From NCBI GenBank assembly GCA_026988355.1, contig JALSLK010000023.1, positions 1 to 64,000 on the forward strand: a DNA stretch of 64,000 nucleotides, given 5' to 3'. The position numbers were made by a program, and so were the translations under genes. The stretch comes from Flavobacteriaceae bacterium. Lineage in GTDB: Bacteria; Bacteroidota; Bacteroidia; Flavobacteriales; Flavobacteriaceae. Numbering within the stretch: the stretch's first letter is position 1; each line of letters starts with the position of its first letter. The notes beneath the pieces are model-generated. The model was not told the DNA's origin, did no database searches, and saw nothing but the letters and a program-made list of their open reading frames with translations. Positions 1 to 64,000 of the stretch are shown piece by piece.

Positions 1-145
1 TTTCTTTTAACAGAATTGATTATCTTAGCAAGAAACTAATTATACAAACTTTAGTATTGTTGTTTAATAACTTGATGAATCTTCCCCTTATTATCTTGTA
101 TTTATTCACAGAAGTATAGTATTATTTGAAAGAAAAATATTTTTG

Positions 146-178
146 TTGAAAAGCTTGCATACTATGAGAATACCTTTG
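146..178 (+). promoter_or_regulatory. Candidate promoter before the repeat array
   Basis: TTG at 146-148 and TACCTTTG at 171-178 with a 22-bp spacer fit the Bacteroidota promoter pattern (TTG, then TAnnTTTG). A transcript starting near 185 would run through all tandem copies into the gene at 1018. No gene is visible in 1-208. The call rests on motif and spacing only. Confidence 0.4.
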
Positions 179-208
179 TAATGAGATTAAAAATCTAAAA
201 AAATTAAA

Positions 209-1017
209 CTACGAAAAAACAACACCAAAGTTAATGTAAGAAGCGTAGTGTTAATACGAGTTTAAAACGAAAATGAGAAACAAATCAATAATAGAATTAA
301 TACCAACCAACTATAACCAACTATAACCAACTGCAACCAATTGTAACCAATTGCAACCAATAATGCCAATGTAAAATATCTACAAAAAGGATAAATTAAG
401 AGTGAATCTACGAAAAACAACACCAAAGTTAATGTAAGAAGCGTAGCGTTAATAAGAGTTTAAAACGAAAATGAGAAACAAATCAATAATAGAATTAATA
501 CCAACCAATTGTAACCAATTGTAACCAATAATGCCAATGTAAAATATCTACAAAAAGGATAAATTAAGAGTGAATCTACGAAAAAATAACACCAGAGTTA
601 ATGTAAGAAGCGTAGCGTTAATAAGAGTTTAAAACGAAAATGAGAAACAAATCAATAATAGAATTAATACCAACCAACTATAACCAACTGCAACCAATTC
701 TAACCAATTGTAACCAATAATGCCAATGTAAAATATCTACAAAAAGGATAAATTAAGAGTGAATCTACGAAAAAATAACACCAGAGTTAATGTAAGAAGC
801 GTAGTGTTAATAAGAGTTTAAAACGAAAATGAGAAACAAATCAATAATAGAATTAATACCAACCAACTGCAACCAATTCTAACCAATTGTAACCAATTGT
901 AACCAATAATGCCAATGTAAAATATCTACAAAAAGGATAAATTAAGAGTGAATCTACGAAAAAACAACACCAAAGTTAATGTAAGAAGCGTAGCGTTAAT
1001 AAGAGTTTAAAACGAAA
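209..1017 (+). repeat. Four tandem copies of the leader and start of the 1018 gene
   Basis: Four direct repeats, plus a fifth that is the gene itself, each begin near 'ctacgaaaaa' and contain the same leader followed by ATG and the codons for MRNKSIIELIPTN. The ATGs lie at 273, 471, 640, 829 and 1018, giving periods of 198, 169, 189 and 189 bp. Most of the length difference comes from the number of 10-bp units of the type taaccaattg (6, 3, 5 and 5 units). Copies 1, 2 and 4 stop after 17 codons and copy 3 after 26. In the fifth copy the unit run is broken and the frame continues for 185 codons. This looks like repeated unequal exchange at the gene start; the short frames could act as upstream ORFs. 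Confidence 0.9.
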
Positions 1018-1575
1018 ATGAGAAACAAATCAATAATAGAATTAATACCAACCAACTATAACCAACAATACCAATTATCAAGGCGAGTACTATCTAAATT
1101 AGACATTAACTATACCAATATGGTAAAACATCGTATAAAGGGTGTAAAAAGGGCAACATGTACAATAAGAACCATACAAAACAGAATTAATGTACTAAAA
1201 GATGCAGGAATCATAAAAAGATACAAGTTTCGAGGTAATAGAGCATCGGTATTAATGGAAATAAATCCAAGTATTTTAACAATTTATGATGTAAATCCGT
1301 ATAATTGTAAAACTAACAATCAATTAGTTAACTCGATTGGTGTGAAAAAATTACATCATATTAGTTCTTATAAATTTAGTAATACTAAAATAGGTAGATT
1401 ATGTAATCCAATAAGATACAACTATTCCAATTTAAACAAATACGATAAATTTACCATCGTAGAAAAGATGTTAAAATCTCCAACAATAAAAAACTCTCAA
1501 GAATATAAAAACTCTAATTGTATCTTGTTTTATGATACGATAACTGGTTGCAAATTTTATAGAGTAAGATTGTGA
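1018..1575 (+). CDS. Winged-helix-like protein of unknown function
   Basis: The protein has 185 aa and is basic. Residues about 48-75 (TIRTIQNRINVLKDAGIIKR) read like a winged helix-turn-helix of the kind found in replication or phage-type DNA-binding proteins. The remainder is Asn/Lys/Tyr-rich with no family I recognise. The start is identical to four truncated heads upstream, and codons 12-17 lie within the 10-bp repeat that varies in number, so the 5' end of the gene is a recombination hotspot. It may be a remnant of a mobile element or plasmid-type Rep gene, with the taaccaattg units acting like iterons; that is speculative. It converges on the HlyD gene. Confidence 0.55.
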   Translation: MRNKSIIELIPTNYNQQYQLSRRVLSKLDINYTNMVKHRIKGVKRATCTIRTIQNRINVLKDAGIIKRYKFRGNRASVLMEINPSILTIYDVNPYNCKTNNQLVNSIGVKKLHHISSYKFSNTKIGRLCNPIRYNYSNLNKYDKFTIVEKMLKSPTIKNSQEYKNSNCILFYDTITGCKFYRVRL

Positions 1576-1644
1576 AAAGTGATTTATTAAAAATAAAAAA
1601 CCCATTAATCATTAATTAATGAGGGGAAATTACTATGAAAAAGA

Positions 1645-1667
1645 TTAATTAGTCATAGACTAATTAA
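1645..1667 (+). terminator. Hairpin between convergent genes
   Basis: A perfect 10-bp stem (TTAATTAGTC / GACTAATTAA) with an ATA loop lies between the stop at 1575 and the HlyD stop at 1708. No strong U tract follows on either strand, so terminator function is plausible but not certain. Confidence 0.45.
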
Positions 1668-1707
1668 CTTTAAGCAAATATACATTTTTTCTTTAAAGAA
1701 TATACTT

Positions 1708-3012
1708 TTACCGATGAAGAACTTTTTTAAACTGATAAAAAAAACGGTCTATCAATCTCAAATCTTCTGTGATAATTTCGGCTATTCCTTGCATTTCTTG
1801 TTTAAAAATTATTTCTTGGTTGTATGAGGTAATCAAAGTTTTTGGTAAAGTAACATCTACCAAATAAAAACCATCTTTATTGGGTATTAAAGATACATTT
1901 TTCACAGTTCCTTGAAGCATTCCAAATTCATACTCTGGATAGTTAGCTAACTTGATATTTACTTTTTGTCCGATTTTTATCTTACCAGAATTTTGTCTTG
2001 GTGTTTTTAGTTTGGCTATAAAATTAGAATTATCTGTCGGAATTATGGTAAAAACCAAATCTCCTTGTTTTACCCTTTGATTTTTATCCCAAATGCCCAA
2101 AAAAGATACTTTTCCATTTATTTTTGATTTTAGTACGTATTGTAGTTCCCAGTTTTTAATACGTTGTTTAAGTTGATTTAAGGATTGAATTACATTTTTT
2201 AACAATATCATTTCTTCTTTTGTTCTACTTATTTCTGTTCCTTTAGATGTTTTCTTTGCATTACTTATACTTTCTCTTAATTGAGAAGTAGATGCACTCA
2301 TTGTTTTAAAATTGCGTTCAAATTGTAAATACTCTAATTGTTTATTATCGTATTCTTGTGCCGAAATCATTCCTTTATTATACAAATTTTTATTTCTAGC
2401 CAAGTCTTTTTTCTTAAAGTTTAGTTCTGCTTTTTGTATTGCTTTTTGCGATTTTAAATTAATTAAACGTCTATTTAATTCCGATACGGTTATTTTGTTT
2501 GCTAAAGCATCATTGGCAAAAGGCTGTAATTCTATATTTAATCTGTATTGCATGTAGGCATTTTCAAATAGTGAAAAATCCGATTCTAATTCTCCTAAAA
2601 ACAATACTGGTAATTTATCTGTTGGAAAATAGAATGTTTCTTTATGTTTTATTTTTAAGGTATCTAAAACCGATTGTAATAGTATAACATCTTTATAATT
2701 GGCTGTATTTTCTATTATTGCTAAATTTTGATTGTCTTTTACATTTTGATTATCTTTTACAAAAATGGCATCAAATTTACCTGTGGATTTTGCATATTCT
2801 TTTTGTGGTGGTATTTCTGTGGTAACTAAAACTTCTGAAGTAATAATATCTGGATATTTTACAAACCAAGATATTGCCAATAATAAAAGTATTAATGCTA
2901 AAAACAGAATACTTCCCCATCGTATCATCCAATGTGGTACACTTGTTAGTATTTCTTGTACTTCTTCGCTTCGGAGTTCTAGTTGTTCAAGATGTTTATT
3001 TTCGTTACTCAT
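1708..3012 (-). CDS. HlyD-family periplasmic adaptor of the peptide exporter
   Basis: This is a 434-aa membrane fusion protein. It has a short cytoplasmic start, one membrane helix (about residues 29-50), a lipoyl/barrel half-motif, a long coiled-coil hairpin (about 160-270, rich in Lys, Glu and Leu) and a C-terminal beta-barrel segment. It should link the C39/ABC exporter in the inner membrane to an outer-membrane channel. It starts 13 bp after the transporter gene and is the last gene of the grasp-with-spasm operon. No TolC-like gene is in the window, so the outer-membrane partner must be encoded elsewhere. Family assignment is firm; the cargo is inferred from context. Confidence 0.88.
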   Translation of the reverse strand: MSNENKHLEQLELRSEEVQEILTSVPHWMIRWGSILFLALILLLLAISWFVKYPDIITSEVLVTTEIPPQKEYAKSTGKFDAIFVKDNQNVKDNQNLAIIENTANYKDVILLQSVLDTLKIKHKETFYFPTDKLPVLFLGELESDFSLFENAYMQYRLNIELQPFANDALANKITVSELNRRLINLKSQKAIQKAELNFKKKDLARNKNLYNKGMISAQEYDNKQLEYLQFERNFKTMSASTSQLRESISNAKKTSKGTEISRTKEEMILLKNVIQSLNQLKQRIKNWELQYVLKSKINGKVSFLGIWDKNQRVKQGDLVFTIIPTDNSNFIAKLKTPRQNSGKIKIGQKVNIKLANYPEYEFGMLQGTVKNVSLIPNKDGFYLVDVTLPKTLITSYNQEIIFKQEMQGIAEIITEDLRLIDRFFYQFKKVLHR

Positions 3013-3025
3013 TTTATCCTATGTA

Positions 3026-5215
3026 TTAACTTCCTAATTCCAATTGATTTTTAACCAAATGGTAATAATTCCCTTTTCGTTTTATTAGTTCTTGATGGTT
3101 TCCGATTTCTACTACTTTTCCGTTATCTAATACTACGATTTGGTGTGCATTTTTAACGGTGCTTAGTCTATGTGCAATAACTAAAACCGTTTTGTTTTCA
3201 AAAAAAACATGTAGTTTTTCCATAATTGTTTTTTCATTATTGGCATCTAATGCACTTGTTGCTTCGTCAAAAAATAAAAAATTAGGATTTTTATATACTG
3301 CTCTAGCAATTAATAAACGTTGTTTTTGTCCTGTACTTAATCCAACGCCTTCCATTCCGATTTTTGTATTGTAAGATAATGGTAAACTCTCTATAAATTC
3401 TCGAATATTGGCTACATTTACGGCATGTGCTAACTTTTTTTTGTCGATATAATCTACACCTACTGCAATATTATTGGCAATATTGTCATTAAATATATAT
3501 CCTTCTTGCATTACTACGCCACATTGATTTCGCCATGTTTTTTGAGAAATATTTTTCAAATCGTAGTTCCCTAGTTTTATTTGTCCATTATTCGGCTCGT
3601 AAAACTTCAATAAGAGTTTCATTAAAGTTGTTTTTCCACTTCCACTAACGCCAACGATAGCTGTTATTTTATTGGCTGGGATATGTAAATCTAATTCTTT
3701 TAATACTTCTACTTCCGAACCAATATATCGAAACGATACTTTTTCTAGGGTAATAGCTACGTCCTTATTTATTTCCGTTATTTTATCGGTGTCTTGTTGC
3801 TCTTCGTCTTCTTTGTTGTGAATCTCAGACAATCGCTCTAAGGAGATTTTTGCATCTTGTACTTCTCGTATAAAATTTATTAGCTGTGCTATTGGCGAAT
3901 TTAATTGTCCGACGATATAAGATATTGCCAACATCATACCTAGTGTTATATTGCCATCTATTACCAATTTAGCAGATAATATACTGATAAATATATTTTT
4001 AAATTCATTTATAAAATTTGAACCTACATTTTGGTACTGGTCTAATGCTAATCCTTCAATAGAGAGTTTAAATAATCTTGCTTGTAAAAACTCCCACGAC
4101 CATCGTTTTTGCTTTTCGGCATTGTGTAATTTTATTTCTTGCATTCCGTTGATGAGTTCGATTACTTTACTTTGTTCTTGGCTTACTTGCGAAAAACGTT
4201 TGTAGTCTAAATCTCTACGTTTTTTTAAAAATAATATAATCCATAAGAAATATAAAAAGCTACCGATTAAAAAAATGGCAAATATTTGTAAGCTGTAATA
4301 TGCCAATACAAAACTAAAGACGATTAAATTAACCATCGAAAACAATACATTTAAACTAGAGGTTGTAAGTATTCGCTCTATTCGTTTGTGGTCGTTGATA
4401 CGTTGTAATATATCTCCTGTCATTCTAGTATCAAAAAAGGCTATTGGTAAGTTCATTAGTTTGATAAAAAAATCAGATACTAAAGAGATATTAATACGTG
4501 TACTTAAATGTAACAATATCCAACTTCGTATTACTGTAATAGCTGTTCTACCGACAAATAATGCCAATTGTGCGAATAATATTAAATATATAAAATGTAT
4601 ATCTTGGTTTTTTATACCAACATCTACCACACTTTGCGTTAAAAATGGTAAAATAAGCTGCAATAAACTTGCTGCTATTAAACCGATAACCAATTGCCAT
4701 AAAAATTGCTTGTATTTTAATACATATTTACTTAGAAATGTAAATCCGAAGTTTTTTTCTTCTTTGTCAAATTTGGTAGTATAAAATTTTGGTGTGGTTT
4801 CTAAAAGTAATGCAATTCCCTCTTCTGTGGTTTCTGTGGCATTGTTACCTATCCAATATTTTAAAAACTCTTCTTGATTATATTTTAATAAGCCATGTGC
4901 AGGGTCGGATATGTAAAATACTCCTTTTTTTATTTGATAAAGTACCACATAATGGTTTTTATTCCAATGTAAAATACATGGTACTGGTGCTTCTAATAAT
5001 CGTTTTAGATTTATTTTTATTCCTAGACTTCTAAAGCCTATTTTTTCCGCAGCTTCACTAATACCTAATAAACTGCTTCCCTCTCTTGTGGTTTCGCTTA
5101 GGTTTCGTAATTCACGTATACTAATACTTCTTTTATGGTATTTTGTGATTATTTTTAAACAAGTTGCTCCACAATCTTTGGATTCTAACTGTTTGTAATG
5201 TGGGAATTTTAACAT
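3026..5215 (-). CDS. Peptidase-containing (C39) ABC exporter
   Basis: The protein has 729 aa in three parts. The N-terminal C39 cysteine peptidase (about 1-130) shows Gln9 and Cys15 in KQLESKDCGAT, a His in HWNKNHY and an Asp in the following DPA. A six-helix ABC membrane domain (about 170-460) follows. The nucleotide-binding domain has Walker A GVSGSGKTT (about 523), signature LSTGQ, Walker B FLFFDEATSALD and the H-loop AHRLST. Such proteins cut leaders after a double glycine and export the core. Both candidate precursors in this island (7429-7692 and 15026-15238) have a leader ending in GG, so one exporter may serve both. The ATG lies 1 bp after the gwsS stop. Confidence 0.92.
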   Translation of the reverse strand: MLKFPHYKQLESKDCGATCLKIITKYHKRSISIRELRNLSETTREGSSLLGISEAAEKIGFRSLGIKINLKRLLEAPVPCILHWNKNHYVVLYQIKKGVFYISDPAHGLLKYNQEEFLKYWIGNNATETTEEGIALLLETTPKFYTTKFDKEEKNFGFTFLSKYVLKYKQFLWQLVIGLIAASLLQLILPFLTQSVVDVGIKNQDIHFIYLILFAQLALFVGRTAITVIRSWILLHLSTRINISLVSDFFIKLMNLPIAFFDTRMTGDILQRINDHKRIERILTTSSLNVLFSMVNLIVFSFVLAYYSLQIFAIFLIGSFLYFLWIILFLKKRRDLDYKRFSQVSQEQSKVIELINGMQEIKLHNAEKQKRWSWEFLQARLFKLSIEGLALDQYQNVGSNFINEFKNIFISILSAKLVIDGNITLGMMLAISYIVGQLNSPIAQLINFIREVQDAKISLERLSEIHNKEDEEQQDTDKITEINKDVAITLEKVSFRYIGSEVEVLKELDLHIPANKITAIVGVSGSGKTTLMKLLLKFYEPNNGQIKLGNYDLKNISQKTWRNQCGVVMQEGYIFNDNIANNIAVGVDYIDKKKLAHAVNVANIREFIESLPLSYNTKIGMEGVGLSTGQKQRLLIARAVYKNPNFLFFDEATSALDANNEKTIMEKLHVFFENKTVLVIAHRLSTVKNAHQIVVLDNGKVVEIGNHQELIKRKGNYYHLVKNQLELGS

Positions 5216-5216
5216 T

Positions 5217-6296
5217 TTATTTTTTTATCAATTCTTGCATGTTGTAAAACGTAATTGCCTTTTGTTTTAGAGGATTTGTACTCCATTCTTCCCACTTATT
5301 TGTATATGGACTATATCCACATTTTAAAGGTTTGCTATACTTGTCATTAGGATTTTCTATATATGCTCTACAATCGGTACAAATATATCTAAACTCGCAG
5401 TCTTTGCACACCTTTATTTGGTCTTTGGTAATGTTCCAATATTTTTTAAAATCTTTATGGTTTAATGCCTGTTCTAGTGTCGTGTCTTTGATGTTACCAA
5501 AACTTTGTTTCATGGATGGGCAATTTTTTATATTGCCGTTAATATCTATGGATATTTTTTTATTTAAACATGAATTATGATTCATTGCCTCAAACACTTT
5601 ATCTTTATTAATACTAAAATATTCATTTTTAATATTACCACAATTATTAAAAGAATATATTTTAGATTTTAAATAATTTAAGCTAAAAAAAAGTTTATTG
5701 TTTTTCTCTGAAATAGATTCTTTAGGCGAATCTGTAAAAGTTATAGATACTACTCGCAAGTAGCGTTGACTTAATTTTTGTAAAATAGAGTTAGTCAAAT
5801 ATTTATTATACTTTAAAGTCAATTCAATTGAAATAAAAGCTGTTTCTTCAAATTGGTCTAATAATTTTATTAAATTTCTTGTGCTAATTATTTCATAAGA
5901 TAAAATATGAATACTATTACATCCTAATTTTTCTAATTGACTTATAATAGATTTTAATGATAATTTATTAGTGTATTCAATTATAATATTTGATATTTTT
6001 TTTGGTAATGAAAATTTAGTATCAATTTTAGGGAAAAGTTCAAGTTCTTCATATGAACACAAAAAGGCGTAACCATTTTGGAGTAAATAATCTATATATT
6101 CAGTAACTATTTCTCTTTTAGACTTGCCAAAATTGGAAATAACGTTTTCTAACGATTTTTTAGCTAACAGTTTATTAATTATAAATACTAATTCATTGGG
6201 TAGGAATTCAGCTTTATTAACTTGTAAATCTATAATTAAAGTACGATTTACACCTTCTACTAAAATACAATTAGCAAATAATTTAAAATATTCCAT
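5217..6296 (-). CDS. gwsS: Grasp-with-spasm system SPASM-domain peptide maturase
   Basis: The protein has 359 aa with a C-terminal SPASM iron-sulphur region: Cys243, Cys259, then Cys297, Cys300, Cys306, Cys309 and Cys326, with Cys219 possibly also belonging. The N-terminal half has only isolated cysteines (10, 80, 126) and no CxxxCxxC, so the canonical radical-SAM cluster motif is absent. The gene sits in the operon order precursor, ATP-grasp, small ORF, this gene, C39 exporter, matching the grasp-with-spasm family pair. Its start overlaps the upstream stop as TAATG, implying translational coupling. Its role in graspetide maturation is not established; a scaffold or peptide-binding function is possible. 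Confidence 0.82.
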   Translation of the reverse strand: MEYFKLFANCILVEGVNRTLIIDLQVNKAEFLPNELVFIINKLLAKKSLENVISNFGKSKREIVTEYIDYLLQNGYAFLCSYEELELFPKIDTKFSLPKKISNIIIEYTNKLSLKSIISQLEKLGCNSIHILSYEIISTRNLIKLLDQFEETAFISIELTLKYNKYLTNSILQKLSQRYLRVVSITFTDSPKESISEKNNKLFFSLNYLKSKIYSFNNCGNIKNEYFSINKDKVFEAMNHNSCLNKKISIDINGNIKNCPSMKQSFGNIKDTTLEQALNHKDFKKYWNITKDQIKVCKDCEFRYICTDCRAYIENPNDKYSKPLKCGYSPYTNKWEEWSTNPLKQKAITFYNMQELIKK

Positions 6297-6487
6297 TAAA
6301 TAATACGTATTATATCCTTATAAAAGGGAATTATTTTTAAATTACCATTATATCGTTTGTTATATACTTTTTTGTAAATAATATCTTCTTCTTTGGAAAT
6401 ATTATTTGTTACTTTTTCTAATGATTGTATGCAAATGGAAAGTATTTCCTTTTCATTTCTTATTTGATTTAATATTTTATCTTTCAT
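6296..6487 (-). CDS. Small 63-aa protein inside the grasp-with-spasm operon
   Basis: A 63-aa Lys/Ile-rich ORF lies between gwsG (3-bp gap) and gwsS (TAATG overlap). It has no signal peptide or cysteine cluster, only one Cys, and an N-terminal half likely to form an amphipathic helix (MKDKILNQIRNEKEILSI). I do not recognise a family. Tight coupling on both sides argues that it is translated. It could be a leader-binding or structural partner of gwsS, or simply a spacer ORF. It is not a second precursor by eye, since no Gly-Gly leader is present. Confidence 0.6.
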   Translation of the reverse strand: MKDKILNQIRNEKEILSICIQSLEKVTNNISKEEDIIYKKVYNKRYNGNLKIIPFYKDIIRII

Positions 6488-6490
6488 TTC

Positions 6491-7429
6491 TTAACTTGAT
6501 AAAAAGTTTGCTATATGTTTCTCAATATTGTAATTACATGGATATGAAGTCATACCAAATTGACCAATAGGGTTAATTTCTAAAAAGAATATATTATTTG
6601 TTGTCTTTTCAACAATTAAATCAATAGACCCTGAGTTTATATTTAAAAGAGATGTTAATTTCAATAATTTACTTTTTATTTCATCGGATAAAATATATGG
6701 TACAGTTCTAGAGGGTTTCTTATTATCATACCTTCTAAAATCTATCATAGTTTTTGAATTAGATTGTGAAAAAATAGCCATACTCCAAAATCTCTTTTCT
6801 AAAAAAAATACACGTAACTCATATTTTTTAATAATTTCTTGCTGGAATAATGAAGGGAAAAAGGTATTGGGAATTTTGTTTAAATCTTTTTTTGTTATTC
6901 TATTCGTATATGAAATATATAAATCATTATTTTTTCTGTTTTGAAAAGAATTTGATTGTAAAATTCCTTTTGTAATAATAGGGTGCTTAATTAATATCTT
7001 TTCTACATCTTGTTTATTATCTAAAAGATATGATTTTGGAACTAACATATTAACTTCAGAGGCTAAATCACTAACAATCAATTTGTTTAAAAAAATTGTA
7101 TCATGAGTATTTAATTTTTTGTTTCCAATTACTTTATTTAGATATTGATTAAGAGTTTCTTCTTCTTCAACACTATACTCTCTTAATAAATCAATATTAT
7201 TTATTGCTCTTTTTTTTATGCTAATTTTACCACGTCTATACCAATAACTTTTTATTAAATTTACATCAATGATAGAACCATTAACCTTAATAATTATCTT
7301 TTTTAGATTAAAGTTTATATTATAGTCATCTTCTAAATTAATCCTTTTAAATGGTCGGTTATAAAATAATAACCAATCTATTACATCATTAGTACTAAAA
7401 TCATTAGCCTCTGAAGAAATTAATATCAT
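6491..7429 (-). CDS. gwsG: Grasp-with-spasm system ATP-grasp peptide ligase
   Basis: This 312-aa ATP-grasp enzyme belongs to the group that forms side-chain ester or amide links in graspetides (microviridin-like RiPPs). Visible signs are the N-terminal MILISSEANDFSTNDVIDWL, which recalls the MvdC/MvdD and GwsG type, and the C-terminal metal-binding segment FFLEINPIGQFGMTSYP. The start overlaps the precursor stop as TAATG. The expected substrate is the peptide at 7429-7692, linking Ser/Thr to Asp/Glu side chains. Enzyme class is confident; the number and position of links are not predictable here. Confidence 0.88.
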   Translation of the reverse strand: MILISSEANDFSTNDVIDWLLFYNRPFKRINLEDDYNINFNLKKIIIKVNGSIIDVNLIKSYWYRRGKISIKKRAINNIDLLREYSVEEEETLNQYLNKVIGNKKLNTHDTIFLNKLIVSDLASEVNMLVPKSYLLDNKQDVEKILIKHPIITKGILQSNSFQNRKNNDLYISYTNRITKKDLNKIPNTFFPSLFQQEIIKKYELRVFFLEKRFWSMAIFSQSNSKTMIDFRRYDNKKPSRTVPYILSDEIKSKLLKLTSLLNINSGSIDLIVEKTTNNIFFLEINPIGQFGMTSYPCNYNIEKHIANFLSS

Positions 7430-7692
7430 TATGAATTATAAACACCTTCTTGATGCACACCATCAGCATCTATAAATGTTACAGAACCCTTAACATGACC
7501 TTTGTTTCCTCCATCTCCATAAAACCAATCTTCATGGTCAGAGGAGTGACCAAAACCACTGCTCTCGTTAGTGTGAAATCTTTCATGTTTCCACGTCCCA
7601 TCCCCTCCTCTAATAGATAAGACTTCTCCTTTTTTAAGAGATGAATCTGAATTCAATTTCTTAAACTCTTTAATTGAAATTAATTTTTTCAT
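7429..7692 (-). CDS. Graspetide (grasp-with-spasm) precursor peptide
   Basis: The 87-aa peptide has a leader of about 30 residues ending in LSIRGG, the double-glycine cleavage site expected for the C39 exporter downstream. The core (31-87) is rich in Gly, His, Asp, Glu, Ser and Thr, for example TNESSGFGHSSDHEDW, giving many donors and acceptors for omega-ester or amide links, and has no cysteine. The stop overlaps the gwsG ATG. The 63-bp gap to the upstream stop at 7756 holds no consensus -7 box that I can see, so it may be read from upstream. The precursor call rests on position, leader and composition. Confidence 0.82.
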   Translation of the reverse strand: MKKLISIKEFKKLNSDSSLKKGEVLSIRGGDGTWKHERFHTNESSGFGHSSDHEDWFYGDGGNKGHVKGSVTFIDADGVHQEGVYNS

Positions 7693-7755
7693 AATTATAA
7701 AATTTGTTTAACCTACTCTCTAACTTCTTTTTATAACAATTGCATTTCGGTTTTC

Positions 7756-8562
7756 TCAATTGTATTTCATGTTTATTGTATTTAACTTATCACAAATATT
7801 TAGATGTTTTTTTTTATAATGCATTAGCATTGAATTATAAAATTTAGGTGTTGTTTCACCTTTATTAATAAAATCATATATTTTTGGTAAAAAATAATTA
7901 ATTTTGATAGAATCACTAGTATGTCTCAAAACAGATGATAACATTACATGCTTTTCATCTACCCAATAATTTCCAATCATTCTATGATTTGGGTATCCAT
8001 ATTTTTCAAAAACTTTAATCAATAATTTTTCATTAATTTCATCAATTGAATCTAACTTTTTTAATTTATCTTTTCCTCTATATCCTCTTCTATATAATTG
8101 ATCTCTTTCTACCATTTTAATAATATGCTTTCTTAAAGACATATTAATTTTTTTTAAATATCGTTTTCTTAAAATCTCAATATATTCTTTATCTATGCCC
8201 GATTTTATATAAGTTTCATATAAATCATGATTCTTATATTTTAGAGGCGTATCATCATATCCACATTTTTCAATTAAAAATTTAACAGCTTTAAATCTTG
8301 AAAAGCATTGATTTGATAACTCTGCTGCTCTCACATAAGTCACATAAGAATTATCTTCAATAGCTATATCAGTTCCGTACTTATCATATAGTTTTTTTAG
8401 TAAAAAATATGCTTGTTCATATTTTTCCTCTTTAAAATATTCATAAGCTTTATGTCTTTCTGGATAATATTCTAAAAAATTATTAATATCTCTCTCTTGA
8501 GATTGCGAATATGATAATATTGATATATTATAAGCTAAAAAAAACAAATATAGATGTTTCAT
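7756..8562 (-). CDS. Secreted protein with DUF6624-like domain (1 of 3)
   Basis: The protein has 268 aa with a signal peptide (to about residue 20, ending YSQS) and a TPR-like helical first half. The second half carries a pattern I associate with DUF6624: DQLYRR, an Asp/Asn-containing helix, KYGYPNHRMIG and a late His. The function of this family is unknown. It is one of three neighbouring genes sharing the 'KYG(Y/F)P' core, placed between the graspetide precursor and the subtilases. That position suggests an accessory or self-protection role, which is inference only. Confidence 0.6.
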   Translation of the reverse strand: MKHLYLFFLAYNISILSYSQSQERDINNFLEYYPERHKAYEYFKEEKYEQAYFLLKKLYDKYGTDIAIEDNSYVTYVRAAELSNQCFSRFKAVKFLIEKCGYDDTPLKYKNHDLYETYIKSGIDKEYIEILRKRYLKKINMSLRKHIIKMVERDQLYRRGYRGKDKLKKLDSIDEINEKLLIKVFEKYGYPNHRMIGNYWVDEKHVMLSSVLRHTSDSIKINYFLPKIYDFINKGETTPKFYNSMLMHYKKKHLNICDKLNTINMKYN

Positions 8563-8618
8563 TGAAAAAGTAGGTATAATTAAGTATTATAAAAGTATAT
8601 CTTATTTCTATCTCTGAC

Positions 8619-8638
8619 AATACCTAATTATAGGTATT
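8619..8638. repeat. ATACCTA-type hairpin, copy 1
   Basis: AATACCTA, a 4-nt loop and TAGGTATT form a perfect 8-bp stem, followed by a T run on the plus strand only. The same hairpin occurs at 24786-24813 and 55203-55230. The lanthipeptide-side genes run on the other strand, so termination of the local operon is not obvious. The rest of the 187-bp gap between 8562 and 8750 shows nothing else. Confidence 0.6.
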
Positions 8639-8749
8639 TTTTGAATATGTAAAATATGTATATTTATCAATATCAGTGATTTATATTTTTTTTCGACATT
8701 TAAGTTTCATTTTTGTAGGCTAAATTAAATTTTAAAAACTTACTATTTA

Positions 8750-9310
8750 TTACCAAATAACCTCTCCATTTTTCCCTCTCATGGGAGGCATTTTTTTTCT
8801 TCCATGTAAATGCCAAAAAATGTAAGCCTTTTTATATTTTGAAATTCTATTGGCTTTATTTTCTGTATTTATTACATGTTCAATTTTTTCTCCATATTTA
8901 TTTATATCAGAATGTACAAATATCATATATGCTTTGGCTTTATACGTACCTAACCTTTCATTGCTAGGAAATCCGTATTTATCCGTTATTTTAAGTAGCT
9001 TTAAAGTATTTGTATTATCTGTTTTTTTCATTACCTTAATAATACTGTCTTTTTCTTTTTTGTAAAGTTTATATGTTCCTTTTGTTATTCCTTTATTTTT
9101 TAAGTTCGTTCCTCTTTTAATACCATAAGATGCATCTAATTGATTATAATATTGACGTATATTTTGGTCTAAATCATACATAGAATCTATGGATACCGTC
9201 AAACTTTCTTTTGTTTTTTTTGACAAAGAATATTTAGAATTTTTACAGCTAACCAACAGTATAATACTAGAAAACAATACAATCTTTATCGTTAAATATT
9301 TTATATTCAT
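8750..9310 (-). CDS. Lipoprotein with DUF6624-like domain (2 of 3)
   Basis: The protein has 186 aa. Its signal peptide ends in a lipobox (LLVSC, Cys22), so it is probably a lipoprotein. The body has LDQNIRQYY, a Lys-rich helix, then DKYGFPSNERLGTY with a following HSD, and ends with FWHLHGRKKMPP. The KYGFP and WHL-x-GRK-x-x-P elements match the next gene, and the KYG core matches 7756-8562. The family is of unknown function. It lies alone between two AT-rich gaps within the RiPP island. Confidence 0.58.
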   Translation of the reverse strand: MNIKYLTIKIVLFSSIILLVSCKNSKYSLSKKTKESLTVSIDSMYDLDQNIRQYYNQLDASYGIKRGTNLKNKGITKGTYKLYKKEKDSIIKVMKKTDNTNTLKLLKITDKYGFPSNERLGTYKAKAYMIFVHSDINKYGEKIEHVINTENKANRISKYKKAYIFWHLHGRKKMPPMRGKNGEVIW

Positions 9311-9373
9311 TATAATTAATGTTTTTATTTTTTACTTCCAAAACGGTTACTTAATATTAAATCTACAAATATT

Positions 9374-9847
9374 TTACTGCTTAATAGAATCTTTTGCATA
9401 GTAGTTTAGTTTAAACGGAAATCCTTTTCTATCTTTTAAATGCCATACTATCATATCGTATGTAGCATAATCAATGTTTCCTTTTTTTCTTTCTTTTTCA
9501 ACAATTTCAAATACTTCTTTATTATATGCTATTGGTGTATGCATTAAAATAACAAATAAAGGGAATTTTGCATTTGAATTTCCTGCATCTACATACCCAT
9601 ATTTTTTAAGAATTTTAAGTAATTTTTGTATGTTTTCTAAATCTAATGCATATTGTAATATCCAAAGGCTATCTATTTTTTTCTTGCTATTTATTTTTTT
9701 ATTTTCTAAGAAAATTAGATCTCTATATTTAGCATCCTTTTTTGTAATTATTTCCAATTGCTCAATGATGCTATCATGTAAAATTATTTTTTGAGAAAAT
9801 GAATTTTGATAAAAAATAACAAATATTATTAAGACAATTTTTTTCAT
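9374..9847 (-). CDS. Secreted DUF6624-like protein (3 of 3)
   Basis: The 157-aa protein has a signal peptide (MKKIVLIIFVIFYQNSFSQ). It shares with the preceding paralogue a helix-rich body, the core KKYGYVDAG (a degenerate KYGYP), a late His-Thr and the C-terminal WHLKDRKGFPF. It begins 10 bp downstream of the first subtilase stop, so it is probably co-transcribed with the three subtilases. Its function is unknown. The three copies differ in length and membrane attachment, suggesting divergence after duplication. Confidence 0.58.
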   Translation of the reverse strand: MKKIVLIIFVIFYQNSFSQKIILHDSIIEQLEIITKKDAKYRDLIFLENKKINSKKKIDSLWILQYALDLENIQKLLKILKKYGYVDAGNSNAKFPLFVILMHTPIAYNKEVFEIVEKERKKGNIDYATYDMIVWHLKDRKGFPFKLNYYAKDSIKQ

Positions 9848-9857
9848 GTTTTGGTTG

Positions 9858-11546
9858 TTAATTACTTTTCATTTTCCATTTTCCTTTTTTCCATTTTTTA
9901 TAATGCCTAGCAAGTAGCAATGCATTATAAGCATTTACTATTTTACCAGATTTAGATAAACTTTTAAACGGTACTAGTGTTTCTTTCTCACTTTGATAAC
10001 CAGCAGGTAATATAACATCCATATCGTAAGAAATACCAGACTCTAAAATAATTTCTTTGACTTCGTATGCTTTTAATTTTGGGTAATGCGACCAAATTAG
10101 TGCTGCAACACCTGAAACAATAGGGGCAGAATAAGAAGTGCCACCAACAAATTTATAAGTGTTGTTTATCTTGGTAGTAAAAATATCATTGCCAGGAGCA
10201 AAAATATCTACATTTTTTTCACCATAATTTGAAAAAGGAGCTACTAAGTATTTATTTACTTGGTAAGTTGATGCTCCTACATTAATAAAATTACTTACAA
10301 TCTCTTCTCCATTATTATCAATATCGTTAGGGAAAGTAGTATCAACATCTGTATTGTTATTTTCATTACTTGCACAATTAATAAATAAAACATTGTGTTT
10401 CTCGGCATATTTTAAAGCATTTTGAACCCATTCTGGGTTTGTAGAAAAGTCTTTACTAGAACTCATGTTAATTACTTGTGCTCCATTATCAACTGCATAA
10501 CGTATTGCTAGAGCAATGTCTTTATCGTATTCATCTCCATATGTTGAAACTACTAATGGCATTATTTTAATGCGATTGGAAATGCCTTTAATACCAATAC
10601 CATTATTTCTATTGGCATTTATTATACCAGTAACTTTAGTAGAGTGATTTGAATGGTTTATTTGATTCTCATTTTTGGTAACATTATGAAAGCCATAATT
10701 TGTGTCTTTTATATCGTACGGATTATCGCCAACTATTTTTTGTCGATTATTAAGATTAATATTAAGATAATAATCTATATATTTTTTTTCTTTTGCTGTA
10801 TTTCTCTTAGACCATTCGTCACTTTGTTCCCAATTAATATGATTTCTCATATTTTTAATTTCTTTTAAAATAATGGTATCTGTCGTTTTAATTTCATTTA
10901 ATACTTTTAGGGTATAATTCCCTTTTGGAAAGAAAGGTTTTAATACCTTTTTTGTATTATTATATCGTATTTGCCAATTTGTAAACATCAGGTAATTATG
11001 TTTCACCCTTTTTAATTCATAGGTATATATTTTAAGTGCTTTTTTGTAGGTTTTACATTTAGAATCGTATATAGAATCGCACATAGAATTGTTATAAATA
11101 TCGCTATATTTTTTTACTACTCTAACATATTCAAAATTAGTTCTAGGAAGACTTTCTCCTTTTAGGTTTCCTATAAAATTCCAACCATGCACATCGTCTA
11201 TATAGCCATTATTATCGTCATCTATATTATTATTTGGGATTTCGTCTTTATTTAACCAAAAAGAGTTTTTTAAATCTTCATGATTCAAATCTACTTGTGT
11301 ATCAATAACTGCTACTATAATTTCTTTTCCTTTTTTATTTCTAATTAATTCTTGATACGCTTTATCTAAGCTAATACCAAAAATTGAATCTGAGATAATG
11401 TCTTTATGCTGCCATGATTTTAATTGTTCTTGACTTAATTTTTTGTTTTTTACGTTTAAATTAGTAACAATTAACTGTTTTGTTGAGCAACTACTAATAA
11501 GTAACAATATAAAGAGGTGCGATATAATTATTTTTCTTATTTTCAA
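9858..11546 (-). CDS. S8 subtilase lipoprotein, copy 1 of 3
   Basis: This 562-aa protein has a lipoprotein signal (LLISSC, Cys20) and a subtilisin-fold catalytic domain. The triad reads Asp82 (VIDTQVD), His301 (NHSTKVTG) and Ser471 (GGTSYSAP); the oxyanion Asn is probably Asn394 (CASNE). The usual HGTHVAG motif is degenerate (HSTKVTG) and DTG is DTQ, but the triad is intact. About 150 extra residues lie between Asp and His. Three such genes follow the lanthipeptide-type precursor, 3 bp apart. A role as leader peptidase (LanP-like) or as a cell-envelope protease is possible. Confidence 0.87.
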   Translation of the reverse strand: MKIRKIIISHLFILLLISSCSTKQLIVTNLNVKNKKLSQEQLKSWQHKDIISDSIFGISLDKAYQELIRNKKGKEIIVAVIDTQVDLNHEDLKNSFWLNKDEIPNNNIDDDNNGYIDDVHGWNFIGNLKGESLPRTNFEYVRVVKKYSDIYNNSMCDSIYDSKCKTYKKALKIYTYELKRVKHNYLMFTNWQIRYNNTKKVLKPFFPKGNYTLKVLNEIKTTDTIILKEIKNMRNHINWEQSDEWSKRNTAKEKKYIDYYLNINLNNRQKIVGDNPYDIKDTNYGFHNVTKNENQINHSNHSTKVTGIINANRNNGIGIKGISNRIKIMPLVVSTYGDEYDKDIALAIRYAVDNGAQVINMSSSKDFSTNPEWVQNALKYAEKHNVLFINCASNENNNTDVDTTFPNDIDNNGEEIVSNFINVGASTYQVNKYLVAPFSNYGEKNVDIFAPGNDIFTTKINNTYKFVGGTSYSAPIVSGVAALIWSHYPKLKAYEVKEIILESGISYDMDVILPAGYQSEKETLVPFKSLSKSGKIVNAYNALLLARHYKKWKKGKWKMKSN

Positions 11547-11549
11547 ATT

Positions 11550-13223
11550 TTATTTTTTTATTTTCCACTTTCCTTTTTTCCATTTTTTATAATGCTTAGC
11601 AAGTAGTAATGCATTATAAGCATTTACTATTTTACCAGATTTGGATAAACTTTTAAACGGTACTAGTTTTTTTTCTTCATCATAGCTAGGTAATTCTACA
11701 TCTATATCGTAAGAAACACCAGATTCTAAAATAATCTCTTTGACTTCGTGTGCTTTTAATTTTGGGTATTGTAACCAAATTAATGCTGCTATACCAGAAA
11801 CTAAAGGTGTCGCCATTGATGTGCCACTTTTAAATTTGTAGGTGTTATTAATTTTTGTTGTATAAATTGTTTCTCCTGGCGCAAAAATATCTACATTATT
11901 TCTTCCATAATTAGAAAAATCAGAAACTAATTTGTTATTAACATGACGAGTAGATGCACCTACAACAATAAAGTTGTTTAATATTTCTTTGTTATTTCCA
12001 TCAATATCATTAGGATAATCATTAACAATATCAATATTTTGAAATTCATTACCAGCGGAATGTACACATAAAACATTATGTTTTTCAGCATGTTTTAAGG
12101 CTTCGGTTACCCATACTTTATTAGTTGAAAAAGCCTTTCCAAAACTCATATTTATTATTTTTGCACCATTATTAACGGCATAACGTATTGCTAATGCAAT
12201 ATCTTTATCATTTTCATCTCCATTACTAGCTACTACAATAGGCATTATTTTAATATTATTGGAAATACCATTAATACCAATTTTATTGTTTCGATTTGCA
12301 GATAATAGACCAGTAACATAAGTTGCATGATAGGTTTTTAAATTTTGGTTAATTCCTACATTATGAAAACCATAATTTGTATCTTCTATATTATTTTCAT
12401 CATCACCTATTAGTTCTCTGTCATTATAATTAATATTTAGATAAAAATCTAAATATCGTTGGTTATTTTTTATTGTTTTATCAATCCATCGATCCATCAA
12501 ATCATATTTCAAGCTATGTGTTATTTTATTAATTGCATCTTGTGTTTTATTATTATTAGTCTTAATGGATTTTAATTTTTTTATTGTGTACTTCTCATTT
12601 GGAAAATATTTTTTGAGTTCTAATTTCCAATTATTAAATCTGATTTTATATTTCTTATAGTAAGCTACTTCATTTTTATATTCTTTTAAATTAACTTGTA
12701 AAATAGAATCTGCTTTTTTATAGATAATATATTTATTATTATCTTCCAAAATTATTTTATTGTTATTTGTTTTTATAAATGAATTATAGTTCCGAACTAT
12801 TCTTACATATTCAAAATTTGATTCATAAACACTTTCTCCTTTTGAGTTTCCTAAAAAATTCCAGCCATGTATATCGTCTATATATCCATTATTATCGTCA
12901 TCAATATTATTGTTTGGAATTTCTTTCTTATTCTTCCAAATTGATTGGTTTAATTCTTCATGATTAATATCAAGTTGCATATCAATAACAGCCACAATAA
13001 TGTCTTTTCCTTTTTTATTTTTAATCAATTCCTGATAGGCTTTATCTAAGCTAATGCCAGGAATTGAATCTGAGATAAGATCTTTATGTTGCCATGATTT
13101 TAATTGTTCTTGGCTTAATTTTTTGTTTATTACGTTTAAATTAGTAGTAATTAACTGTTTTGTAGAACAACTAATAAGTAATAATATAAAAAGGTGCGAT
13201 ATAATTATTTTTCTTATTTCCAA
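11550..13223 (-). CDS. S8 subtilase lipoprotein, copy 2 of 3 (divergent)
   Basis: The 557-aa protein has a lipobox LLISC (Cys19). The triad is Asp81 (VIDMQLD), His299 (YHATYVTG) and Ser469 (SGTSMATP), with HSAGNE near 388-393 giving the oxyanion Asn. Its Ser motif is the classical GTSMATP, unlike copies 1 and 3. The insert between Asp and His (about 150-260) shares little with the other two, which are nearly alike there. It is therefore the outlier, although it lies in the middle. The N-terminal 50 residues closely match copy 1. It may have a different substrate from its neighbours. Confidence 0.87.
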   Translation of the reverse strand: MEIRKIIISHLFILLLISCSTKQLITTNLNVINKKLSQEQLKSWQHKDLISDSIPGISLDKAYQELIKNKKGKDIIVAVIDMQLDINHEELNQSIWKNKKEIPNNNIDDDNNGYIDDIHGWNFLGNSKGESVYESNFEYVRIVRNYNSFIKTNNNKIILEDNNKYIIYKKADSILQVNLKEYKNEVAYYKKYKIRFNNWKLELKKYFPNEKYTIKKLKSIKTNNNKTQDAINKITHSLKYDLMDRWIDKTIKNNQRYLDFYLNINYNDRELIGDDENNIEDTNYGFHNVGINQNLKTYHATYVTGLLSANRNNKIGINGISNNIKIMPIVVASNGDENDKDIALAIRYAVNNGAKIINMSFGKAFSTNKVWVTEALKHAEKHNVLCVHSAGNEFQNIDIVNDYPNDIDGNNKEILNNFIVVGASTRHVNNKLVSDFSNYGRNNVDIFAPGETIYTTKINNTYKFKSGTSMATPLVSGIAALIWLQYPKLKAHEVKEIILESGVSYDIDVELPSYDEEKKLVPFKSLSKSGKIVNAYNALLLAKHYKKWKKGKWKIKK

Positions 13224-13226
13224 ATT

Positions 13227-14912
13227 TTATTTTTTCATTTTCCACTTTCCTTTTTTCCATTTTTTATAATGCTTAGCAAGTAGTAATGCATTATAAGCAT
13301 TTACTATTTTACCAGATTTGGATAAACTTTTAAACGGTACTAGTTTTTCTTTCTCACTTTGATAACCAGCAGGTAATATAACATCCATATCGTAAGAAAC
13401 ACCAGATGTTAAAATAATTTCTTTGACTTCGTATGCTTTTAATTTTGGGTAATGCGACCAAATTAGCGCAGCAACACCTGAAACAATAGGAGCAGAATAA
13501 GAAGTGCCACCAACAAATTTATAAGTGTTGTTTATCTTGGTAGTAAAAATATCATTGCCAGGAGCAAAAATATCTACATTTTTTTTACCATAATTTGAAA
13601 AAGGAGCTACTAAGTATTTATTTACTTGGTAAGTTGATGCTCCTACATTAATAAAATTACTTACAATTTCCTTTCCATTATTATCAATATCGTTAGGGAA
13701 AGTAGTAATAATATCTGTATTGTTATTGTCATTACTTGCAGAATTCACAAATAAAACATTGTGTTTCTCTGCATATTTTAAAGCGTTTTTAACCCATTTA
13801 GGATTTATAGAAAAATCTTTGCTAGAACTCATGTTAATTATTTGTACGCCATTGTCAACCGCATAACGTATTGCTAATGCAATGTCTTTATCGTATTCAT
13901 CGCCACGAGTTGAAACTACTATCGGCATTATTTTAATACGATTGGAAACACCTTTAATACCAATGCTATTATTTCTATTGGCATTTATTATGCCAGTAAC
14001 ATAAGTAGAATGACTTACCAAGTCACCTTTATTGATAGTAATATTATGAAAACCATAATTTGTATTTGTTATATCGTACGGATTATCTCCAACTATTTTT
14101 TGTCGATTATTAAGATTAATATTAAGATAATAATCTATATATCTTTTTTCTTTTGCTGTTTCTTTCTTAGACCATTCGTCACTTTGCTTCCAATTAATAT
14201 GATTTCTCATATTTTTAATTTCTTTTAAAATAATGGTATCTGTCGTTTTAATTTCATTTAATACTTTTAGGGTATAATTCTCTTTTGGAAAGAAAGGTTT
14301 TAATACCTTTTTTGTATTATTATATCGTATTTGCCAATTTGTAAACATCAGGTAATTATGTTTTACCCTTTTTAATTCATAGGTATATATTTTAAGTGCT
14401 TTTTTATAGGTTTTACATTTGGTATCATAAATGGAATCGCACACATTATTTTTATAAATATCCTTGTATTTTTTTACTACCCTAACATATTCAAAATTAG
14501 TTCTAGGAAGACTTTCTCCTTTTGAGTTTCCTAAAAAATTCCAACCATGTACATCGTCTATATATCCATTATTATCGTCATCAATATTATTATTTGGAAT
14601 TTCATCTTTATTTAACCAAAAAGAGTTTTTTAAATCTTCATGATTCAAATCTACTTGTGTATCAATAACTGCCACAATAATTTCTTTTCCTTTTTTATTT
14701 TTAATCAATTCTGTATACGTTTTATCTAAGCTAATACCAAAAATTGAATCTGAGATAATGTCTTTATGTTGCCATGATTTTAATTGTTCTTGACTTAATT
14801 TTTTACTAATACTCTTTGTAAAATTATTTTTAATAAAATGTTGAGAAGATTTACAGTTAACAAGTAAAAGAATAAAAAAAAGAACGATAAAACGATTAGA
14901 TATTGAATACAT
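13227..14912 (-). CDS. S8 subtilase lipoprotein, copy 3 of 3
   Basis: The 561-aa protein has lipobox LLLVNC (Cys20), with its own signal peptide sequence unlike copies 1 and 2. The triad is Asp84, His301 (SHSTYVTG) and Ser471 (GGTSYSAP), with the oxyanion Asn in SASND. From residue about 35 to the end it is nearly identical to copy 1, including the insert (LMFTNWQIRYNN region), and less like copy 2. It is the first subtilase after the candidate lanthipeptide precursor. The 113-bp gap upstream holds an imperfect hairpin at 14959-14990 that could tune expression relative to the precursor. Confidence 0.87.
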   Translation of the reverse strand: MYSISNRFIVLFFILLLVNCKSSQHFIKNNFTKSISKKLSQEQLKSWQHKDIISDSIFGISLDKTYTELIKNKKGKEIIVAVIDTQVDLNHEDLKNSFWLNKDEIPNNNIDDDNNGYIDDVHGWNFLGNSKGESLPRTNFEYVRVVKKYKDIYKNNVCDSIYDTKCKTYKKALKIYTYELKRVKHNYLMFTNWQIRYNNTKKVLKPFFPKENYTLKVLNEIKTTDTIILKEIKNMRNHINWKQSDEWSKKETAKEKRYIDYYLNINLNNRQKIVGDNPYDITNTNYGFHNITINKGDLVSHSTYVTGIINANRNNSIGIKGVSNRIKIMPIVVSTRGDEYDKDIALAIRYAVDNGVQIINMSSSKDFSINPKWVKNALKYAEKHNVLFVNSASNDNNNTDIITTFPNDIDNNGKEIVSNFINVGASTYQVNKYLVAPFSNYGKKNVDIFAPGNDIFTTKINNTYKFVGGTSYSAPIVSGVAALIWSHYPKLKAYEVKEIILTSGVSYDMDVILPAGYQSEKEKLVPFKSLSKSGKIVNAYNALLLAKHYKKWKKGKWKMKK

Positions 14913-14958
14913 ACTATTTTTAATAGAAGTTAATTTTATACTTTTTATTTTATGAAAG

Positions 14959-14990
14959 CATTAAGCTAAAAATATATTTTTAACTTAATG
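14959..14990 (-). other. Imperfect hairpin between precursor and subtilases
   Basis: CATTAAG and CTTAATG flank an AT palindrome (AAAAATATATTTTT) with a small mismatch in the stem. It lies just after the precursor stop and before the first subtilase in the direction of transcription. It could limit read-through or protect the precursor mRNA. There is no clear U tract. Confidence 0.35.
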
Positions 14991-15025
14991 TTCATTATTT
15001 TAGAATATCCAGAGAAGGAAATGAA

Positions 15026-15238
15026 TCAAGGTTTCGGTTTCTCTAAGCCTTTATCTTTAATACACATTGTATTGTCATCTACTTCTTTGCTTTTACAAAG
15101 CTTACTACCATCACCTTTCGTATCAGTAACATTATCTGTTCCTGTTCCTCCAAAAATTTTACTTTTCATAGAATTATCAATAGATGCAATTCTAAATTTA
15201 TTTAAACTTAAGGAGTTTTGTTTTTTTTGTTTTTTCAT
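15026..15238 (-). CDS. Candidate class I lanthipeptide-type precursor
   Basis: The 70-aa peptide has a leader NSLSLNKFRIASI, the Bacteroidota 'LSLNK...I' leader pattern for LanB-modified peptides, followed by KIFGG ending at residue 31. The core (32-70) has Ser and Thr residues at 32, 34, 38, 40, 45, 50 and 57 and cysteines at 48 and 59, enough for up to two thioether rings if a cyclase acts. The tail is Lys/Pro-rich. It lies downstream of the split LanB genes and the regulator. Whether it is dehydrated, or only processed after GG by the C39 exporter, cannot be read from sequence. Confidence 0.78.
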   Translation of the reverse strand: MKKQKKQNSLSLNKFRIASIDNSMKSKIFGGTGTDNVTDTKGDGSKLCKSKEVDDNTMCIKDKGLEKPKP

Positions 15239-15267
15239 AATAATGAATTTTAAAATTAATAATGTTT

Positions 15268-15275
15268 CAAATGTA
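15268..15275 (-). promoter_or_regulatory. -7 box before the candidate precursor
   Basis: On the minus strand this reads TACATTTG, matching TAnnTTTG, and lies 30 bp before the ATG at 15238. I see no clear TTG at the usual -33 distance. It would let the precursor be transcribed separately from the upstream regulator gene. Confidence 0.4.
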
Positions 15276-15364
15276 GATAAATATGTGTTGTAAATGATTG
15301 TTTTTTAAGGTTTAGTAGTCGGTATTTATAAATTTCGAGCAGTACACAGTTAATTTATAATAGT

Positions 15365-17059
15365 TTATATATTTTGTTTTTTTAATTGTTTTATAAAATA
15401 GGAAGGATAAATTCCTGTTTTTTTATGAAATGCCGTAGAAAAAGATTCGGCAGTATTAAAGCCAAACTCCTTTGCAATTGCTTTGACGGTATACTTTCGT
15501 AGTACTTTATTTTCTTTTAATTGTACCATGGCATAATTAACACGTAAATCTGCTAGATATACACTAAAGGTTTGTTCTTTATGTTGATTGATTACTTTAG
15601 ATAAATAGCTGCTATTGGTTTCTATCTTTTTGGCTAATTTGGTTAAAGTTAGTTTTTGTTCTAAAAAACCCAAATCTTTTTCAAATTGCACTAATTTTGT
15701 TAGTAAAATTTCTACAATGTCTTTGGACAAATCTGTTTGTAGTGGTTCTTTTTTTTGTATTGGTGTAGGAAGCTGTTTTTTTGTTTCTAATTTGCTAACC
15801 AATGCCTTAAATTTAGTTTTTAAAACACGTTGTTTTTTTAAATTAAATAAAAAAGCAAATAACATTATAAATAATACAATTAATACTCCAAAGATATACG
15901 TGGTATTTTTTTTTGCATCTTTTTTTAAGGTGTTAATTAGGATTTCCTTTTTATGTATTAGTTTTGGAATATCGTATTCTAAAGCCAAATCTTTACTTAA
16001 ATTTTGATGATAACTTTTTAATAAACTATCTGCTTGTATCAACCTTTCGGTATAAAATAACTGCTTTTTTATATTCTTCTTATTTTTATAAATGCGAATT
16101 AAGGTTTCATACCCTTTACGTTCTTCAGGCATTAAATAAGTTGTTTTTTGGATAATGGAATCCATTTTTTGTAAATATTGTACTCCTAAATCTTTTTTAT
16201 TTTCTTTAAAATATAATTCGCCTAAATAAAAATATGCAATACCTAAATTATATGAATCTTTAATTTCTTTTAATAAGGGTATAGCTTTTTGAATACTATC
16301 TATTGCAGTATTATCATCATTACCCATTATATACTTATTTGCTCCTTCATTTAAGATGAAATAAGTTTTCATTCTTGTATTTTTATGCAAATAAGCATCT
16401 TTTGCTCCCATTTTATTATAGTAAGATGCGGAGTCTAGTATATTATTTCTTCGAAAAGCATCCGCTAATCCAAATAATGTATTTAAAAAATCATTATTGT
16501 TTCTTTTTTGATAATCATAGTCTATCCTAAATTGATAACATTTTTTAAAAATACGTAATGCATCTTTATTTTCTCCAATCAGACTTTTAAGTAAACCTAT
16601 ATTATATTCTATTGCTTGTTCAAAATGAATATTGTTACTTTTTTTAGCGGCTTCTATTCCTAAAAGATAATTTTCTAAAGCTAGTTTGGTATTATAGTTA
16701 CTCAAAACTGCTCCTTTTTCCCAAAAAGCTGTTGTAGGGTATCTTTTATTAATTTTATTGTATTTTAAATTAATAATACTATCAAAATAGGCAATTTTAA
16801 AATCTTCTTCTAGATATGCCAACATGTGGTAACCTTCTGCAATAGTATCGGTATTATTAATATCCTTACCTTTTTGCAAATACGAATTCCCATAAATTTT
16901 GGCAATTTCAATTTTAGTATCATTATCGAAAAAAGCATCCCTTAATTCTTTAAAGCTTTTCTCTTTTAAAGAATCTGGAATAATAAAATCTTTGTTTTGC
17001 CCCTTAACATGTATTGTAGTAAAAAACACAATACATACATATAAAAATTTTAATTTCAT
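15365..17059 (-). CDS. TPR-containing AraC-family membrane regulator
   Basis: The 564-aa protein has a signal or anchor at the N-terminus, a long TPR-type helical region (about 60-350), one membrane helix (about 375-397, TTYIFGVLIVLFIMLFAFLF) and a C-terminal AraC-type DNA-binding domain with two HTH motifs (LTLTKLAKKIETNSSYLSKVI and VKAIAKEFGFNTAESFSTAFHKKTG). This is a common Bacteroidota one-component design that senses outside and binds DNA inside. Its ATG overlaps the stop of the LanB C-terminal gene (ATGA), so the three genes form an operon. It is the likely activator of the peptide genes; the signal is unknown. Confidence 0.88.
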   Translation of the reverse strand: MKLKFLYVCIVFFTTIHVKGQNKDFIIPDSLKEKSFKELRDAFFDNDTKIEIAKIYGNSYLQKGKDINNTDTIAEGYHMLAYLEEDFKIAYFDSIINLKYNKINKRYPTTAFWEKGAVLSNYNTKLALENYLLGIEAAKKSNNIHFEQAIEYNIGLLKSLIGENKDALRIFKKCYQFRIDYDYQKRNNNDFLNTLFGLADAFRRNNILDSASYYNKMGAKDAYLHKNTRMKTYFILNEGANKYIMGNDDNTAIDSIQKAIPLLKEIKDSYNLGIAYFYLGELYFKENKKDLGVQYLQKMDSIIQKTTYLMPEERKGYETLIRIYKNKKNIKKQLFYTERLIQADSLLKSYHQNLSKDLALEYDIPKLIHKKEILINTLKKDAKKNTTYIFGVLIVLFIMLFAFLFNLKKQRVLKTKFKALVSKLETKKQLPTPIQKKEPLQTDLSKDIVEILLTKLVQFEKDLGFLEQKLTLTKLAKKIETNSSYLSKVINQHKEQTFSVYLADLRVNYAMVQLKENKVLRKYTVKAIAKEFGFNTAESFSTAFHKKTGIYPSYFIKQLKKQNI

Positions 17060-17913
17060 TGTAAATATTTAGCCTTCGCAATTTTTGTTTTATAATATCG
17101 TACTAAAAAATCATAACATAACATTTCGTACAAACGCTGCTTTGTTCTAAAGCTTCGATTTATGCTCATATGTACAAAACTACTCATTTTATTGGTAATA
17201 GACACGTTTTTAGACATTAGTATTTTACCTAATACCTGCTTATCTCTTTTATTTTTGTTTTTTAAAAACTGATGTAATGGTTTATGTTCTTTTTGTTTTG
17301 TAGTGTTCTCTAAAAACACCTCTATTTCTTGTTTCCTGTTTCTGTATTTTTCTGTTAACTGCTTGTTTGATTTTTTATTTACATGAAATTCGACTTTAAA
17401 AGCCTCCATTTGTTCTTTTACAAATTGTAGTTTTTGTGTATCGTCTAAATTACAATTCTCCAATAAGTCCATGGTATTTTTTAGTACAAATTTTAACAAG
17501 GTATCTTCGTCTTTTATTAATTCTAATGCTTCTAAAATTAACATACTATCGTTAAAAAAGAGTGTTTCGGCTTGTACAATAGTATCTGCTCCATAACGTT
17601 TTAATTCTCTATTATATGTGGCAGTTTCTATTTTATGAATACTTCTGTTTTCTATTAGTGGACTTAAAACTTCTTTAACTTGTGTTATAATGAAACCGAT
17701 ATGTTGTAAATTACTAAGATGAAAACGAATTCTTAGATGGTGGTCAGAATCGTTATACCGAATAAAAAACCATTTGTCGATATAGTTTTGTTGTAATAAA
17801 AAAATCACCAAAGGTTTAATTTGTTTGGTCAATAGTAAATCTGCTGTTTTTGCACCACAATATATTTTGTAGTACAACCACTCTTCGCCAATAATAAATT
17901 TTTTCTTAATCAT
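17056..17913 (-). CDS. LanB C-terminal (elimination) domain protein
   Basis: The 285-aa protein belongs to the thiopeptide-type bacteriocin biosynthesis / SpaB C-terminal family. Recognisable parts are the N-terminal EWLYYKIYCGAKTADLLL, the WFFIRYNDSDHHLRIRFHLS segment typical of the glutamate-elimination domain, and the YNRELKRYGADT motif. In class I lanthipeptide synthesis this domain removes glutamate from Ser/Thr to give dehydro-residues. It starts 4 bp after the partner gene at 17918, so the dehydratase is split into two polypeptides. Its length and intact motifs argue for a natural split. Confidence 0.87.
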   Translation of the reverse strand: MIKKKFIIGEEWLYYKIYCGAKTADLLLTKQIKPLVIFLLQQNYIDKWFFIRYNDSDHHLRIRFHLSNLQHIGFIITQVKEVLSPLIENRSIHKIETATYNRELKRYGADTIVQAETLFFNDSMLILEALELIKDEDTLLKFVLKNTMDLLENCNLDDTQKLQFVKEQMEAFKVEFHVNKKSNKQLTEKYRNRKQEIEVFLENTTKQKEHKPLHQFLKNKNKRDKQVLGKILMSKNVSITNKMSSFVHMSINRSFRTKQRLYEMLCYDFLVRYYKTKIAKAKYLQ

Positions 17914-17917
17914 AAAT

Positions 17918-20119
17918 TTAGACCTTATAAAAGGATAATACTACTTGATTTGTATAGTAGCCTTCCTTACTTTTTACCATACCATCTTTTGCAAATAAAA
18001 ATTCTTCTAAAATAATTTTAGTTCTGTTTTTTATACTTTGCAAAAACATTTTTATACTCGTGCTATTTGTCAAATTTATTAGCAAGGTATTATCCGATTC
18101 TAAAAACTGCACGTATTTAGGCATCTTTAAATCCTTTCTCCATCTGTTTATTTTTTGTAACAATACTATATTGTCTGTTATCTTTTTAAAAGGGATTAGA
18201 TCTTCTTTATTAATAATCCAGTTTGCTTTAGAGAATATAACATCTTTATATACAACTCTAGGTAAAAAAGATTGATTCATAGCAGCATTTCCCCAAGAGA
18301 AATACAGACTGCGTTTATTTTGTGTTTGTAAATCACATAAAAAATGATAAATAGGCAAACCATTGCTGTAATTATGCGCATTGGTTAAATGTGGAATTAC
18401 TTCTTTATTGTATTTTTTAGAACGGAGTACAATCGTATCATTTTGTACCGAAACCATTAAATCGTTAATATCTAATTGGTGTTTAGGCTTAACTGTCGAT
18501 TTTGCTAAATATGGAATTTCATATTCTCTAAATTGTGGTCGCTTTAAAATATTACCTGTTCTTGCTTGTGGTAAATGAACGATTTCGGCTAAAATTTTAT
18601 TAGGTTGCAATTGTTGTTCCTTTTCTACAATTTCTTTTACTAATTGATGTATACTTTCGTTACCATCGGCAAAACGACCTAACAAATTTGCAGCACTAGA
18701 GCCACTTACAGAATTCATAAATACGGTTTCTATACCATCTATTACTAAAACTTCGGCAAGTGTAGAAATTGTATCCGATAAATTTGTCCAGTCTTCTTCA
18801 AAATCTTTAAAATCTTCTTCTTTTAATTCTAGTATATATTTATTGTTGTTCTCAAGTAACTTTTTATGTAGTAAATTTTGGGTTTTATTCCAACTCAAAC
18901 TTTGTTCACTCTCTCCTTGTGGCAGTGTTAAATCATCTAAAATTGGTGTATCGTCTGCTAATATCCCATATTGTAAGTAACCAATTCCCATTTCAATATC
19001 CAAAGCTAAAGTTAGTGGAATTTCTTCTTGTTCGTATCGTTTTACGAAAGCTATTTTAAAACTATTTAGGTTTGTTTTTTTGTTTAGGACAGAGATTTTA
19101 TTCAGTAAAATAAGACCTTCTTTTGCTTTTTTAAGGATGTTGTAATTTAAGGTGTTTGCATTTGTTTGAGAAAACAAATCCGTTTGAAATAGATATTTTA
19201 ACTCAAATTCTGTTTCTAATTCTTTTATAACATCTTTAATTTTATAGTATTTAGTAACCGAATTACCTAATTTTGTATCTATTTCGGAAAGTTGTAAGGC
19301 TAAATTTTGTAATTTATCTACCAATTTTTTCACTCCTTTTAATTGCGCTAACGTAACTATTATTTGTTGTAAAAAATCGCCTCCGCTTACGGTTGGTTCT
19401 AAGGTACTCACTAATAATTGATTTTCTACCAAGCTATCTATAAAATGCGTAGCTTCCTTTTTTGTAATTTCTTCGGAAACTAAACTATCTGCTAATTCGC
19501 TTAATTTTTTGCCAGTTTTAGCAAGATGTACTATTTTATCTAAATAGTCGGTATTACTAACAGCTTCTAAGTTGTGTATTCGTCGATTATCTTTATATTT
19601 ATATTCTATATAACGCAAATGATTTCCTGCCTTATACAGACTTGTATTTGGATAAAATAATAACTGCTTTTTTATAGTTGGCTTATTGGTAAGTTGTAAG
19701 GCTAATGCTACCAAAAAATTCATATCAAATCTTGTTTGACGATTAAATTTCAAATAATCTACTAACGTTATATTTGTTTTTTCGGATAGGACGCCAACAC
19801 TACATCCTGCAAATAAGCCAAAAGGCGTACAGCGAGAAGACATTCTGCTTAAATACTTTAAAAAGGCAAGTTGTATTTTTTTTGCCTTAGGAGTGTGTTC
19901 TATTTTATTTTTTTTTAGCATTTTATCTATTTCTGTATAAAGAAATGGCGATGCTAAAAATAGAGCTTCTTGCATTGTTTTATTTTTCCAAATAAATTTT
20001 AATTGCTTAAAATCTATGTTATTATTTTTAGTTAATTGTTCATAGAACGAAAAAGGAAATAATGGATTTCTTAAACAATAGGAATTAAAATGTTGGTATC
20101 TACGTGCAGTTTTTTTCAC
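17918..20119 (-). CDS. LanB N-terminal (glutamylation) dehydratase domain
   Basis: This is a lantibiotic dehydratase N-terminal protein of 733 aa from the preferred GTG at 20119. Signs are the start KKTARRYQHFNSYCLRNPLFPFSFYEQL, the segment RMSSRCTPFGLFAGCSVG (the conserved R-x-TPFGLFAG motif) and the C-terminal YYTNQVVLSFYKV close. It would transfer glutamate from glutamyl-tRNA to Ser/Thr of the precursor. A longer frame opens at TTG 20149, but that TTG is part of a TATATTTG promoter box, so GTG at 20119 is more likely. It is first in an operon with the elimination domain and the regulator. No LanC follows. Confidence 0.87.
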   Translation of the reverse strand: MKKTARRYQHFNSYCLRNPLFPFSFYEQLTKNNNIDFKQLKFIWKNKTMQEALFLASPFLYTEIDKMLKKNKIEHTPKAKKIQLAFLKYLSRMSSRCTPFGLFAGCSVGVLSEKTNITLVDYLKFNRQTRFDMNFLVALALQLTNKPTIKKQLLFYPNTSLYKAGNHLRYIEYKYKDNRRIHNLEAVSNTDYLDKIVHLAKTGKKLSELADSLVSEEITKKEATHFIDSLVENQLLVSTLEPTVSGGDFLQQIIVTLAQLKGVKKLVDKLQNLALQLSEIDTKLGNSVTKYYKIKDVIKELETEFELKYLFQTDLFSQTNANTLNYNILKKAKEGLILLNKISVLNKKTNLNSFKIAFVKRYEQEEIPLTLALDIEMGIGYLQYGILADDTPILDDLTLPQGESEQSLSWNKTQNLLHKKLLENNNKYILELKEEDFKDFEEDWTNLSDTISTLAEVLVIDGIETVFMNSVSGSSAANLLGRFADGNESIHQLVKEIVEKEQQLQPNKILAEIVHLPQARTGNILKRPQFREYEIPYLAKSTVKPKHQLDINDLMVSVQNDTIVLRSKKYNKEVIPHLTNAHNYSNGLPIYHFLCDLQTQNKRSLYFSWGNAAMNQSFLPRVVYKDVIFSKANWIINKEDLIPFKKITDNIVLLQKINRWRKDLKMPKYVQFLESDNTLLINLTNSTSIKMFLQSIKNRTKIILEEFLFAKDGMVKSKEGYYTNQVVLSFYKV

Positions 20120-20146
20120 AGAAAAGATGATAATATTCGTTAATGA

Positions 20147-20154
20147 CAAATATA
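20147..20154 (-). promoter_or_regulatory. -7 box of the lanB operon
   Basis: The minus strand reads TATATTTG exactly. The alternative TTG start of lanB at 20149 is inside this box, so translation should begin downstream, at GTG 20119. No TTG element is visible at the expected -33 distance. Confidence 0.5.
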
Positions 20155-20302
20155 GTATTTTATATAACGATAAATTATAGTTTTATTTATAGTATCCAAT
20201 TAAATACTTTGAATCTCTTTATTTATAAGGAAAATAGAAATATTTTACTTTGTCGATTTTTATAAATTACGTGTCTTTTTTTATAAAAGTCGACTTACTT
20301 CG

Positions 20303-20335
20303 TTTGGAAGAAAGTAAGCTTTGTCTGTATATTTG
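20303..20335 (+). promoter_or_regulatory. Promoter of the 78-aa membrane protein
   Basis: TTTG at 20303-20306 and TATATTTG at 20328-20335 have a 21-bp spacer, a good match to the Bacteroidota consensus. The start codon at 20364 follows 28 bp later. It is divergent from the lanB promoter. Confidence 0.6.
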
Positions 20336-20363
20336 AACAATCGAAAGTTACAAACTATATAAT

Positions 20364-20600
20364 ATGAAAGAGCAATTAAATACAGAAATAATTATTATAA
20401 AAAAGGAAAAACTATATAATTGCTTTATTTTATTTTGGGCATTTTTTTTATTAATTGCATTTACATATATGATTGTTTCTAGTATTGTAAAAAATGAATT
20501 TGAAAATTTTAACGGTAGCATATTAGTTAATCTATTTATACCATTATTTTTTATAATAATTTATTTAATAGGATTTATTAAGTATAAATTTTTCGATTAA
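20364..20600 (+). CDS. Small two-helix membrane protein
   Basis: The 78-aa protein has two membrane helices (about 20-43 and 52-73) with a short polar link (KNEFENFNGS) and a charged N-terminus. I recognise no family. A well-formed promoter lies 28 bp upstream, which supports it as a real gene. It is divergent from the lanB operon, so it could be an immunity-type or accessory protein for the RiPP island, but nothing in its sequence shows that. Confidence 0.6.
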   Translation: MKEQLNTEIIIIKKEKLYNCFILFWAFFLLIAFTYMIVSSIVKNEFENFNGSILVNLFIPLFFIIIYLIGFIKYKFFD

Positions 20601-20729
20601 AATACTGTAATTGGAGTGGGAAAATACGATAAAAAAAATATTAATCAATTAAACTAAAAAAAAATGACTTAGCTATTTTAAAAAAAACTATTGCAATCAA
20701 AATTGCCCCCTTTGTTAGCATTGTAATAG

Positions 20730-20800
20730 TAAAAAGACGCTTTAACTAGGTTAAAGCGTCTTAATTGTAAGAATTGTCAAACTTTTACAGTTAACAGTTG
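20730..20800 (-). ncRNA. Candidate small RNA with own promoter and terminator
   Basis: On the minus strand a TATATTTG box at 20808-20801 is followed about 40 bases later by a 13-bp perfect stem, AAGACGCTTTAAC-CTA-GTTAAAGCGTCTT (plus coordinates 20734-20762), and then a T5 run. That would give a transcript of about 60-70 nt with no ORF. No clear -33 element is seen. The hairpin could instead be a bidirectional terminator for the gene ending at 20600. The remaining 20601-20729 shows nothing recognisable. Confidence 0.35.
20734..20762. terminator. Strong 13-bp stem terminator
   Basis: This is a perfect inverted repeat with a 3-nt loop. It has a T5 tail when read on the minus strand and a weak TT-AATT tail on the plus strand. 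It ends either the candidate minus-strand RNA or the plus-strand gene at 20364-20600. Confidence 0.65.
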
Positions 20801-20941
20801 CAAATATATAAAAAATGATTCATATTAGCAGCGTTTAGTTTGTAATTGTGATGGCAGATGTATCCGAAGACATCATAAGGAATAAATAAATATATTGTTG
20901 GATTAAAATAAACCAACATTTCACAAACTAAATTTTATATA

Positions 20942-21313
20942 ATGAAAAATTTAAAACAAGTATCAGTATCCGTAATTATTTTATTAATGACATTCTTAAG
21001 TACAAATAATTCTTTTGCAAAAGAAAAAATTAATGATGATGAAAAAACTGTTAAGATAGAATATACAATAGGAAATAAAACGGTAATTTTAGAAAAAACA
21101 TTTCCTAATGAAGCAGAAGCAAATCAGTTTGCAAAAAATGAATTAGAAAAGATTACTATTACTTTTTCAAATGCAGATCCAGATGTAGAATGTACTGTAA
21201 CAGTTTCTGTTGGTTCAGGTAGAAACTATATTTCGGTAACAGTGAAGGGAGATTGTAAAAAAGTATATGAAATGGCAAAAAAATTGAAAGCAAAATTAAC
21301 AGCTTTACTATAA
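20942..21313 (+). CDS. Small secreted two-cysteine protein
   Basis: The 123-aa protein has a signal peptide (about 1-26, ending NNSFA). The mature part is about 97 aa with a beta-rich middle, two cysteines (ECTVTVSV and KGDCKKV, 20 residues apart) that could form a disulphide, and a Lys-rich C-terminal helix. I recognise no family. It is followed by a hairpin (21325-21355), then a GLPGLI gene and an outer-membrane barrel gene. The same arrangement recurs at 53757-48159 with another small two-cysteine secreted protein, so it is probably the substrate or client of the downstream genes. Confidence 0.7.
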   Translation: MKNLKQVSVSVIILLMTFLSTNNSFAKEKINDDEKTVKIEYTIGNKTVILEKTFPNEAEANQFAKNELEKITITFSNADPDVECTVTVSVGSGRNYISVTVKGDCKKVYEMAKKLKAKLTALL

Positions 21314-21324
21314 AAACACAAACA

Positions 21325-21355
21325 GAATCACTCTTTTAATTTAAAAGAGTGATTC
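21325..21355 (+). terminator. Hairpin between secreted-protein gene and GLPGLI gene
   Basis: A perfect 15-bp inverted repeat (gaatcactcttttaa / ttaaaagagtgattc) around a single central base. It ends 14 bp before the GLPGLI start at 21370. It could act as a terminator or attenuator that makes the secreted protein more abundant than the downstream products. Confidence 0.6.
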
Positions 21356-21369
21356 AAAATAATTACAAT

Positions 21370-22098
21370 ATGAAAATCAAATACGTATTACTTTTAGTCT
21401 TGTCTGTACAGATTTTAGCTATTCATTCTCAAGATAATTCTGTTGGAAAAATAGAATATAACATGTCTTTTTTACTAAAGAATTATAAAACAAAATTAAC
21501 TTTTAATAATTCTAAATCTATTTTTACTTACGAAAATATGAATCGTGAATTTTCTGAAACCACAGATGATGATGGGAACATAAATATTATTTCCGTAGAT
21601 ACTACAACTTTTGTAGTTTATAATGATTTAAAAAAGAGAAAGCTATATCATTACCTCAGTCTTTTCTCTTCAAAAAAACACGATTGGGTAGAAGAATCTA
21701 CTCCAGTTTTTTTATGGAAGTTATTAGAAGAAACCAAAAAAATAGGGAATATAACCTGTTACAAAGCTAGTAGTTCTTTTAGAGGTAGAAATTATACAGC
21801 ATGGTATACACCAACAATAAAAAGTAGTTTTGGACCATGGAAATTTCAAGGTTTACCAGGACTCATATTAGAAATATATGATGAGGATAAAGAAGTAAAT
21901 ATTACCACAAAAAAAATAACGATTCCTTTTGTTGAAGAAATGGATGTAAAACCAACAGAAATAATTCTTTTTGAAGATGTAAAGAAAACACGACAGAAAA
22001 AAATAGATGATTTTATACAGAAACTAGAATCCAAACAAGAAAGAGGAGTAACAATAAAAGTTAAAGTACATACAAGCGAAGGCATTGAAAGAGAATAA
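21370..22098 (+). CDS. GLPGLI family protein
   Basis: The 242-aa protein starts at ATG 21370, where a signal peptide begins (MKIKYVLLLVLSVQILAIHSQ); an upstream in-frame GTG at 21349 lies in the hairpin and is unlikely. The family motif appears as FGPWKFQGLPGLILEIYD after CYKASSSFRGRNYTAWYTP. The family is Bacteroidota-specific and periplasmic or surface exposed, with no established function. The gene overlaps the barrel gene by 14 bp, so both are translationally coupled. Paralogues at 50900-53347 are linked to a similar barrel. Confidence 0.88.
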   Translation: MKIKYVLLLVLSVQILAIHSQDNSVGKIEYNMSFLLKNYKTKLTFNNSKSIFTYENMNREFSETTDDDGNINIISVDTTTFVVYNDLKKRKLYHYLSLFSSKKHDWVEESTPVFLWKLLEETKKIGNITCYKASSSFRGRNYTAWYTPTIKSSFGPWKFQGLPGLILEIYDEDKEVNITTKKITIPFVEEMDVKPTEIILFEDVKKTRQKKIDDFIQKLESKQERGVTIKVKVHTSEGIERE

Positions 22099-24757
22099 AT
22101 TTTTTAGACATATTATTATAGTATTATTATTATTATTAACAAATACTATTTATAGCCAAACTACAATTTTAGGGAGTTTAAAAAATGATAAAAAAGAACC
22201 AGTTGGTTTTACAAATATTATCATTAAATCTCAAAACAAAAAAAAAATAGTAACTTATGGTTATTCTGATGAGGATGGAAATTACCAATTAAAAATAGAT
22301 AAAATTGGCAAATTTTCATTGCATATTTCTGCGATTAATTACGAAACTGTTATAGTAGATATTGAAATAACCAATAAAACAAAAATAATAACTAAAAATC
22401 TAATTTTAAAAGAAAAAGCATTTGAATTACACGAAGTTATTATTCAATCTAATAAACCAATAACGATAAAAAAAGACATCGTAATTTTTAATGTTAAATC
22501 TTTTTCTAAAGGAAATGAATTAGTAGTTGAAGATTTGTTAAAGAAATTACCAGGAGTTATTGTAGACATAGATGGAACTGTAAGGGTTGGAAATCGAGAA
22601 GTAGAGAAAATAATGATAGATGGCGATGATTTTTTTGAAAAAGGGTATAAAATTCTAACAAAAAATATGCCTCCTAGTCAGATTGATAAAATAGAACTTC
22701 TACAAAAATATTCACATAATAAATTACTTAAAGGAATCGAAGATAGTGATAAGATAGCTTTAAACTTAGTTTTAAAAGATAAAGCCAAAAATACTTGGTT
22801 TGGAAACATTAAATTAGGCTATGATGTTACATTTAATGACAGATATAGTTTACAAACTAATTTAATGAGTTTTGGCAAGAAAAATAAATATTACTTTATC
22901 GCAGGTGGAAATAATATAGGTTACGATGCTACGGGGAATATAAATCATTTAATTCGCCCATTTAGTTTAAATAAACCTGCAAGTATAGGAGATAATGTAA
23001 AAGCAGATGAGTTAGCAAATTTATATAGCTTTACACCGAATTTTAAAAAATCAAGGACTAATTTTAATAATGCGAAATTAGTATCGTTAAATGCTATTTT
23101 TAAACTTTCTAAAAAGACAAAATTAAAAACACTCGGATTTTTTAATTGGGATGAAAATGATTTTTTTAGAAATAGTACAAGACGTTTTAGCTTAAACAAT
23201 ATAAATTTCACAAATAATGAAACTAATGTTTTGCGAAAGAAAAAGTTTATTGGTTTTGCAAAAATAGATTGGATACATAATATTTCTAAAACTAAAATGT
23301 TAGAGTTTACTACGAAATACAATAACAAGCAAGAAGATAATAAAAACAATTTAATTTTTAATGAAATACAAACCAACGAAAAGGTAGAAACTAGGAATGC
23401 TCTTTTTGATCAAAAAATAACCTATACTAATAAATTTAATAAACACAAAGTTTTCCTATTAACAGGAAGATATATTTCGGAAAAAATACCACAAAATTAT
23501 ACAGTCAATCAATTTTATTTTCAAGAATTATTTCCAGCAATAAATAATGTAAATAATATAGAACAAGAAAGTGAAAATAAGATGCAATTTATAGGTTTTG
23601 AATCCCATTTAATGGATAGAAAGAAAAATGGAAATCTATTAGAATTAAAATTTGGAAATAAATATAGAAAAGACAAACTCACTACATCATTTTTACTGAA
23701 AGATAATAATATTGTTATTGATAAGCCAACAGATTATCAAAAAACGACTGTATATCAATCTAATGATATGTATATGAAAGCAGATTATTTAGTTAAATTA
23801 AAAAAAGTATCTCTAAACGGTAAAATTGAATTCCATCAATTATTTAATAAGTTGGCATTTAATAACAAACAGCAGCCATTTTTTATTAATCCAAAGCTTA
23901 GTTTTCAATGGGAGCTGAATAAAAAAAATAAAATGCTTTTGTCTTATGCAAACAATACGACAAATACAACCTTATTAGATGTTTCAAATAATATTATATT
24001 AACTAGTTTTAATGCAATTTCTAAGGGTAGGGGAGAGTTTAATCAATTAAATGAATCTACTACTACATTTAACTATCAATTAGGAAATTGGAGTGATAAA
24101 TTTTTTGCAAATGTTTTTGTTTTTTATAATAAAAATCACGATTTTTTAGCAAATAGTTCAACGCTTACTCCAAATTATTTTCAAAAAGAAAAAATAATAA
24201 TTAAGGATAGAAACATATTAAGTATTACTTCTAATTTCGATAGATATATAAAAGTGCTATCGTCTAATTTAAAATTTAATTTTGGAATGTCAAAGTCAAA
24301 TTATAAAAATAGCGTTAATCAAGTTTTACAAGAAGTACAATATACAAATTATACGTATGGATTAGAATTACGTTCTGGATTTAAAGGTTCATTTAACTAT
24401 CATCTAGGTACAAAATGGACAGATAGCAAAGTAAAAACCACTATAAATAATTCATTTACAAATAATCTATCTTTTTTAGATTTAACTTATAGCCTAAATA
24501 AAAAAATTAATATACAATTACAAACAGAACGTTACTATTTTGGAAATATTGAGCCTACAAATAATACGTATTATTTTGCCGATTTTGAAGCAAATTATAT
24601 GATAAAAAAAAATAAAATAAATTTTTCTTTATCAGCTAAAAATTTATTTAATACCAATACTTATAAAATTTATTCAGCAAATGACGTAAGTACTTATACA
24701 GCAACTTATAAATTATTACCTAGATATATTTTGGTAAAAATAGAATACCGATTTTAG
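22085..24757 (+). CDS. TonB-receptor-like outer-membrane beta-barrel protein
   Basis: The 890-aa protein starts at TTG 22085: the signal peptide begins right there (ENKFFRHIIIVLLLLLTN) and no in-frame ATG follows nearby. Then come a carboxypeptidase-regulatory-like beta sandwich (about 25-110), a plug-like domain (about 130-215) with LLKKLPGVIVDIDGTV, and a long beta-barrel ending in VKIEYRF, with the terminal Phe typical of barrel insertion. It belongs to the outer-membrane beta-barrel group related to SusC/TonB receptors. It is coupled to the GLPGLI gene and is a homologue of 48159-50825. It may move the small secreted protein or its ligand across the outer membrane. Confidence 0.87.
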   Translation: MKENKFFRHIIIVLLLLLTNTIYSQTTILGSLKNDKKEPVGFTNIIIKSQNKKKIVTYGYSDEDGNYQLKIDKIGKFSLHISAINYETVIVDIEITNKTKIITKNLILKEKAFELHEVIIQSNKPITIKKDIVIFNVKSFSKGNELVVEDLLKKLPGVIVDIDGTVRVGNREVEKIMIDGDDFFEKGYKILTKNMPPSQIDKIELLQKYSHNKLLKGIEDSDKIALNLVLKDKAKNTWFGNIKLGYDVTFNDRYSLQTNLMSFGKKNKYYFIAGGNNIGYDATGNINHLIRPFSLNKPASIGDNVKADELANLYSFTPNFKKSRTNFNNAKLVSLNAIFKLSKKTKLKTLGFFNWDENDFFRNSTRRFSLNNINFTNNETNVLRKKKFIGFAKIDWIHNISKTKMLEFTTKYNNKQEDNKNNLIFNEIQTNEKVETRNALFDQKITYTNKFNKHKVFLLTGRYISEKIPQNYTVNQFYFQELFPAINNVNNIEQESENKMQFIGFESHLMDRKKNGNLLELKFGNKYRKDKLTTSFLLKDNNIVIDKPTDYQKTTVYQSNDMYMKADYLVKLKKVSLNGKIEFHQLFNKLAFNNKQQPFFINPKLSFQWELNKKNKMLLSYANNTTNTTLLDVSNNIILTSFNAISKGRGEFNQLNESTTTFNYQLGNWSDKFFANVFVFYNKNHDFLANSSTLTPNYFQKEKIIIKDRNILSITSNFDRYIKVLSSNLKFNFGMSKSNYKNSVNQVLQEVQYTNYTYGLELRSGFKGSFNYHLGTKWTDSKVKTTINNSFTNNLSFLDLTYSLNKKINIQLQTERYYFGNIEPTNNTYYFADFEANYMIKKNKINFSLSAKNLFNTNTYKIYSANDVSTYTATYKLLPRYILVKIEYRF

Positions 24758-24785
24758 CTTTTAAGCTTGAATAATATAATAGTTC

Positions 24786-24813
24786 AAAAAATACCTACAA
24801 TTAGGTATTTTTT
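24786..24813. terminator. ATACCTA-type bidirectional terminator, copy 2
   Basis: A 12-bp perfect stem, AAAAAATACCTA / TAGGTATTTTTT, with a 4-nt loop follows the barrel gene by 28 bp. Runs of A and T make it bidirectional. It is related to the hairpins at 8619 and 55203. Confidence 0.7.
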
Positions 24814-24901
24814 AAACGAATAAATTATTTTAAATTTGTTTCATAATTTATAGAAATTAATTTCTGTTACAAATAAGGGGAACTATTAGTTTATTAATGC
24901 C

Positions 24902-24930
24902 AAAGCTACCAATACTATTTTGGTAGCTTT
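24902..24930 (+). terminator. Rho-independent terminator
   Basis: AAAGCTACCAA and TTGGTAGCTTT form an 11-bp stem with a 7-nt loop, followed by GTTTTT. It is the second hairpin after the barrel gene. The remaining 24931-25183 is AT-rich and shows no gene or site that I can support. Confidence 0.65.
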
Positions 24931-25183
24931 GTTTTTATATACAAATTATAATTTTAAATCTATTTAGCGCATTTCAAAATTGAATTGGTATCATTTAGAA
25001 GATATATCCGATTGGTTCTGTAACTTACCTTTAAATAAATTTATTTTCAAGGCTAAAATAGAAGAAATGATCTATATTTTACTAAATCTGCCTTTTGGAT
25101 AGATATATGCAATATATTTTAAACAAAAAGAACTCTCAATTTAGACACCTATACAGACACCTATATTATTAATACGTTATAAT

Positions 25184-25759
25184 TCAATTAGTTGAAAACC
25201 TAGTCGTACTCATAAGATGAATCAAATCTTTTTCAAGGTACTTTATGGCTGGATAAATGGAATCGTAATTTGGTTGTGTGTTAAAGTAAATTGCACCTGT
25301 AATAAAATGATGCACACTATCTGTAACATGAAATTGTAGAGGAGAGGCGGCATTACCAGTAACATTATTTAATTTTCCGTACACTTTGTTTATGTTATCC
25401 TCGAAGACTTCGCCATAAATTGCATCTGCTTTAACAGCATGTTTTGTCGTTAATTTTTCAGCTTCAAGTAATAATTCTAAAATATTATTTTTTACAGGTC
25501 TATATGTTATATCAATAGATGCATTTAATTTTGGATATTTAATTTTCATCCAATATTTATTATTTACTAAAATGGTGGCTTTCTTTGAAGTTTCAAATTG
25601 ATAAGGTACGGTTTGTGTTAATTGATAATTGCTACTAGGGTACTCTAGTCGTAAAAAAGCTTTTGGTTTAGGCAAGGTATCCTCTTTACAAGAATTTAAA
25701 AGACTACTAATTATTAATAGTCCAAGTGTAATTTTAAAGTGTAAATTTTTACTTTTCAA
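25184..25759 (-). CDS. gldD: Gliding motility lipoprotein GldD
   Basis: The 191-aa lipoprotein has a lipobox (LLNSC, about Cys24). The sequence after it, KEDTLPKPKAFLRLEYPSSNY, and the later VTGNAASPLQFHVTDS segment are characteristic of GldD, needed for gliding and T9SS function in Flavobacteriia. Its ATG overlaps the gldE stop (ATGA), giving the known order mutY-ssb-gldE-gldD. The mechanism is not established. Confidence 0.92.
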   Translation of the reverse strand: MKSKNLHFKITLGLLIISSLLNSCKEDTLPKPKAFLRLEYPSSNYQLTQTVPYQFETSKKATILVNNKYWMKIKYPKLNASIDITYRPVKNNILELLLEAEKLTTKHAVKADAIYGEVFEDNINKVYGKLNNVTGNAASPLQFHVTDSVHHFITGAIYFNTQPNYDSIYPAIKYLEKDLIHLMSTTRFSTN

Positions 25760-27051
25760 TGGATGGTCACTTTTATTTGTTTGATTCTCATTTTATCGAA
25801 TGATTCAATAGTAAACGTAAGGTTGTTAAATTTTATTGTGTCATTTTTTTTAGGGAATCGTTCATGGATTTCTAGAATAAAACCAGCAAGAGTTTCAGAT
25901 TCTCCTTTTCTGTTTTCAAATTCAGTTTCGTCTACCTCTATTATTTTATAAAAATCTTTTAGTGAAATTTTTGCATCAAAAACATAGTTTTTATCATCAA
26001 TTTTAGAAAAAGAAATATCATCTTCATCGTATTCGTCATTTATGTCGCCAACAATTTCTTCGATAACATCTTCTAGAGTTACGATTCCAGATGTACCACC
26101 GTATTCATCAACAACAATCGCTAAATGATTTTTTTTATCTTTAAACTCTTTGAGTAAATCATCCAGTTTTTTATTTTCGGGAACAAAAAAAGCGTCTCGG
26201 AGTAGCGTTTGCCATTCAAACGTTTTTTTGTGTACATATTTTAATAAATCTTTGGTATATAAGATGCCTAGAATATTATCAATATTTTCGGAGTATATAG
26301 GGATTCTAGAATGTCCTTTTGCAGTAATTTTTTTAAGAACTTTTTCAAAAGACTCTTCATTCGATAAAGCAAAGACATCAATTCTAGGACACATTACTTG
26401 AATGGTTTCTGTGTTGCCAAAATTTACAATTCCTTCTAATATTTTTTTCTCTTCATACGTAGTATCATTCGAAGTTAATTTTAGAGCTTCAGATAATGTT
26501 TCTACCGAAATGTCAGATTGTTTTTTTCGTAATTTTCTTTCTACAATATTGGTCAAACTCATTAATGGAATACTTAAAAAAGAGAAAAATGAATTTAATA
26601 TTTTAATTGGTTTTGCCATAAAAAGGGACATTTTCATGGCATTTCTATTGGCATAAACCTTTGGTAGTACTTCGCCAAATAATAATATTAAAAAGGTAAC
26701 AAATACAACTTCTAATAAAAACTTAATATAGGTAGATTGTATATTTCCAAAAAAATAATCGCTTACATAGGTAAAAATAATAATAAATAAAATATTTATA
26801 AAGTTATTTGCTATAAGTATGGTTGCTAATAGTTTTTTTGGTTTTTTTAATTGTTCGGTAACGATGCTAATATTCTTTTTTTTAGCATGAACAGCATTTT
26901 CAATTTGATGTTTGCTAAGTGAAAAAAAAGCAATTTCTGTACCAGAAATTAGAGCAGAAGAGATTAGTAAAAGAAATAGAGTTGCAATTTCAACAGGAAT
27001 CTGCCAGTTGATAATAATTGGGATGAGTATGCTTATGGGTTCTGGATCCAA
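25756..27051 (-). CDS. gldE: Gliding motility-associated GldE, CorC/HlyC-type
   Basis: The 431-aa protein starts at TTG 27051 with DPEPISILIP, close to the usual GldE start. It has an N-terminal DUF21 domain with four membrane helices (about 20-190), two CBS domains (about 215-335, including VVDEYGGTSGIVTLEDVIEEIVGDI) and a C-terminal CorC/HlyC domain. It resembles magnesium/cobalt transporters, and its partner GldD suggests a shared role in gliding. The gene ends in an ATGA overlap with gldD. Confidence 0.92.
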   Translation of the reverse strand: MDPEPISILIPIIINWQIPVEIATLFLLLISSALISGTEIAFFSLSKHQIENAVHAKKKNISIVTEQLKKPKKLLATILIANNFINILFIIIFTYVSDYFFGNIQSTYIKFLLEVVFVTFLILLFGEVLPKVYANRNAMKMSLFMAKPIKILNSFFSFLSIPLMSLTNIVERKLRKKQSDISVETLSEALKLTSNDTTYEEKKILEGIVNFGNTETIQVMCPRIDVFALSNEESFEKVLKKITAKGHSRIPIYSENIDNILGILYTKDLLKYVHKKTFEWQTLLRDAFFVPENKKLDDLLKEFKDKKNHLAIVVDEYGGTSGIVTLEDVIEEIVGDINDEYDEDDISFSKIDDKNYVFDAKISLKDFYKIIEVDETEFENRKGESETLAGFILEIHERFPKKNDTIKFNNLTFTIESFDKMRIKQIKVTIH

Positions 27052-27068
27052 TGACTGTAATTTAGGGT

Positions 27069-27500
27069 TTAAAATGGTAAATCATCTTCCTCTTTGATGT
27101 CAGTTTTTATTGCTGATTTAGAGTTGTTATTGTCATTTTTTTGGACAATAGCATTTGATTCTTTTTTAGTAGTTAAAAATTTTAATTCGGTTATTTGTAT
27201 TTCGGTAGTATATCTTTTAGTGTTACTTTCGTCTTGCCATTGACGCGTTTTTAGTCGCCCCTCAGCATAAATTTTATCGCCCTTACTAAGATATTTTTCG
27301 CAGATTTCGGCAAGTTTATTACGTACAACTAAATTGTGCCATTCGGTTGTGGTAACTCTTTCTCCAGTAGATTTGTTTGTGTAAGTCTCATTTGTTGCAA
27401 TTGAGAATCTACCAATGCAATTACCACCATCAAAATAGTGCATTTTAACGACATCTCCTAGATGACCAATTAACATTACTTTATTAAGCGTACCTGCCAT
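27069..27500 (-). CDS. ssb: Single-stranded DNA-binding protein
   Basis: The 143-aa OB-fold protein has the start MAGTLNKVMLIGHLGDVVKMHY, the segment TEWHNLVVRNKLAEICEKYL and the acidic tip EEDDLPF that recruits partner enzymes. The linker is short and Asn/Lys-rich. It lies 38 bp after mutY and 17 bp before gldE, consistent with one operon. Confidence 0.95.
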   Translation of the reverse strand: MAGTLNKVMLIGHLGDVVKMHYFDGGNCIGRFSIATNETYTNKSTGERVTTTEWHNLVVRNKLAEICEKYLSKGDKIYAEGRLKTRQWQDESNTKRYTTEIQITELKFLTTKKESNAIVQKNDNNNSKSAIKTDIKEEDDLPF

Positions 27501-27538
27501 TGTTTTAATATAATATTCAAATGTACTAAAAAAAGAAA

Positions 27539-28582
27539 TTAAAATTCAAATTCTGAAATAAAATTATCAATAAGTGTTGGTACAGCATATTTTTTTAGAT
27601 CTTGAATCGATATGGAATTTTTAAAACTAATATTGGTTTTTATAACCCAAAATTTGGTATGTAAATGTTGATGAGATAACTTATGAAGTATCTCTTTTGG
27701 ATTGAATAGCTGTATCGTATATTTGGTTCGATTCTTAAATAAAGAATTAAATTTTGACGAAGTAATTAGTTGGTTTAGTTCAATTTCAGTTTTGAATTCT
27801 ATTAAAGGAAATTCGTATAAATTTTGCCAAATACCTTTTCCAGTCCTTTTGTTTAAAATAATTTGTTCGTTTTTTGAAAGTATTACTAAATAATTAAAAA
27901 AACGATGTTTAATTTTAGTTTTCGAAGTTTTTATAGGTAAATTATGAACAGATTTTTTTTGTAAAGCAACACAGCTATCCTTAAAGATACAAGCAACACA
28001 ATTTGGTTTTTTTGGACTACAAATGGTAGCGCCAAAATCCATTATAGCTTGATTGTAGATTCCAAAATTAGTATTTGGGAGTATTGCTTGTGCTAAAAGT
28101 TTAAATTCCTTGATGCCTTTAGAAGAATTTATAGGAGTTATAATTCCGAAATATCTAGCCAAAACACGATAAACATTTCCATCAACTACGGCACAATTTT
28201 CATTGTAGCAAATCGAGGCAATAGCAGAAGCCGTATAATCGCCTACACCTTTTAATAAAAGTAAATCTTTATAATTTTTAGGAAATTTACCATGTAATTC
28301 GTTTACTATATATTTGGCGCTAAAATGTAGATTTCTAGCTCTTGAATAATACCCTAGACCTTGCCATAATTTTAAAATTTCAGATTCTTTTGCACTTGCC
28401 AAATCTTCAATCTTTGGAAAGTGAGTAATAAACTTTATATAATAAGGTAAGCCCTGACTTGTTTTTGTTTGTTGTAAGATAATCTCAGAAAGCCAAATGT
28501 AATATGGGACTTTTGTGTTTCTCCAAGGGAATTTACGTTTATTTTTTAGATACCAATTCGTTAATTTTGTTGAAAAGTCCAT
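27539..28582 (-). CDS. mutY: A/G-specific adenine DNA glycosylase
   Basis: The 347-aa base-excision enzyme removes adenine opposite 8-oxoguanine. It has an HhH-GPD fold with the catalytic Glu in WLSEIILQQT, the hairpin LLLKGVGDYTASAIAS, the catalytic Asp in VVDGNVYRVLARYF, and an iron-sulphur loop CSPKKPNCVACIFKDSC (Cx6Cx2Cx5C). The C-terminal NUDIX-like domain (about 230-347) recognises 8-oxoG. Length is normal for the family. Confidence 0.95.
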   Translation of the reverse strand: MDFSTKLTNWYLKNKRKFPWRNTKVPYYIWLSEIILQQTKTSQGLPYYIKFITHFPKIEDLASAKESEILKLWQGLGYYSRARNLHFSAKYIVNELHGKFPKNYKDLLLLKGVGDYTASAIASICYNENCAVVDGNVYRVLARYFGIITPINSSKGIKEFKLLAQAILPNTNFGIYNQAIMDFGATICSPKKPNCVACIFKDSCVALQKKSVHNLPIKTSKTKIKHRFFNYLVILSKNEQIILNKRTGKGIWQNLYEFPLIEFKTEIELNQLITSSKFNSLFKNRTKYTIQLFNPKEILHKLSHQHLHTKFWVIKTNISFKNSISIQDLKKYAVPTLIDNFISEFEF

Positions 28583-28654
28583 GAATTTTTTAAATAATAA
28601 AATTTATTCGATTAAAATTTAATTAATTAGCCGATGAGATAAATTAAAAAAGTT

Positions 28655-28662
28655 TATATTTG
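28655..28662 (+). promoter_or_regulatory. -7 box of the HU gene
   Basis: TATATTTG lies 45 bp before the HU ATG at 28708 and is followed by the common TTTGCAA start context. No TTG is evident at -33. Confidence 0.5.
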
Positions 28663-28707
28663 CAAACTTAAAAATAAACAAATTAATAACTGAATAAATA
28701 TTAAAAA

Positions 28708-28998
28708 ATGACAAAAGCAGAGATTGTATCAAATATTGCTGAAAAATCTGGTTTAGAGAAAGCGGATGTTTTAAGAGTAGTTGAAGATTTAATGGTTGAA
28801 GTAAAAGAAGCTTTAGAAAGTGGTACGAATGTTTACCTAAGAGGTTTTGGAAGTTTTATAGTTAAGAAAAGAGCAGAAAAAACGGGAAGAAATATTACAA
28901 AAAACACAACAATAAAAATACCAGCACATAATATACCAGCTTTTAAACCAGCAAAAGTTTTTGTTGAAGGCGTAAAGTCTAAAGTAAAAGTAAAATAA
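28708..28998 (+). CDS. HU-family DNA-binding protein
   Basis: The 96-aa histone-like protein has the HU/IHF fold: MTKAEIVSNIAEKSGLEKADV, then the beta-arm region GFGSFIVKKRAEKTGRN with the Pro-containing tip IPAHNIPAFKPAK. It bends and compacts DNA as a dimer. It is divergent from mutY and followed 26 bp later by a 30-aa basic protein and then RNase G. I cannot tell HU from IHF by eye. Confidence 0.94.
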   Translation: MTKAEIVSNIAEKSGLEKADVLRVVEDLMVEVKEALESGTNVYLRGFGSFIVKKRAEKTGRNITKNTTIKIPAHNIPAFKPAKVFVEGVKSKVKVK

Positions 28999-29024
28999 TA
29001 AAATAATCATTAAAATTACAGAAT

Positions 29025-29117
29025 ATGCCAAGTGGTAAAAAAAGAAAGCGTAGTAAGATAGCTACTCACAAACGTAAAAAACGTAGTAGAGCTAATCGTC
29101 ACAAAAACAAAAAATAA
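29025..29117 (+). CDS. 30-aa basic protein, DUF1713 (AURKAIP1/COX24-like)
   Basis: This very short gene codes for 30 residues, MPSGKKRKRSKIATHKRKKR then SRANRHKNKK. More than half are Lys, Arg or His. The pattern KKRKRxK-x4-HKRKKRxRxNR matches the DUF1713 / AURKAIP1-COX24 type found in small ribosomal proteins such as actinobacterial bS22. It is probably a ribosome component. It lies 26 bp after HU and is followed by a perfect terminator, so the transcript ends here before RNase G. Confidence 0.8.
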   Translation: MPSGKKRKRSKIATHKRKKRSRANRHKNKK

Positions 29118-29147
29118 ATTAGATGCGTGAATATTCACGCATCTAAT
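29118..29147 (+). terminator. Rho-independent terminator after the 30-aa gene
   Basis: A 30-bp perfect palindrome (attagatgcgtgaat / attcacgcatctaat) is followed by TTTTGTTTTTT. It starts at the base after the stop codon. Confidence 0.88.
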
Positions 29148-29271
29148 TTTGTTTTTTAAGTTCATTGAAATAGAAATTTGATAAATTTCAAGTTTCGTTT
29201 GTACATACATTATATATAATATTAACTTTCCTTTCAGTTAAATAAACTGATTGGTACAACAAAGATACAGA

Positions 29272-30819
29272 GTGAACACAGAATTAATTATAAGATCCAA
29301 TTCCTCTGATATAGATTTTGCTTTATTAAAAGATGGTAAATTAATAGAGCTACATAAAGATAGTAACGATAATAAATTTGCTGTTGGCGATATATTCCTT
29401 GCCAAAGTAAAAAAAACATTAAACGGATTAAATGCGTCATTTGTAGATGTAGGAAGCGAAAAAGATGCTTTTTTACATTATCATGATTTAGGGCCTAAAT
29501 TATTGTCTCTGCAAAAATTTATGAAACAAATACAGTCTGGAAAAAATAAAGATTATTTGTTGAAGAATTTTAAACTTGAAAAAGATATTGATAAAAATGG
29601 AAATATCGAAAAAGTAATTAAAGCAGGGCAAAAAATACTAGTACAAGTCGTAAAAGAACCAATTTCTACAAAAGGACCAAGAATAAGTTCCGAACTTTCA
29701 ATAGCAGGGCGTTACTTGGTATTAGTGCCTTTTTCGGAACGAATTTCAGTTTCGCAAAAAATAGGAAGTAAAACCGAAAAAGAACGTTTAAAAAGATTGG
29801 TAAGAAGTATAAAACCAAAAGGTTTTGGAGTAATATTACGAACCGTTGCCGAAAATATAAAGGTAGCAGACTTAGATAAAGATTTACAACATTCGTTAAA
29901 TAAATGGACAGAACTTTGCGAAAAGATAGCAACTCAGAATGCAAAAGTACCAGTTAAAGTACTTTCTGAAATGAATAGAGCTTCCTCCATTTTACGAGAT
30001 ATTTTTAATGATTCATTTACTCGAATTTTATCAGATAATAAAGATTTGGTGAGCGAGTTAAAAGAATATTTAGAAAGAATTGAACCCAAAAAAGCTTCCA
30101 TAGTAAAACATTACAAATCCAATGTTCCAATTTTTGAAAAATTTGGTATAGAACGCCAAATAAAAACAGCATTTGGAAGAACAGTCTCCATGCAAAAAGG
30201 AGCATATCTTGTTATCGAACATACCGAAGCATTGCATGTAATAGATGTAAATAGCGGTAATCGATCAACTAGAGGTAACTCTCAAGCAGACACTGCGCTA
30301 GAAGTAAATATAATAGCAGCAACAGAGATTGCTCGTCAATTACAATTACGAGATATGGGAGGAATTATTGTGGTCGATTTTATTGATATGCACATTTCAG
30401 ATCATAGAAATAAACTCTTTGAACATTTAAAAAAAGAGATGCAATTTAGTAGAACAAAACATAAGATTTTACCGCCAAGCAAGTTTGGATTAGTCCAAAT
30501 TACAAGACAACGAGTTCGTCAAGAACGAGAAATTAAAACACGAGAACCAAATCCAAATCAAAACGGAACGGTTGAAGCGCCAATAGTATTAATTGATAAA
30601 ATTGAACATAGTTTAAATCGTTTAATAAGTCATCCAAAATACAATGGTTTAGTTTTAAATTTACATCCTTTTATTGCAGCTTACCTGCAAAAAGGATTTC
30701 CATCCATACAGCAAAAATGGTTTTTGCAATATAAGAAATGGATAAAAATATTACCAAGAGATGCGTACCAATATCTGAATTATCGTTTTTACGATAAAAA
30801 AGGTAAAGCATTAAGATAA
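29272..30819 (+). CDS. rng: Ribonuclease E/G family protein
   Basis: This 515-aa endoribonuclease acts in rRNA and mRNA processing. I chose GTG 29272, giving MNTELIIRSNSSDIDFALLK, which fits the usual Bacteroidota start; an in-frame TTG at 29251 adds 7 residues. It has an S1 domain (about 35-125, GDIFLAKVKKTLNGLNASFVDVG), the RNase H-like and DNase I-like parts with HVIDVNSGN and GGIIVVDFIDM holding the metal-binding aspartates, and the C-terminal RNase G region. Length matches RNase G; there is no RNase E scaffold tail. Confidence 0.93.
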   Translation: MNTELIIRSNSSDIDFALLKDGKLIELHKDSNDNKFAVGDIFLAKVKKTLNGLNASFVDVGSEKDAFLHYHDLGPKLLSLQKFMKQIQSGKNKDYLLKNFKLEKDIDKNGNIEKVIKAGQKILVQVVKEPISTKGPRISSELSIAGRYLVLVPFSERISVSQKIGSKTEKERLKRLVRSIKPKGFGVILRTVAENIKVADLDKDLQHSLNKWTELCEKIATQNAKVPVKVLSEMNRASSILRDIFNDSFTRILSDNKDLVSELKEYLERIEPKKASIVKHYKSNVPIFEKFGIERQIKTAFGRTVSMQKGAYLVIEHTEALHVIDVNSGNRSTRGNSQADTALEVNIIAATEIARQLQLRDMGGIIVVDFIDMHISDHRNKLFEHLKKEMQFSRTKHKILPPSKFGLVQITRQRVRQEREIKTREPNPNQNGTVEAPIVLIDKIEHSLNRLISHPKYNGLVLNLHPFIAAYLQKGFPSIQQKWFLQYKKWIKILPRDAYQYLNYRFYDKKGKALR

Positions 30820-30838
30820 TCTATATCATTAAAACAAG

Positions 30839-30861
30839 TCCTACTATTTTGAATAGTAGGA
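30839..30861 (+). terminator. Rho-independent terminator after RNase G
   Basis: TCCTACTATT and AATAGTAGGA form a 10-bp stem with a TTG loop, followed by nine T. It ends the RNase G transcript. Confidence 0.88.
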
Positions 30862-30929
30862 TTTTTTTTTGCTAAAATTGTAACAATGTATAAAATAAAG
30901 CGTCGTATTAGAAACAAAAATTTTCTATA

Positions 30930-31829
30930 TTGGAAACAATTCTTACAATAAAAAATCTCCATAAAAAATATGGAAAAGTACATGCAGTAAATAATCTTTC
31001 GTTTGAAATAAAAAAAGGAAGAGTTTATGGGATATTGGGACCAAATGGTAGTGGTAAATCGACAACACTTGGTATTATTTTAAATGTGGTTAATAAAACA
31101 GCAGGAGCATTTAGCTGGTTTAATGGCGCAATATCTACACACGAAGCACTCAAAAAAGTAGGCGCAATTATAGAGCGACCAAATTTTTATCCAAATATGA
31201 GCGCTCATGAAAATTTAAGATTGGTATGTAAAATAAAAGAGATTTCTACTGAAAAAATAGAGGAAAAACTAAAAGCAGTAAATCTTATAGAACGTAGAAA
31301 CAGTAAGTTTAAAACCTTTTCGTTGGGAATGAAACAACGTTTGGCAATAGCATCTGCTTTACTAAATGATCCAGAAATATTAATATTAGACGAACCAACA
31401 AATGGACTAGATCCACAAGGAATACATGAAATACGTGAAATTATTAGTGATATAGCAAGTAAAGGAACAACTATTTTATTAGCATCGCATTTATTAGATG
31501 AGGTCGAAAAAGTATGTTCGCACGTAGTAATAATTAGAAAAGGAATAAAGTTATACGAAGGAAAAGTAGATGAAATGACCGCATCATTTGGTTGGATAGA
31601 TACTGCATGTGAAAATAATGATAAATTAATAGAAATTCTTTTAAATTATAAAGGAATATCTTCCGTTAAGAAAGAAAAAAATAAGATTGTAGCAACATTA
31701 ATAGCAGACATATCTACAGCGCAAATAAATAAACTCGCTTTCGAAAATGGATTTGTATTAACCCATTTAGTAAAACGAAAACCAAGTTTAGAAAATCAAT
31801 TTTTAGCACTAACAAATAAAATCGAATAG
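30930..31829 (+). CDS. ABC transporter ATP-binding protein
   Basis: The 299-aa protein starts at TTG 30930. It has Walker A GPNGSGKST (about 36-44), signature LGMKQRLAIASAL, Walker B ILILDEPTNGLDPQG, an H-loop in LLASHLLDEVEKVC and an accessory C-terminal domain of about 80 residues, as in ABC-2 exporters. It pairs with the permease at 31905. The substrate cannot be inferred. Confidence 0.9.
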   Translation: METILTIKNLHKKYGKVHAVNNLSFEIKKGRVYGILGPNGSGKSTTLGIILNVVNKTAGAFSWFNGAISTHEALKKVGAIIERPNFYPNMSAHENLRLVCKIKEISTEKIEEKLKAVNLIERRNSKFKTFSLGMKQRLAIASALLNDPEILILDEPTNGLDPQGIHEIREIISDIASKGTTILLASHLLDEVEKVCSHVVIIRKGIKLYEGKVDEMTASFGWIDTACENNDKLIEILLNYKGISSVKKEKNKIVATLIADISTAQINKLAFENGFVLTHLVKRKPSLENQFLALTNKIE

Positions 31830-31904
31830 TTAATTTTTATTATCTCGTATGGTAGTTTAATAACCATAAAAAGACAAATTAACAATATACAAACCAACAA
31901 AAAT

Positions 31905-32738
31905 ATGTTACGATTACTTCAAATAGAATTTATAAAACTCAAAAATAGTAGAGCAAGTAAAGTATTAATATCGATTTATTTTTTATTATTAACATCCATT
32001 TCTTTAATAGCAGTAATAAAATTTGATATAGGTCCAGTTAAATTTCATTTAGCAGAACAAGGAATTTTTAATTTCCCTTTAATATGGCATTTTAATACAT
32101 TTATGGCAGCCATTTTTAAATTTTTTCTATTATTAGTAATTGTATCTATGGTAACAAATGAGTACAGTAATCGTACTTTAAAACAAAATTTAATTGATGG
32201 GTTGAGTAAAAAGGAGTTTATTCTGTCCAAATTTTATTTAGTAATTACTTTGGCAGTAATTTCAACAATTTTTGTATTTATTGTTTCTTTAGTCTTAGGC
32301 TGGATTTATTCGGATTATAACGAGTTTAGAATTGTATTTTCAAATTTAGAATACTTAGGAGCATTTTTTGTGAAATTAGTAGGCTTTTTCTCTATGGGTT
32401 TGTTTTTTGGAATGTTAATTAAACGTTCTGCTTTTGCAGTAGGAGCGATATTTGTTTGGTTATGTACCGAAGGAGTTGTTTATATGATATTACAATGGAA
32501 ACTACAAAATCATCAGATGGTTTCAAAAATAACTCAATTTTTTCCTTCTGTATCTATGTGGAATTTAATAGACCAACCTTTTGGGAGATTAAAAGCGGTA
32601 AAAACGGTTGCAAATCAAGTAGGAGAGAAAATCACTTACGATTATGCAGTACATTGGTACGAAATAGTAATAGTTTTAGCTTGGACATTTTTGTTTATTT
32701 ATATGTCGTATAGATTGCTTCTAAAAAGAGATTTATAG
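31905..32738 (+). CDS. ABC-2 type permease
   Basis: The 277-aa membrane protein has six predicted helices. It starts MLRLLQIEFIKLKNSRASKV, the usual ABC-2 permease start, and has VTNEYSNRTLKQNLIDGLSKKEFI, the conserved loop before helix 3. It should form a dimer with the upstream ATPase. It lies 75 bp after it and ends before the T9SS gene at 32811. The substrate is unknown. Confidence 0.88.
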   Translation: MLRLLQIEFIKLKNSRASKVLISIYFLLLTSISLIAVIKFDIGPVKFHLAEQGIFNFPLIWHFNTFMAAIFKFFLLLVIVSMVTNEYSNRTLKQNLIDGLSKKEFILSKFYLVITLAVISTIFVFIVSLVLGWIYSDYNEFRIVFSNLEYLGAFFVKLVGFFSMGLFFGMLIKRSAFAVGAIFVWLCTEGVVYMILQWKLQNHQMVSKITQFFPSVSMWNLIDQPFGRLKAVKTVANQVGEKITYDYAVHWYEIVIVLAWTFLFIYMSYRLLLKRDL

Positions 32739-32780
32739 CGATTAAACTGTTAATAAAGAAGAAATATAAAAACGTTTTAT

Positions 32781-32788
32781 TATATTTG
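32781..32788 (+). promoter_or_regulatory. -7 box before the first T9SS protein gene
   Basis: TATATTTG lies 22 bp before the ATG at 32811. No clear TTG is present at -33. It suggests separate transcription from the ABC genes. Confidence 0.45.
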
Positions 32789-32810
32789 ACAAGTAGATTA
32801 AACATATAAA

Positions 32811-35800
32811 ATGAAAAAAATACTTCTGTCCATTTTACTTTTTAGCCTAACAATTACTATATATTCGCAAGGAGAAGCAAATATTTGGTATTTTGGAGAT
32901 GGTGCAGGATTAGATTTTAACTCAGGAAATCCAGTAGCAATAAATGATGGAGCCTTACGAACCGTAGAAGGATGTGCAACAATATCTAATAGTGCAGGAA
33001 ATTTGTTATTTTATACTGATGGAACAACGGTATACTCACGAGACCATACTGTGATGCCAAATGGACGTTTTTTACATGGAAATTCATCGAGTTCCCAATC
33101 TGCCATAATAGTACCAAAACCACAGAATCAAAATCAGTATTATATTTTTACGGTAGACGAGCATAGCACAAATCAATATGGATTGCAGTATTCTTTAGTA
33201 GATATGACATTAAATAATGGGCAAGGAGATGTGTTAGCAACAGAAAAAAATAAGCCATTATTAGCACATTGTACAGAAAAAATTACAGCAGTAAAGAGTG
33301 ACGATTGTAGCTCGATTTGGGTAATTGCATTTTCTTCTAGAAATGGTGTGTCGAGAACATACGATACCTTTCATAGTTTTGAAGTAGCAGATACAGGAGT
33401 TAACACAACAAGTGTAACATCTACTTTTGGAGCAACAAGCACAACAGACGGAAGAGGATATTTAAAGGTGTCATCCGATGCATCAAAATTAGTAATAGCA
33501 CACTCAAGAACAAATGCAAACCCTTTAGGAGAAGTGAAATTATACGATTTTAATTATACAAATGGAATTGTTACAAATGAAACTAATTTGAATTTAAGCG
33601 ATACTTCAAATCCAGATAATAGATTAAATACCATACCTTATGGAATAGAATTTTCATTAAGTACAACAAAAGTGTATATCACATCGTATGCAGGAGGTAA
33701 TACATACAACCAGTCTCCACAAGATGGTTTTTTATGGCAAATCGATATAAGCGGTACAATCACTACAAAATTAATAGCTTATAATCCGATAAATACATAT
33801 AGAGGAGCTTTGCAAATGGGACCAAATGGTAAAATTTATAGAGCATTGTCATTTCATTATGATTTAGGTTCTAACTTTTTAGGAGTAATAAATAATCCCG
33901 AAGCGGTAGGTGCTGCGTGTAATTACCAACACAATGCAGTAGATTTAGGAGCAGGAATATCAAGACAAGGATTACCGCCGTTTATACAATCTTTATTTTT
34001 ACCAAATGTAGATATAATAAACGATACACCAGGAGTATTGTCAACCGATAAAGATTTGTGCAATGGAGATACATATCGTTTAGAACCAACAGATATTTCG
34101 TTATATCCACCATCAACAGCATATACATGGATTAAGGATGGAAATCCAATTATACCACCAGTTACCACTAGTTATATCGATATAGATGGTATTACACATG
34201 GAACAGGAGAATATGAGTTGCAAATAGAATATAACGATGGAGGTACCTGTCCAATTAAAGGAACAGCAAGTATTACGTACCATTCCTATCCAGTAATAAC
34301 AACACCAATTACAATAACACAATGTGATGATGATAATGACGGAATTAGTATCGTAGACTTAAATTTAATAAGCGAAAGTATTTCAACAAATTTCGCTACA
34401 GAAACGATTACATATCACACAAGTCAAGTCGATGCAAATACAAATATAAATGCAATAAGTACGGCAAATATGCCAAATTATTCAACAACATCTACATTAA
34501 CAAATCCATTATGGGTAAGAGTAGATAATCAATTTTGCCATGCAGTTGGAGAAGTAAATATAGTAATAACGAATCCAAACAGAACCTTTACAGGATTAAT
34601 AAGTAAATGTGATGATAAAGTAAATGGAAATAATAGAGATGGCATATCTGAATTTGATTTAACATCGATAGAAAACGATATAGCAAGTCAGTTTCCACCA
34701 AGCGCAAATTTATCCATATCGTACTATCACAATGTAACAGATGCAGTTTTACAAGACAATGAAATCATAAATAAAACAACGTATAGAAATACAAATTCAA
34801 TAAATACAGAACGAATTTATATACGAGTAGATGAATCAGGTATAACATGTGCAGCATTAGGCACAAATGTATATGTAGATTTGGTTGTAGAGAAATTGCC
34901 AACAGCAAATCCAATAACTGAAATAAGAGGATGTGATGAAGGAGGAAATCAATCTACATTCGATACCACAGGAATAGCAGCAATAGTTTTACAAGGACAA
35001 ACAAATGTTACATTAAGCTATTATGACGAAAATGATGTATTAATTCCAACAGGAACATTTACACCATCCTTTATAACAAAAGCACAAACCATAACCATAC
35101 GAGCAATAAACAATACAACAAACGCATGTTATGATGAAACAACATTAAAATTTATTGTCGATGAGGTACCAACAGCAAACGATTTTATGGTAGAATTATG
35201 TGATGATAAACCAGATCAAACAGACGGAATGTCGGTGTTTGATACATCTTCATTTAAAATAAAAATTTTAGGAAATACACAAGTAGATAGAGAAATACAT
35301 TATTTCTATGCAGATGGAACAGAGATAGTACCAACATTACCACAATTTTTTAATGTAGGAAATGAAATAATAACGGTTGAAGTACAGAATAAAGATAATT
35401 CAGATTGTAAAGTAATAAGCCATATAGAATTTAAAGTTATTGTAGATAATCCAGTATTTGAAGTTTCAGATCAGTTATTATGTTTAGATATGTCACCAAT
35501 AACAGTAAGTATAGAAAATGCACAAGCAGTATATAGTTATTATTGGGAAAATGATAAAGGACAACAAGTCGGAACAGATGCAGATACTCTAGAAATTACA
35601 GAAGGAGGAGAATATACCGTTACCGCCACATCGACATCGATGTGTACCACAACAAAAACATTTGTAATAACCGAATCGAGCATACCAAAAATAGAAACGA
35701 TAACCATTTTTGATGATTTGCCAAATAATCGAGTTTCCGTATTAGTAAGTGGCGCAGGAGATTATGAATTTACATTAGACGATACAACAACTTATGAAGA

Positions 35801-36179
35801 TGGGAATGAGCAGTACGGACATATTTTTCACGATGTAGAAGTAGGATTACATACCATTTATATTAGAGATAAAAACGGTTGTACACCAGAAATAACAAAA
35901 GAAATAGTTGTCATACGTTTTCCACGAGTAATAACACCAAATGGCGATGAAAAAAACGATACGTTCTATGTGTATGGAGGCGAAGGATTTAAGACAATCT
36001 CCGTAATTATCTACGATAGATATGGAAAAGTGATTACAAACCTAAACGAAGATACTTCATGGAATGGAACCTATCTAGGAAAAATAGCAATAGCGTCCGA
36101 TTATTGGTTTATGGCAACATTTATAGATAACGAAGGGAAAATTTATGAACGAAAAGGACACTTTAGTTTGAAATTATAA
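32811..36179 (+). CDS. T9SS type B sorting-domain protein, 1122 aa
   Basis: This surface or secreted protein has a signal peptide (ending IYSQ), a propeller-like N-terminal half (NIWYFGDGAGLDFNSGNPV and FYTDGTTVY are typical), then repeated modules that begin CDD-x(4-6)-DG (about 490-900), Ig-like segments and a C-terminal type B sorting domain (FPRVITPNGDEKNDTFYVYG to KGHFSLKL). The last part marks export by the type IX system, often with attachment to the surface. It is the first of three such genes. The adhesin-like role is inferred. Confidence 0.9.
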   Translation: MKKILLSILLFSLTITIYSQGEANIWYFGDGAGLDFNSGNPVAINDGALRTVEGCATISNSAGNLLFYTDGTTVYSRDHTVMPNGRFLHGNSSSSQSAIIVPKPQNQNQYYIFTVDEHSTNQYGLQYSLVDMTLNNGQGDVLATEKNKPLLAHCTEKITAVKSDDCSSIWVIAFSSRNGVSRTYDTFHSFEVADTGVNTTSVTSTFGATSTTDGRGYLKVSSDASKLVIAHSRTNANPLGEVKLYDFNYTNGIVTNETNLNLSDTSNPDNRLNTIPYGIEFSLSTTKVYITSYAGGNTYNQSPQDGFLWQIDISGTITTKLIAYNPINTYRGALQMGPNGKIYRALSFHYDLGSNFLGVINNPEAVGAACNYQHNAVDLGAGISRQGLPPFIQSLFLPNVDIINDTPGVLSTDKDLCNGDTYRLEPTDISLYPPSTAYTWIKDGNPIIPPVTTSYIDIDGITHGTGEYELQIEYNDGGTCPIKGTASITYHSYPVITTPITITQCDDDNDGISIVDLNLISESISTNFATETITYHTSQVDANTNINAISTANMPNYSTTSTLTNPLWVRVDNQFCHAVGEVNIVITNPNRTFTGLISKCDDKVNGNNRDGISEFDLTSIENDIASQFPPSANLSISYYHNVTDAVLQDNEIINKTTYRNTNSINTERIYIRVDESGITCAALGTNVYVDLVVEKLPTANPITEIRGCDEGGNQSTFDTTGIAAIVLQGQTNVTLSYYDENDVLIPTGTFTPSFITKAQTITIRAINNTTNACYDETTLKFIVDEVPTANDFMVELCDDKPDQTDGMSVFDTSSFKIKILGNTQVDREIHYFYADGTEIVPTLPQFFNVGNEIITVEVQNKDNSDCKVISHIEFKVIVDNPVFEVSDQLLCLDMSPITVSIENAQAVYSYYWENDKGQQVGTDADTLEITEGGEYTVTATSTSMCTTTKTFVITESSIPKIETITIFDDLPNNRVSVLVSGAGDYEFTLDDTTTYEDGNEQYGHIFHDVEVGLHTIYIRDKNGCTPEITKEIVVIRFPRVITPNGDEKNDTFYVYGGEGFKTISVIIYDRYGKVITNLNEDTSWNGTYLGKIAIASDYWFMATFIDNEGKIYERKGHFSLKL

Positions 36180-36228
36180 AATTATTTAAGTGTAGGTGTA
36201 ATTATTTTACTAATTTAGTAGTTAGAAG

Positions 36229-37419
36229 ATGTCTTGGATTTTACAAAATAGAATTAGAATAATAAAAAAGTTTTTTTTGCTTATTATAATGCTGTTTGTA
36301 ATTGTTAAATCTTTTTCACAAGACATATCTCTATTATACCAATTTAATGGAAAAATGGACTTTACCATGATTGGAAATACATTAAATTTAATAGAAAATG
36401 AAGCATTATCGACCTGTACAATAAATACAAGTTCGTCTGCAAATTTAAACTTAAATTCAGGCGAAACAATAGTATCTGCATATTTGTATTGGGCAGGATC
36501 AGGAACAGGAGATCTCGAAATTAAATTAAATGGTCAAAATATTGTAGCGCAACGTACCTTTGAAAATTTTCAATCAGGAAGACCATTTTTTAGTGCTTAT
36601 GCAGATGTAACCAGTCAAGTACAAGAAACAGGAAATGGAAATTATACCGTTTCGGAGTTGGACTTAACAGACGTAATTGCCAATTACTGTGCAAATGGAA
36701 CCAATTTTGGAGGATGGGCAATAGTCATTATTTATCGAAGTAATACATTGCCATTTAATCAAATTAATATATACGATGGCATGCAAAGCGTACCAAGCAG
36801 TATTGCAATTCATTTAGACAATTTAAACGTTATTGATAATGCAGGAGCAAAAATAGGATTTATAGCATGGGAAGGCGATAGCTCACTAGCAGTAAATGAA
36901 TCTTTGCGAATTAATGGAGATTTGATTGGAAATCCACCACTAAACCCAAGTAACAATGCATTTAATGGAACAAATAGTTTTACAGGAGAAACAAATTTGT
37001 ATAATATGGATTTGGATTATTACGATATAGAAAACTATATTGAAGTAGGAGATACCGAAGCTACAATAGAATTAACTTCAGGGCAAGATTATGTGATGGT
37101 AAACTGTGTAGTAACGAAACTAAATAGTCATCCGCCAAGAATTATACAAATACCGACAGTACCAGAAGGATTTTCGCCAAATGGAGATGCAATAAATGAT
37201 GTTTTTCTTATTCGGAATTTACGAGAAAATTATGGAAATTTTGAATTAAAAATATACAACCGCTATGGAAATATTGTTTACGAAGGAGATAAAAATTCTC
37301 CAGATTGGGACGGAACATATAACGAACAAAAATTACCAGCTTCAACCTATTATTATCTATTAAATTTAAACGATAATTATATCGGAATTATGCGAGGATG
37401 GGTTTATCTAAACAGATAG
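36229..37419 (+). CDS. T9SS type B sorting-domain protein, 396 aa
   Basis: A signal anchor (about 10-30) ends FSQ. The body has the lectin-like or DUF3344-like segment SAYLYWAGSGTGDLEIKLNG and GGWAIVIIYRSN, a beta-rich passenger domain. The C-terminal type B domain (EGFSPNGDAINDVFLI to RGWVYLNR) is a little shorter than in the neighbours and lacks the final GHFSL pattern. It is exported by the type IX system. It lies 49 bp after the previous gene, so probably in the same operon. Confidence 0.87.
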   Translation: MSWILQNRIRIIKKFFLLIIMLFVIVKSFSQDISLLYQFNGKMDFTMIGNTLNLIENEALSTCTINTSSSANLNLNSGETIVSAYLYWAGSGTGDLEIKLNGQNIVAQRTFENFQSGRPFFSAYADVTSQVQETGNGNYTVSELDLTDVIANYCANGTNFGGWAIVIIYRSNTLPFNQINIYDGMQSVPSSIAIHLDNLNVIDNAGAKIGFIAWEGDSSLAVNESLRINGDLIGNPPLNPSNNAFNGTNSFTGETNLYNMDLDYYDIENYIEVGDTEATIELTSGQDYVMVNCVVTKLNSHPPRIIQIPTVPEGFSPNGDAINDVFLIRNLRENYGNFELKIYNRYGNIVYEGDKNSPDWDGTYNEQKLPASTYYYLLNLNDNYIGIMRGWVYLNR

Positions 37420-37552
37420 TAATCGTTTTCAACTAAAGATATAAACCTTTCTAAAAAATCGAGAATACGAATAGAAAAAAGAACAAAATCTGCTTTTAGG
37501 GAATTAAAAATCAACAGAATAATTGTATATTTGTACGCATATAACAAGGTAT

Positions 37553-39652
37553 ATGAAGTTACTTATTACTACTTTTTTTAGTTTATTTATAACAAGTGTA
37601 TTATCGCAAAATATAACCGTAGACGAAACTAGAACAGCACAAGATTTAGTACAGAATGTATTGTTTAATAACTCAGGATGTGCGACAATTTCGAACGTAT
37701 CTGTATCAGGAGGAAATTTTGGAACAGGAGAAAAAAGTTATGCGTATTTTGATGGGAATAATTCTGTATTTCCATTTGAAGAAGGAATCGTTTTAAGTAC
37801 AGGAACAGCAAACCATTGTATAGGACCAAATACAAATTTAAGTAGTGACGAAGGAATAAATTGGGGAACAGATGTCGATTTAGCAGCAATATTTACCAAT
37901 ACATTAAACGCAACAGTATTAGAATTCGACTTTGTTCCAGTAAGCGATTATATAAGTTTTGATTATATATTTGCATCCGAAGAATACCAAGAAGGAAATA
38001 ATAATACCTGTCAATATTCCGATGTATTTGCATTTTTAATAAAAGCAACAAGCGATATAAATTATACCAATATCGCCGTAGTGCCAAATACAAATATACC
38101 AGTACAAGTAACCACAGTACATCCAGAAGTTTCTAGTAGTTGTCAGGCCGAGAACGAAGCGTATTTTGGCTCTTGGAATGACGCAACAGCACCAATTAAT
38201 TTTAACGGACAAACAGCCGTTTTAAAAGCAGAGAGTAATGTTGTAGCAGGACAAACATATCATATAAAATTAGTAATAGCAGATCATACAAATTACCAAT
38301 ACGATTCCGCAGTATTTTTAAAAGCAGGAAGCTTTAATGTAGGAACAAATTTAGGATTAGATTTGTTGCGAACAACAGGAAATGCACTTTGTGGAACCGA
38401 AACAACAACAATAGATAGTGGTGTAGTAGGGGCAACGTCTTACACATGGTCTAGAGATGATTTTCCTTACGATGATGTATTTGTACCACTAATAGGAGGA
38501 AATAACCAAACATATACAGCAACAACCGAAGGAAAATACAAAGTAATCGTAGATTTAGGCGGAGGATGCCTTTCCGAAGGAAATATACGAATAGAGTACG
38601 GAACAATTCCAATGGTTTCCGATACAGAATTAATACGTTGTGATGATTTAAGTAATCAATTTTCTATTTTTAATTTAACCAATTCCAATGAAAATACAAC
38701 CAATGGAGACCTTAATTTGATTGTAGAAAATTATTACCATTCGTATAACGATGCCCTAAATGAAAATAATGAAATCTCCAATTTTGCAAATTATCCAAAT
38801 ACCATGCAGAATGAATTAATTTATGCAAGAATAAAAGGGATAGATGGTTGTATTAATATAGCAAGAATAAGATTGCGAGTATTTAAAAATCCCGAATTAA
38901 AAGACGACGAATCGCTTTTATATTGTTTAAATACCTATCCAGATACCATAACATTAGAAGGAGGAATTTTAAATGATGATCCAAACAATTACCAATACCA
39001 ATGGTTTTTTGATAATAAGATAGATCCAGTAATAGATTTGAATATTAATACAGCAACAATTCAAGTAAACGAAATAGGAGATTATAATGTAGAGATAATA
39101 AGTAATGACGGTTGCGTAGTACATAGAACAATAACAGTAAACGCATCGAATATAGCAACAATTACAAACATATTAGTATCGGATATAGATTATAGTAATA
39201 AGGTAAGTTTAATTGTTGAGGTTGTAGGAGAAGGAGATTACGAATATGCATTAGACGATTATAATTTTCAAGATTCTAATATATTCGATAATGTATCTTA
39301 TGGTTATCATATAATAACAGTACGAGATAAAAACGGATGTTTGCCAAATACCCAAAAAGAGATTACGATTTTGGAGTACGAAAAATTTTTAACACCAAAT
39401 AACGATGGGAATTACGATACATGGAATATTGTAAATCCAGCCTCATTAATACATTATAATACCATTTCTGAAGTGACCATTTTTGATCGATTTGGAAAGA
39501 TAATGGCAGTAATAGATTCTAATGGATTAGGTTGGGACGGAAATTATCAAAATGCACCAGCGCCACCAGCAGATTATTGGTTTAGAGTAACATTAAAAGA
39601 TTACAAAGGAAAAATCACCAATAAAGATGGTCATTTTAGTCTGATACGATAA
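37553..39652 (+). CDS. T9SS type B protein with choice-of-anchor L domain
   Basis: The 699-aa protein starts at ATG 37553, where the signal peptide begins; an in-frame TTG at 37523 adds 10 odd residues that overlap a promoter-like TATATTTG. It has a choice-of-anchor L domain (about 25-260, with FASEEYQEGN and YDSAVFLKAGSF), Ig-like segments and a C-terminal type B sorting domain (EKFLTPNNDGNYDTWNI to GHFSLIR). It is secreted by the type IX system and possibly anchored on the surface. It is the third gene of the set. Confidence 0.9.
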   Translation: MKLLITTFFSLFITSVLSQNITVDETRTAQDLVQNVLFNNSGCATISNVSVSGGNFGTGEKSYAYFDGNNSVFPFEEGIVLSTGTANHCIGPNTNLSSDEGINWGTDVDLAAIFTNTLNATVLEFDFVPVSDYISFDYIFASEEYQEGNNNTCQYSDVFAFLIKATSDINYTNIAVVPNTNIPVQVTTVHPEVSSSCQAENEAYFGSWNDATAPINFNGQTAVLKAESNVVAGQTYHIKLVIADHTNYQYDSAVFLKAGSFNVGTNLGLDLLRTTGNALCGTETTTIDSGVVGATSYTWSRDDFPYDDVFVPLIGGNNQTYTATTEGKYKVIVDLGGGCLSEGNIRIEYGTIPMVSDTELIRCDDLSNQFSIFNLTNSNENTTNGDLNLIVENYYHSYNDALNENNEISNFANYPNTMQNELIYARIKGIDGCINIARIRLRVFKNPELKDDESLLYCLNTYPDTITLEGGILNDDPNNYQYQWFFDNKIDPVIDLNINTATIQVNEIGDYNVEIISNDGCVVHRTITVNASNIATITNILVSDIDYSNKVSLIVEVVGEGDYEYALDDYNFQDSNIFDNVSYGYHIITVRDKNGCLPNTQKEITILEYEKFLTPNNDGNYDTWNIVNPASLIHYNTISEVTIFDRFGKIMAVIDSNGLGWDGNYQNAPAPPADYWFRVTLKDYKGKITNKDGHFSLIR

Positions 39653-39672
39653 GTTTACGAACTCAGTTCAGA

Positions 39673-40368
39673 TTACACCGAAAAGTGAACCTCTAATTCT
39701 TTTAAAGTTTCAGGAGAAGTCTTAAGATCCTTAATAAGATTCCCTTTTTCTAAAACAACAATACGTTCGCAAACTTCGGTAACGTGAAGCAAGTCATGAC
39801 TCGAAATTAGTACCGTAACCTTTTTATTTTCGGTTAGAGATTTGAGCATTTTTTTTAATCTAATTTGTGTAGTAGGATCCAAATTAGCAAAAGGTTCGTC
39901 TAAGATAATAACTTCAGGGTCGCCAATTAAAGCAGCAACAATACCAACTTTTTTCTGATTACCTTTAGATAAATCACGTAGATATTTTTTCTTTTTTAAA
40001 ATTTCATCGTTAAAAATTTCGGTAAACTGACTTAAGAAAGTATCAATATCCGCTTTATTTTTACCACGCAATTCGCCAATAAAATAAAAATATTCTTCGG
40101 GAGTTAAATAACCAATTAAAAAACTTTCGTCAATAAAAGCAGCAGTAAAAGGTTTCCAATCTTCGCTTTGGTTTACAATAATATTATTATTTGTAATAGT
40201 TCCAGTAGTAGGTTCTATTAAATCTAAAAGCAGATTAAAAAAAGTCGTTTTTCCAGCACCATTATTGCCAACCAAACCAATACTTTGCCCTTTATTAATT
40301 TCTAAGTTGTCTATATTTAAAACGGTAGAAGTTCCGTATATTTTAGTAATATTTTTTGCGTGAATCAT
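39673..40368 (-). CDS. ABC transporter ATP-binding protein of the PadR operon
   Basis: The 231-aa protein has Walker A GNNGAGKTT (about 36-44), signature LSKGNQKKVGIVAAL, Walker B VIILDEPFANLDP and H-loop ISSHDLLHV. It lies 12 bp after the DUF5687 membrane gene and is the last gene of a four-gene operon led by a PadR regulator. Together they should form an ABC exporter of unknown cargo. Confidence 0.9.
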   Translation of the reverse strand: MIHAKNITKIYGTSTVLNIDNLEINKGQSIGLVGNNGAGKTTFFNLLLDLIEPTTGTITNNNIIVNQSEDWKPFTAAFIDESFLIGYLTPEEYFYFIGELRGKNKADIDTFLSQFTEIFNDEILKKKKYLRDLSKGNQKKVGIVAALIGDPEVIILDEPFANLDPTTQIRLKKMLKSLTENKKVTVLISSHDLLHVTEVCERIVVLEKGNLIKDLKTSPETLKELEVHFSV

Positions 40369-40380
40369 AATGTAGTTTGT

Positions 40381-41853
40381 TTAGTTGTTTTCACTGTAAG
40401 CAGCAATTGTTTTATATTTAGTTTTTTGATAAATCTTTTCTATTTTAGTTAAAAAGAAATTCTTTAATAAAATTCCGATAAGGCTAAAACCAATAACGGT
40501 AATAATACCAGCATTGTGATTAATTAATTTATAAGGAATTCCGAATAAAAGAATAGGTAAAAACATTTTAGGAATGGCAATAAGCATTTGTGTCATATTA
40601 AAACCTTGTGTATTACCAAAAGCCTTTGCTTTTTCATTTAGCTTAATAGGCATTCTGTTTAAAACACCACCAAGCAAAACCAAATAAGAGTTAATACCAG
40701 CGTTAAAAAATAAACCAGCAATTAAGAGAGAATACACTTTCCATCCAAAATAAATATAAGGTGTTGCAAGTATAAAAGATACAACAACAGCAACAACCAT
40801 TAAATACCATTTGGAGTCCAAATAGGTTTTGTATTTAATATTCTGACTCATTAGAAGTTGGTAATATTCACTATCCCAAGACGGAACTAATTGTCCAAAA
40901 GTCATAGCAAAACCACCAGTAACAAACATCATGGCAAAAGCTAACATGTATGGCGAACCGTTAAATCCGCTTTTACTATAAATAAAGATAAGTGCATAAA
41001 ACAGAAAGACAAATCCAGATAAAACCGTTTTTCTAGGTCTTGCATTTCTCCAAATGAGTTTAATATCATTTTTAAGAAAAGGAGCAACTTCGCCAAAACG
41101 ATTTAGCCAAGTTAAGTCCGTTGTTTTAACTTCTTTTTGTTTGGTAATTAAATTGTCGAGGTTTAGATTTTTTTTAAGATGCTTAAAACTTAATATATAA
41201 CTAGTAGCAAGAGTAATAATAGGTACAATAATAAGGTAAGCATGATTTGTAAAATAATTAAACGCAGTACCAGCAATGGTAGAAATTTTAAAAATATCAA
41301 AATATTCCAATCCAATTAAACTAGCTAAAATAATAAGAATACTATAAAAGAAAGTCTCGTTTTTATTGACTAAAAAAGTAATAAAATTAAGTGTATACGA
41401 TAAAAATAGAATACCAAAAAACCAAGAAATAACATTTATTGGAGAATATCCTTGAAAAAGTAATACAGCCGAAAATGGCATTAGAATAAATAAAGGAATA
41501 AAATTAAAAATACTTAAAAGTGATTTTCCAAGACCGTATTTAATTACCTTTTTTTTTGCAATAGGTAAAATTAGTAAAGGTTTTATAGTTAAAACAGGCA
41601 TTTTTTGAACGAGATATCGAAAAATAAGTTCACCTAAAAACCAAAAAACAATAAAAGTATTTACAACTTGCCAAGGATCTTTTTCGGGAATTTGCTCCTT
41701 TAAAAGAAAGAAAAGGCCAACACCAATACCTAAAGCGTAAAGTAACAGAATAAAGATACCAATACCAATAAATATTTTAAAAGCTAAACTTTTTTGAAAG
41801 TTAGCAGAGCGAATAAATTTTTTCCATTCTAAAGCAATGAATTTTTTAAACAT
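40381..41853 (-). CDS. DUF5687-family membrane protein (ABC permease-like)
   Basis: The 490-aa protein has about 12 hydrophobic segments. It starts MFKKFIALEWKKFIRSANFQ, a lead-in typical of ABC-type permeases, and the middle segment FLKNDIKLIWRNARPRKTVLSGF fits DUF5687. It pairs with the ATPase at 39673. It lies 77 bp after 41931, a gap that holds a near-palindrome (see findings). Confidence 0.85.
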   Translation of the reverse strand: MFKKFIALEWKKFIRSANFQKSLAFKIFIGIGIFILLLYALGIGVGLFFLLKEQIPEKDPWQVVNTFIVFWFLGELIFRYLVQKMPVLTIKPLLILPIAKKKVIKYGLGKSLLSIFNFIPLFILMPFSAVLLFQGYSPINVISWFFGILFLSYTLNFITFLVNKNETFFYSILIILASLIGLEYFDIFKISTIAGTAFNYFTNHAYLIIVPIITLATSYILSFKHLKKNLNLDNLITKQKEVKTTDLTWLNRFGEVAPFLKNDIKLIWRNARPRKTVLSGFVFLFYALIFIYSKSGFNGSPYMLAFAMMFVTGGFAMTFGQLVPSWDSEYYQLLMSQNIKYKTYLDSKWYLMVVAVVVSFILATPYIYFGWKVYSLLIAGLFFNAGINSYLVLLGGVLNRMPIKLNEKAKAFGNTQGFNMTQMLIAIPKMFLPILLFGIPYKLINHNAGIITVIGFSLIGILLKNFFLTKIEKIYQKTKYKTIAAYSENN

Positions 41854-41930
41854 AAAGGTTTGGTTTTAACTATTTGTAGGATTAAATTTTAAATTGTTAC
41901 AAATTAATTTGTTGTTATACCATTTTGATG

Positions 41931-42629
41931 TCAATTTGGTATTAGTAGATATTCTGGATGCTCTTTGGCTAAAATAGCTCTTATTTTAGGAGGGATTTCA
42001 AAAATAGCAATATAAAAAAATAGACCAAATATAATAAATGTAGCAGTAAAGAATAGCTCCGTTTTTAAATTCCAAATATCCTTATCGATAAAATGAATGA
42101 GTATCTGAAATGGAAATTGTAATAAAACACCAAGACCACCTAAGTTGGTAATATAATCTTCAAACATCCATTTTTTATGAGTACTTTTTTCTTTTATTTT
42201 TATTTTTTTTTCGTTTTTAAGCAAGTATACAAAAGGAACGATAATTACGATTGCAGCCAATCCAATAATTACGAATCTATGGTAATTTACCAATCGCATA
42301 AAAAATAACAAACTAAAAAATAAGCTCATTGTAAAAATGATTTTTGGAATGCTAAAAAAAGCTATAAATTCCTTCCAAATAAGTTTTAGGTATCTTTTAT
42401 TTAGTGCATTTTGTTTTTTTTCAATCACTTCCATAAAACCAAAAACACCAAATTTTTTAAAAGATTTATTTTTAGCTTGTTCAAAAGATAAATGAGACTC
42501 TTTTTCCCAAATATGTTCAATATCATTAGCAAGATGGTCTACTAATTCACTTTGTAAATCGTACCATTCTACGTAATGTTGTTTTGTGAAATGGTATAAA
42601 TTTTCTATCTGTAATTTACTTAATTCCAT
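41931..42629 (-). CDS. Membrane protein with HAAS-like N-terminus, PadR partner
   Basis: The 232-aa protein begins with a helical domain (about 1-75) including WYDLQSELVDHLANDIE, which resembles the HAAS/DUF1700 signalling domain that usually sits next to PadR regulators. It then has about four membrane helices (95-140 and 165-220). Its stop is 1 bp from the palindrome around 41918-41943. It begins 1 bp after the PadR stop, so translation is probably coupled. A signalling or permease-accessory role is inferred from the pair. Confidence 0.72.
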   Translation of the reverse strand: MELSKLQIENLYHFTKQHYVEWYDLQSELVDHLANDIEHIWEKESHLSFEQAKNKSFKKFGVFGFMEVIEKKQNALNKRYLKLIWKEFIAFFSIPKIIFTMSLFFSLLFFMRLVNYHRFVIIGLAAIVIIVPFVYLLKNEKKIKIKEKSTHKKWMFEDYITNLGGLGVLLQFPFQILIHFIDKDIWNLKTELFFTATFIIFGLFFYIAIFEIPPKIRAILAKEHPEYLLIPN

Positions 42630-42630
42630 A

Positions 42631-42969
42631 TTATTCTAAGCTAAATTTAGGATTGGTAATATATTGCATGGTTTTAATAAATTCTTGTAATTCAGCAAGT
42701 CTATTTACAGTTTCTCTAGTGCCTTGCTCCGTAAGTTTGTAGTATTTACGCATACGATTGCCAATATTGATAATTTCAACATCTAAAAAACCTTCTGCTT
42801 CTAATTTGTGTAAAGCAGGATATAAGGCACCTTCGGTAATCTTTAGTTCGCCATTGGTAATTTCTTTTACCTTTTGTGTAATCTCATAACCATACATTTT
42901 ATTACTCTTTTCTAGTAAGTTTAAAATGATGGTTTGCAAGCTGCCTTTATATAATTTTGAGTTTGCCAT
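42631..42969 (-). CDS. PadR-family transcriptional regulator
   Basis: The 112-aa winged-helix regulator has the PadR pattern: LYKGSLQTIILNLLEKSNKM, YGYEITQKVKEITNG, EGALYPALHKLEAEGFL and the wing RMRKYYKLTEQG. It heads a four-gene operon (PadR, membrane protein, DUF5687, ATPase). A perfect TATGCATAAT / ATTATGCATA palindrome overlaps the promoter -7 box, 11 bp upstream, and is the likely operator for self-repression. The effector is unknown. Confidence 0.92.
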   Translation of the reverse strand: MANSKLYKGSLQTIILNLLEKSNKMYGYEITQKVKEITNGELKITEGALYPALHKLEAEGFLDVEIINIGNRMRKYYKLTEQGTRETVNRLAELQEFIKTMQYITNPKFSLE

Positions 42970-42973
42970 ATTA

Positions 42974-43002
42974 CAAATGTATGCATAATTTTATTATGCA
43001 TA
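42974..43002 (-). promoter_or_regulatory. PadR operator overlapping a -7 box
   Basis: On the minus strand TACATTTG (42981-42974) overlaps a perfect inverted repeat TATGCATAAT-TTT-ATTATGCATA (42980-43002). A repressor bound here would block RNA polymerase. The 5' leader would be very short, close to leaderless. Confidence 0.65.
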
Positions 43003-43040
43003 AGTTAATTAGGTGTTTTTTTAATCATAGAATACTCAGG

Positions 43041-43073
43041 TTTATAACGTATTTTGATGTTGAGTTGGTATTA
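43041..43073. repeat. Dispersed 31-33 bp repeat, copy A
   Basis: The segment around 'cgtattttgatgttgagttg' here and at 63222-63255 is the same over about 31 bp, apart from one base near the start. It is non-coding and lies after the stop of cinA. It may be a small dispersed element or a shared regulatory site. Confidence 0.6.
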
Positions 43074-43090
43074 TATCGTAGAACTGAGGT

Positions 43091-44329
43091 TTAAAGCAAT
43101 GTTTTAACCAACATTTCCAAAGCCTTAATAGAGGCTTTTTCAATCACTTTTTCTCTAGGCTGACCAAAATTATATTCTTTAACAACCACATTATTCGGTG
43201 TAGCAATAGCAATAAAAACAACACCAACTGTTTTATCTGTTTTGTCTGTTGTAGGACCAGCATTTCCAGTAGTAGCAATAGCAAAATCAGTTTTGTAAAT
43301 TTTCTTTATATTTTGTGCCATGGCAGAAGCAACCTGAGCACTTACAACACTGTGTTTATCAATAATATTTGGAGAAACATTTAAAAAGTCGGTTTTAATG
43401 CGAGCGTTATAGCTAACAATAGAACCAATAAAATATTTAGACGAGCCAGAAATCGAAGTGATTAGTTTAGCAATATTGCCACCAGTACAACTTTCGGCAG
43501 TAGCTAAAGTAAATTTTTTCTTAGTAAGTAATTTTCCTATAAAAACTTCGATACTATCGTTACCATTGCTAGAAACTAAAATATCTTTAACCAATTCACT
43601 TAGTTTGTCTATTTCGTTGTTAAATTTTTTTTCTAAGGAATCTTTATTTTTTCCTTTAGCAGAAAGTCGTAATCGTGTTTTTCCGTAAGAAGGTAAATAT
43701 GCTAATTTAATTTCTTTTGGAAGATTTGTTTCCCAGACTTCAAGACGTTTAGCAATTTTACTTTCTCCCATTCCGTAAGTAATTAGAGTCTGATGAAAGA
43801 TAAAAGGCAAATCAAAAGTTTCTTGAAGTTTGGGTAAAGCCTTATAGGTCATTAAACCTTTCATTTCGTTGGGAACACCAGGAAATGAAATATATACTTT
43901 ATTGTTTTCGTTAAACCACATCCCAGAAGCAGTACCTAAATTATTCTTTAGAATGGTTGCTTTACTAGGAAGCATGGCTTGTTGTAAATCTAGATCTGTG
44001 TATTGGTAATTAATTTTTGCGAAAAGGTATTTGATATGCGCCTCAATTTTTGGATACATTACCAAACTGTCATCAAAATAATGAGCAATAGTATGTTTTG
44101 TAATATCGTCTTTAGTAGGGCCAAGTCCACCAGTAAGGATGATAATGTCTGCATTTTCTTCCGCTTGACGGATAGCCTTTAAGATATGATTTTTATCGTC
44201 TTGAATAGAGGTAATTTGATATACAGAAATACCAATTTTGTTCAATTCTTCGGCAATCCATTTGGAATTACTATCTAATATTTGTCCAATTAAAATTTCG
44301 TCGCCAATGGTTATTATTTCTGCTTGCAT
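43091..44329 (-). CDS. cinA: CinA family protein
   Basis: The 412-aa protein has an N-terminal molybdopterin-binding-like domain (about 1-170: AEIITIGDEILIGQILDSNS and ILTGGLGPTKDDIT) and a C-terminal NMN deamidase-type domain (about 255-412: LATAESCTGGNIAKLITSISGSS). It salvages pyridine nucleotides by converting NMN to nicotinate mononucleotide and has been linked to competence and damage induction. Length and both domains are typical. Confidence 0.93.
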   Translation of the reverse strand: MQAEIITIGDEILIGQILDSNSKWIAEELNKIGISVYQITSIQDDKNHILKAIRQAEENADIIILTGGLGPTKDDITKHTIAHYFDDSLVMYPKIEAHIKYLFAKINYQYTDLDLQQAMLPSKATILKNNLGTASGMWFNENNKVYISFPGVPNEMKGLMTYKALPKLQETFDLPFIFHQTLITYGMGESKIAKRLEVWETNLPKEIKLAYLPSYGKTRLRLSAKGKNKDSLEKKFNNEIDKLSELVKDILVSSNGNDSIEVFIGKLLTKKKFTLATAESCTGGNIAKLITSISGSSKYFIGSIVSYNARIKTDFLNVSPNIIDKHSVVSAQVASAMAQNIKKIYKTDFAIATTGNAGPTTDKTDKTVGVVFIAIATPNNVVVKEYNFGQPREKVIEKASIKALEMLVKTLL

Positions 44330-44458
44330 GATTTAGGAATTAAAATCCATTACAAAGAAACGAATAAACCAAGAAACGATTCCATAATAATTAAATAATT
44401 GTTGAAAACTTCGTAAAAATTAAATGCGAAAATTAAATCGCTAAAACAGAAAGACCAT

Positions 44459-44466
44459 TACCTTTG
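44459..44466 (+). promoter_or_regulatory. -7 box of fsa
   Basis: TACCTTTG lies 27 bp before the ATG at 44494. An in-frame TTG at 44464 is part of this box, so the longer frame is not used. Confidence 0.5.
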
Positions 44467-44493
44467 AGCATCATTAATTTAAACCAAAACGTA

Positions 44494-45147
44494 ATGAAAT
44501 TTTTTGTAGATACAGCAAATTTAGAGCAAATAAAAGAAGCACAAGCCTTAGGGATTTTAGATGGAGTAACCACAAATCCGTCGCTTATGGCCAAAGAAGG
44601 AATCACGGGCGAAGAAAATATAATAAATCATTATAAAGCAATTTGCGATTTGGTAGATGGCGATGTTTCGGCAGAAGTAATAGCAACAGATTTTGATGGA
44701 ATGGTAAAGCAAGGAGAAGAACTTGCAGCATTAAATCCGCAAATCGTGGTAAAATTACCAATGATAAAAGACGGTATTAAAGCATGTAAATATTTTTCGG
44801 ATAAAGGAATTAAAACAAATGTAACGTTGGTTTTTTCGGTAGGACAAGCATTACTTGCAGCAAAAGCAGGAGCAACTTACGTATCTCCATTTATTGGACG
44901 TTTAGACGATATTTCTACAGACGGTTTAAATTTAATTGCAGAGATAAGACTAATTTATAATAATTACGGATTTGAAACAGAGATTTTAGCAGCATCAGTA
45001 CGTCATACCATGCATATTATTGATTGTGCAAAATTGGGGGCAGATGTAATGACAGGTCCTTTAAAAGCAATAGAAGGTTTGTTAAACCATCCATTAACAG
45101 ATATAGGATTAGCTAAATTTTTAGCAGATTTTAAAAAAGGAAATTAA
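44494..45147 (+). CDS. fsa: Transaldolase / fructose-6-phosphate aldolase
   Basis: The 217-aa TIM-barrel enzyme belongs to the short transaldolase group (TalC/FSA). The start MKFFVDTANLEQIKEAQALG, TTNPSLMAKEG, the Schiff-base Lys in IVVKLPM and the YVSPFIGRLDDI region are visible. It works in the pentose phosphate or fructose-6-phosphate pathway; transaldolase versus aldolase activity cannot be decided here. It converges with the gene at 45152. Confidence 0.93.
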   Translation: MKFFVDTANLEQIKEAQALGILDGVTTNPSLMAKEGITGEENIINHYKAICDLVDGDVSAEVIATDFDGMVKQGEELAALNPQIVVKLPMIKDGIKACKYFSDKGIKTNVTLVFSVGQALLAAKAGATYVSPFIGRLDDISTDGLNLIAEIRLIYNNYGFETEILAASVRHTMHIIDCAKLGADVMTGPLKAIEGLLNHPLTDIGLAKFLADFKKGN

Positions 45148-45151
45148 AAAA

Positions 45152-45769
45152 TTAACTTACATTGCGTTTTTTATTAATTTCGTCTTGTAATTTTCTTCTT
45201 AAAACTTGTTCGCGTTCCAAAGATTTTTTCTTATGGGTTTCAAATTCATTTTCAACTTCAGCAAACGAAGTTTTAGCTTGTTTTGTAGCTCTATTACTCG
45301 ATTTGTATTTAAACGATAAAAAGAGCGTAGTAGCTAATAGCGCACATATAATAGACCATAATATAAGGTTGTAGTTATGTTTGGTTGTTTGAATACCAAA
45401 TAATCCAATATTGTCTTTTTCGCTAGTTACCTCACTTAGATTGCCATTGATAGTTGCAATTTCTGATTTTAGTTTTTCAATTTCACTTTTTTGTGTGCTA
45501 ATTTTAGTATTAGCTATTGTAAATTTATTATCGATAGCTTTAAGTGTGTCTAAAAAATTGGCTTTAAATTTATTTAGATTATACAATTTAATATTTTTAA
45601 ATTGTTGAAAATTATTTGATTTGGATAATAAAACTTCAAATTGATTTTTTATAGTTTCATTAGCTAAAGCCTTATTGATAATTTCTTGGTTTTGAATCCC
45701 TTGTCCGAAAACAGAAACGGTAAATAAAAATAAGATAAGAACAGATAAAATAATTCTAAGATGTTTCAT
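45152..45769 (-). CDS. Coiled-coil single-pass membrane protein
   Basis: The 205-aa protein has a signal peptide (about 1-23, ending VFGQ), a long coiled coil (60-125, EIEKLKSEIATINGNLSEV), one membrane helix (about 135-152) and a second coiled coil (EFETHKKKSLEREQVLRRKL). I recognise it as a Flavobacteriia family that databases often label 'tRNA (guanine-N1)-methyltransferase'; nothing here looks like a methyltransferase. The ATG at 45769 is preferred because a TATATTTG box (45797-45804) lies just upstream, ruling out the longer frame to 45868. Confidence 0.8.
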   Translation of the reverse strand: MKHLRIILSVLILFLFTVSVFGQGIQNQEIINKALANETIKNQFEVLLSKSNNFQQFKNIKLYNLNKFKANFLDTLKAIDNKFTIANTKISTQKSEIEKLKSEIATINGNLSEVTSEKDNIGLFGIQTTKHNYNLILWSIICALLATTLFLSFKYKSSNRATKQAKTSFAEVENEFETHKKKSLEREQVLRRKLQDEINKKRNVS

Positions 45770-45796
45770 AATGGTATTTTTTTTAATAAAAGAGCG

Positions 45797-45804
45797 CAAA
45801 TATA
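45797..45804 (-). promoter_or_regulatory. -7 box of the coiled-coil gene
   Basis: The minus strand reads TATATTTG, 27 bp before the ATG at 45769. It lies inside the longer alternative frame and so decides the start. Confidence 0.5.
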
Positions 45805-45883
45805 GTTTAAAAATAAATATGCATGTAAATACAAATTTACTATTTTTTTTTGAAAATTGATTTAGCAAAACATTTTATTCTAA

Positions 45884-45891
45884 TATATTTG
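45884..45891 (+). promoter_or_regulatory. -7 box of the TonB receptor gene
   Basis: TATATTTG lies 15 bp before the ATG at 45907. A TTG at 45857-45859 is 24 bp upstream of it, slightly long for a -33 element. Confidence 0.45.
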
Positions 45892-45906
45892 CCTAAATAT
45901 TTTTAA

Positions 45907-47733
45907 ATGAAAAACAAACAATTTACCATACTACTTTTTTTAACACTAAAAGGATTGTTATTTTCTCAAGAAAAGAAGCAAGAAAATTTGAATGAAGTAG
46001 AAATTACTTCAGCAAGAATCGATTTGCCATTTTCAAAAAATTCAAAGACGATAACTATTATATCTGAAGCAGATATAAAAGCGACAACAGCTACTAATGT
46101 TGCCGATTTATTGCAGCAAGTTGCAGGTATAGAGGTTGTGCGAAGAGGTACAAATGGCATGCAATCGGATTTAAAAATTCGAGGTGGAAATTTTGAACAA
46201 ACCTTAATTTTAATAGACGGTATAAAGACGGAAGATGCACAAACAGGACATCATACCATGAATATAATGATTCCGTTAGAAAATATAGAACGAATAGAAA
46301 TCGTTAAAGGGGCTGCGGCAAGAATTTTTGGGCAAAATGCATTTACAGGAGCAATTAATATTGTAACTAAAAAAAAACAAAAAAATAAAATTTCTTTAGG
46401 AATTAAAGGCGGATCATTTGATTATAAATCTGCACAAATAACAGCAGTAAAGAATTTTAAAAAATCGAACCATCAAGTGCATTATTCGTATAATACAAAT
46501 GCAGGTTATAGAGATAATACAGATTTTAAAAATAACAATTATTTCTTAAAAAGTAGTTTTAATACAAAAGGAGAACCAATACAAATTTTGGCATCTTTTG
46601 CCGATCGTAAATTTGGAGCACAGTATTTTTATACATCGCCAAGTTCCAATTTTACAGAATACGAAGAAACACAAACAAGTTTGGTTGGTATTTCTACAAA
46701 ATTTATAAAAAATAATTTTATAGTGAAACCAAAGATGTATTGGAAAAGAAACCAAGATATGTTTCTATTAAGAAGAGATAATCCGAGTTTTTCAAGAAAT
46801 TTTAACATCTCGAATAAGGTAGGCGCAGAGGTTAATACTTCGTACAATTCAAAAATAGGAATAACAGGATTTGGGGTAGATTTTTCGAAAATAACACTAG
46901 CAAGTAATAATTTAGGCAATCAAGAACGAACAATGCTTAATGGATTTGTAGAGCATCGTTTTTTAGTAGGAAACTCTAAAATAGACATCACTCCTGGAGT
47001 GTCTTTAAGTTACTTTTCAGATTTTGAATTCCATGTATTTCCTGGGCTAGATTTTGGATATAAAGTAACAGACAAAACACGTTTTTATTGGAATGTAGGT
47101 TCGTCATATAGAGTGCCAACGTATACAGAACTATATATAAACATACCAAATTTCTTATCTGGAAATGCAGATTTAAAACCAGAAAAAGCAGTAACACAAG
47201 AAGTAGGAATTAAATACAATACAGCAGTTTTCTCGTTTGATACCGCACTATTTTATAGAATATCAAAAGATTTAATTGATTATGTTAAAAAGACAGAAAC
47301 AAGCCCATTTTATCGTGCAGAAAATTTAAGGCAGATTCGAACTAATGGTTTCGAATTAAATGGAGCATATAATTTTAAAATACAAAATTACGCACAAAAA
47401 ATAAGAGTTGGATATACTTTTTTGAACGATACTTATGGTAATATAGACGTTTTTAAATCTAGATACTTATTAAATTCATCTATAAAAAATCATCTTACAG
47501 CAAGTTTACATACACAATTTTTTAAATACGTAAGCCAGCAAATCTCATACAGATATGTAGACAAATACATAGATAATTATAATGTAGTGGATGCAAAAAT
47601 TACTGCAACTATAAAAGGGTTTACTATTTTTGGAATTGCAAATAATATTTTTAATACCGTTTATTCCGAAAAAGAATTTGTACCAATGCCAGAAGGTAAT
47701 TTTGAGTTCGGAATAAAATACCAATTGGATTAA
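45907..47733 (+). CDS. TonB-dependent outer-membrane receptor
   Basis: The 608-aa protein has a signal peptide (ending LLFSQ), a plug domain (about 35-150: ATNVADLLQQVAGIEVVRRG and DLKIRGGNFEQTLILIDGIK, ending IVKGAAARIFGQNAFTGAINIV) and a beta-barrel to the C-terminus. It lacks the carboxypeptidase-like N-terminal extension of the SusC type and is short, like BtuB-type receptors. The ligand is not evident. It is followed 39 bp later by an Mpo1-like gene. Confidence 0.9.
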   Translation: MKNKQFTILLFLTLKGLLFSQEKKQENLNEVEITSARIDLPFSKNSKTITIISEADIKATTATNVADLLQQVAGIEVVRRGTNGMQSDLKIRGGNFEQTLILIDGIKTEDAQTGHHTMNIMIPLENIERIEIVKGAAARIFGQNAFTGAINIVTKKKQKNKISLGIKGGSFDYKSAQITAVKNFKKSNHQVHYSYNTNAGYRDNTDFKNNNYFLKSSFNTKGEPIQILASFADRKFGAQYFYTSPSSNFTEYEETQTSLVGISTKFIKNNFIVKPKMYWKRNQDMFLLRRDNPSFSRNFNISNKVGAEVNTSYNSKIGITGFGVDFSKITLASNNLGNQERTMLNGFVEHRFLVGNSKIDITPGVSLSYFSDFEFHVFPGLDFGYKVTDKTRFYWNVGSSYRVPTYTELYINIPNFLSGNADLKPEKAVTQEVGIKYNTAVFSFDTALFYRISKDLIDYVKKTETSPFYRAENLRQIRTNGFELNGAYNFKIQNYAQKIRVGYTFLNDTYGNIDVFKSRYLLNSSIKNHLTASLHTQFFKYVSQQISYRYVDKYIDNYNVVDAKITATIKGFTIFGIANNIFNTVYSEKEFVPMPEGNFEFGIKYQLD

Positions 47734-47772
47734 TCTAAGATATTTAGTAAATTAGCAAAAAAACAATTCATT

Positions 47773-48108
47773 ATGGAGGACAAAATTAAAACATACGAAG
47801 AATTTTATCCGTTTTATTTAAAAGAACACAGTAATAGAATGTGTAGATTGTTGCATATAATAGGCACAAGTATTGTTTTAACACTGTTATTAACATCCAT
47901 CATACACTTAAATCCGTATTGGTTAATTTTTATACCACTTACAGGATACGGATTTGCATGGTTTGGTCATTTTGTATTCGAAAAAAATAGACCAGCAACC
48001 TTTAAATATCCGCTGTGGAGTTTAAAATCGGATTTTAAAATGTATTTTGATGTACTTGGCGGAAAGCTAAGTTTAGACTCGTCTAAAGATGCAGAAAGAT
48101 TTCAGTAA
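47773..48108 (+). CDS. Mpo1-like (DUF962) membrane protein
   Basis: The 111-aa protein has the DUF962/Mpo1 pattern: YEEFYPFYLKEHSNRMCRLLH near the start with conserved His, then two to four membrane helices and WFGHFVFEKNRPATFKYPLWSL. The yeast homologue Mpo1 is an iron-dependent dioxygenase acting on 2-hydroxy fatty acids. The conserved His residues are present, so a similar lipid oxidation is possible. It follows the TonB receptor, probably co-transcribed. Confidence 0.88.
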   Translation: MEDKIKTYEEFYPFYLKEHSNRMCRLLHIIGTSIVLTLLLTSIIHLNPYWLIFIPLTGYGFAWFGHFVFEKNRPATFKYPLWSLKSDFKMYFDVLGGKLSLDSSKDAERFQ

Positions 48109-48158
48109 ACAATTAAGAAGCTACAAACTATTTTCTAGACTCGCTTTAAACCATAGAC

Positions 48159-50825
48159 TTAAAAGTTAAAGGATACTTTCATTAAATAATATCTAGGTAA
48201 AATACTGGTTCTGTATCTACTTGTTGAAAAATCTGAAGTTTGTATTTGCTCTAAATTATCTTCGTTTAGTAAATTTTTTGCAATAATGCTAAATTCAAAT
48301 TTTTTATTTTTTGGTCTATATCTTATGGAAGTATCTAAGAAAGTATAATTTTCGGATTTGTTTTTTGTATTTGGTAAAAAATAATCGGATGTAATTAGGA
48401 CATTCCATCTTTTAAAAGGTTTTACGATTATTTTAAACGTATTTTTTAAAGATTGATTCGTAAATTGTTGGCTATTTTCATTTTCAGAAATATAATTAGA
48501 TACGTTTAATGTGTTTTCGAAGTTAATAAATCCATCGAAAGCAGTTTTAATAAACAATTCGGTATTTACAAATTGGCTTTTGTTGTTTCTTAATTCTGAA
48601 TTATTTACAATGTTTTTGTATTTTAAAATAGAATAGTTTGAATTTAATTTTACTGTAGATTCCATAAAAGGAATGTATTTAATAATTAAAAAATTAAAAT
48701 TTAAGTTATTGCTATTTTGTGCTGAGAAATAATAATTGATTTGAGTTGTGTTTTCTGTAATTAACGAATTTGTAAAGAAATTTCCTTTTATTTTCTGAAA
48801 ATTTACACCAAAATCTATTTGAAGTTGGTTGTACAAATCATTATTAAAATAATATAAACCATAGTTTGTAGATTTTTGTAATTCAAAACTTGGTGTATTT
48901 GTAATTGTTAAGCGATTGCTAGTTAAAATAGTATTTTGAAACAAATACTTTTCCGTATTTAATGTTTGGTTATAGCCTATTTTTCCAGATAGATAAGAAA
49001 CGCCATTTAAGCGATAATTAATACGTAACGAAGGCTCCAGTATTAAATCATTTTGTGTTTTTGTTTCCTTCCTTTCTTTATCCTTAATATTTTGATTTAT
49101 ATAACTTAATGAATACGTGGGTAAAAATTTCCAATGGTTATATCTAAATGTATAACTTCCTATTTGATATAGCTCTTTTTTTGAGTAATTTAGATTATTG
49201 ATACCATTTTCTAGGACTGTATTTCCCATATTATTTTTACTAAATAATTCGGATTGAAGTTTATTATTATCAACAAAACCACCAATCGAGAATGTATATT
49301 TGTTCTTTTTCTTAGTAGAACCTAGCAAAATACTATTGAGTTCTATATAATTTCGTATGTATTTGCTTTTTTGAATATCCGAATTATACAGATTGGAATT
49401 AATGATGGATGGACTAATTTGAAAAGTTTGTGGAATAGCATTGGTAGATTGAAAAAGTGAAAATTGAAGTGCTTTTTTAGCAGAAACTTTTTTTGTGTAA
49501 AGTAATTTTTGTTTTAAATAAAAATCTTCAGAATTGAATAATGATTCGAAATTAGTACTATTGTTTGAAGTTACTTTTATTGGTGTTTTTATATTTTCTT
49601 GTTGAATTCTAAAATAATATTCAAGTAAGGAGGTTTTTGAAGTATTGTATTTTATTTCTAAATCGCCGCGATATTGTTTGGGTTTCTTTTTAACAGAATT
49701 AAAATCGGTTGTGCTAATAGGCGTTTCATTAATTACATAATTATTTTCAAAAAATTGATTGCTAGTAATTTTATCGTTAATATAATATAAATTTGTTTTT
49801 AGCTTTAAACGTTTATTAATTTTAAAAATAGCATTATAATTACTAAAGTATTGGTTGTTAATATTTACTCTCTCATCATTTACAATATTAGAAAAACTAG
49901 TTTCTGGAATAATTTTTTGCGAAAAAAAATCTTTTTCGGATGCATGTTCTACATCTATTCTAGATCCAAAATAATTAAAGGGAGAATAATTAATTCCAAT
50001 ATTATTGTATACCAATGTAGCAAATGATTTGTAATTTTTGGTAATTCCAAGAATGTTTGCACTAAGATCTAAAGCAGCTTTTTCTTTATTATATATGCCA
50101 ACACCTAAATCCATATTTCCAGAAAAATCTATTTTCCCTTTTTTTAAAATTAAATTCAATGCTACTTTATCGTCATTTTCGATGCCTTTTAATAGCGAAT
50201 TTTCCGAATATTTATCAATGGCTTGTACTTGCTTAACCATATCAATATTAATATTTTTTGTGCCTAAAGTATAATTGTGACCAAATAAATTGTCGCCTTC
50301 TAATAATACTGTTTCAATAGGTTTGCCATTATATTCTATTTTTCCTTTTTCATCTACTTGTATGCCTGGCAATTTTTTAATAAGCTCAGCTATTTTACGT
50401 TCTGTACCATCCTTGTATGCAGAAACGTTATAGGTTACCGTATCTTTTTTGACTTCAAACTTCTTTTTACCAATGATTAATACTTCTTCTAAATTTACAG
50501 ACTTGTCTTTTTGTAAGCGAACTTCTAAATGATACTTTTTTGATGTATCTATATTTTTAATTACTTTTTTATAGTTTAGATAGCCATACGATGTAATTTC
50601 AATGACAATATCTTTGTAGTTTTTTTTATACGCAATGGAAAAATTTCCATTATTTACAACTTTGTATTGGATAATATGATCAGAATTCGATAACTCTTTA
50701 ATAATAATGTTTGCAGAGTTAATTAGTTCTCCATCATCAAAATCATGAATAGAGCCTGAGACTGTTTGTGATTTTATAACGATAATATAGAATAATAATA
50801 ATAATACAGATATTTTTTTTTTCAT
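48159..50825 (-). CDS. TonB-receptor-like outer-membrane beta-barrel protein (second module)
   Basis: The 888-aa protein has a signal peptide (ending VIKSQ), a carboxypeptidase-regulatory-like domain (about 20-105), a plug-like region (TYNVSAYKDGTERKIAELIK, LPGIQVDEKGKIEY) and a long barrel ending in MKVSFNF with terminal Phe. It is the homologue of 22085-24757, with the same length and domain order. It lies 74 bp after three GLPGLI genes and is the last gene of the module. It probably acts with them at the outer membrane; the transported ligand is unknown. Confidence 0.87.
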   Translation of the reverse strand: MKKKISVLLLLFYIIVIKSQTVSGSIHDFDDGELINSANIIIKELSNSDHIIQYKVVNNGNFSIAYKKNYKDIVIEITSYGYLNYKKVIKNIDTSKKYHLEVRLQKDKSVNLEEVLIIGKKKFEVKKDTVTYNVSAYKDGTERKIAELIKKLPGIQVDEKGKIEYNGKPIETVLLEGDNLFGHNYTLGTKNINIDMVKQVQAIDKYSENSLLKGIENDDKVALNLILKKGKIDFSGNMDLGVGIYNKEKAALDLSANILGITKNYKSFATLVYNNIGINYSPFNYFGSRIDVEHASEKDFFSQKIIPETSFSNIVNDERVNINNQYFSNYNAIFKINKRLKLKTNLYYINDKITSNQFFENNYVINETPISTTDFNSVKKKPKQYRGDLEIKYNTSKTSLLEYYFRIQQENIKTPIKVTSNNSTNFESLFNSEDFYLKQKLLYTKKVSAKKALQFSLFQSTNAIPQTFQISPSIINSNLYNSDIQKSKYIRNYIELNSILLGSTKKKNKYTFSIGGFVDNNKLQSELFSKNNMGNTVLENGINNLNYSKKELYQIGSYTFRYNHWKFLPTYSLSYINQNIKDKERKETKTQNDLILEPSLRINYRLNGVSYLSGKIGYNQTLNTEKYLFQNTILTSNRLTITNTPSFELQKSTNYGLYYFNNDLYNQLQIDFGVNFQKIKGNFFTNSLITENTTQINYYFSAQNSNNLNFNFLIIKYIPFMESTVKLNSNYSILKYKNIVNNSELRNNKSQFVNTELFIKTAFDGFINFENTLNVSNYISENENSQQFTNQSLKNTFKIIVKPFKRWNVLITSDYFLPNTKNKSENYTFLDTSIRYRPKNKKFEFSIIAKNLLNEDNLEQIQTSDFSTSRYRTSILPRYYLMKVSFNF

Positions 50826-50899
50826 CTAGTTATTATCTTTTTATATTTGAATTTAAGAATTTATTCATTTGTAATATATTTTAATTGAGATTACTTCAT

Positions 50900-51682
50900 T
50901 CAATCTATAGATTTTTTTAAATCACTTTCAAATAAATAATCTGTATCCTTTTTTTCAATATAACGCTCTCTTCTTAATCTTGGAGCAACCATAATAATAC
51001 TACTTCCAGGATTATATTTACTCATTTTAATGGCTTTTTCTTTGTATTTTTTTTTGAATTCTGTCCAGCTATAAAATTTCTTTTCTTGCAAGTATGGGTT
51101 GGTTGTGTCAATTGTATTGTCCTCTTGTTTGGAAATTTTTATTTTGGTTGCTTCAAAGCTACAGTAACCATCTTTAGAATCTGCTTTTAAAATCATACCA
51201 GGCAAACCATCCAATTTCCAAGGACCACCAGCAATTAATTGTGTGGTAAACCAAACTTGGTAAATTCTACCTCTAAAAGAGCTTTCTGCTAGAGTACAAG
51301 TATATCCTAAGATTTCTTTCTTTTTATTTTTTATCTCCCAATTTATAATGTTAATGGAATCTTTAATTGTAAAAAGTTTAAAACCTATAAGGTCTTTAGA
51401 ATACATTTCATTTTTAGTATAATCTTTATAGAGAATCTCCGTTTTTGAATTCTTTGGATTAAAATCAATATCTCCTTGTTCAACATTGGAAATAGATCTT
51501 ACTACTTTTTTTTTGGAATATTTACTATTGCTTATAGTTCTAAATAAATAATATTCTCCTTGCCAAGATATATTAATACTATCCTCTCTCTTAGATTCTA
51601 AATATTCAATTTCGGCAACAGTTAAAATAGGTTTATTAATGGTAAAACTTATAAAAGTTAAAATAATAATTAAGTATTTCAT
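50900..51682 (-). CDS. GLPGLI family protein, paralogue A
   Basis: The 260-aa protein has a signal peptide (about 1-18). The family motif appears as LIAGGPWKLDGLPGMILKAD, with SFRGRIYQVWFTTQ before it and DGYCSFEATKIKISKQED after. The motif is GLPGM, not GLPGL. It is the last of three tandem paralogues and is nearly identical to paralogue C (52565-53347), more than to its neighbour B. The role is unknown; it is linked to the barrel gene 74 bp downstream. Confidence 0.86.
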   Translation of the reverse strand: MKYLIIILTFISFTINKPILTVAEIEYLESKREDSINISWQGEYYLFRTISNSKYSKKKVVRSISNVEQGDIDFNPKNSKTEILYKDYTKNEMYSKDLIGFKLFTIKDSINIINWEIKNKKKEILGYTCTLAESSFRGRIYQVWFTTQLIAGGPWKLDGLPGMILKADSKDGYCSFEATKIKISKQEDNTIDTTNPYLQEKKFYSWTEFKKKYKEKAIKMSKYNPGSSIIMVAPRLRRERYIEKKDTDYLFESDLKKSID

Positions 51683-51736
51683 GATTTTTTGTTTTATTAA
51701 AACTGCTCAAAATATTTCATTTAAAAGGATTAAAAT

Positions 51737-52525
51737 TTATTTTTTAAAGTATTCACGTACCTTTTTATCCATCGTATAGTCCAAATCATCTTCTTCGATA
51801 TAACGTTCTCTTGTAATGCGAGGAGTTATAGAAAAATCGCCTTCAGCAGTGCTAAATTTACTCATTTTTATAGCTTTTTCTTTGTATTTTTTTTTGAATT
51901 CGCTCCAACTATAAAATTTCTTTTTTAGAGTATATGAATTTGTCAAATCAAAGGTATTGGCCTCTTGTTTGGAAATTTTTATTTTGGTTGCTTCATAACT
52001 ACAGTAACCATCTTTAGAATCAGCTTTTAAAATCATACCAGGTAAACCGTCAAATTTCCATGGTCCACCAGCGATCAATTGTGTAGTAAACCAAGCTTGG
52101 TAAGTTCTACCTCTAAAAAAAGTCTCCGCTAAAGTACATACATATCCTAAGATTTCTTTCTTTTCCTTTTTTATATTCCAATTTATAATGTTAATAGAAT
52201 CTTTAATTGTAAAAAGTTTAAATCCTATCAAATCTTCGGAATACATTTCGTTATTCTTATAATTTTTATATACCAAACGATTCTTAGAATTTTTAGGTTT
52301 AAATTCGATAGCATCATCCTTGATTCCTATATTATTTTTGATTGTTTTTTTTTTGGAATACTTACTAATGTTACCAGACCTAAGTAAATAATGTTTAGCC
52401 TGCCAAAATGTATTAATGCTATCGTTTCTTATGGTTTCTACATATTCAATTTCTGTAACAGTTACATCCATGCCAATTATTCTTGTAAAACTTGCAAATA
52501 CAAGAATGAGAATTAAGTATTTCAT
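51737..52525 (-). CDS. GLPGLI family protein, paralogue B (divergent)
   Basis: The 262-aa protein is the middle copy. The signal peptide differs (MKYLILILVFASFTRIIGMD) and the middle keeps LIAGGPWKFDGLPGMILKAD and DGYCSYEATKIKIS. Its N-terminal third (about 20-90) and last 40 residues differ from paralogues A and C. The 39-54 bp gaps on both sides contain pieces of the same leader sequence (aacactactcaaaaaa). It could bind a different partner from A and C. Confidence 0.86.
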   Translation of the reverse strand: MKYLILILVFASFTRIIGMDVTVTEIEYVETIRNDSINTFWQAKHYLLRSGNISKYSKKKTIKNNIGIKDDAIEFKPKNSKNRLVYKNYKNNEMYSEDLIGFKLFTIKDSINIINWNIKKEKKEILGYVCTLAETFFRGRTYQAWFTTQLIAGGPWKFDGLPGMILKADSKDGYCSYEATKIKISKQEANTFDLTNSYTLKKKFYSWSEFKKKYKEKAIKMSKFSTAEGDFSITPRITRERYIEEDDLDYTMDKKVREYFKK

Positions 52526-52564
52526 ATTTTTTTATTTTATTTAACACTACTCAAAAAAATTCAT

Positions 52565-53347
52565 TTAATCCATAGATTTTTTCAAATCACTTTCAAATAA
52601 ATAGTCTGTATCATTTTTTTCAATATAGCGTTCTCGTCTTAATCTTGGAGCAACAAAAATAATACTACTTCCTGGATTATATTTACTCATTTTAATAGCT
52701 TTTTCTTTGTATTTTTTTTTAAATTCCGTCCAACTATAAAATTTCTTTTCTAAAGAATATGGGTTAGTTGTGTCAATTGTATTGTCCTCTTGTTTGGAAA
52801 TTTTTATTTTGGTTGCTTCAAAACTACAGTAACCATCTTTAGAATCTGCTTTTAAAATCATGCCAGGCAAACCATCTAATTTCCAAGGACCACCAGCAAT
52901 TAATTGTGTAGTAAACCAAGCTTGGTAAATTCTACCTCTAAAAGAACTTTCTGCTAGAGTACAAGTATATCCTAATATTTCTTTCTTTTCGTTTTTTATA
53001 TTCCAATTTATAATATTAATTGAATCTTTAATTGTAAAAAATTTAAAACCCACAAGATCCTTAGAGTACATTTCATTTTTGCTATAATCTTTATAAAGAA
53101 TTTCAGCTTTTGAATTTTTTGGATTAAAATCAATATCTCCTCTTTCCGTACCTACACTAGATTTTATTACTTTTTTCTTCAAGTATTTACTATTATTTTC
53201 TGTTCTATATAAATAATATTCTCCTTGCCAAGACACATTGATACTATCTTCTCTCTTAGTTTCTAAATATTGAATTTCACTAACAGTTAAAGTAGGTTTA
53301 TTAATGGTAAAACTTATAAAAGTTAGAATAATAATTAAGTATTTCAT
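52565..53347 (-). CDS. GLPGLI family protein, paralogue C
   Basis: The 260-aa protein is the first of the three in transcription order. It has a signal peptide, SFRGRIYQAWFTTQ, then LIAGGPWKLDGLPGMILKAD. It is nearly identical to paralogue A along its length. It is separated from the upstream two-cysteine secreted protein by a strong hairpin (53365-53406), the same layout as at 20942-22098. Confidence 0.86.
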   Translation of the reverse strand: MKYLIIILTFISFTINKPTLTVSEIQYLETKREDSINVSWQGEYYLYRTENNSKYLKKKVIKSSVGTERGDIDFNPKNSKAEILYKDYSKNEMYSKDLVGFKFFTIKDSINIINWNIKNEKKEILGYTCTLAESSFRGRIYQAWFTTQLIAGGPWKLDGLPGMILKADSKDGYCSFEATKIKISKQEDNTIDTTNPYSLEKKFYSWTEFKKKYKEKAIKMSKYNPGSSIIFVAPRLRRERYIEKNDTDYLFESDLKKSMD

Positions 53348-53364
53348 GATTTTTCGTTTTATTT

Positions 53365-53406
53365 AACACTACTCAAAAAATATACCTGTTATTTTTGAGT
53401 AGTGTT
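53365..53406 (-). terminator. Hairpin between secreted-protein gene and GLPGLI genes
   Basis: A perfect 15-bp inverted repeat (AACACTACTCAAAAA / TTTTTGAGTAGTGTT) with a 12-nt loop lies between the stop at 53425 and the GLPGLI start at 53347. A-T runs fall inside the stem, so it can act in either direction. The left arm is repeated before paralogue B. It probably attenuates expression of the downstream genes relative to the small secreted protein. Confidence 0.65.
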
Positions 53407-53424
53407 TATTATTGTTATTAATAA

Positions 53425-53757
53425 TTAATCGTGATCTGCAATAAAGGACAAAGCTCTTTTTCTAACAGCTGCTCGACATTTAGCAGTAGCTTCAGCTTGT
53501 GTTTCGCCAAACTCATAAGCATAAACCGTAGTTACGTAATCACCATTATGGCGAATTACAATATAACAACCAACTCCCCATCTATCATCTAAATTAGTAG
53601 CATCTACTATTACACTTTGTGTATATTCAGTTTTATCTACTGTAGAAAATTCTTCGATAGACGATTTAACCTCTGCATTTGGCAATTTTACATCTAAATT
53701 AGCATACGAAAAGCCAAAGGTTAATAATAAAATGGTTGTTAAAAATAAATTTTTCAT
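53425..53757 (-). CDS. Small secreted two-cysteine protein (second module)
   Basis: The 110-aa protein starts at ATG 53757, where the signal peptide begins (MKNLFLTTILLLTFGFSYA); an upstream in-frame ATG at 53784 adds 9 residues and is less likely. The mature part has two cysteines (GVGCYIVIRHNGDY and ATAKCRAAVRKR, 29 apart) with a beta segment and a charged C-terminal helix, a layout like the protein at 20942. I recognise no family. It is likely the client of the GLPGLI/barrel genes that follow. Confidence 0.7.
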   Translation of the reverse strand: MKNLFLTTILLLTFGFSYANLDVKLPNAEVKSSIEEFSTVDKTEYTQSVIVDATNLDDRWGVGCYIVIRHNGDYVTTVYAYEFGETQAEATAKCRAAVRKRALSFIADHD

Positions 53758-53844
53758 AATATAAATTTTAAAAATTAGTTTCATTTGTTATAGAAAAAGA
53801 TAAAAATCCCAAATTATTATTTAACTTGAGATTAATTATTGGTT

Positions 53845-54159
53845 CTAAGAATCCTTCTTTTTTCTTTTTTCTATATAATAATATAATAATAAGTTTATAT
53901 AATATAGAATTAATGCAGCAAATGATAAGTAAAGTACAGCTACTTTACTTGAAACATTATTAAATTCTTGTGTTTTATAAAAGAAAAATAAATTTGGTAA
54001 AAAAAGCAAGATGTTTGCTAAGTAACTATCATTAGCATCACTAACATAAGATTTTTTCATTTTTTTGTTTTTCTTTAAATATAAAGTATATGTACGATAT
54101 GCTAAAATAAGATATAAGATAGCAAAAAACCACTGCAAATATGAAAATCCGAAAAACAT
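53845..54159 (-). CDS. Small multi-helix membrane protein
   Basis: The 104-aa protein has two to three membrane helices (about 5-24, 48-62 and 72-93) and Lys-rich tails. I recognise no family. It lies 10 bp after a lipoprotein with a cysteine-rich, bacteriocin-like tail and could be its immunity or export partner; this is inferred only from the pair. Confidence 0.6.
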   Translation of the reverse strand: MFFGFSYLQWFFAILYLILAYRTYTLYLKKNKKMKKSYVSDANDSYLANILLFLPNLFFFYKTQEFNNVSSKVAVLYLSFAALILYYINLLLYYYIEKRKKKDS

Positions 54160-54169
54160 AATTTAAGTT

Positions 54170-54823
54170 TTATAGTTGGTCAGAATTAGCAATTGCATCA
54201 CAAGTGTCGGCTATCATTTTTGTAGCGACAGGGGCAGCAACTAATGAGCAAGGTCCACAAGATGCAGTTGAAACTACGCTTATTACAGCTCCAAATGTTG
54301 CACCTAATAGCCAACATCCCATAGATTTTTCACTATAGTTGTCCGAGATATATGTTAAACTATTTAAAAAATTAATTTCGGATATAGATAGGTTGCTTGA
54401 TGATATATAATCTTGAATTATTGAAGAATCTATATTTTCGATATTATTAATCAATAAGTTTTTAGTATCATTACTAATATAATTTTCTTGAAAAAGATAA
54501 TTAGCAGAGTTTTGAATAATAAGATTACGTGATATATTCTCATCTAACACACCAAGTTGATTTAGGATACTTTCTGCATTTTCGATATCTTGTTCAGTCA
54601 ATAAATTTGATTTAGAATTTAAAAAGTTATTTGTGTAATCATAGAAAGAATTAACGGAACTAAAATTAATATGAGATTTTACTTGATTAAGGTTTTTAAT
54701 ATATGATTTTGCATCAAAGTTAAACTCATTTAATGTTTTTTTATCAACATTATCAGATTGAGTACAAGAATTAAAAGTTGACAGAATTACTGTAATTAAA
54801 ATGATTAGGGTTTTAAATTTCAT
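54170..54823 (-). CDS. Lipoprotein with cysteine-rich hydrophobic tail
   Basis: The 217-aa protein has a lipobox (STFNSC, Cys20) and a helical Asn/Ser-rich middle (about 30-165). The C-terminal 50 residues differ: MGCWLLGATFGAVISVVSTA, then SCGPCSLVAAPVATKMIADT and a final Cys. That makes four Cys in a hydrophobic, Gly/Ala-rich stretch, reminiscent of halocin C8-type or other processed bacteriocin tails. The 5' leader is identical over 27 bp to that of 53425-53757. Toxin or signal function is speculative; I do not recognise a named family. Confidence 0.65.
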   Translation of the reverse strand: MKFKTLIILITVILSTFNSCTQSDNVDKKTLNEFNFDAKSYIKNLNQVKSHINFSSVNSFYDYTNNFLNSKSNLLTEQDIENAESILNQLGVLDENISRNLIIQNSANYLFQENYISNDTKNLLINNIENIDSSIIQDYISSSNLSISEINFLNSLTYISDNYSEKSMGCWLLGATFGAVISVVSTASCGPCSLVAAPVATKMIADTCDAIANSDQL

Positions 54824-55065
54824 AATATAAATTTTAAAAATTAGTTTAAAGAACAGATTATTAAGTCGCTATTCTTCGCGTGGACTATCCACTATTTTTC
54901 GACCTTTCGGTTTCCATCATTTACTTTTTTAGAGTGCAATTTATTTTTTATTAGTTCCGTAAGTCGGATGGTCTTGAATTCACTCAGTTTATAGTATTTA
55001 ATATCTACCAACAACTGTTACTAAAAGCCAAAAGGCAACAAAACAGAAAGTCAAAATTAATAACT
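54824..55065. other. Non-coding stretch with possible RNA structure
   Basis: There is no gene here. On the minus strand (the 5' leader of the 54170 gene) short stems stand out: ACC-GAAA-GGT, with a GNRA-type loop, at plus 54902-54911, and GTGGA-TAG-TCCAC at 54880-54892. It looks less AT-rich than its surroundings. It could be a structured leader RNA or the remnant of a mobile element. I cannot assign a known riboswitch or intron. Confidence 0.35.
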
Positions 55066-55073
55066 TATCTTTG
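55066..55073 (+). promoter_or_regulatory. -7 box facing an apparently empty stretch
   Basis: TATCTTTG matches TAnnTTTG. The only downstream plus-strand frame is a low-complexity ORF from 55110 that runs into poly-T/poly-A and is probably not a gene. The transcript, if any, would end at the 55203-55230 hairpin, giving an RNA of about 150 nt. Confidence 0.3.
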
Positions 55074-55202
55074 TACTGTTAAACTTTGGTTTGGCGAGGG
55101 CATCCATAAATGAGGTCTAAATCAAATATTGGGTGTCCTTTTTTAGAGTATAACAATTATTTCAATTTTTTGTTTGGTAAAAATAAGGCAAATAATTCTA
55201 TT

Positions 55203-55230
55203 AAAAAATACCTAATTGTAGGTATTTTTT
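55203..55230. terminator. ATACCTA-type hairpin, copy 3
   Basis: AAAAAATACCTA and TAGGTATTTTTT form a perfect 12-bp stem with a 4-nt loop. It is almost the same as 24786-24813 and is bidirectional. Confidence 0.65.
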
Positions 55231-55247
55231 GTAAATTAATAATTTCG

Positions 55248-55318
55248 TTTTTTTTTTTTTTTTTTTTTAAATATTTAAAAAAAAAAAAAAAATTTTTTTT
55301 TTTTTTTTTTTTTTTTTT
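55248..55318. repeat. Long homopolymer tracts T21-A16-T26
   Basis: A run of 21 T, the 8-bp AAATATTT, 16 A and 26 T lie in direct series. Such length is rare in bacterial chromosomes. It may be a slippage hotspot or an assembly or sequencing fault, so the base counts should not be trusted. Confidence 0.85.
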
Positions 55319-55330
55319 GTAAAATATTGA

Positions 55331-55363
55331 AAAACAGCAAGATGATTATTTGTTTGCTGTTTT
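55331..55363. terminator. Hairpin terminator downstream of pyrG
   Basis: AAAACAGCAA and TTGCTGTTTT form a 10-bp stem with a 13-nt loop, with T run on the plus side and A run on the other. It lies 86 bp after the pyrG stop. The remaining 55364-55448 has no feature. Confidence 0.6.
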
Positions 55364-55448
55364 TTAGTAATAATGTGTTTTTTACTAACTATTTTAAAAA
55401 ATGCAGAATTTAATTCAGTTGAAAATTTTTTTTACTAAAAAACACACA

Positions 55449-57131
<1,683 letters not shown>

Positions 57132-57186
57132 TTATTACACGGAAAAATTTTGTTTTTAAAGACAAAGCAATTACTTTTACAACAAA

Positions 57187-57702
57187 ATGAAAACACTATA
57201 CATAGTTAGACACGCAAAATCCTCTTGGCAGTACGAAGGCATTAAAGATGTAGATAGACCTCTTAAAAAAAGAGGAATTACAGATGCACATTTAGTTTCT
57301 GCTATTTTAAAAAAAAAGATCGAAAGACCAGATGTTTTTATTTCAAGTAGTGCAAACAGAGCATTGCATACTGCCGTTATATTTTGTGAAAAATTCGGTT
57401 ACCCATTGGCTAATTTGCAGATAAACAAATCTTTATATAGTTTTAGCGCAGGTTATTTAATAAAAAGAATTAAAGCGTTAGACGATGGTTTTAATTCAGC
57501 TATAATTTTTAGTCACGATCATGGTATTAATGATTTTGTAAATGGTTTTGGAGATCAATTTATAGCACATGTGCCAACTTGTGGTGTAATTGGAATCCAA
57601 TTTGATACCAAACATTGGAAAAATATTAAGTCGGATAAATCTAACGGAAAAACATTTTTAGTAGAATTTCCAAAAAAATACAAACCAGAAAAAAACACCT
57701 AG
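57187..57702 (+). CDS. SixA-like histidine phosphatase
   Basis: The 171-aa protein has the phosphohistidine phosphatase start KTLYIVRHAKSSWQ, with catalytic His in RHAKSSW, a second conserved SHDHGINDFVN and an Arg in SSSANRALHTA. It belongs to the short SixA branch of the histidine phosphatase family. The substrate is unknown. Its stop is 2 bp before the next gene, so the two are an operon. Confidence 0.88.
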   Translation: MKTLYIVRHAKSSWQYEGIKDVDRPLKKRGITDAHLVSAILKKKIERPDVFISSSANRALHTAVIFCEKFGYPLANLQINKSLYSFSAGYLIKRIKALDDGFNSAIIFSHDHGINDFVNGFGDQFIAHVPTCGVIGIQFDTKHWKNIKSDKSNGKTFLVEFPKKYKPEKNT

Positions 57703-57704
57703 TT

Positions 57705-58595
57705 TTGAAGATAAAAAAATATGCTGCTATAGATATTGGATCTAATGCCATTCGTTTATTAATTGCGAATGTCATTATTACTAAAGAAAATGAACCACAG
57801 TATAAAAAAGTTTCTCTTGTTCGTGTCCCAATTCGTTTAGGAAGAGATGTTTTTACCGATGGGAAAATCTCCAAAGGCAACCAAAGAAGAATGATTGATG
57901 CTATGAAGGCGTATAAATTATTAATGGATGTACATCAAACAGAACGATATAAAGCATGTGCAACATCGGCAATGCGCGAATCTTCAAATGGTGCAAAAGT
58001 AGTTGCCTTAATAAAAAAAGAAACAGGAATAGAAATTGATGTTATTAATGGAGAAACGGAAGCTAAAATAATTTCATCTACCGATTTGAGTGATTTAATT
58101 GATGGGAATAAATCCTATTTATATGTAGATGTTGGAGGAGGTAGTACAGAATTTACTTTCTTTTCTGAAGGAAAAATAATTGCATCAAAATCGTATAAAA
58201 TGGGAACAGTGCGATTGCTTGGCAAAAAAGATAATAAAAAAACTTGGAAAAATATTGAAAAATGGATAAAAAAATACAGTCAGAAAGTAGGCAATATAGA
58301 GTTAATAGGCTCGGGAGGAAATATCAATACCATATTTAAAAGATCAGGTAATAAGTCAGGTAAACCATTGTCTTATATTTATCTAAATGCACATTATAAA
58401 TTTTTGAAATCCATGACTTATGAAGAACGTATTTCGGAATTATCCTTAAATCCAGATCGGTCGGATGTAATAATACCAGCAACAAAAATTTATTTATCTG
58501 CTATGAAATGGTCTGGTGCTAGAAAAGTACACGTTCCAAAAATTGGACTTGCAGATGGTATTATTAAAAGTTTGTATTTGGGAAAGTTTGATTGA
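57705..58595 (+). CDS. Ppx/GppA-family phosphatase
   Basis: The 296-aa protein starts at TTG 57705: KIKKYAAIDIGSNAIRLLIA. It is a member of the ASKHA-fold exopolyphosphatase/guanosine pentaphosphatase family, with DIGSNAIRLL, then DVGGGSTEFTFF and LIGSGGNINTIF. At 296 aa it is the short form, without the C-terminal HD-like domain of E. coli Ppx. It degrades polyphosphate or pppGpp. It pairs with the SixA-like gene upstream. Confidence 0.92.
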   Translation: MKIKKYAAIDIGSNAIRLLIANVIITKENEPQYKKVSLVRVPIRLGRDVFTDGKISKGNQRRMIDAMKAYKLLMDVHQTERYKACATSAMRESSNGAKVVALIKKETGIEIDVINGETEAKIISSTDLSDLIDGNKSYLYVDVGGGSTEFTFFSEGKIIASKSYKMGTVRLLGKKDNKKTWKNIEKWIKKYSQKVGNIELIGSGGNINTIFKRSGNKSGKPLSYIYLNAHYKFLKSMTYEERISELSLNPDRSDVIIPATKIYLSAMKWSGARKVHVPKIGLADGIIKSLYLGKFD

Positions 58596-58634
58596 AAAAT
58601 ATAAAAATATACTTCAACAAATAAATAATTATAA

Positions 58635-58642
58635 TATATTTA
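58635..58642 (+). promoter_or_regulatory. Near-consensus -7 box of the GYYxD gene
   Basis: TATATTTA lies 23 bp before the ATG at 58666. One base differs from TAnnTTTG and no -33 element is clear. Confidence 0.35.
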
Positions 58643-58665
58643 CGCAGATTTAATAAAAAAATAGA

Positions 58666-58956
58666 ATGAAAAGACGAGAATTTATAAAAAAAACAGGAAA
58701 AGTAATTTTATCTACAGCAACAATATCGATAGTAGGTATTTCTTTAGCATCATGTAGCTCTGATGAAGAAAGTGAAGAAAATTTGTGCGGCGGTTATTAT
58801 GTAGATGGCTATTATATGGATGGTTATTATAACGATGGCTACTATGTAGATGGCTATTATATGGATGGCTATTACGAAGACGGTTACTATGTAGACGGTT
58901 ATTACGAAGATGGTTATTATGTAGACGGTTATTATGAAGGTGGATATCCTTGTTAA
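58666..58956 (+). CDS. Tat-type lipoprotein with GYYxD tandem repeats
   Basis: This 96-aa protein is highly unusual. It begins with a twin-arginine signal (KRREFIKKTGK) and a lipobox LASC (Cys30), then an acidic linker (SDEESEEN). From residue 43 it is nine copies of Gly-Tyr-Tyr-x-Asp (x is Val, Met, Asn or Glu), one GYYEG and a final GYPC. Cys41 and Cys96 bracket the repeat. The DNA repeat unit is 15 bp (58792-58941). It lies 24 bp before a GT9 gene. No family is recognised. It looks like a substrate for modification, or a sticky surface protein. Confidence 0.85.
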   Translation: MKRREFIKKTGKVILSTATISIVGISLASCSSDEESEENLCGGYYVDGYYMDGYYNDGYYVDGYYMDGYYEDGYYVDGYYEDGYYVDGYYEGGYPC

Positions 58957-58980
58957 TAGTAGTTTCTTTTAAAAAAAATT

Positions 58981-60660
58981 ATGATTAAAATTGCATTATT
59001 GCATAATATTGTATTGGATGATAATGTAGAAATAATCCATAATTTGATAGATACAGTTTCCAATTACAATATAGAATTAGCTCTTGTTAAGCAGAAGGAT
59101 ATTGAGGCTGCAAAAAAAACAATATTAGCTGCCGATATAACCATAGTAGATGCTACTTATCGCAATGCGTTTGAGTTTGAAATTTTTAATTTTATCGAAA
59201 AAAATGCAAGGTATGTTTTTGTAGATTCAAGTTACAGTTTTTGTGCGTATAACACATATACTTGTTTTACAGACAGTAGCATTAAAAATTGTTGTAATAA
59301 AGATAAGTTTCATCTATATAGAAACTTATATGTCCATGCAGCTCTAAATGTTTTTTCTTCCGAATTAACAAAAAAATCCTATGAAAAATTGTATGGAAGT
59401 ACAACGTCAAAAGTTATAATAGATACTTTAATAGATAAAAATAAGTTAGATGCTTATTTTAAAGAGAATTTTTGGAAAAACATAAAAGAAAGATTAAACA
59501 CGACACCTAAAGAAACATCTTTTAAAGAAGTGTTTGTTTATAAAAGTTATGGAGGATTAGGAGATTATTTTATAGCACTTCCTGCAATGTACAAGTTGCA
59601 AAAGGTTTCAAAAAAAGTGACAATAGGTGTGCCAAAAAACGTACTTGGTACATTTAAAAGAAACACAAAAGGATTTCAAATTATTGCCGCAGATAATATT
59701 GAAAATATAGATTTTTCAAAATACGATAAAGTAATAAATTTAGGGAATTATCCAAAAAGAATCAGAGATAGTGAAGTAGAAGGAATGATAGATTTTCCTA
59801 CACAAAACAAATTAAAACAACATTCCTCAAGGCATTATACAGATGCAATCGCAGCATTACATCCAAAAATAGATAACAAACACAAAAGGTATCCATATTT
59901 TAAAAATAAGATAGATAAAAAAAATAGATATTTTACCATTCATCCAGGAGCAGGATTTGAACCAAAATGGTGGAAAACGGAGAATTATATAGCATTAATC
60001 ACACAATTATTAAAAAAATTACCACAGTATACATGTAAGATAATTTTAGGACCATCCGATCCAAAACCTACTAATTTTGAAAAGATAAAACGTGTAGAAT
60101 TTGAATTAGGAAATTTAGATGCAGTTGAAAAATGTGTATCAGGAGCAAGTTTTCATATAGGAAATGATTCAGGAATAACACATTTTGCAGGAGCATTTAA
60201 CATTCCGTCAGTGGCAATACATGGTTTAACAGGGCCAGGAGCTTGGGCAACTATGGCAGAGCAAACAGAAGTGATTTGGGGAAAACCTGGAAATTGCGAT
60301 ATTTTATGTAGATACGATACTGCGATGAGTTGTAAACATCGTTCTTGTTTAAATTCAATATCGGTAAAAAAAGTTTTAGAATCGGCATATAAATTAATAC
60401 AAAGAAATCTAACTATGGATGAAAAAATAAAATATGTATTTAATCCAGAAGTGATTATTACCAAAGAAAAACAAAGTTTTATTCTAAAGAAAAGTACTAA
60501 TGAAATGCTTATTGAATTTAAAAATGAGAGCGAATTTTCGGAATTTAATACGTTAATTAATGACGATTTAATAGAAGATAATGTAAAAAATGAAAGTTTA
60601 ATTCCGTTAATAGAAGCATTAATAGCGCAAGAAATAATTTTTAAAATACCAATTTTATAA
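58981..60660 (+). CDS. GT9-family glycosyltransferase with extra C-terminal domain
   Basis: The 559-aa protein has three parts. The N-terminal 180 residues resemble half of a GT-B fold. A glycosyltransferase family 9 (heptosyltransferase-like) domain spans about 181-475: GGLGDYFIALPAMYKL at 191, HPGAGFEPKWWKTENY at 321 and GNDSGITHFAG at 394. The C-terminal 80 residues (479-559, INPEV-type start and alternating short strands and helices) recall PqqD-like peptide-recognition domains by eye only. A Cys-rich stretch (CDILC... CKHRSC) precedes it. It is the immediate partner of the GYYxD lipoprotein, so tyrosine glycosylation of the repeat is one idea. Confidence 0.8.
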   Translation: MIKIALLHNIVLDDNVEIIHNLIDTVSNYNIELALVKQKDIEAAKKTILAADITIVDATYRNAFEFEIFNFIEKNARYVFVDSSYSFCAYNTYTCFTDSSIKNCCNKDKFHLYRNLYVHAALNVFSSELTKKSYEKLYGSTTSKVIIDTLIDKNKLDAYFKENFWKNIKERLNTTPKETSFKEVFVYKSYGGLGDYFIALPAMYKLQKVSKKVTIGVPKNVLGTFKRNTKGFQIIAADNIENIDFSKYDKVINLGNYPKRIRDSEVEGMIDFPTQNKLKQHSSRHYTDAIAALHPKIDNKHKRYPYFKNKIDKKNRYFTIHPGAGFEPKWWKTENYIALITQLLKKLPQYTCKIILGPSDPKPTNFEKIKRVEFELGNLDAVEKCVSGASFHIGNDSGITHFAGAFNIPSVAIHGLTGPGAWATMAEQTEVIWGKPGNCDILCRYDTAMSCKHRSCLNSISVKKVLESAYKLIQRNLTMDEKIKYVFNPEVIITKEKQSFILKKSTNEMLIEFKNESEFSEFNTLINDDLIEDNVKNESLIPLIEALIAQEIIFKIPIL

Positions 60661-61404
60661 ATCAAATTTTTCTTCAATGATTTTCCAATCAAAATTTAAA
60701 AATAATCTACTATGAGCTTCGAATGGGTCTCTATTTTTATCTAATAAAATGTTTTTTTTAGCATTGTATAGAGGTCTAGTATTTTCTTCATTACGAATTA
60801 AATGGTGTTGAGGATTTTTAGATTCTTTATGTTCTGAAAACTGAATTGGATGGTCTTTAAACTTGTACAATTTGGTTCCCAAGCGTTTTTGCATATCCAA
60901 AAAGAAAACATCTTCATGACCGTAGTTTCCGCAAAACTCCTCGTCAATACCTAAAGATTTAAAGTAGGTACTTTTACTAATAAAAAAGGTATTGTAATGC
61001 GACACAACTTCTTTCTTATTTATCATACGTCTAAAAACAAAAATATCATTAGGAATAGGAAAATTAAAAAGAAATTTAAAAGATTCTTCCGTAAATAAAT
61101 GATCCAAATCGGTTACAATTAACTTTTGCGATTTGGATAAATGAACACCTAAATTTCTTGCACCACCTTGGTTCCATTTAATATCTGTAGTAACTTTAGC
61201 AATGGTGTAATTTAAAGTATAGGTATTGGGAATAGAAATTTTAATAGGCGAACAATCATCAATAAAAATAAAATGAATATGTTTCAAGATATTTTTAGGC
61301 AAATTATTATAGGTATCTAACAATTTATAAAAATCATCCGATTTTTTTTGCTCGTTGTATATCTGTACGACATAGCTAATTTTTATTTGATTGTATTTTA
61401 GCAT
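60655..61404 (-). CDS. GT2-type glycosyltransferase
   Basis: The 249-aa GT-A fold protein has ISYVVQIYNE near the start, IFIDDCS, NQGGARNLGVHLSKSQKLIV, a DxD-like TDLDH and the galactosyltransferase-type C-terminal motif GNYGHEDVFFLDMQKRLG. It overlaps the GT9 gene tail to tail by 6 bp and abuts lysS. It may act on the same glycan as the GT9 protein, but it is on the other strand and the link is inferred. Confidence 0.85.
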   Translation of the reverse strand: MLKYNQIKISYVVQIYNEQKKSDDFYKLLDTYNNLPKNILKHIHFIFIDDCSPIKISIPNTYTLNYTIAKVTTDIKWNQGGARNLGVHLSKSQKLIVTDLDHLFTEESFKFLFNFPIPNDIFVFRRMINKKEVVSHYNTFFISKSTYFKSLGIDEEFCGNYGHEDVFFLDMQKRLGTKLYKFKDHPIQFSEHKESKNPQHHLIRNEENTRPLYNAKKNILLDKNRDPFEAHSRLFLNFDWKIIEEKFDL

Positions 61405-63099
61405 TTATAACAATTCCACAAACAAACCATCATCTGTTTTCTCAACTTTAGCTAATTTGTTTTTAGTTAATTCTTTAATTGCTTTATCCCATTTTTTATT
61501 ACTTAAGGCAGCATTTTCTTTTAATTGTACAAGTAATTCTTTATCAAATTCTTTTAAAAGATCAAGAACATGTTTTGCATCGTCACTTAAAGCAATTTGT
61601 TTTTTCTCAGGTCGCATTTGCGGGAAGAAAAGTACTTCTTGAATAGAAGAATTATTGGTCATAAACATGGTTAAACGGTCAATACCAATACCAATACCAG
61701 AAGTTGGAGGCATACCATATTCTAAAGCACGTACAAAATCTTGATCGATAAACATAGCTTCATCATCGCCTTTTTCGGATAGTTTTAATTGTTCTTCAAA
61801 GCGTTCTTTTTGGTCGATAGGATCGTTTAATTCCGAATAAGCATTGGCCAATTCTTTACCAGCAACCATCAATTCAAAACGTTCGGTTAATCTAGCATCA
61901 TCTCGATGTTCTTTACATAACGGACTCATTTCTTTTGGATAATCTGTTATAAATGTTGGTTGAATGTAATTATGTTCACATTTTTCGCCAAATATTTCAT
62001 CTATTAATTTTCCGATTCCCATAGTTTTGTCTGCTTCAATATCTAATTTATGACAAACGGTAATTAATTCCGCTTGATTCATTCCGTTAAGGTCAAAACC
62101 AGTATGTGTTTTTATTGCTTCTAAAATTGGAACTCGTGCATAAGGCGCTTTAAAATTAATTTGATGTTCTCCAAAAGTAACTGTCGAATTTTTATTTGAT
62201 GCAATGGCAATAGTTTCTAGTAATTGCTCTGTCATTTTCATCATCCAATTGTAGTCTTTATACGCAACATACAATTCCATTACTGTAAATTCTGGATTGT
62301 GGGTTTTATCCATTCCTTCATTACGAAAGTCTTTAGAAAATTCGTAAACAGCATCAAAACCACCAACGATTAATCGTTTTAAATACAGCTCATTTGCAAT
62401 ACGCAAATACAAAGGTATATTTAATGCATTGTGATGTGTTACAAATGGACTTGCTGCTGCTCCTCCAGGAATTGGCTGTAAGATTGGTGTTTCTACTTCC
62501 AAATAATCACGATCGTTAAAAAACTGACGTATAGCATTGGTTATTTTGGTACGTTTTATAAAGGTTTCTTTTACATGATCGTTTACAATTAAATCGACAT
62601 AACGTTGTCTATATCGCAATTCGGGATCCGTTAAGGCATCGTGTACTTTACCATCTGCATCTTTTTTTACAATTGGTAATGGTCGTAATGCTTTGGATAG
62701 TATGGTTAGTTCATTTACTCTAATCGAAACTTCGCCAACTTTGGTTTTAAAAACTTCTCCTTTTGCTCCAATAATATCGCCAATGTCTAATAATTTTTTA
62801 AAGACGGTATTGTACATCATTTTATCTTCTGTCGGACAGACTTCATCGCGATTGATATAAATTTGCATACGTCCAGAGCCATCTTTTAACTCTGCAAAAG
62901 AAGCAGAACCCATAATTCTACGACTCATCATTCTACCAGCAAGAACTACCTGTTTACCTTCAAATTTTGCATAATTTTCTACAATCTGTTTGACAGATGT
63001 TGTGGTATTAAACTGTGCTGCTGGATATGGATTGATACCCAAATCTCTTAATTTTTGAAGGGATTCTCTTCGGACAATTTCTTGTTCGGATAATTGCAT
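61405..63099 (-). CDS. lysS: Lysyl-tRNA synthetase, class II
   Basis: The 564-aa enzyme has an N-terminal anticodon-binding OB domain (about 55-150: VVLAGRMMSRRIMGSASFAEL) and class II motifs, including FRNEGMDKTHNPEFTVMELY (motif 2) and GMPPTSGIGIGIDRLTM (motif 3). The C-terminal 60 residues extend past the usual end with a Lys-rich, winged-helix-like tail, which I have seen in Bacteroidota LysS. It charges tRNA-Lys. The -7 box at 63136-63143 lies 36 bp upstream. Confidence 0.96.
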   Translation of the reverse strand: MQLSEQEIVRRESLQKLRDLGINPYPAAQFNTTTSVKQIVENYAKFEGKQVVLAGRMMSRRIMGSASFAELKDGSGRMQIYINRDEVCPTEDKMMYNTVFKKLLDIGDIIGAKGEVFKTKVGEVSIRVNELTILSKALRPLPIVKKDADGKVHDALTDPELRYRQRYVDLIVNDHVKETFIKRTKITNAIRQFFNDRDYLEVETPILQPIPGGAAASPFVTHHNALNIPLYLRIANELYLKRLIVGGFDAVYEFSKDFRNEGMDKTHNPEFTVMELYVAYKDYNWMMKMTEQLLETIAIASNKNSTVTFGEHQINFKAPYARVPILEAIKTHTGFDLNGMNQAELITVCHKLDIEADKTMGIGKLIDEIFGEKCEHNYIQPTFITDYPKEMSPLCKEHRDDARLTERFELMVAGKELANAYSELNDPIDQKERFEEQLKLSEKGDDEAMFIDQDFVRALEYGMPPTSGIGIGIDRLTMFMTNNSSIQEVLFFPQMRPEKKQIALSDDAKHVLDLLKEFDKELLVQLKENAALSNKKWDKAIKELTKNKLAKVEKTDDGLFVELL

Positions 63100-63135
63100 A
63101 ATCTATAAATTTGTAGGTTTTGTTATTTCTGGGAA

Positions 63136-63143
63136 CAAATATA
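63136..63143 (-). promoter_or_regulatory. -7 box of lysS
   Basis: The minus strand reads TATATTTG exactly, 36 bp before the lysS ATG. A 20-bp inverted repeat (63150-63192) lies just upstream of it. Confidence 0.5.
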
Positions 63144-63149
63144 TCATTT

Positions 63150-63192
63150 TAGTGTTTAAATTTTGAAATTTGATTTCAAAATTTAAACACTA
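63150..63192. repeat. Perfect 20-bp inverted repeat before lysS
   Basis: TAGTGTTTAAATTTTGAAAT and its exact complement are separated by TTG. It covers the region where the lysS -33 element would be. It could be an operator, a terminator for transcripts from the right, or a small mobile-element remnant. Confidence 0.7.
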
Positions 63193-63221
63193 ATTTAGAA
63201 ATGGCTTATTACAATAAATAA

Positions 63222-63255
63222 TTTATAGCGTATTTTGATGTTGAGTTGGTATAAA
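63222..63255. repeat. Dispersed 31-33 bp repeat, copy B
   Basis: It shares about 31 bp with 43041-43073, centred on 'cgtattttgatgttgagttg'. Here a near-complement (caattcaacatcaaaa) follows about 40 bp later (63283-63298), so this copy can also fold into a hairpin. The rest of 63256-63374 shows nothing else. Confidence 0.6.
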
Positions 63256-63374
63256 CATCTAGAATTATATGTTAGAATAACAATTCAACATCAAAAAACA
63301 ACAGTTCAGAATTTTTTTTTAAAGCATTAATAATAAAATGGCTTAATTTGTAGTAAAAATAATTTAAAAATAAT

Positions 63375-64000
63375 ATGAGTAACACATTAAAAAGAATAAC
63401 ATCCATTGTAGGATTTTTTGCAATCGCAATTTCATTACGTTATTATATAGACGTAATAAAACCAAGTTTTCTATTAGATTTACACTTGTATTTACAAATT
63501 TTAGTATTAGGAATTGGACCACTTATTGGTGGTTTAGTGGTTGTAAATATTTTTAAGAGACCTAATTTTTTAAAAATATTTGGACTTAATTATTGGAAAA
63601 CTATCCTTATTGTATTTATACCAATGATGCTTTTTTCATTAGTTGGTGTCATTGAAAATGGCACTCCATCTTTTAATTTATTTAAAATTATTGGAATTAT
63701 TATTTTATACGCTTTATTTGAAGAGTATGGTTGGAGAGGTTATTTGCAATCAGAATTAAGCGATTTAAAAAAAATTTACAAATATTTAATTATAACAGTT
63801 TTTTGGTTTGTGTGGCATTTAAATTTTGAACTGTCTGGGAGTAATCTTATCTTTTTTATGACATTATTTGCAGGAAGTTATGGAATTGGTTTTATTGCAG
63901 ACAGGTCTAAATCATTAGTAATGGCTGCTTTATTTCATTCTTTTTTTAATATTTCTCAAATGCAACTTTTAGGAGAAGTTCAATTAAATTATAAATTAAT
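63375..64000 (+). CDS. CPBP-family intramembrane metalloprotease (partial)
   Basis: The frame opens at ATG 63375 and runs off the window with no stop, giving 208 codons. It has six or more membrane helices. The three CPBP (Rce1/Abi) motifs are visible: EEYGWRG (FEEYGWRGYL), FWFVWHLNF and, near the edge, LFHSFFNI. These hold the metal-binding Glu and His residues. It may act in peptide processing or immunity. The 3' end is missing. Confidence 0.87.
   Translation, partial: MSNTLKRITSIVGFFAIAISLRYYIDVIKPSFLLDLHLYLQILVLGIGPLIGGLVVVNIFKRPNFLKIFGLNYWKTILIVFIPMMLFSLVGVIENGTPSFNLFKIIGIIILYALFEEYGWRGYLQSELSDLKKIYKYLIITVFWFVWHLNFELSGSNLIFFMTLFAGSYGIGFIADRSKSLVMAALFHSFFNISQMQLLGEVQLNYKL

Follow-up and report, generated by a model that had tools for sequence, protein, structure and literature searches.

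A Tat-signal GYYxD-repeat lipoprotein paired with a GT9 glycosyltransferase: a probable protein-glycosylation system of Flavobacteriaceae

Gene content of the locus

The analyzed stretch of DNA, referred to below as the window, comprises 64,000 nucleotides from a member of the Flavobacteriaceae (GenBank assembly GCA_026988355.1, contig JALSLK010000023.1). It encodes a short lipoprotein built of GYYxD repeats behind a Tat signal peptide, followed on the same strand by a glycosyltransferase (GT) of the GT9 family and, in convergent orientation, by a GT2-family enzyme (Table 1). The first two of these proteins had been described in an earlier reading of the DNA (here, the original prediction), and both descriptions hold. 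The lipoprotein has the 96 residues and the nine GYYxD units claimed for it, along with a tenth unit, GYYEG, and the 559-aa enzyme combines an N-terminal part and a C-terminal segment of ∼80 residues (referred to as the tail) with a GT9 domain that scores well above the Pfam cut-off (PF01075, residues 295 to 439, E value of 6e-14, 52.4 bits against a cut-off of 22).

Table 1. Features of the GYYxD lipoprotein-glycosyltransferase locus (positions in the window)
Feature	Position	Strand	Basis
Tat-signal lipoprotein with GYYxD repeats, presumed glycosylation acceptor	58666..58956	+	96 aa; ORF and sequence; homologues upstream of the GT in all readable relatives
Tat signal peptide/presumed leader, to lipobox Cys30	58666..58755	+	RR and F invariant in 58 leaders; TatC in the same genome
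Repeat units, ten (nine GYYxD, one GYYEG)	58792..58941	+	
Glycosyltransferase: GT4 N-terminal half, GT9 domain, recognition-like tail	58981..60660	+	559 aa; PF01075, E value of 6e-14; homologues in 27 of 399 family genomes; AF2 and Foldseek
Remaining N-terminal half of GT4-like domain; catalytic half with EX7E missing	58981..59460	+	Alignment; relatives match PF00534 and a GT4 structure
GT9 domain, invariant D195, K329, D396, H401	59521..60408	+	
Four-Cys motif C-x3-C-x7-C-x4-C, GT9 C-lobe	60295..60348	+	Invariant in 39 aligned sequences
C-terminal recognition-like domain (tail)	60412..60657	+	AF2 pLDDT 92.4; Foldseek ranking; stand-alone homologue in Hanstruepera ponticola L104
GT2-family glycosyltransferase, second transferase of the system	60655..61404	-	PF10111/PF00535; convergent, 6-bp overlap with the GT; homologues beside the GT elsewhere

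Upstream of this locus, a tandem pair of paralogues (262 and 260 aa; positions 51737 to 53347) matches PNGase_F-II_N, and its first member also matches the GLPGLI family. A 217-aa lipoprotein-like ORF (54170 to 54823) has no match in Pfam or NCBIfam; its Gly/Cys-rich hydrophobic C terminus (GCWLLGATFGAVISVVSTASCGPC) is reminiscent of bacteriocin-like tails. The intergenic region at 55249 to 55319 contains long homopolymer runs of T and A, possibly an assembly artefact.

Conservation and phyletic distribution of the gene pair

The lipoprotein and the GT constitute a real, conserved system. In the initial set of 60 relatives, five further genomes encoded the GT, each time immediately preceded on that strand by a Tat GYYxD lipoprotein gene. 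The GT is found in 27 of 399 Flavobacteriaceae genomes and the repeat in 26, all of them among the 27; in the only genome in which the GT was seen without the repeat (G133), the contig ends just upstream of the GT. None of the 399 genomes encodes the repeat without the GT, and a control search of the same genomes with the reversed repeat pattern returned zero matches. Fisher p values for the co-occurrence are 5.9e-40 by genome and 4e-26 by genus, both inflated by shared ancestry among the genomes compared. At least four genera (g74, g117, g150, and g177) include a species with both genes alongside a species with neither.

An unbiased scan of GTDB contigs for the GYYxD pattern identified 80 loci, 64 with Tat repeat proteins and 16 with unrelated Gly/Tyr proteins; the latter include two loci (L135 and L139) that a script had grouped as Tat and that showed no Tat signal on inspection. 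The GT or its tail adjoins the repeat gene in all 61 Tat loci with enough downstream DNA and is found beside none of the 16 non-Tat proteins (from Henriciella, Nostoc, Sphingomonas, Arenimonas, and others). With 26 of 27 genomes and 61 of 61 readable Tat loci in agreement, the two proteins form the dedicated pair that had been proposed, and the truncated contig of G133 is the sole case of a tailed GT9 homologue with no repeat protein seen nearby.

The system occurs in Aequorivita, Psychroserpens, Flavobacterium, and their relatives, comprising marine and freshwater flavobacteria. Beyond the family, matches across the phylum correspond to ordinary, tailless GT9 genes, and a search of plasmids found none. 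The window copy is divergent, so that a single-protein search for related loci returned no relatives; these were recovered in a separate genome search. The Ppx/GppA and SixA genes upstream and lysS downstream were rejected as parts of the system because neighbors vary between genera, and no flippase, polymerase, ligase, or sugar-nucleotide synthesis genes are conserved in the neighborhood of the system loci.

Domain organization of the glycosyltransferases

The GT9 domain of these enzymes has retained its motifs, with the Asp of GGxGD, the Lys of KxW, and NDxGxxH invariant in 39 sequences. The C-lobe of the window enzyme aligns to WaaC, and its D195 is presumed, from the motif, to be the equivalent of WaaC D13. 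The AF2 model of the whole enzyme has a pLDDT of 81, with a confidence below 50 in the four-Cys loop. A Foldseek search with this model gave TibC, WaaF, a Veillonella GT9 protein, and WaaC as the best PDB matches (E values of 1e-9 to 1e-8 for TibC, WaaF, and WaaC); TibC came first by E value and WaaF by TM-score. WaaF and other GT9 enzymes of the lipid A core obtain scores as good as that of TibC, and the fold is thus compatible with either a protein or a lipopolysaccharide (LPS) acceptor. The enzyme carries no signal peptide and therefore must act in the cytoplasm. As for the donor, the original prediction had named hexose or heptose. No HldE adenylyltransferase was found in any of the 20 system-bearing genomes searched, in a search that did match E. 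coli and others, which makes ADP-heptose unlikely; the donor is more plausibly of the hexose type.

Typical relatives of the window enzyme are ∼690 aa long and consist of a GT4-like domain with the EX7E motif, the GT9 domain, and the tail. The GT4 part matches PF00534 in 8 of 20 members (best E value of 1.9e-5) and a GT4 structure with an E value of 0.0012. The window protein has lost ∼145 residues in frame from this domain, corresponding to the catalytic half, and kept the N-terminal half. Accordingly, the GT-B-like N-terminal part noticed originally does exist but is no more than the leading half of a GT4 domain that is complete, with EX7E, in most relatives. Members of a clade centered on Psychroserpens and Aureisphaera have no GT4 domain at all, and their GTs are ∼400 aa long. 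The GT4 half retained in the window includes a C-x6-C-x8-CC cluster (GT residues 88 to 105, positions 59242 to 59295), a possible metal site, in which C88, C95, C104, and C105 are invariant in the alignment; it has been preserved despite the loss of the catalytic half.

The convergent GT2 gene is part of the system, although neither this gene nor the GT4 half of the relatives figured in the original prediction. Homologues of the window GT2 protein, 40 to 60% identical to it, are encoded next to the GT at other repeat loci, with the convergent arrangement recurring in L116 and L130. A GT2 gene lies beside the GT in 10 of 10 cases in which the GT lacks the GT4 half, the window included, versus 3 of 48 cases in which the GT has it (p = 5e-9, a value inflated by shared ancestry, with no more than about two independent losses behind it). 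In the tree, loss of the GT4 half occurred at least two times and in every instance coincided with the presence of GT2. This complementarity points to the GT4 half and GT2 as functional equivalents, so that the sugars added probably number at least two. In the clade of short GT9 enzymes, the neighboring GT2 takes the form of a DUF5672-GT2 fusion (L106, positions 2578 to 3978, and relatives), which suggests a role for DUF5672 in this pathway.

The C-terminal domain

The tail had been likened to a PqqD-type peptide-recognition fold. Its AF2 model consists of four strands, a helix, a short turn, a second helix, and a final strand. In a Foldseek search of the PDB, RRE-bearing RiPP enzymes comprise 13 of the best 50 matches and lead the ranking, with ThcOx, McbB, TruD/LynD, MccB, the PbtF RRE, TbiB1, and a lasso B1 protein at the top; the best E value in this search is 0.15, and none reaches 1e-3. 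Comparison with the isolated PbtF RRE gives TM-scores of 0.62/0.59. Sequence comparisons yielded no corresponding signal: the PqqD profile (PF05402, Pfam/NCBIfam) matches 0 of 40 tails, hhalign of the tail against 30 Bacteroidota PqqD proteins gives a probability of 1.6% and a score of 15.0 versus 14.2 for the best shuffle, and a sequence search of solved structures returned chance matches only. The alignment of 40 tails contains few invariant positions. RRE domains are defined by a strict beta3-alpha3 order (PMC12710340), from which the tail departs in the pattern and count of its helices in the AF2 model. With no profile match, an hhalign score at the noise level, and a different order of elements, the tail was not assigned to the PqqD/RRE family; what survives of the original proposal is a likeness to RRE domains in the structural ranking. 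A Pfam match to CARM1 (E value of 0.001) was also rejected, being seen in 1 of 40 members and below the cut-off.

The tail is a separable module that is found only together with the repeat protein. In the second locus of Hanstruepera ponticola (L104, positions 2080 to 3331), it is encoded as a separate gene of ∼80 codons between the repeat lipoprotein and GT2, in a locus that has no GT9. The 399 family genomes contain 28 strong matches to the tail, all within the 27 GT-bearing genomes; weak matches in G001, G336, and G385 (E values of 1e-5 to 1e-3) lie inside unrelated genes and were dismissed as chance. The tail also has the genomic context of an RRE-type domain, being fused to, or located beside, the presumed modifying enzyme and precursor in all 61 readable loci. 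The stand-alone tail in L104 and the absence of tails elsewhere in the 399 genomes lend independent support to a recognition role. Judging from its model, this domain may work like a recognition element without being classed as PqqD/RRE.

Signal peptide and repeats of the lipoprotein

The window lipoprotein begins with the Tat motif MKRREFIKK and continues through the lipobox LASC (Cys30) into SSDEES. It thereby combines the twin-Arg motif and the lipobox Cys of a Tat-exported lipoprotein, in a genome that encodes the Tat translocase (TatC). In the leader alignment, RR is found in 58 of 58 sequences and the lipobox Cys in 57 of 58. Conservation is unusually high beyond RRxF, with 3.3 to 4.1 bits at K8, S10, G11, S18, I22, T23, and G24, which fits, without proving, recognition of the leader. 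The lipobox Cys is followed by Ser in nearly all members and by a C-S-S-D-D consensus in the relatives. This SSDD matches the surface-export signals of Bacteroidota lipoproteins, acidic stretches after the lipid-bearing Cys such as SDDDD and SDDFE (PMC5080379), and the acidic residues after Cys30 point to a probable surface location of the repeat lipoprotein.

The 66 distinct members of the lipoprotein family have from 3 to 18 repeat units (median, 8), mostly GYYDD or GYYGD. The units of the window protein differ in synonymous codons; thus, the repeat is kept at the protein level and is not a product of recent slippage. Ser, Thr, and Asn account for just 27 of the 2,702 residues in the repeat regions of the 66 members, leaving Tyr and Asp as the only abundant residues with oxygen-bearing side chains; the Asp in the last position of the unit is conserved as well as Tyr. 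Essentially nothing beyond the leader and the repeats is present in 49 of the 66 proteins, and the other 17 carry an additional C-terminal domain of ∼100 aa.

The cysteines that flank the repeat units in the window (Cys41 and Cys96) had been described as bracketing them. A scripted test found the later Cys in only 1 of the 66 distinct proteins, so that this bracket, private to the window genome, was discarded as a functional feature. A Xanthomarina protein has GYYCD units instead. In Altibacter lentus (L131, positions 2020 to 3059), two different tandem repeat lipoproteins, of which one has the C-terminal domain, precede a single GT.

Proposed function and alternative explanations

The gene pair and its accessory transferase are probably a dedicated protein-glycosylation system of the Flavobacteriaceae, in which the repeat receives several sugars in the cytoplasm and is then exported by Tat. 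The tail of the GT9 enzyme would hold the lipoprotein precursor in the cytoplasm, most likely via the conserved Tat signal or leader, and the GT9 domain, together with a second transferase (the fused GT4 half or, as in the window, the separate GT2), would build a chain of at least two sugar residues on the repeat. Because the repeats are nearly free of Ser, Thr, and Asn, tyrosines would be the most likely site. The Tat translocase accepts folded or modified cargo; with a cytoplasmic enzyme and an acceptor that leaves by Tat, modification before export is the simplest order of events. The modified protein would be exported, lipidated at Cys30, and delivered to the external side of the outer membrane, where it could form a densely glycosylated brush or a glycan anchor. 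In its most specific form, which can be put forward only tentatively, this proposal implies a new class of ribosomally encoded, tyrosine-poly-glycosylated surface lipoproteins, whose many tyrosines are decorated prior to export by GT9, GT4, and GT2 enzymes recruited through a previously unrecognized recognition domain, resulting in a covalent glycan brush.

The lipoprotein could also be the acceptor at some other residue, with the repeats serving only as a spacer or for recognition. The sugar might be ester-linked to the Asp of GYYxD, which is as well conserved as Tyr, or attached to Ser/Thr, either near the lipobox, given the Ser that nearly always follows its Cys, or in the C-terminal domain found in 17 of the 66 proteins. 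However, the 49 members that are essentially leader plus repeats and the variation in unit number from 3 to 18 speak against this reading. Generic O-glycosylation in Bacteroidota is periplasmic and needs D(S/T) motifs, which are missing from the repeats. Modification outside the tyrosines appears somewhat unlikely.

An unlikely alternative is that the transferases assemble or elongate a glycan that is lipid-linked or of the LPS type, which the lipoprotein binds, presents, or anchors, non-covalently or via a separate ligase, with the tail docking the GT to a partner and not to a precursor peptide. In such a case, the GT and the lipoprotein could be linked as enzyme and scaffold rather than enzyme and acceptor. 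LPS and capsule pathways often include GT9, GT4, and GT2 enzymes, WaaF and WaaC are matched as well as TibC, and the same genomes contain further GT9 genes. Nevertheless, no other glycan-assembly genes are conserved nearby, the repeat protein is the lone stable partner of the GT, which is never found without it, and in L104 the tail alone accompanies the repeat protein and GT2. Finally, low-complexity Tyr/Gly repeats do exist in unrelated bacteria, as in the 16 non-Tat loci, but a chance adjacency of such a lipoprotein and an ordinary GT9 has a negligible probability in view of the GT or tail in 61 of 61 Tat loci and the co-occurrence in 26 of 27 genomes (p = 6e-40).

If modification of the repeat before export is the correct reading, these two or three genes would represent a protein-glycosylation system of minimal genetic size, whose acceptor is repetitive and free of Ser/Thr, and repeated Tyr O-glycosylation in bacteria would become directly testable. 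A GT9 member would join the short list of protein-acting transferases, and RRE-like substrate capture would be seen to feed Tat export to the cell surface. Unannotated gene families in Aequorivita, Psychroserpens, Flavobacterium, and their relatives would gain a testable function.

Comparison with known systems

In the open-access literature, no paper retrieved with the terms used describes this lipoprotein-GT pair. Among NCBIfam models, TIGR04117 (Cys-Xaa-Xaa-Xaa repeat radical SAM target protein) matches the leader only, with an E value of 0.0022, below its curated cut-off; it likewise describes a repeat peptide behind a similar leader, although with a different repeat and as the target of a radical SAM enzyme. 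Cacaoidin is a ribosomal peptide with a disaccharide on Tyr, for which GT2 and GT4 enzymes have been proposed (PMC8068269). This actinobacterial lanthidin, however, has a single glycosylated Tyr and involves no GT9, Tat lipoprotein, or repeats.

The RRE-guided RiPP enzymes share with the present system a small beta-rich/helical domain that is fused to the modifying enzyme or encoded beside it, an adjoining short precursor with a leader, and the existence of discrete versions of the domain. In contrast to them, the tail has neither a PqqD/RRE profile match nor the strict beta3-alpha3 helices, and the product would stay a lipid-anchored protein. Genome mining has noted fusions of the RRE with GT2 (PF00535), whereas a fusion with GT9 (PF01075) is not mentioned there (PMC12710340).

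Another close parallel is with the bacterial autotransporter heptosyltransferases (BAHT) TibC and AAH. Their substrate is an autotransporter, whereas the presumed one here is a Tat lipoprotein built from Tyr repeats; the N-terminal beta-barrel of BAHT is replaced by the GT4 half (an alpha/beta N terminus) and the recognition-like tail, and HldE, required for ADP-heptose, is absent. TibC has an iron finger of four cysteines (PMC4358343); the four invariant cysteines of the present enzymes are spaced as C-x3-C-x7-C-x4-C rather than the C-x2-C-x15-C-x11-C of BAHT. Both systems nonetheless have four cysteines near the end of the GT domain and a repeat-rich substrate, presumed in the present case; TibC is the top Foldseek match by E value, and in both systems an enzyme of the GT9 fold is encoded with a dedicated surface protein, which BAHT hyperglycosylates (PMC4358343).
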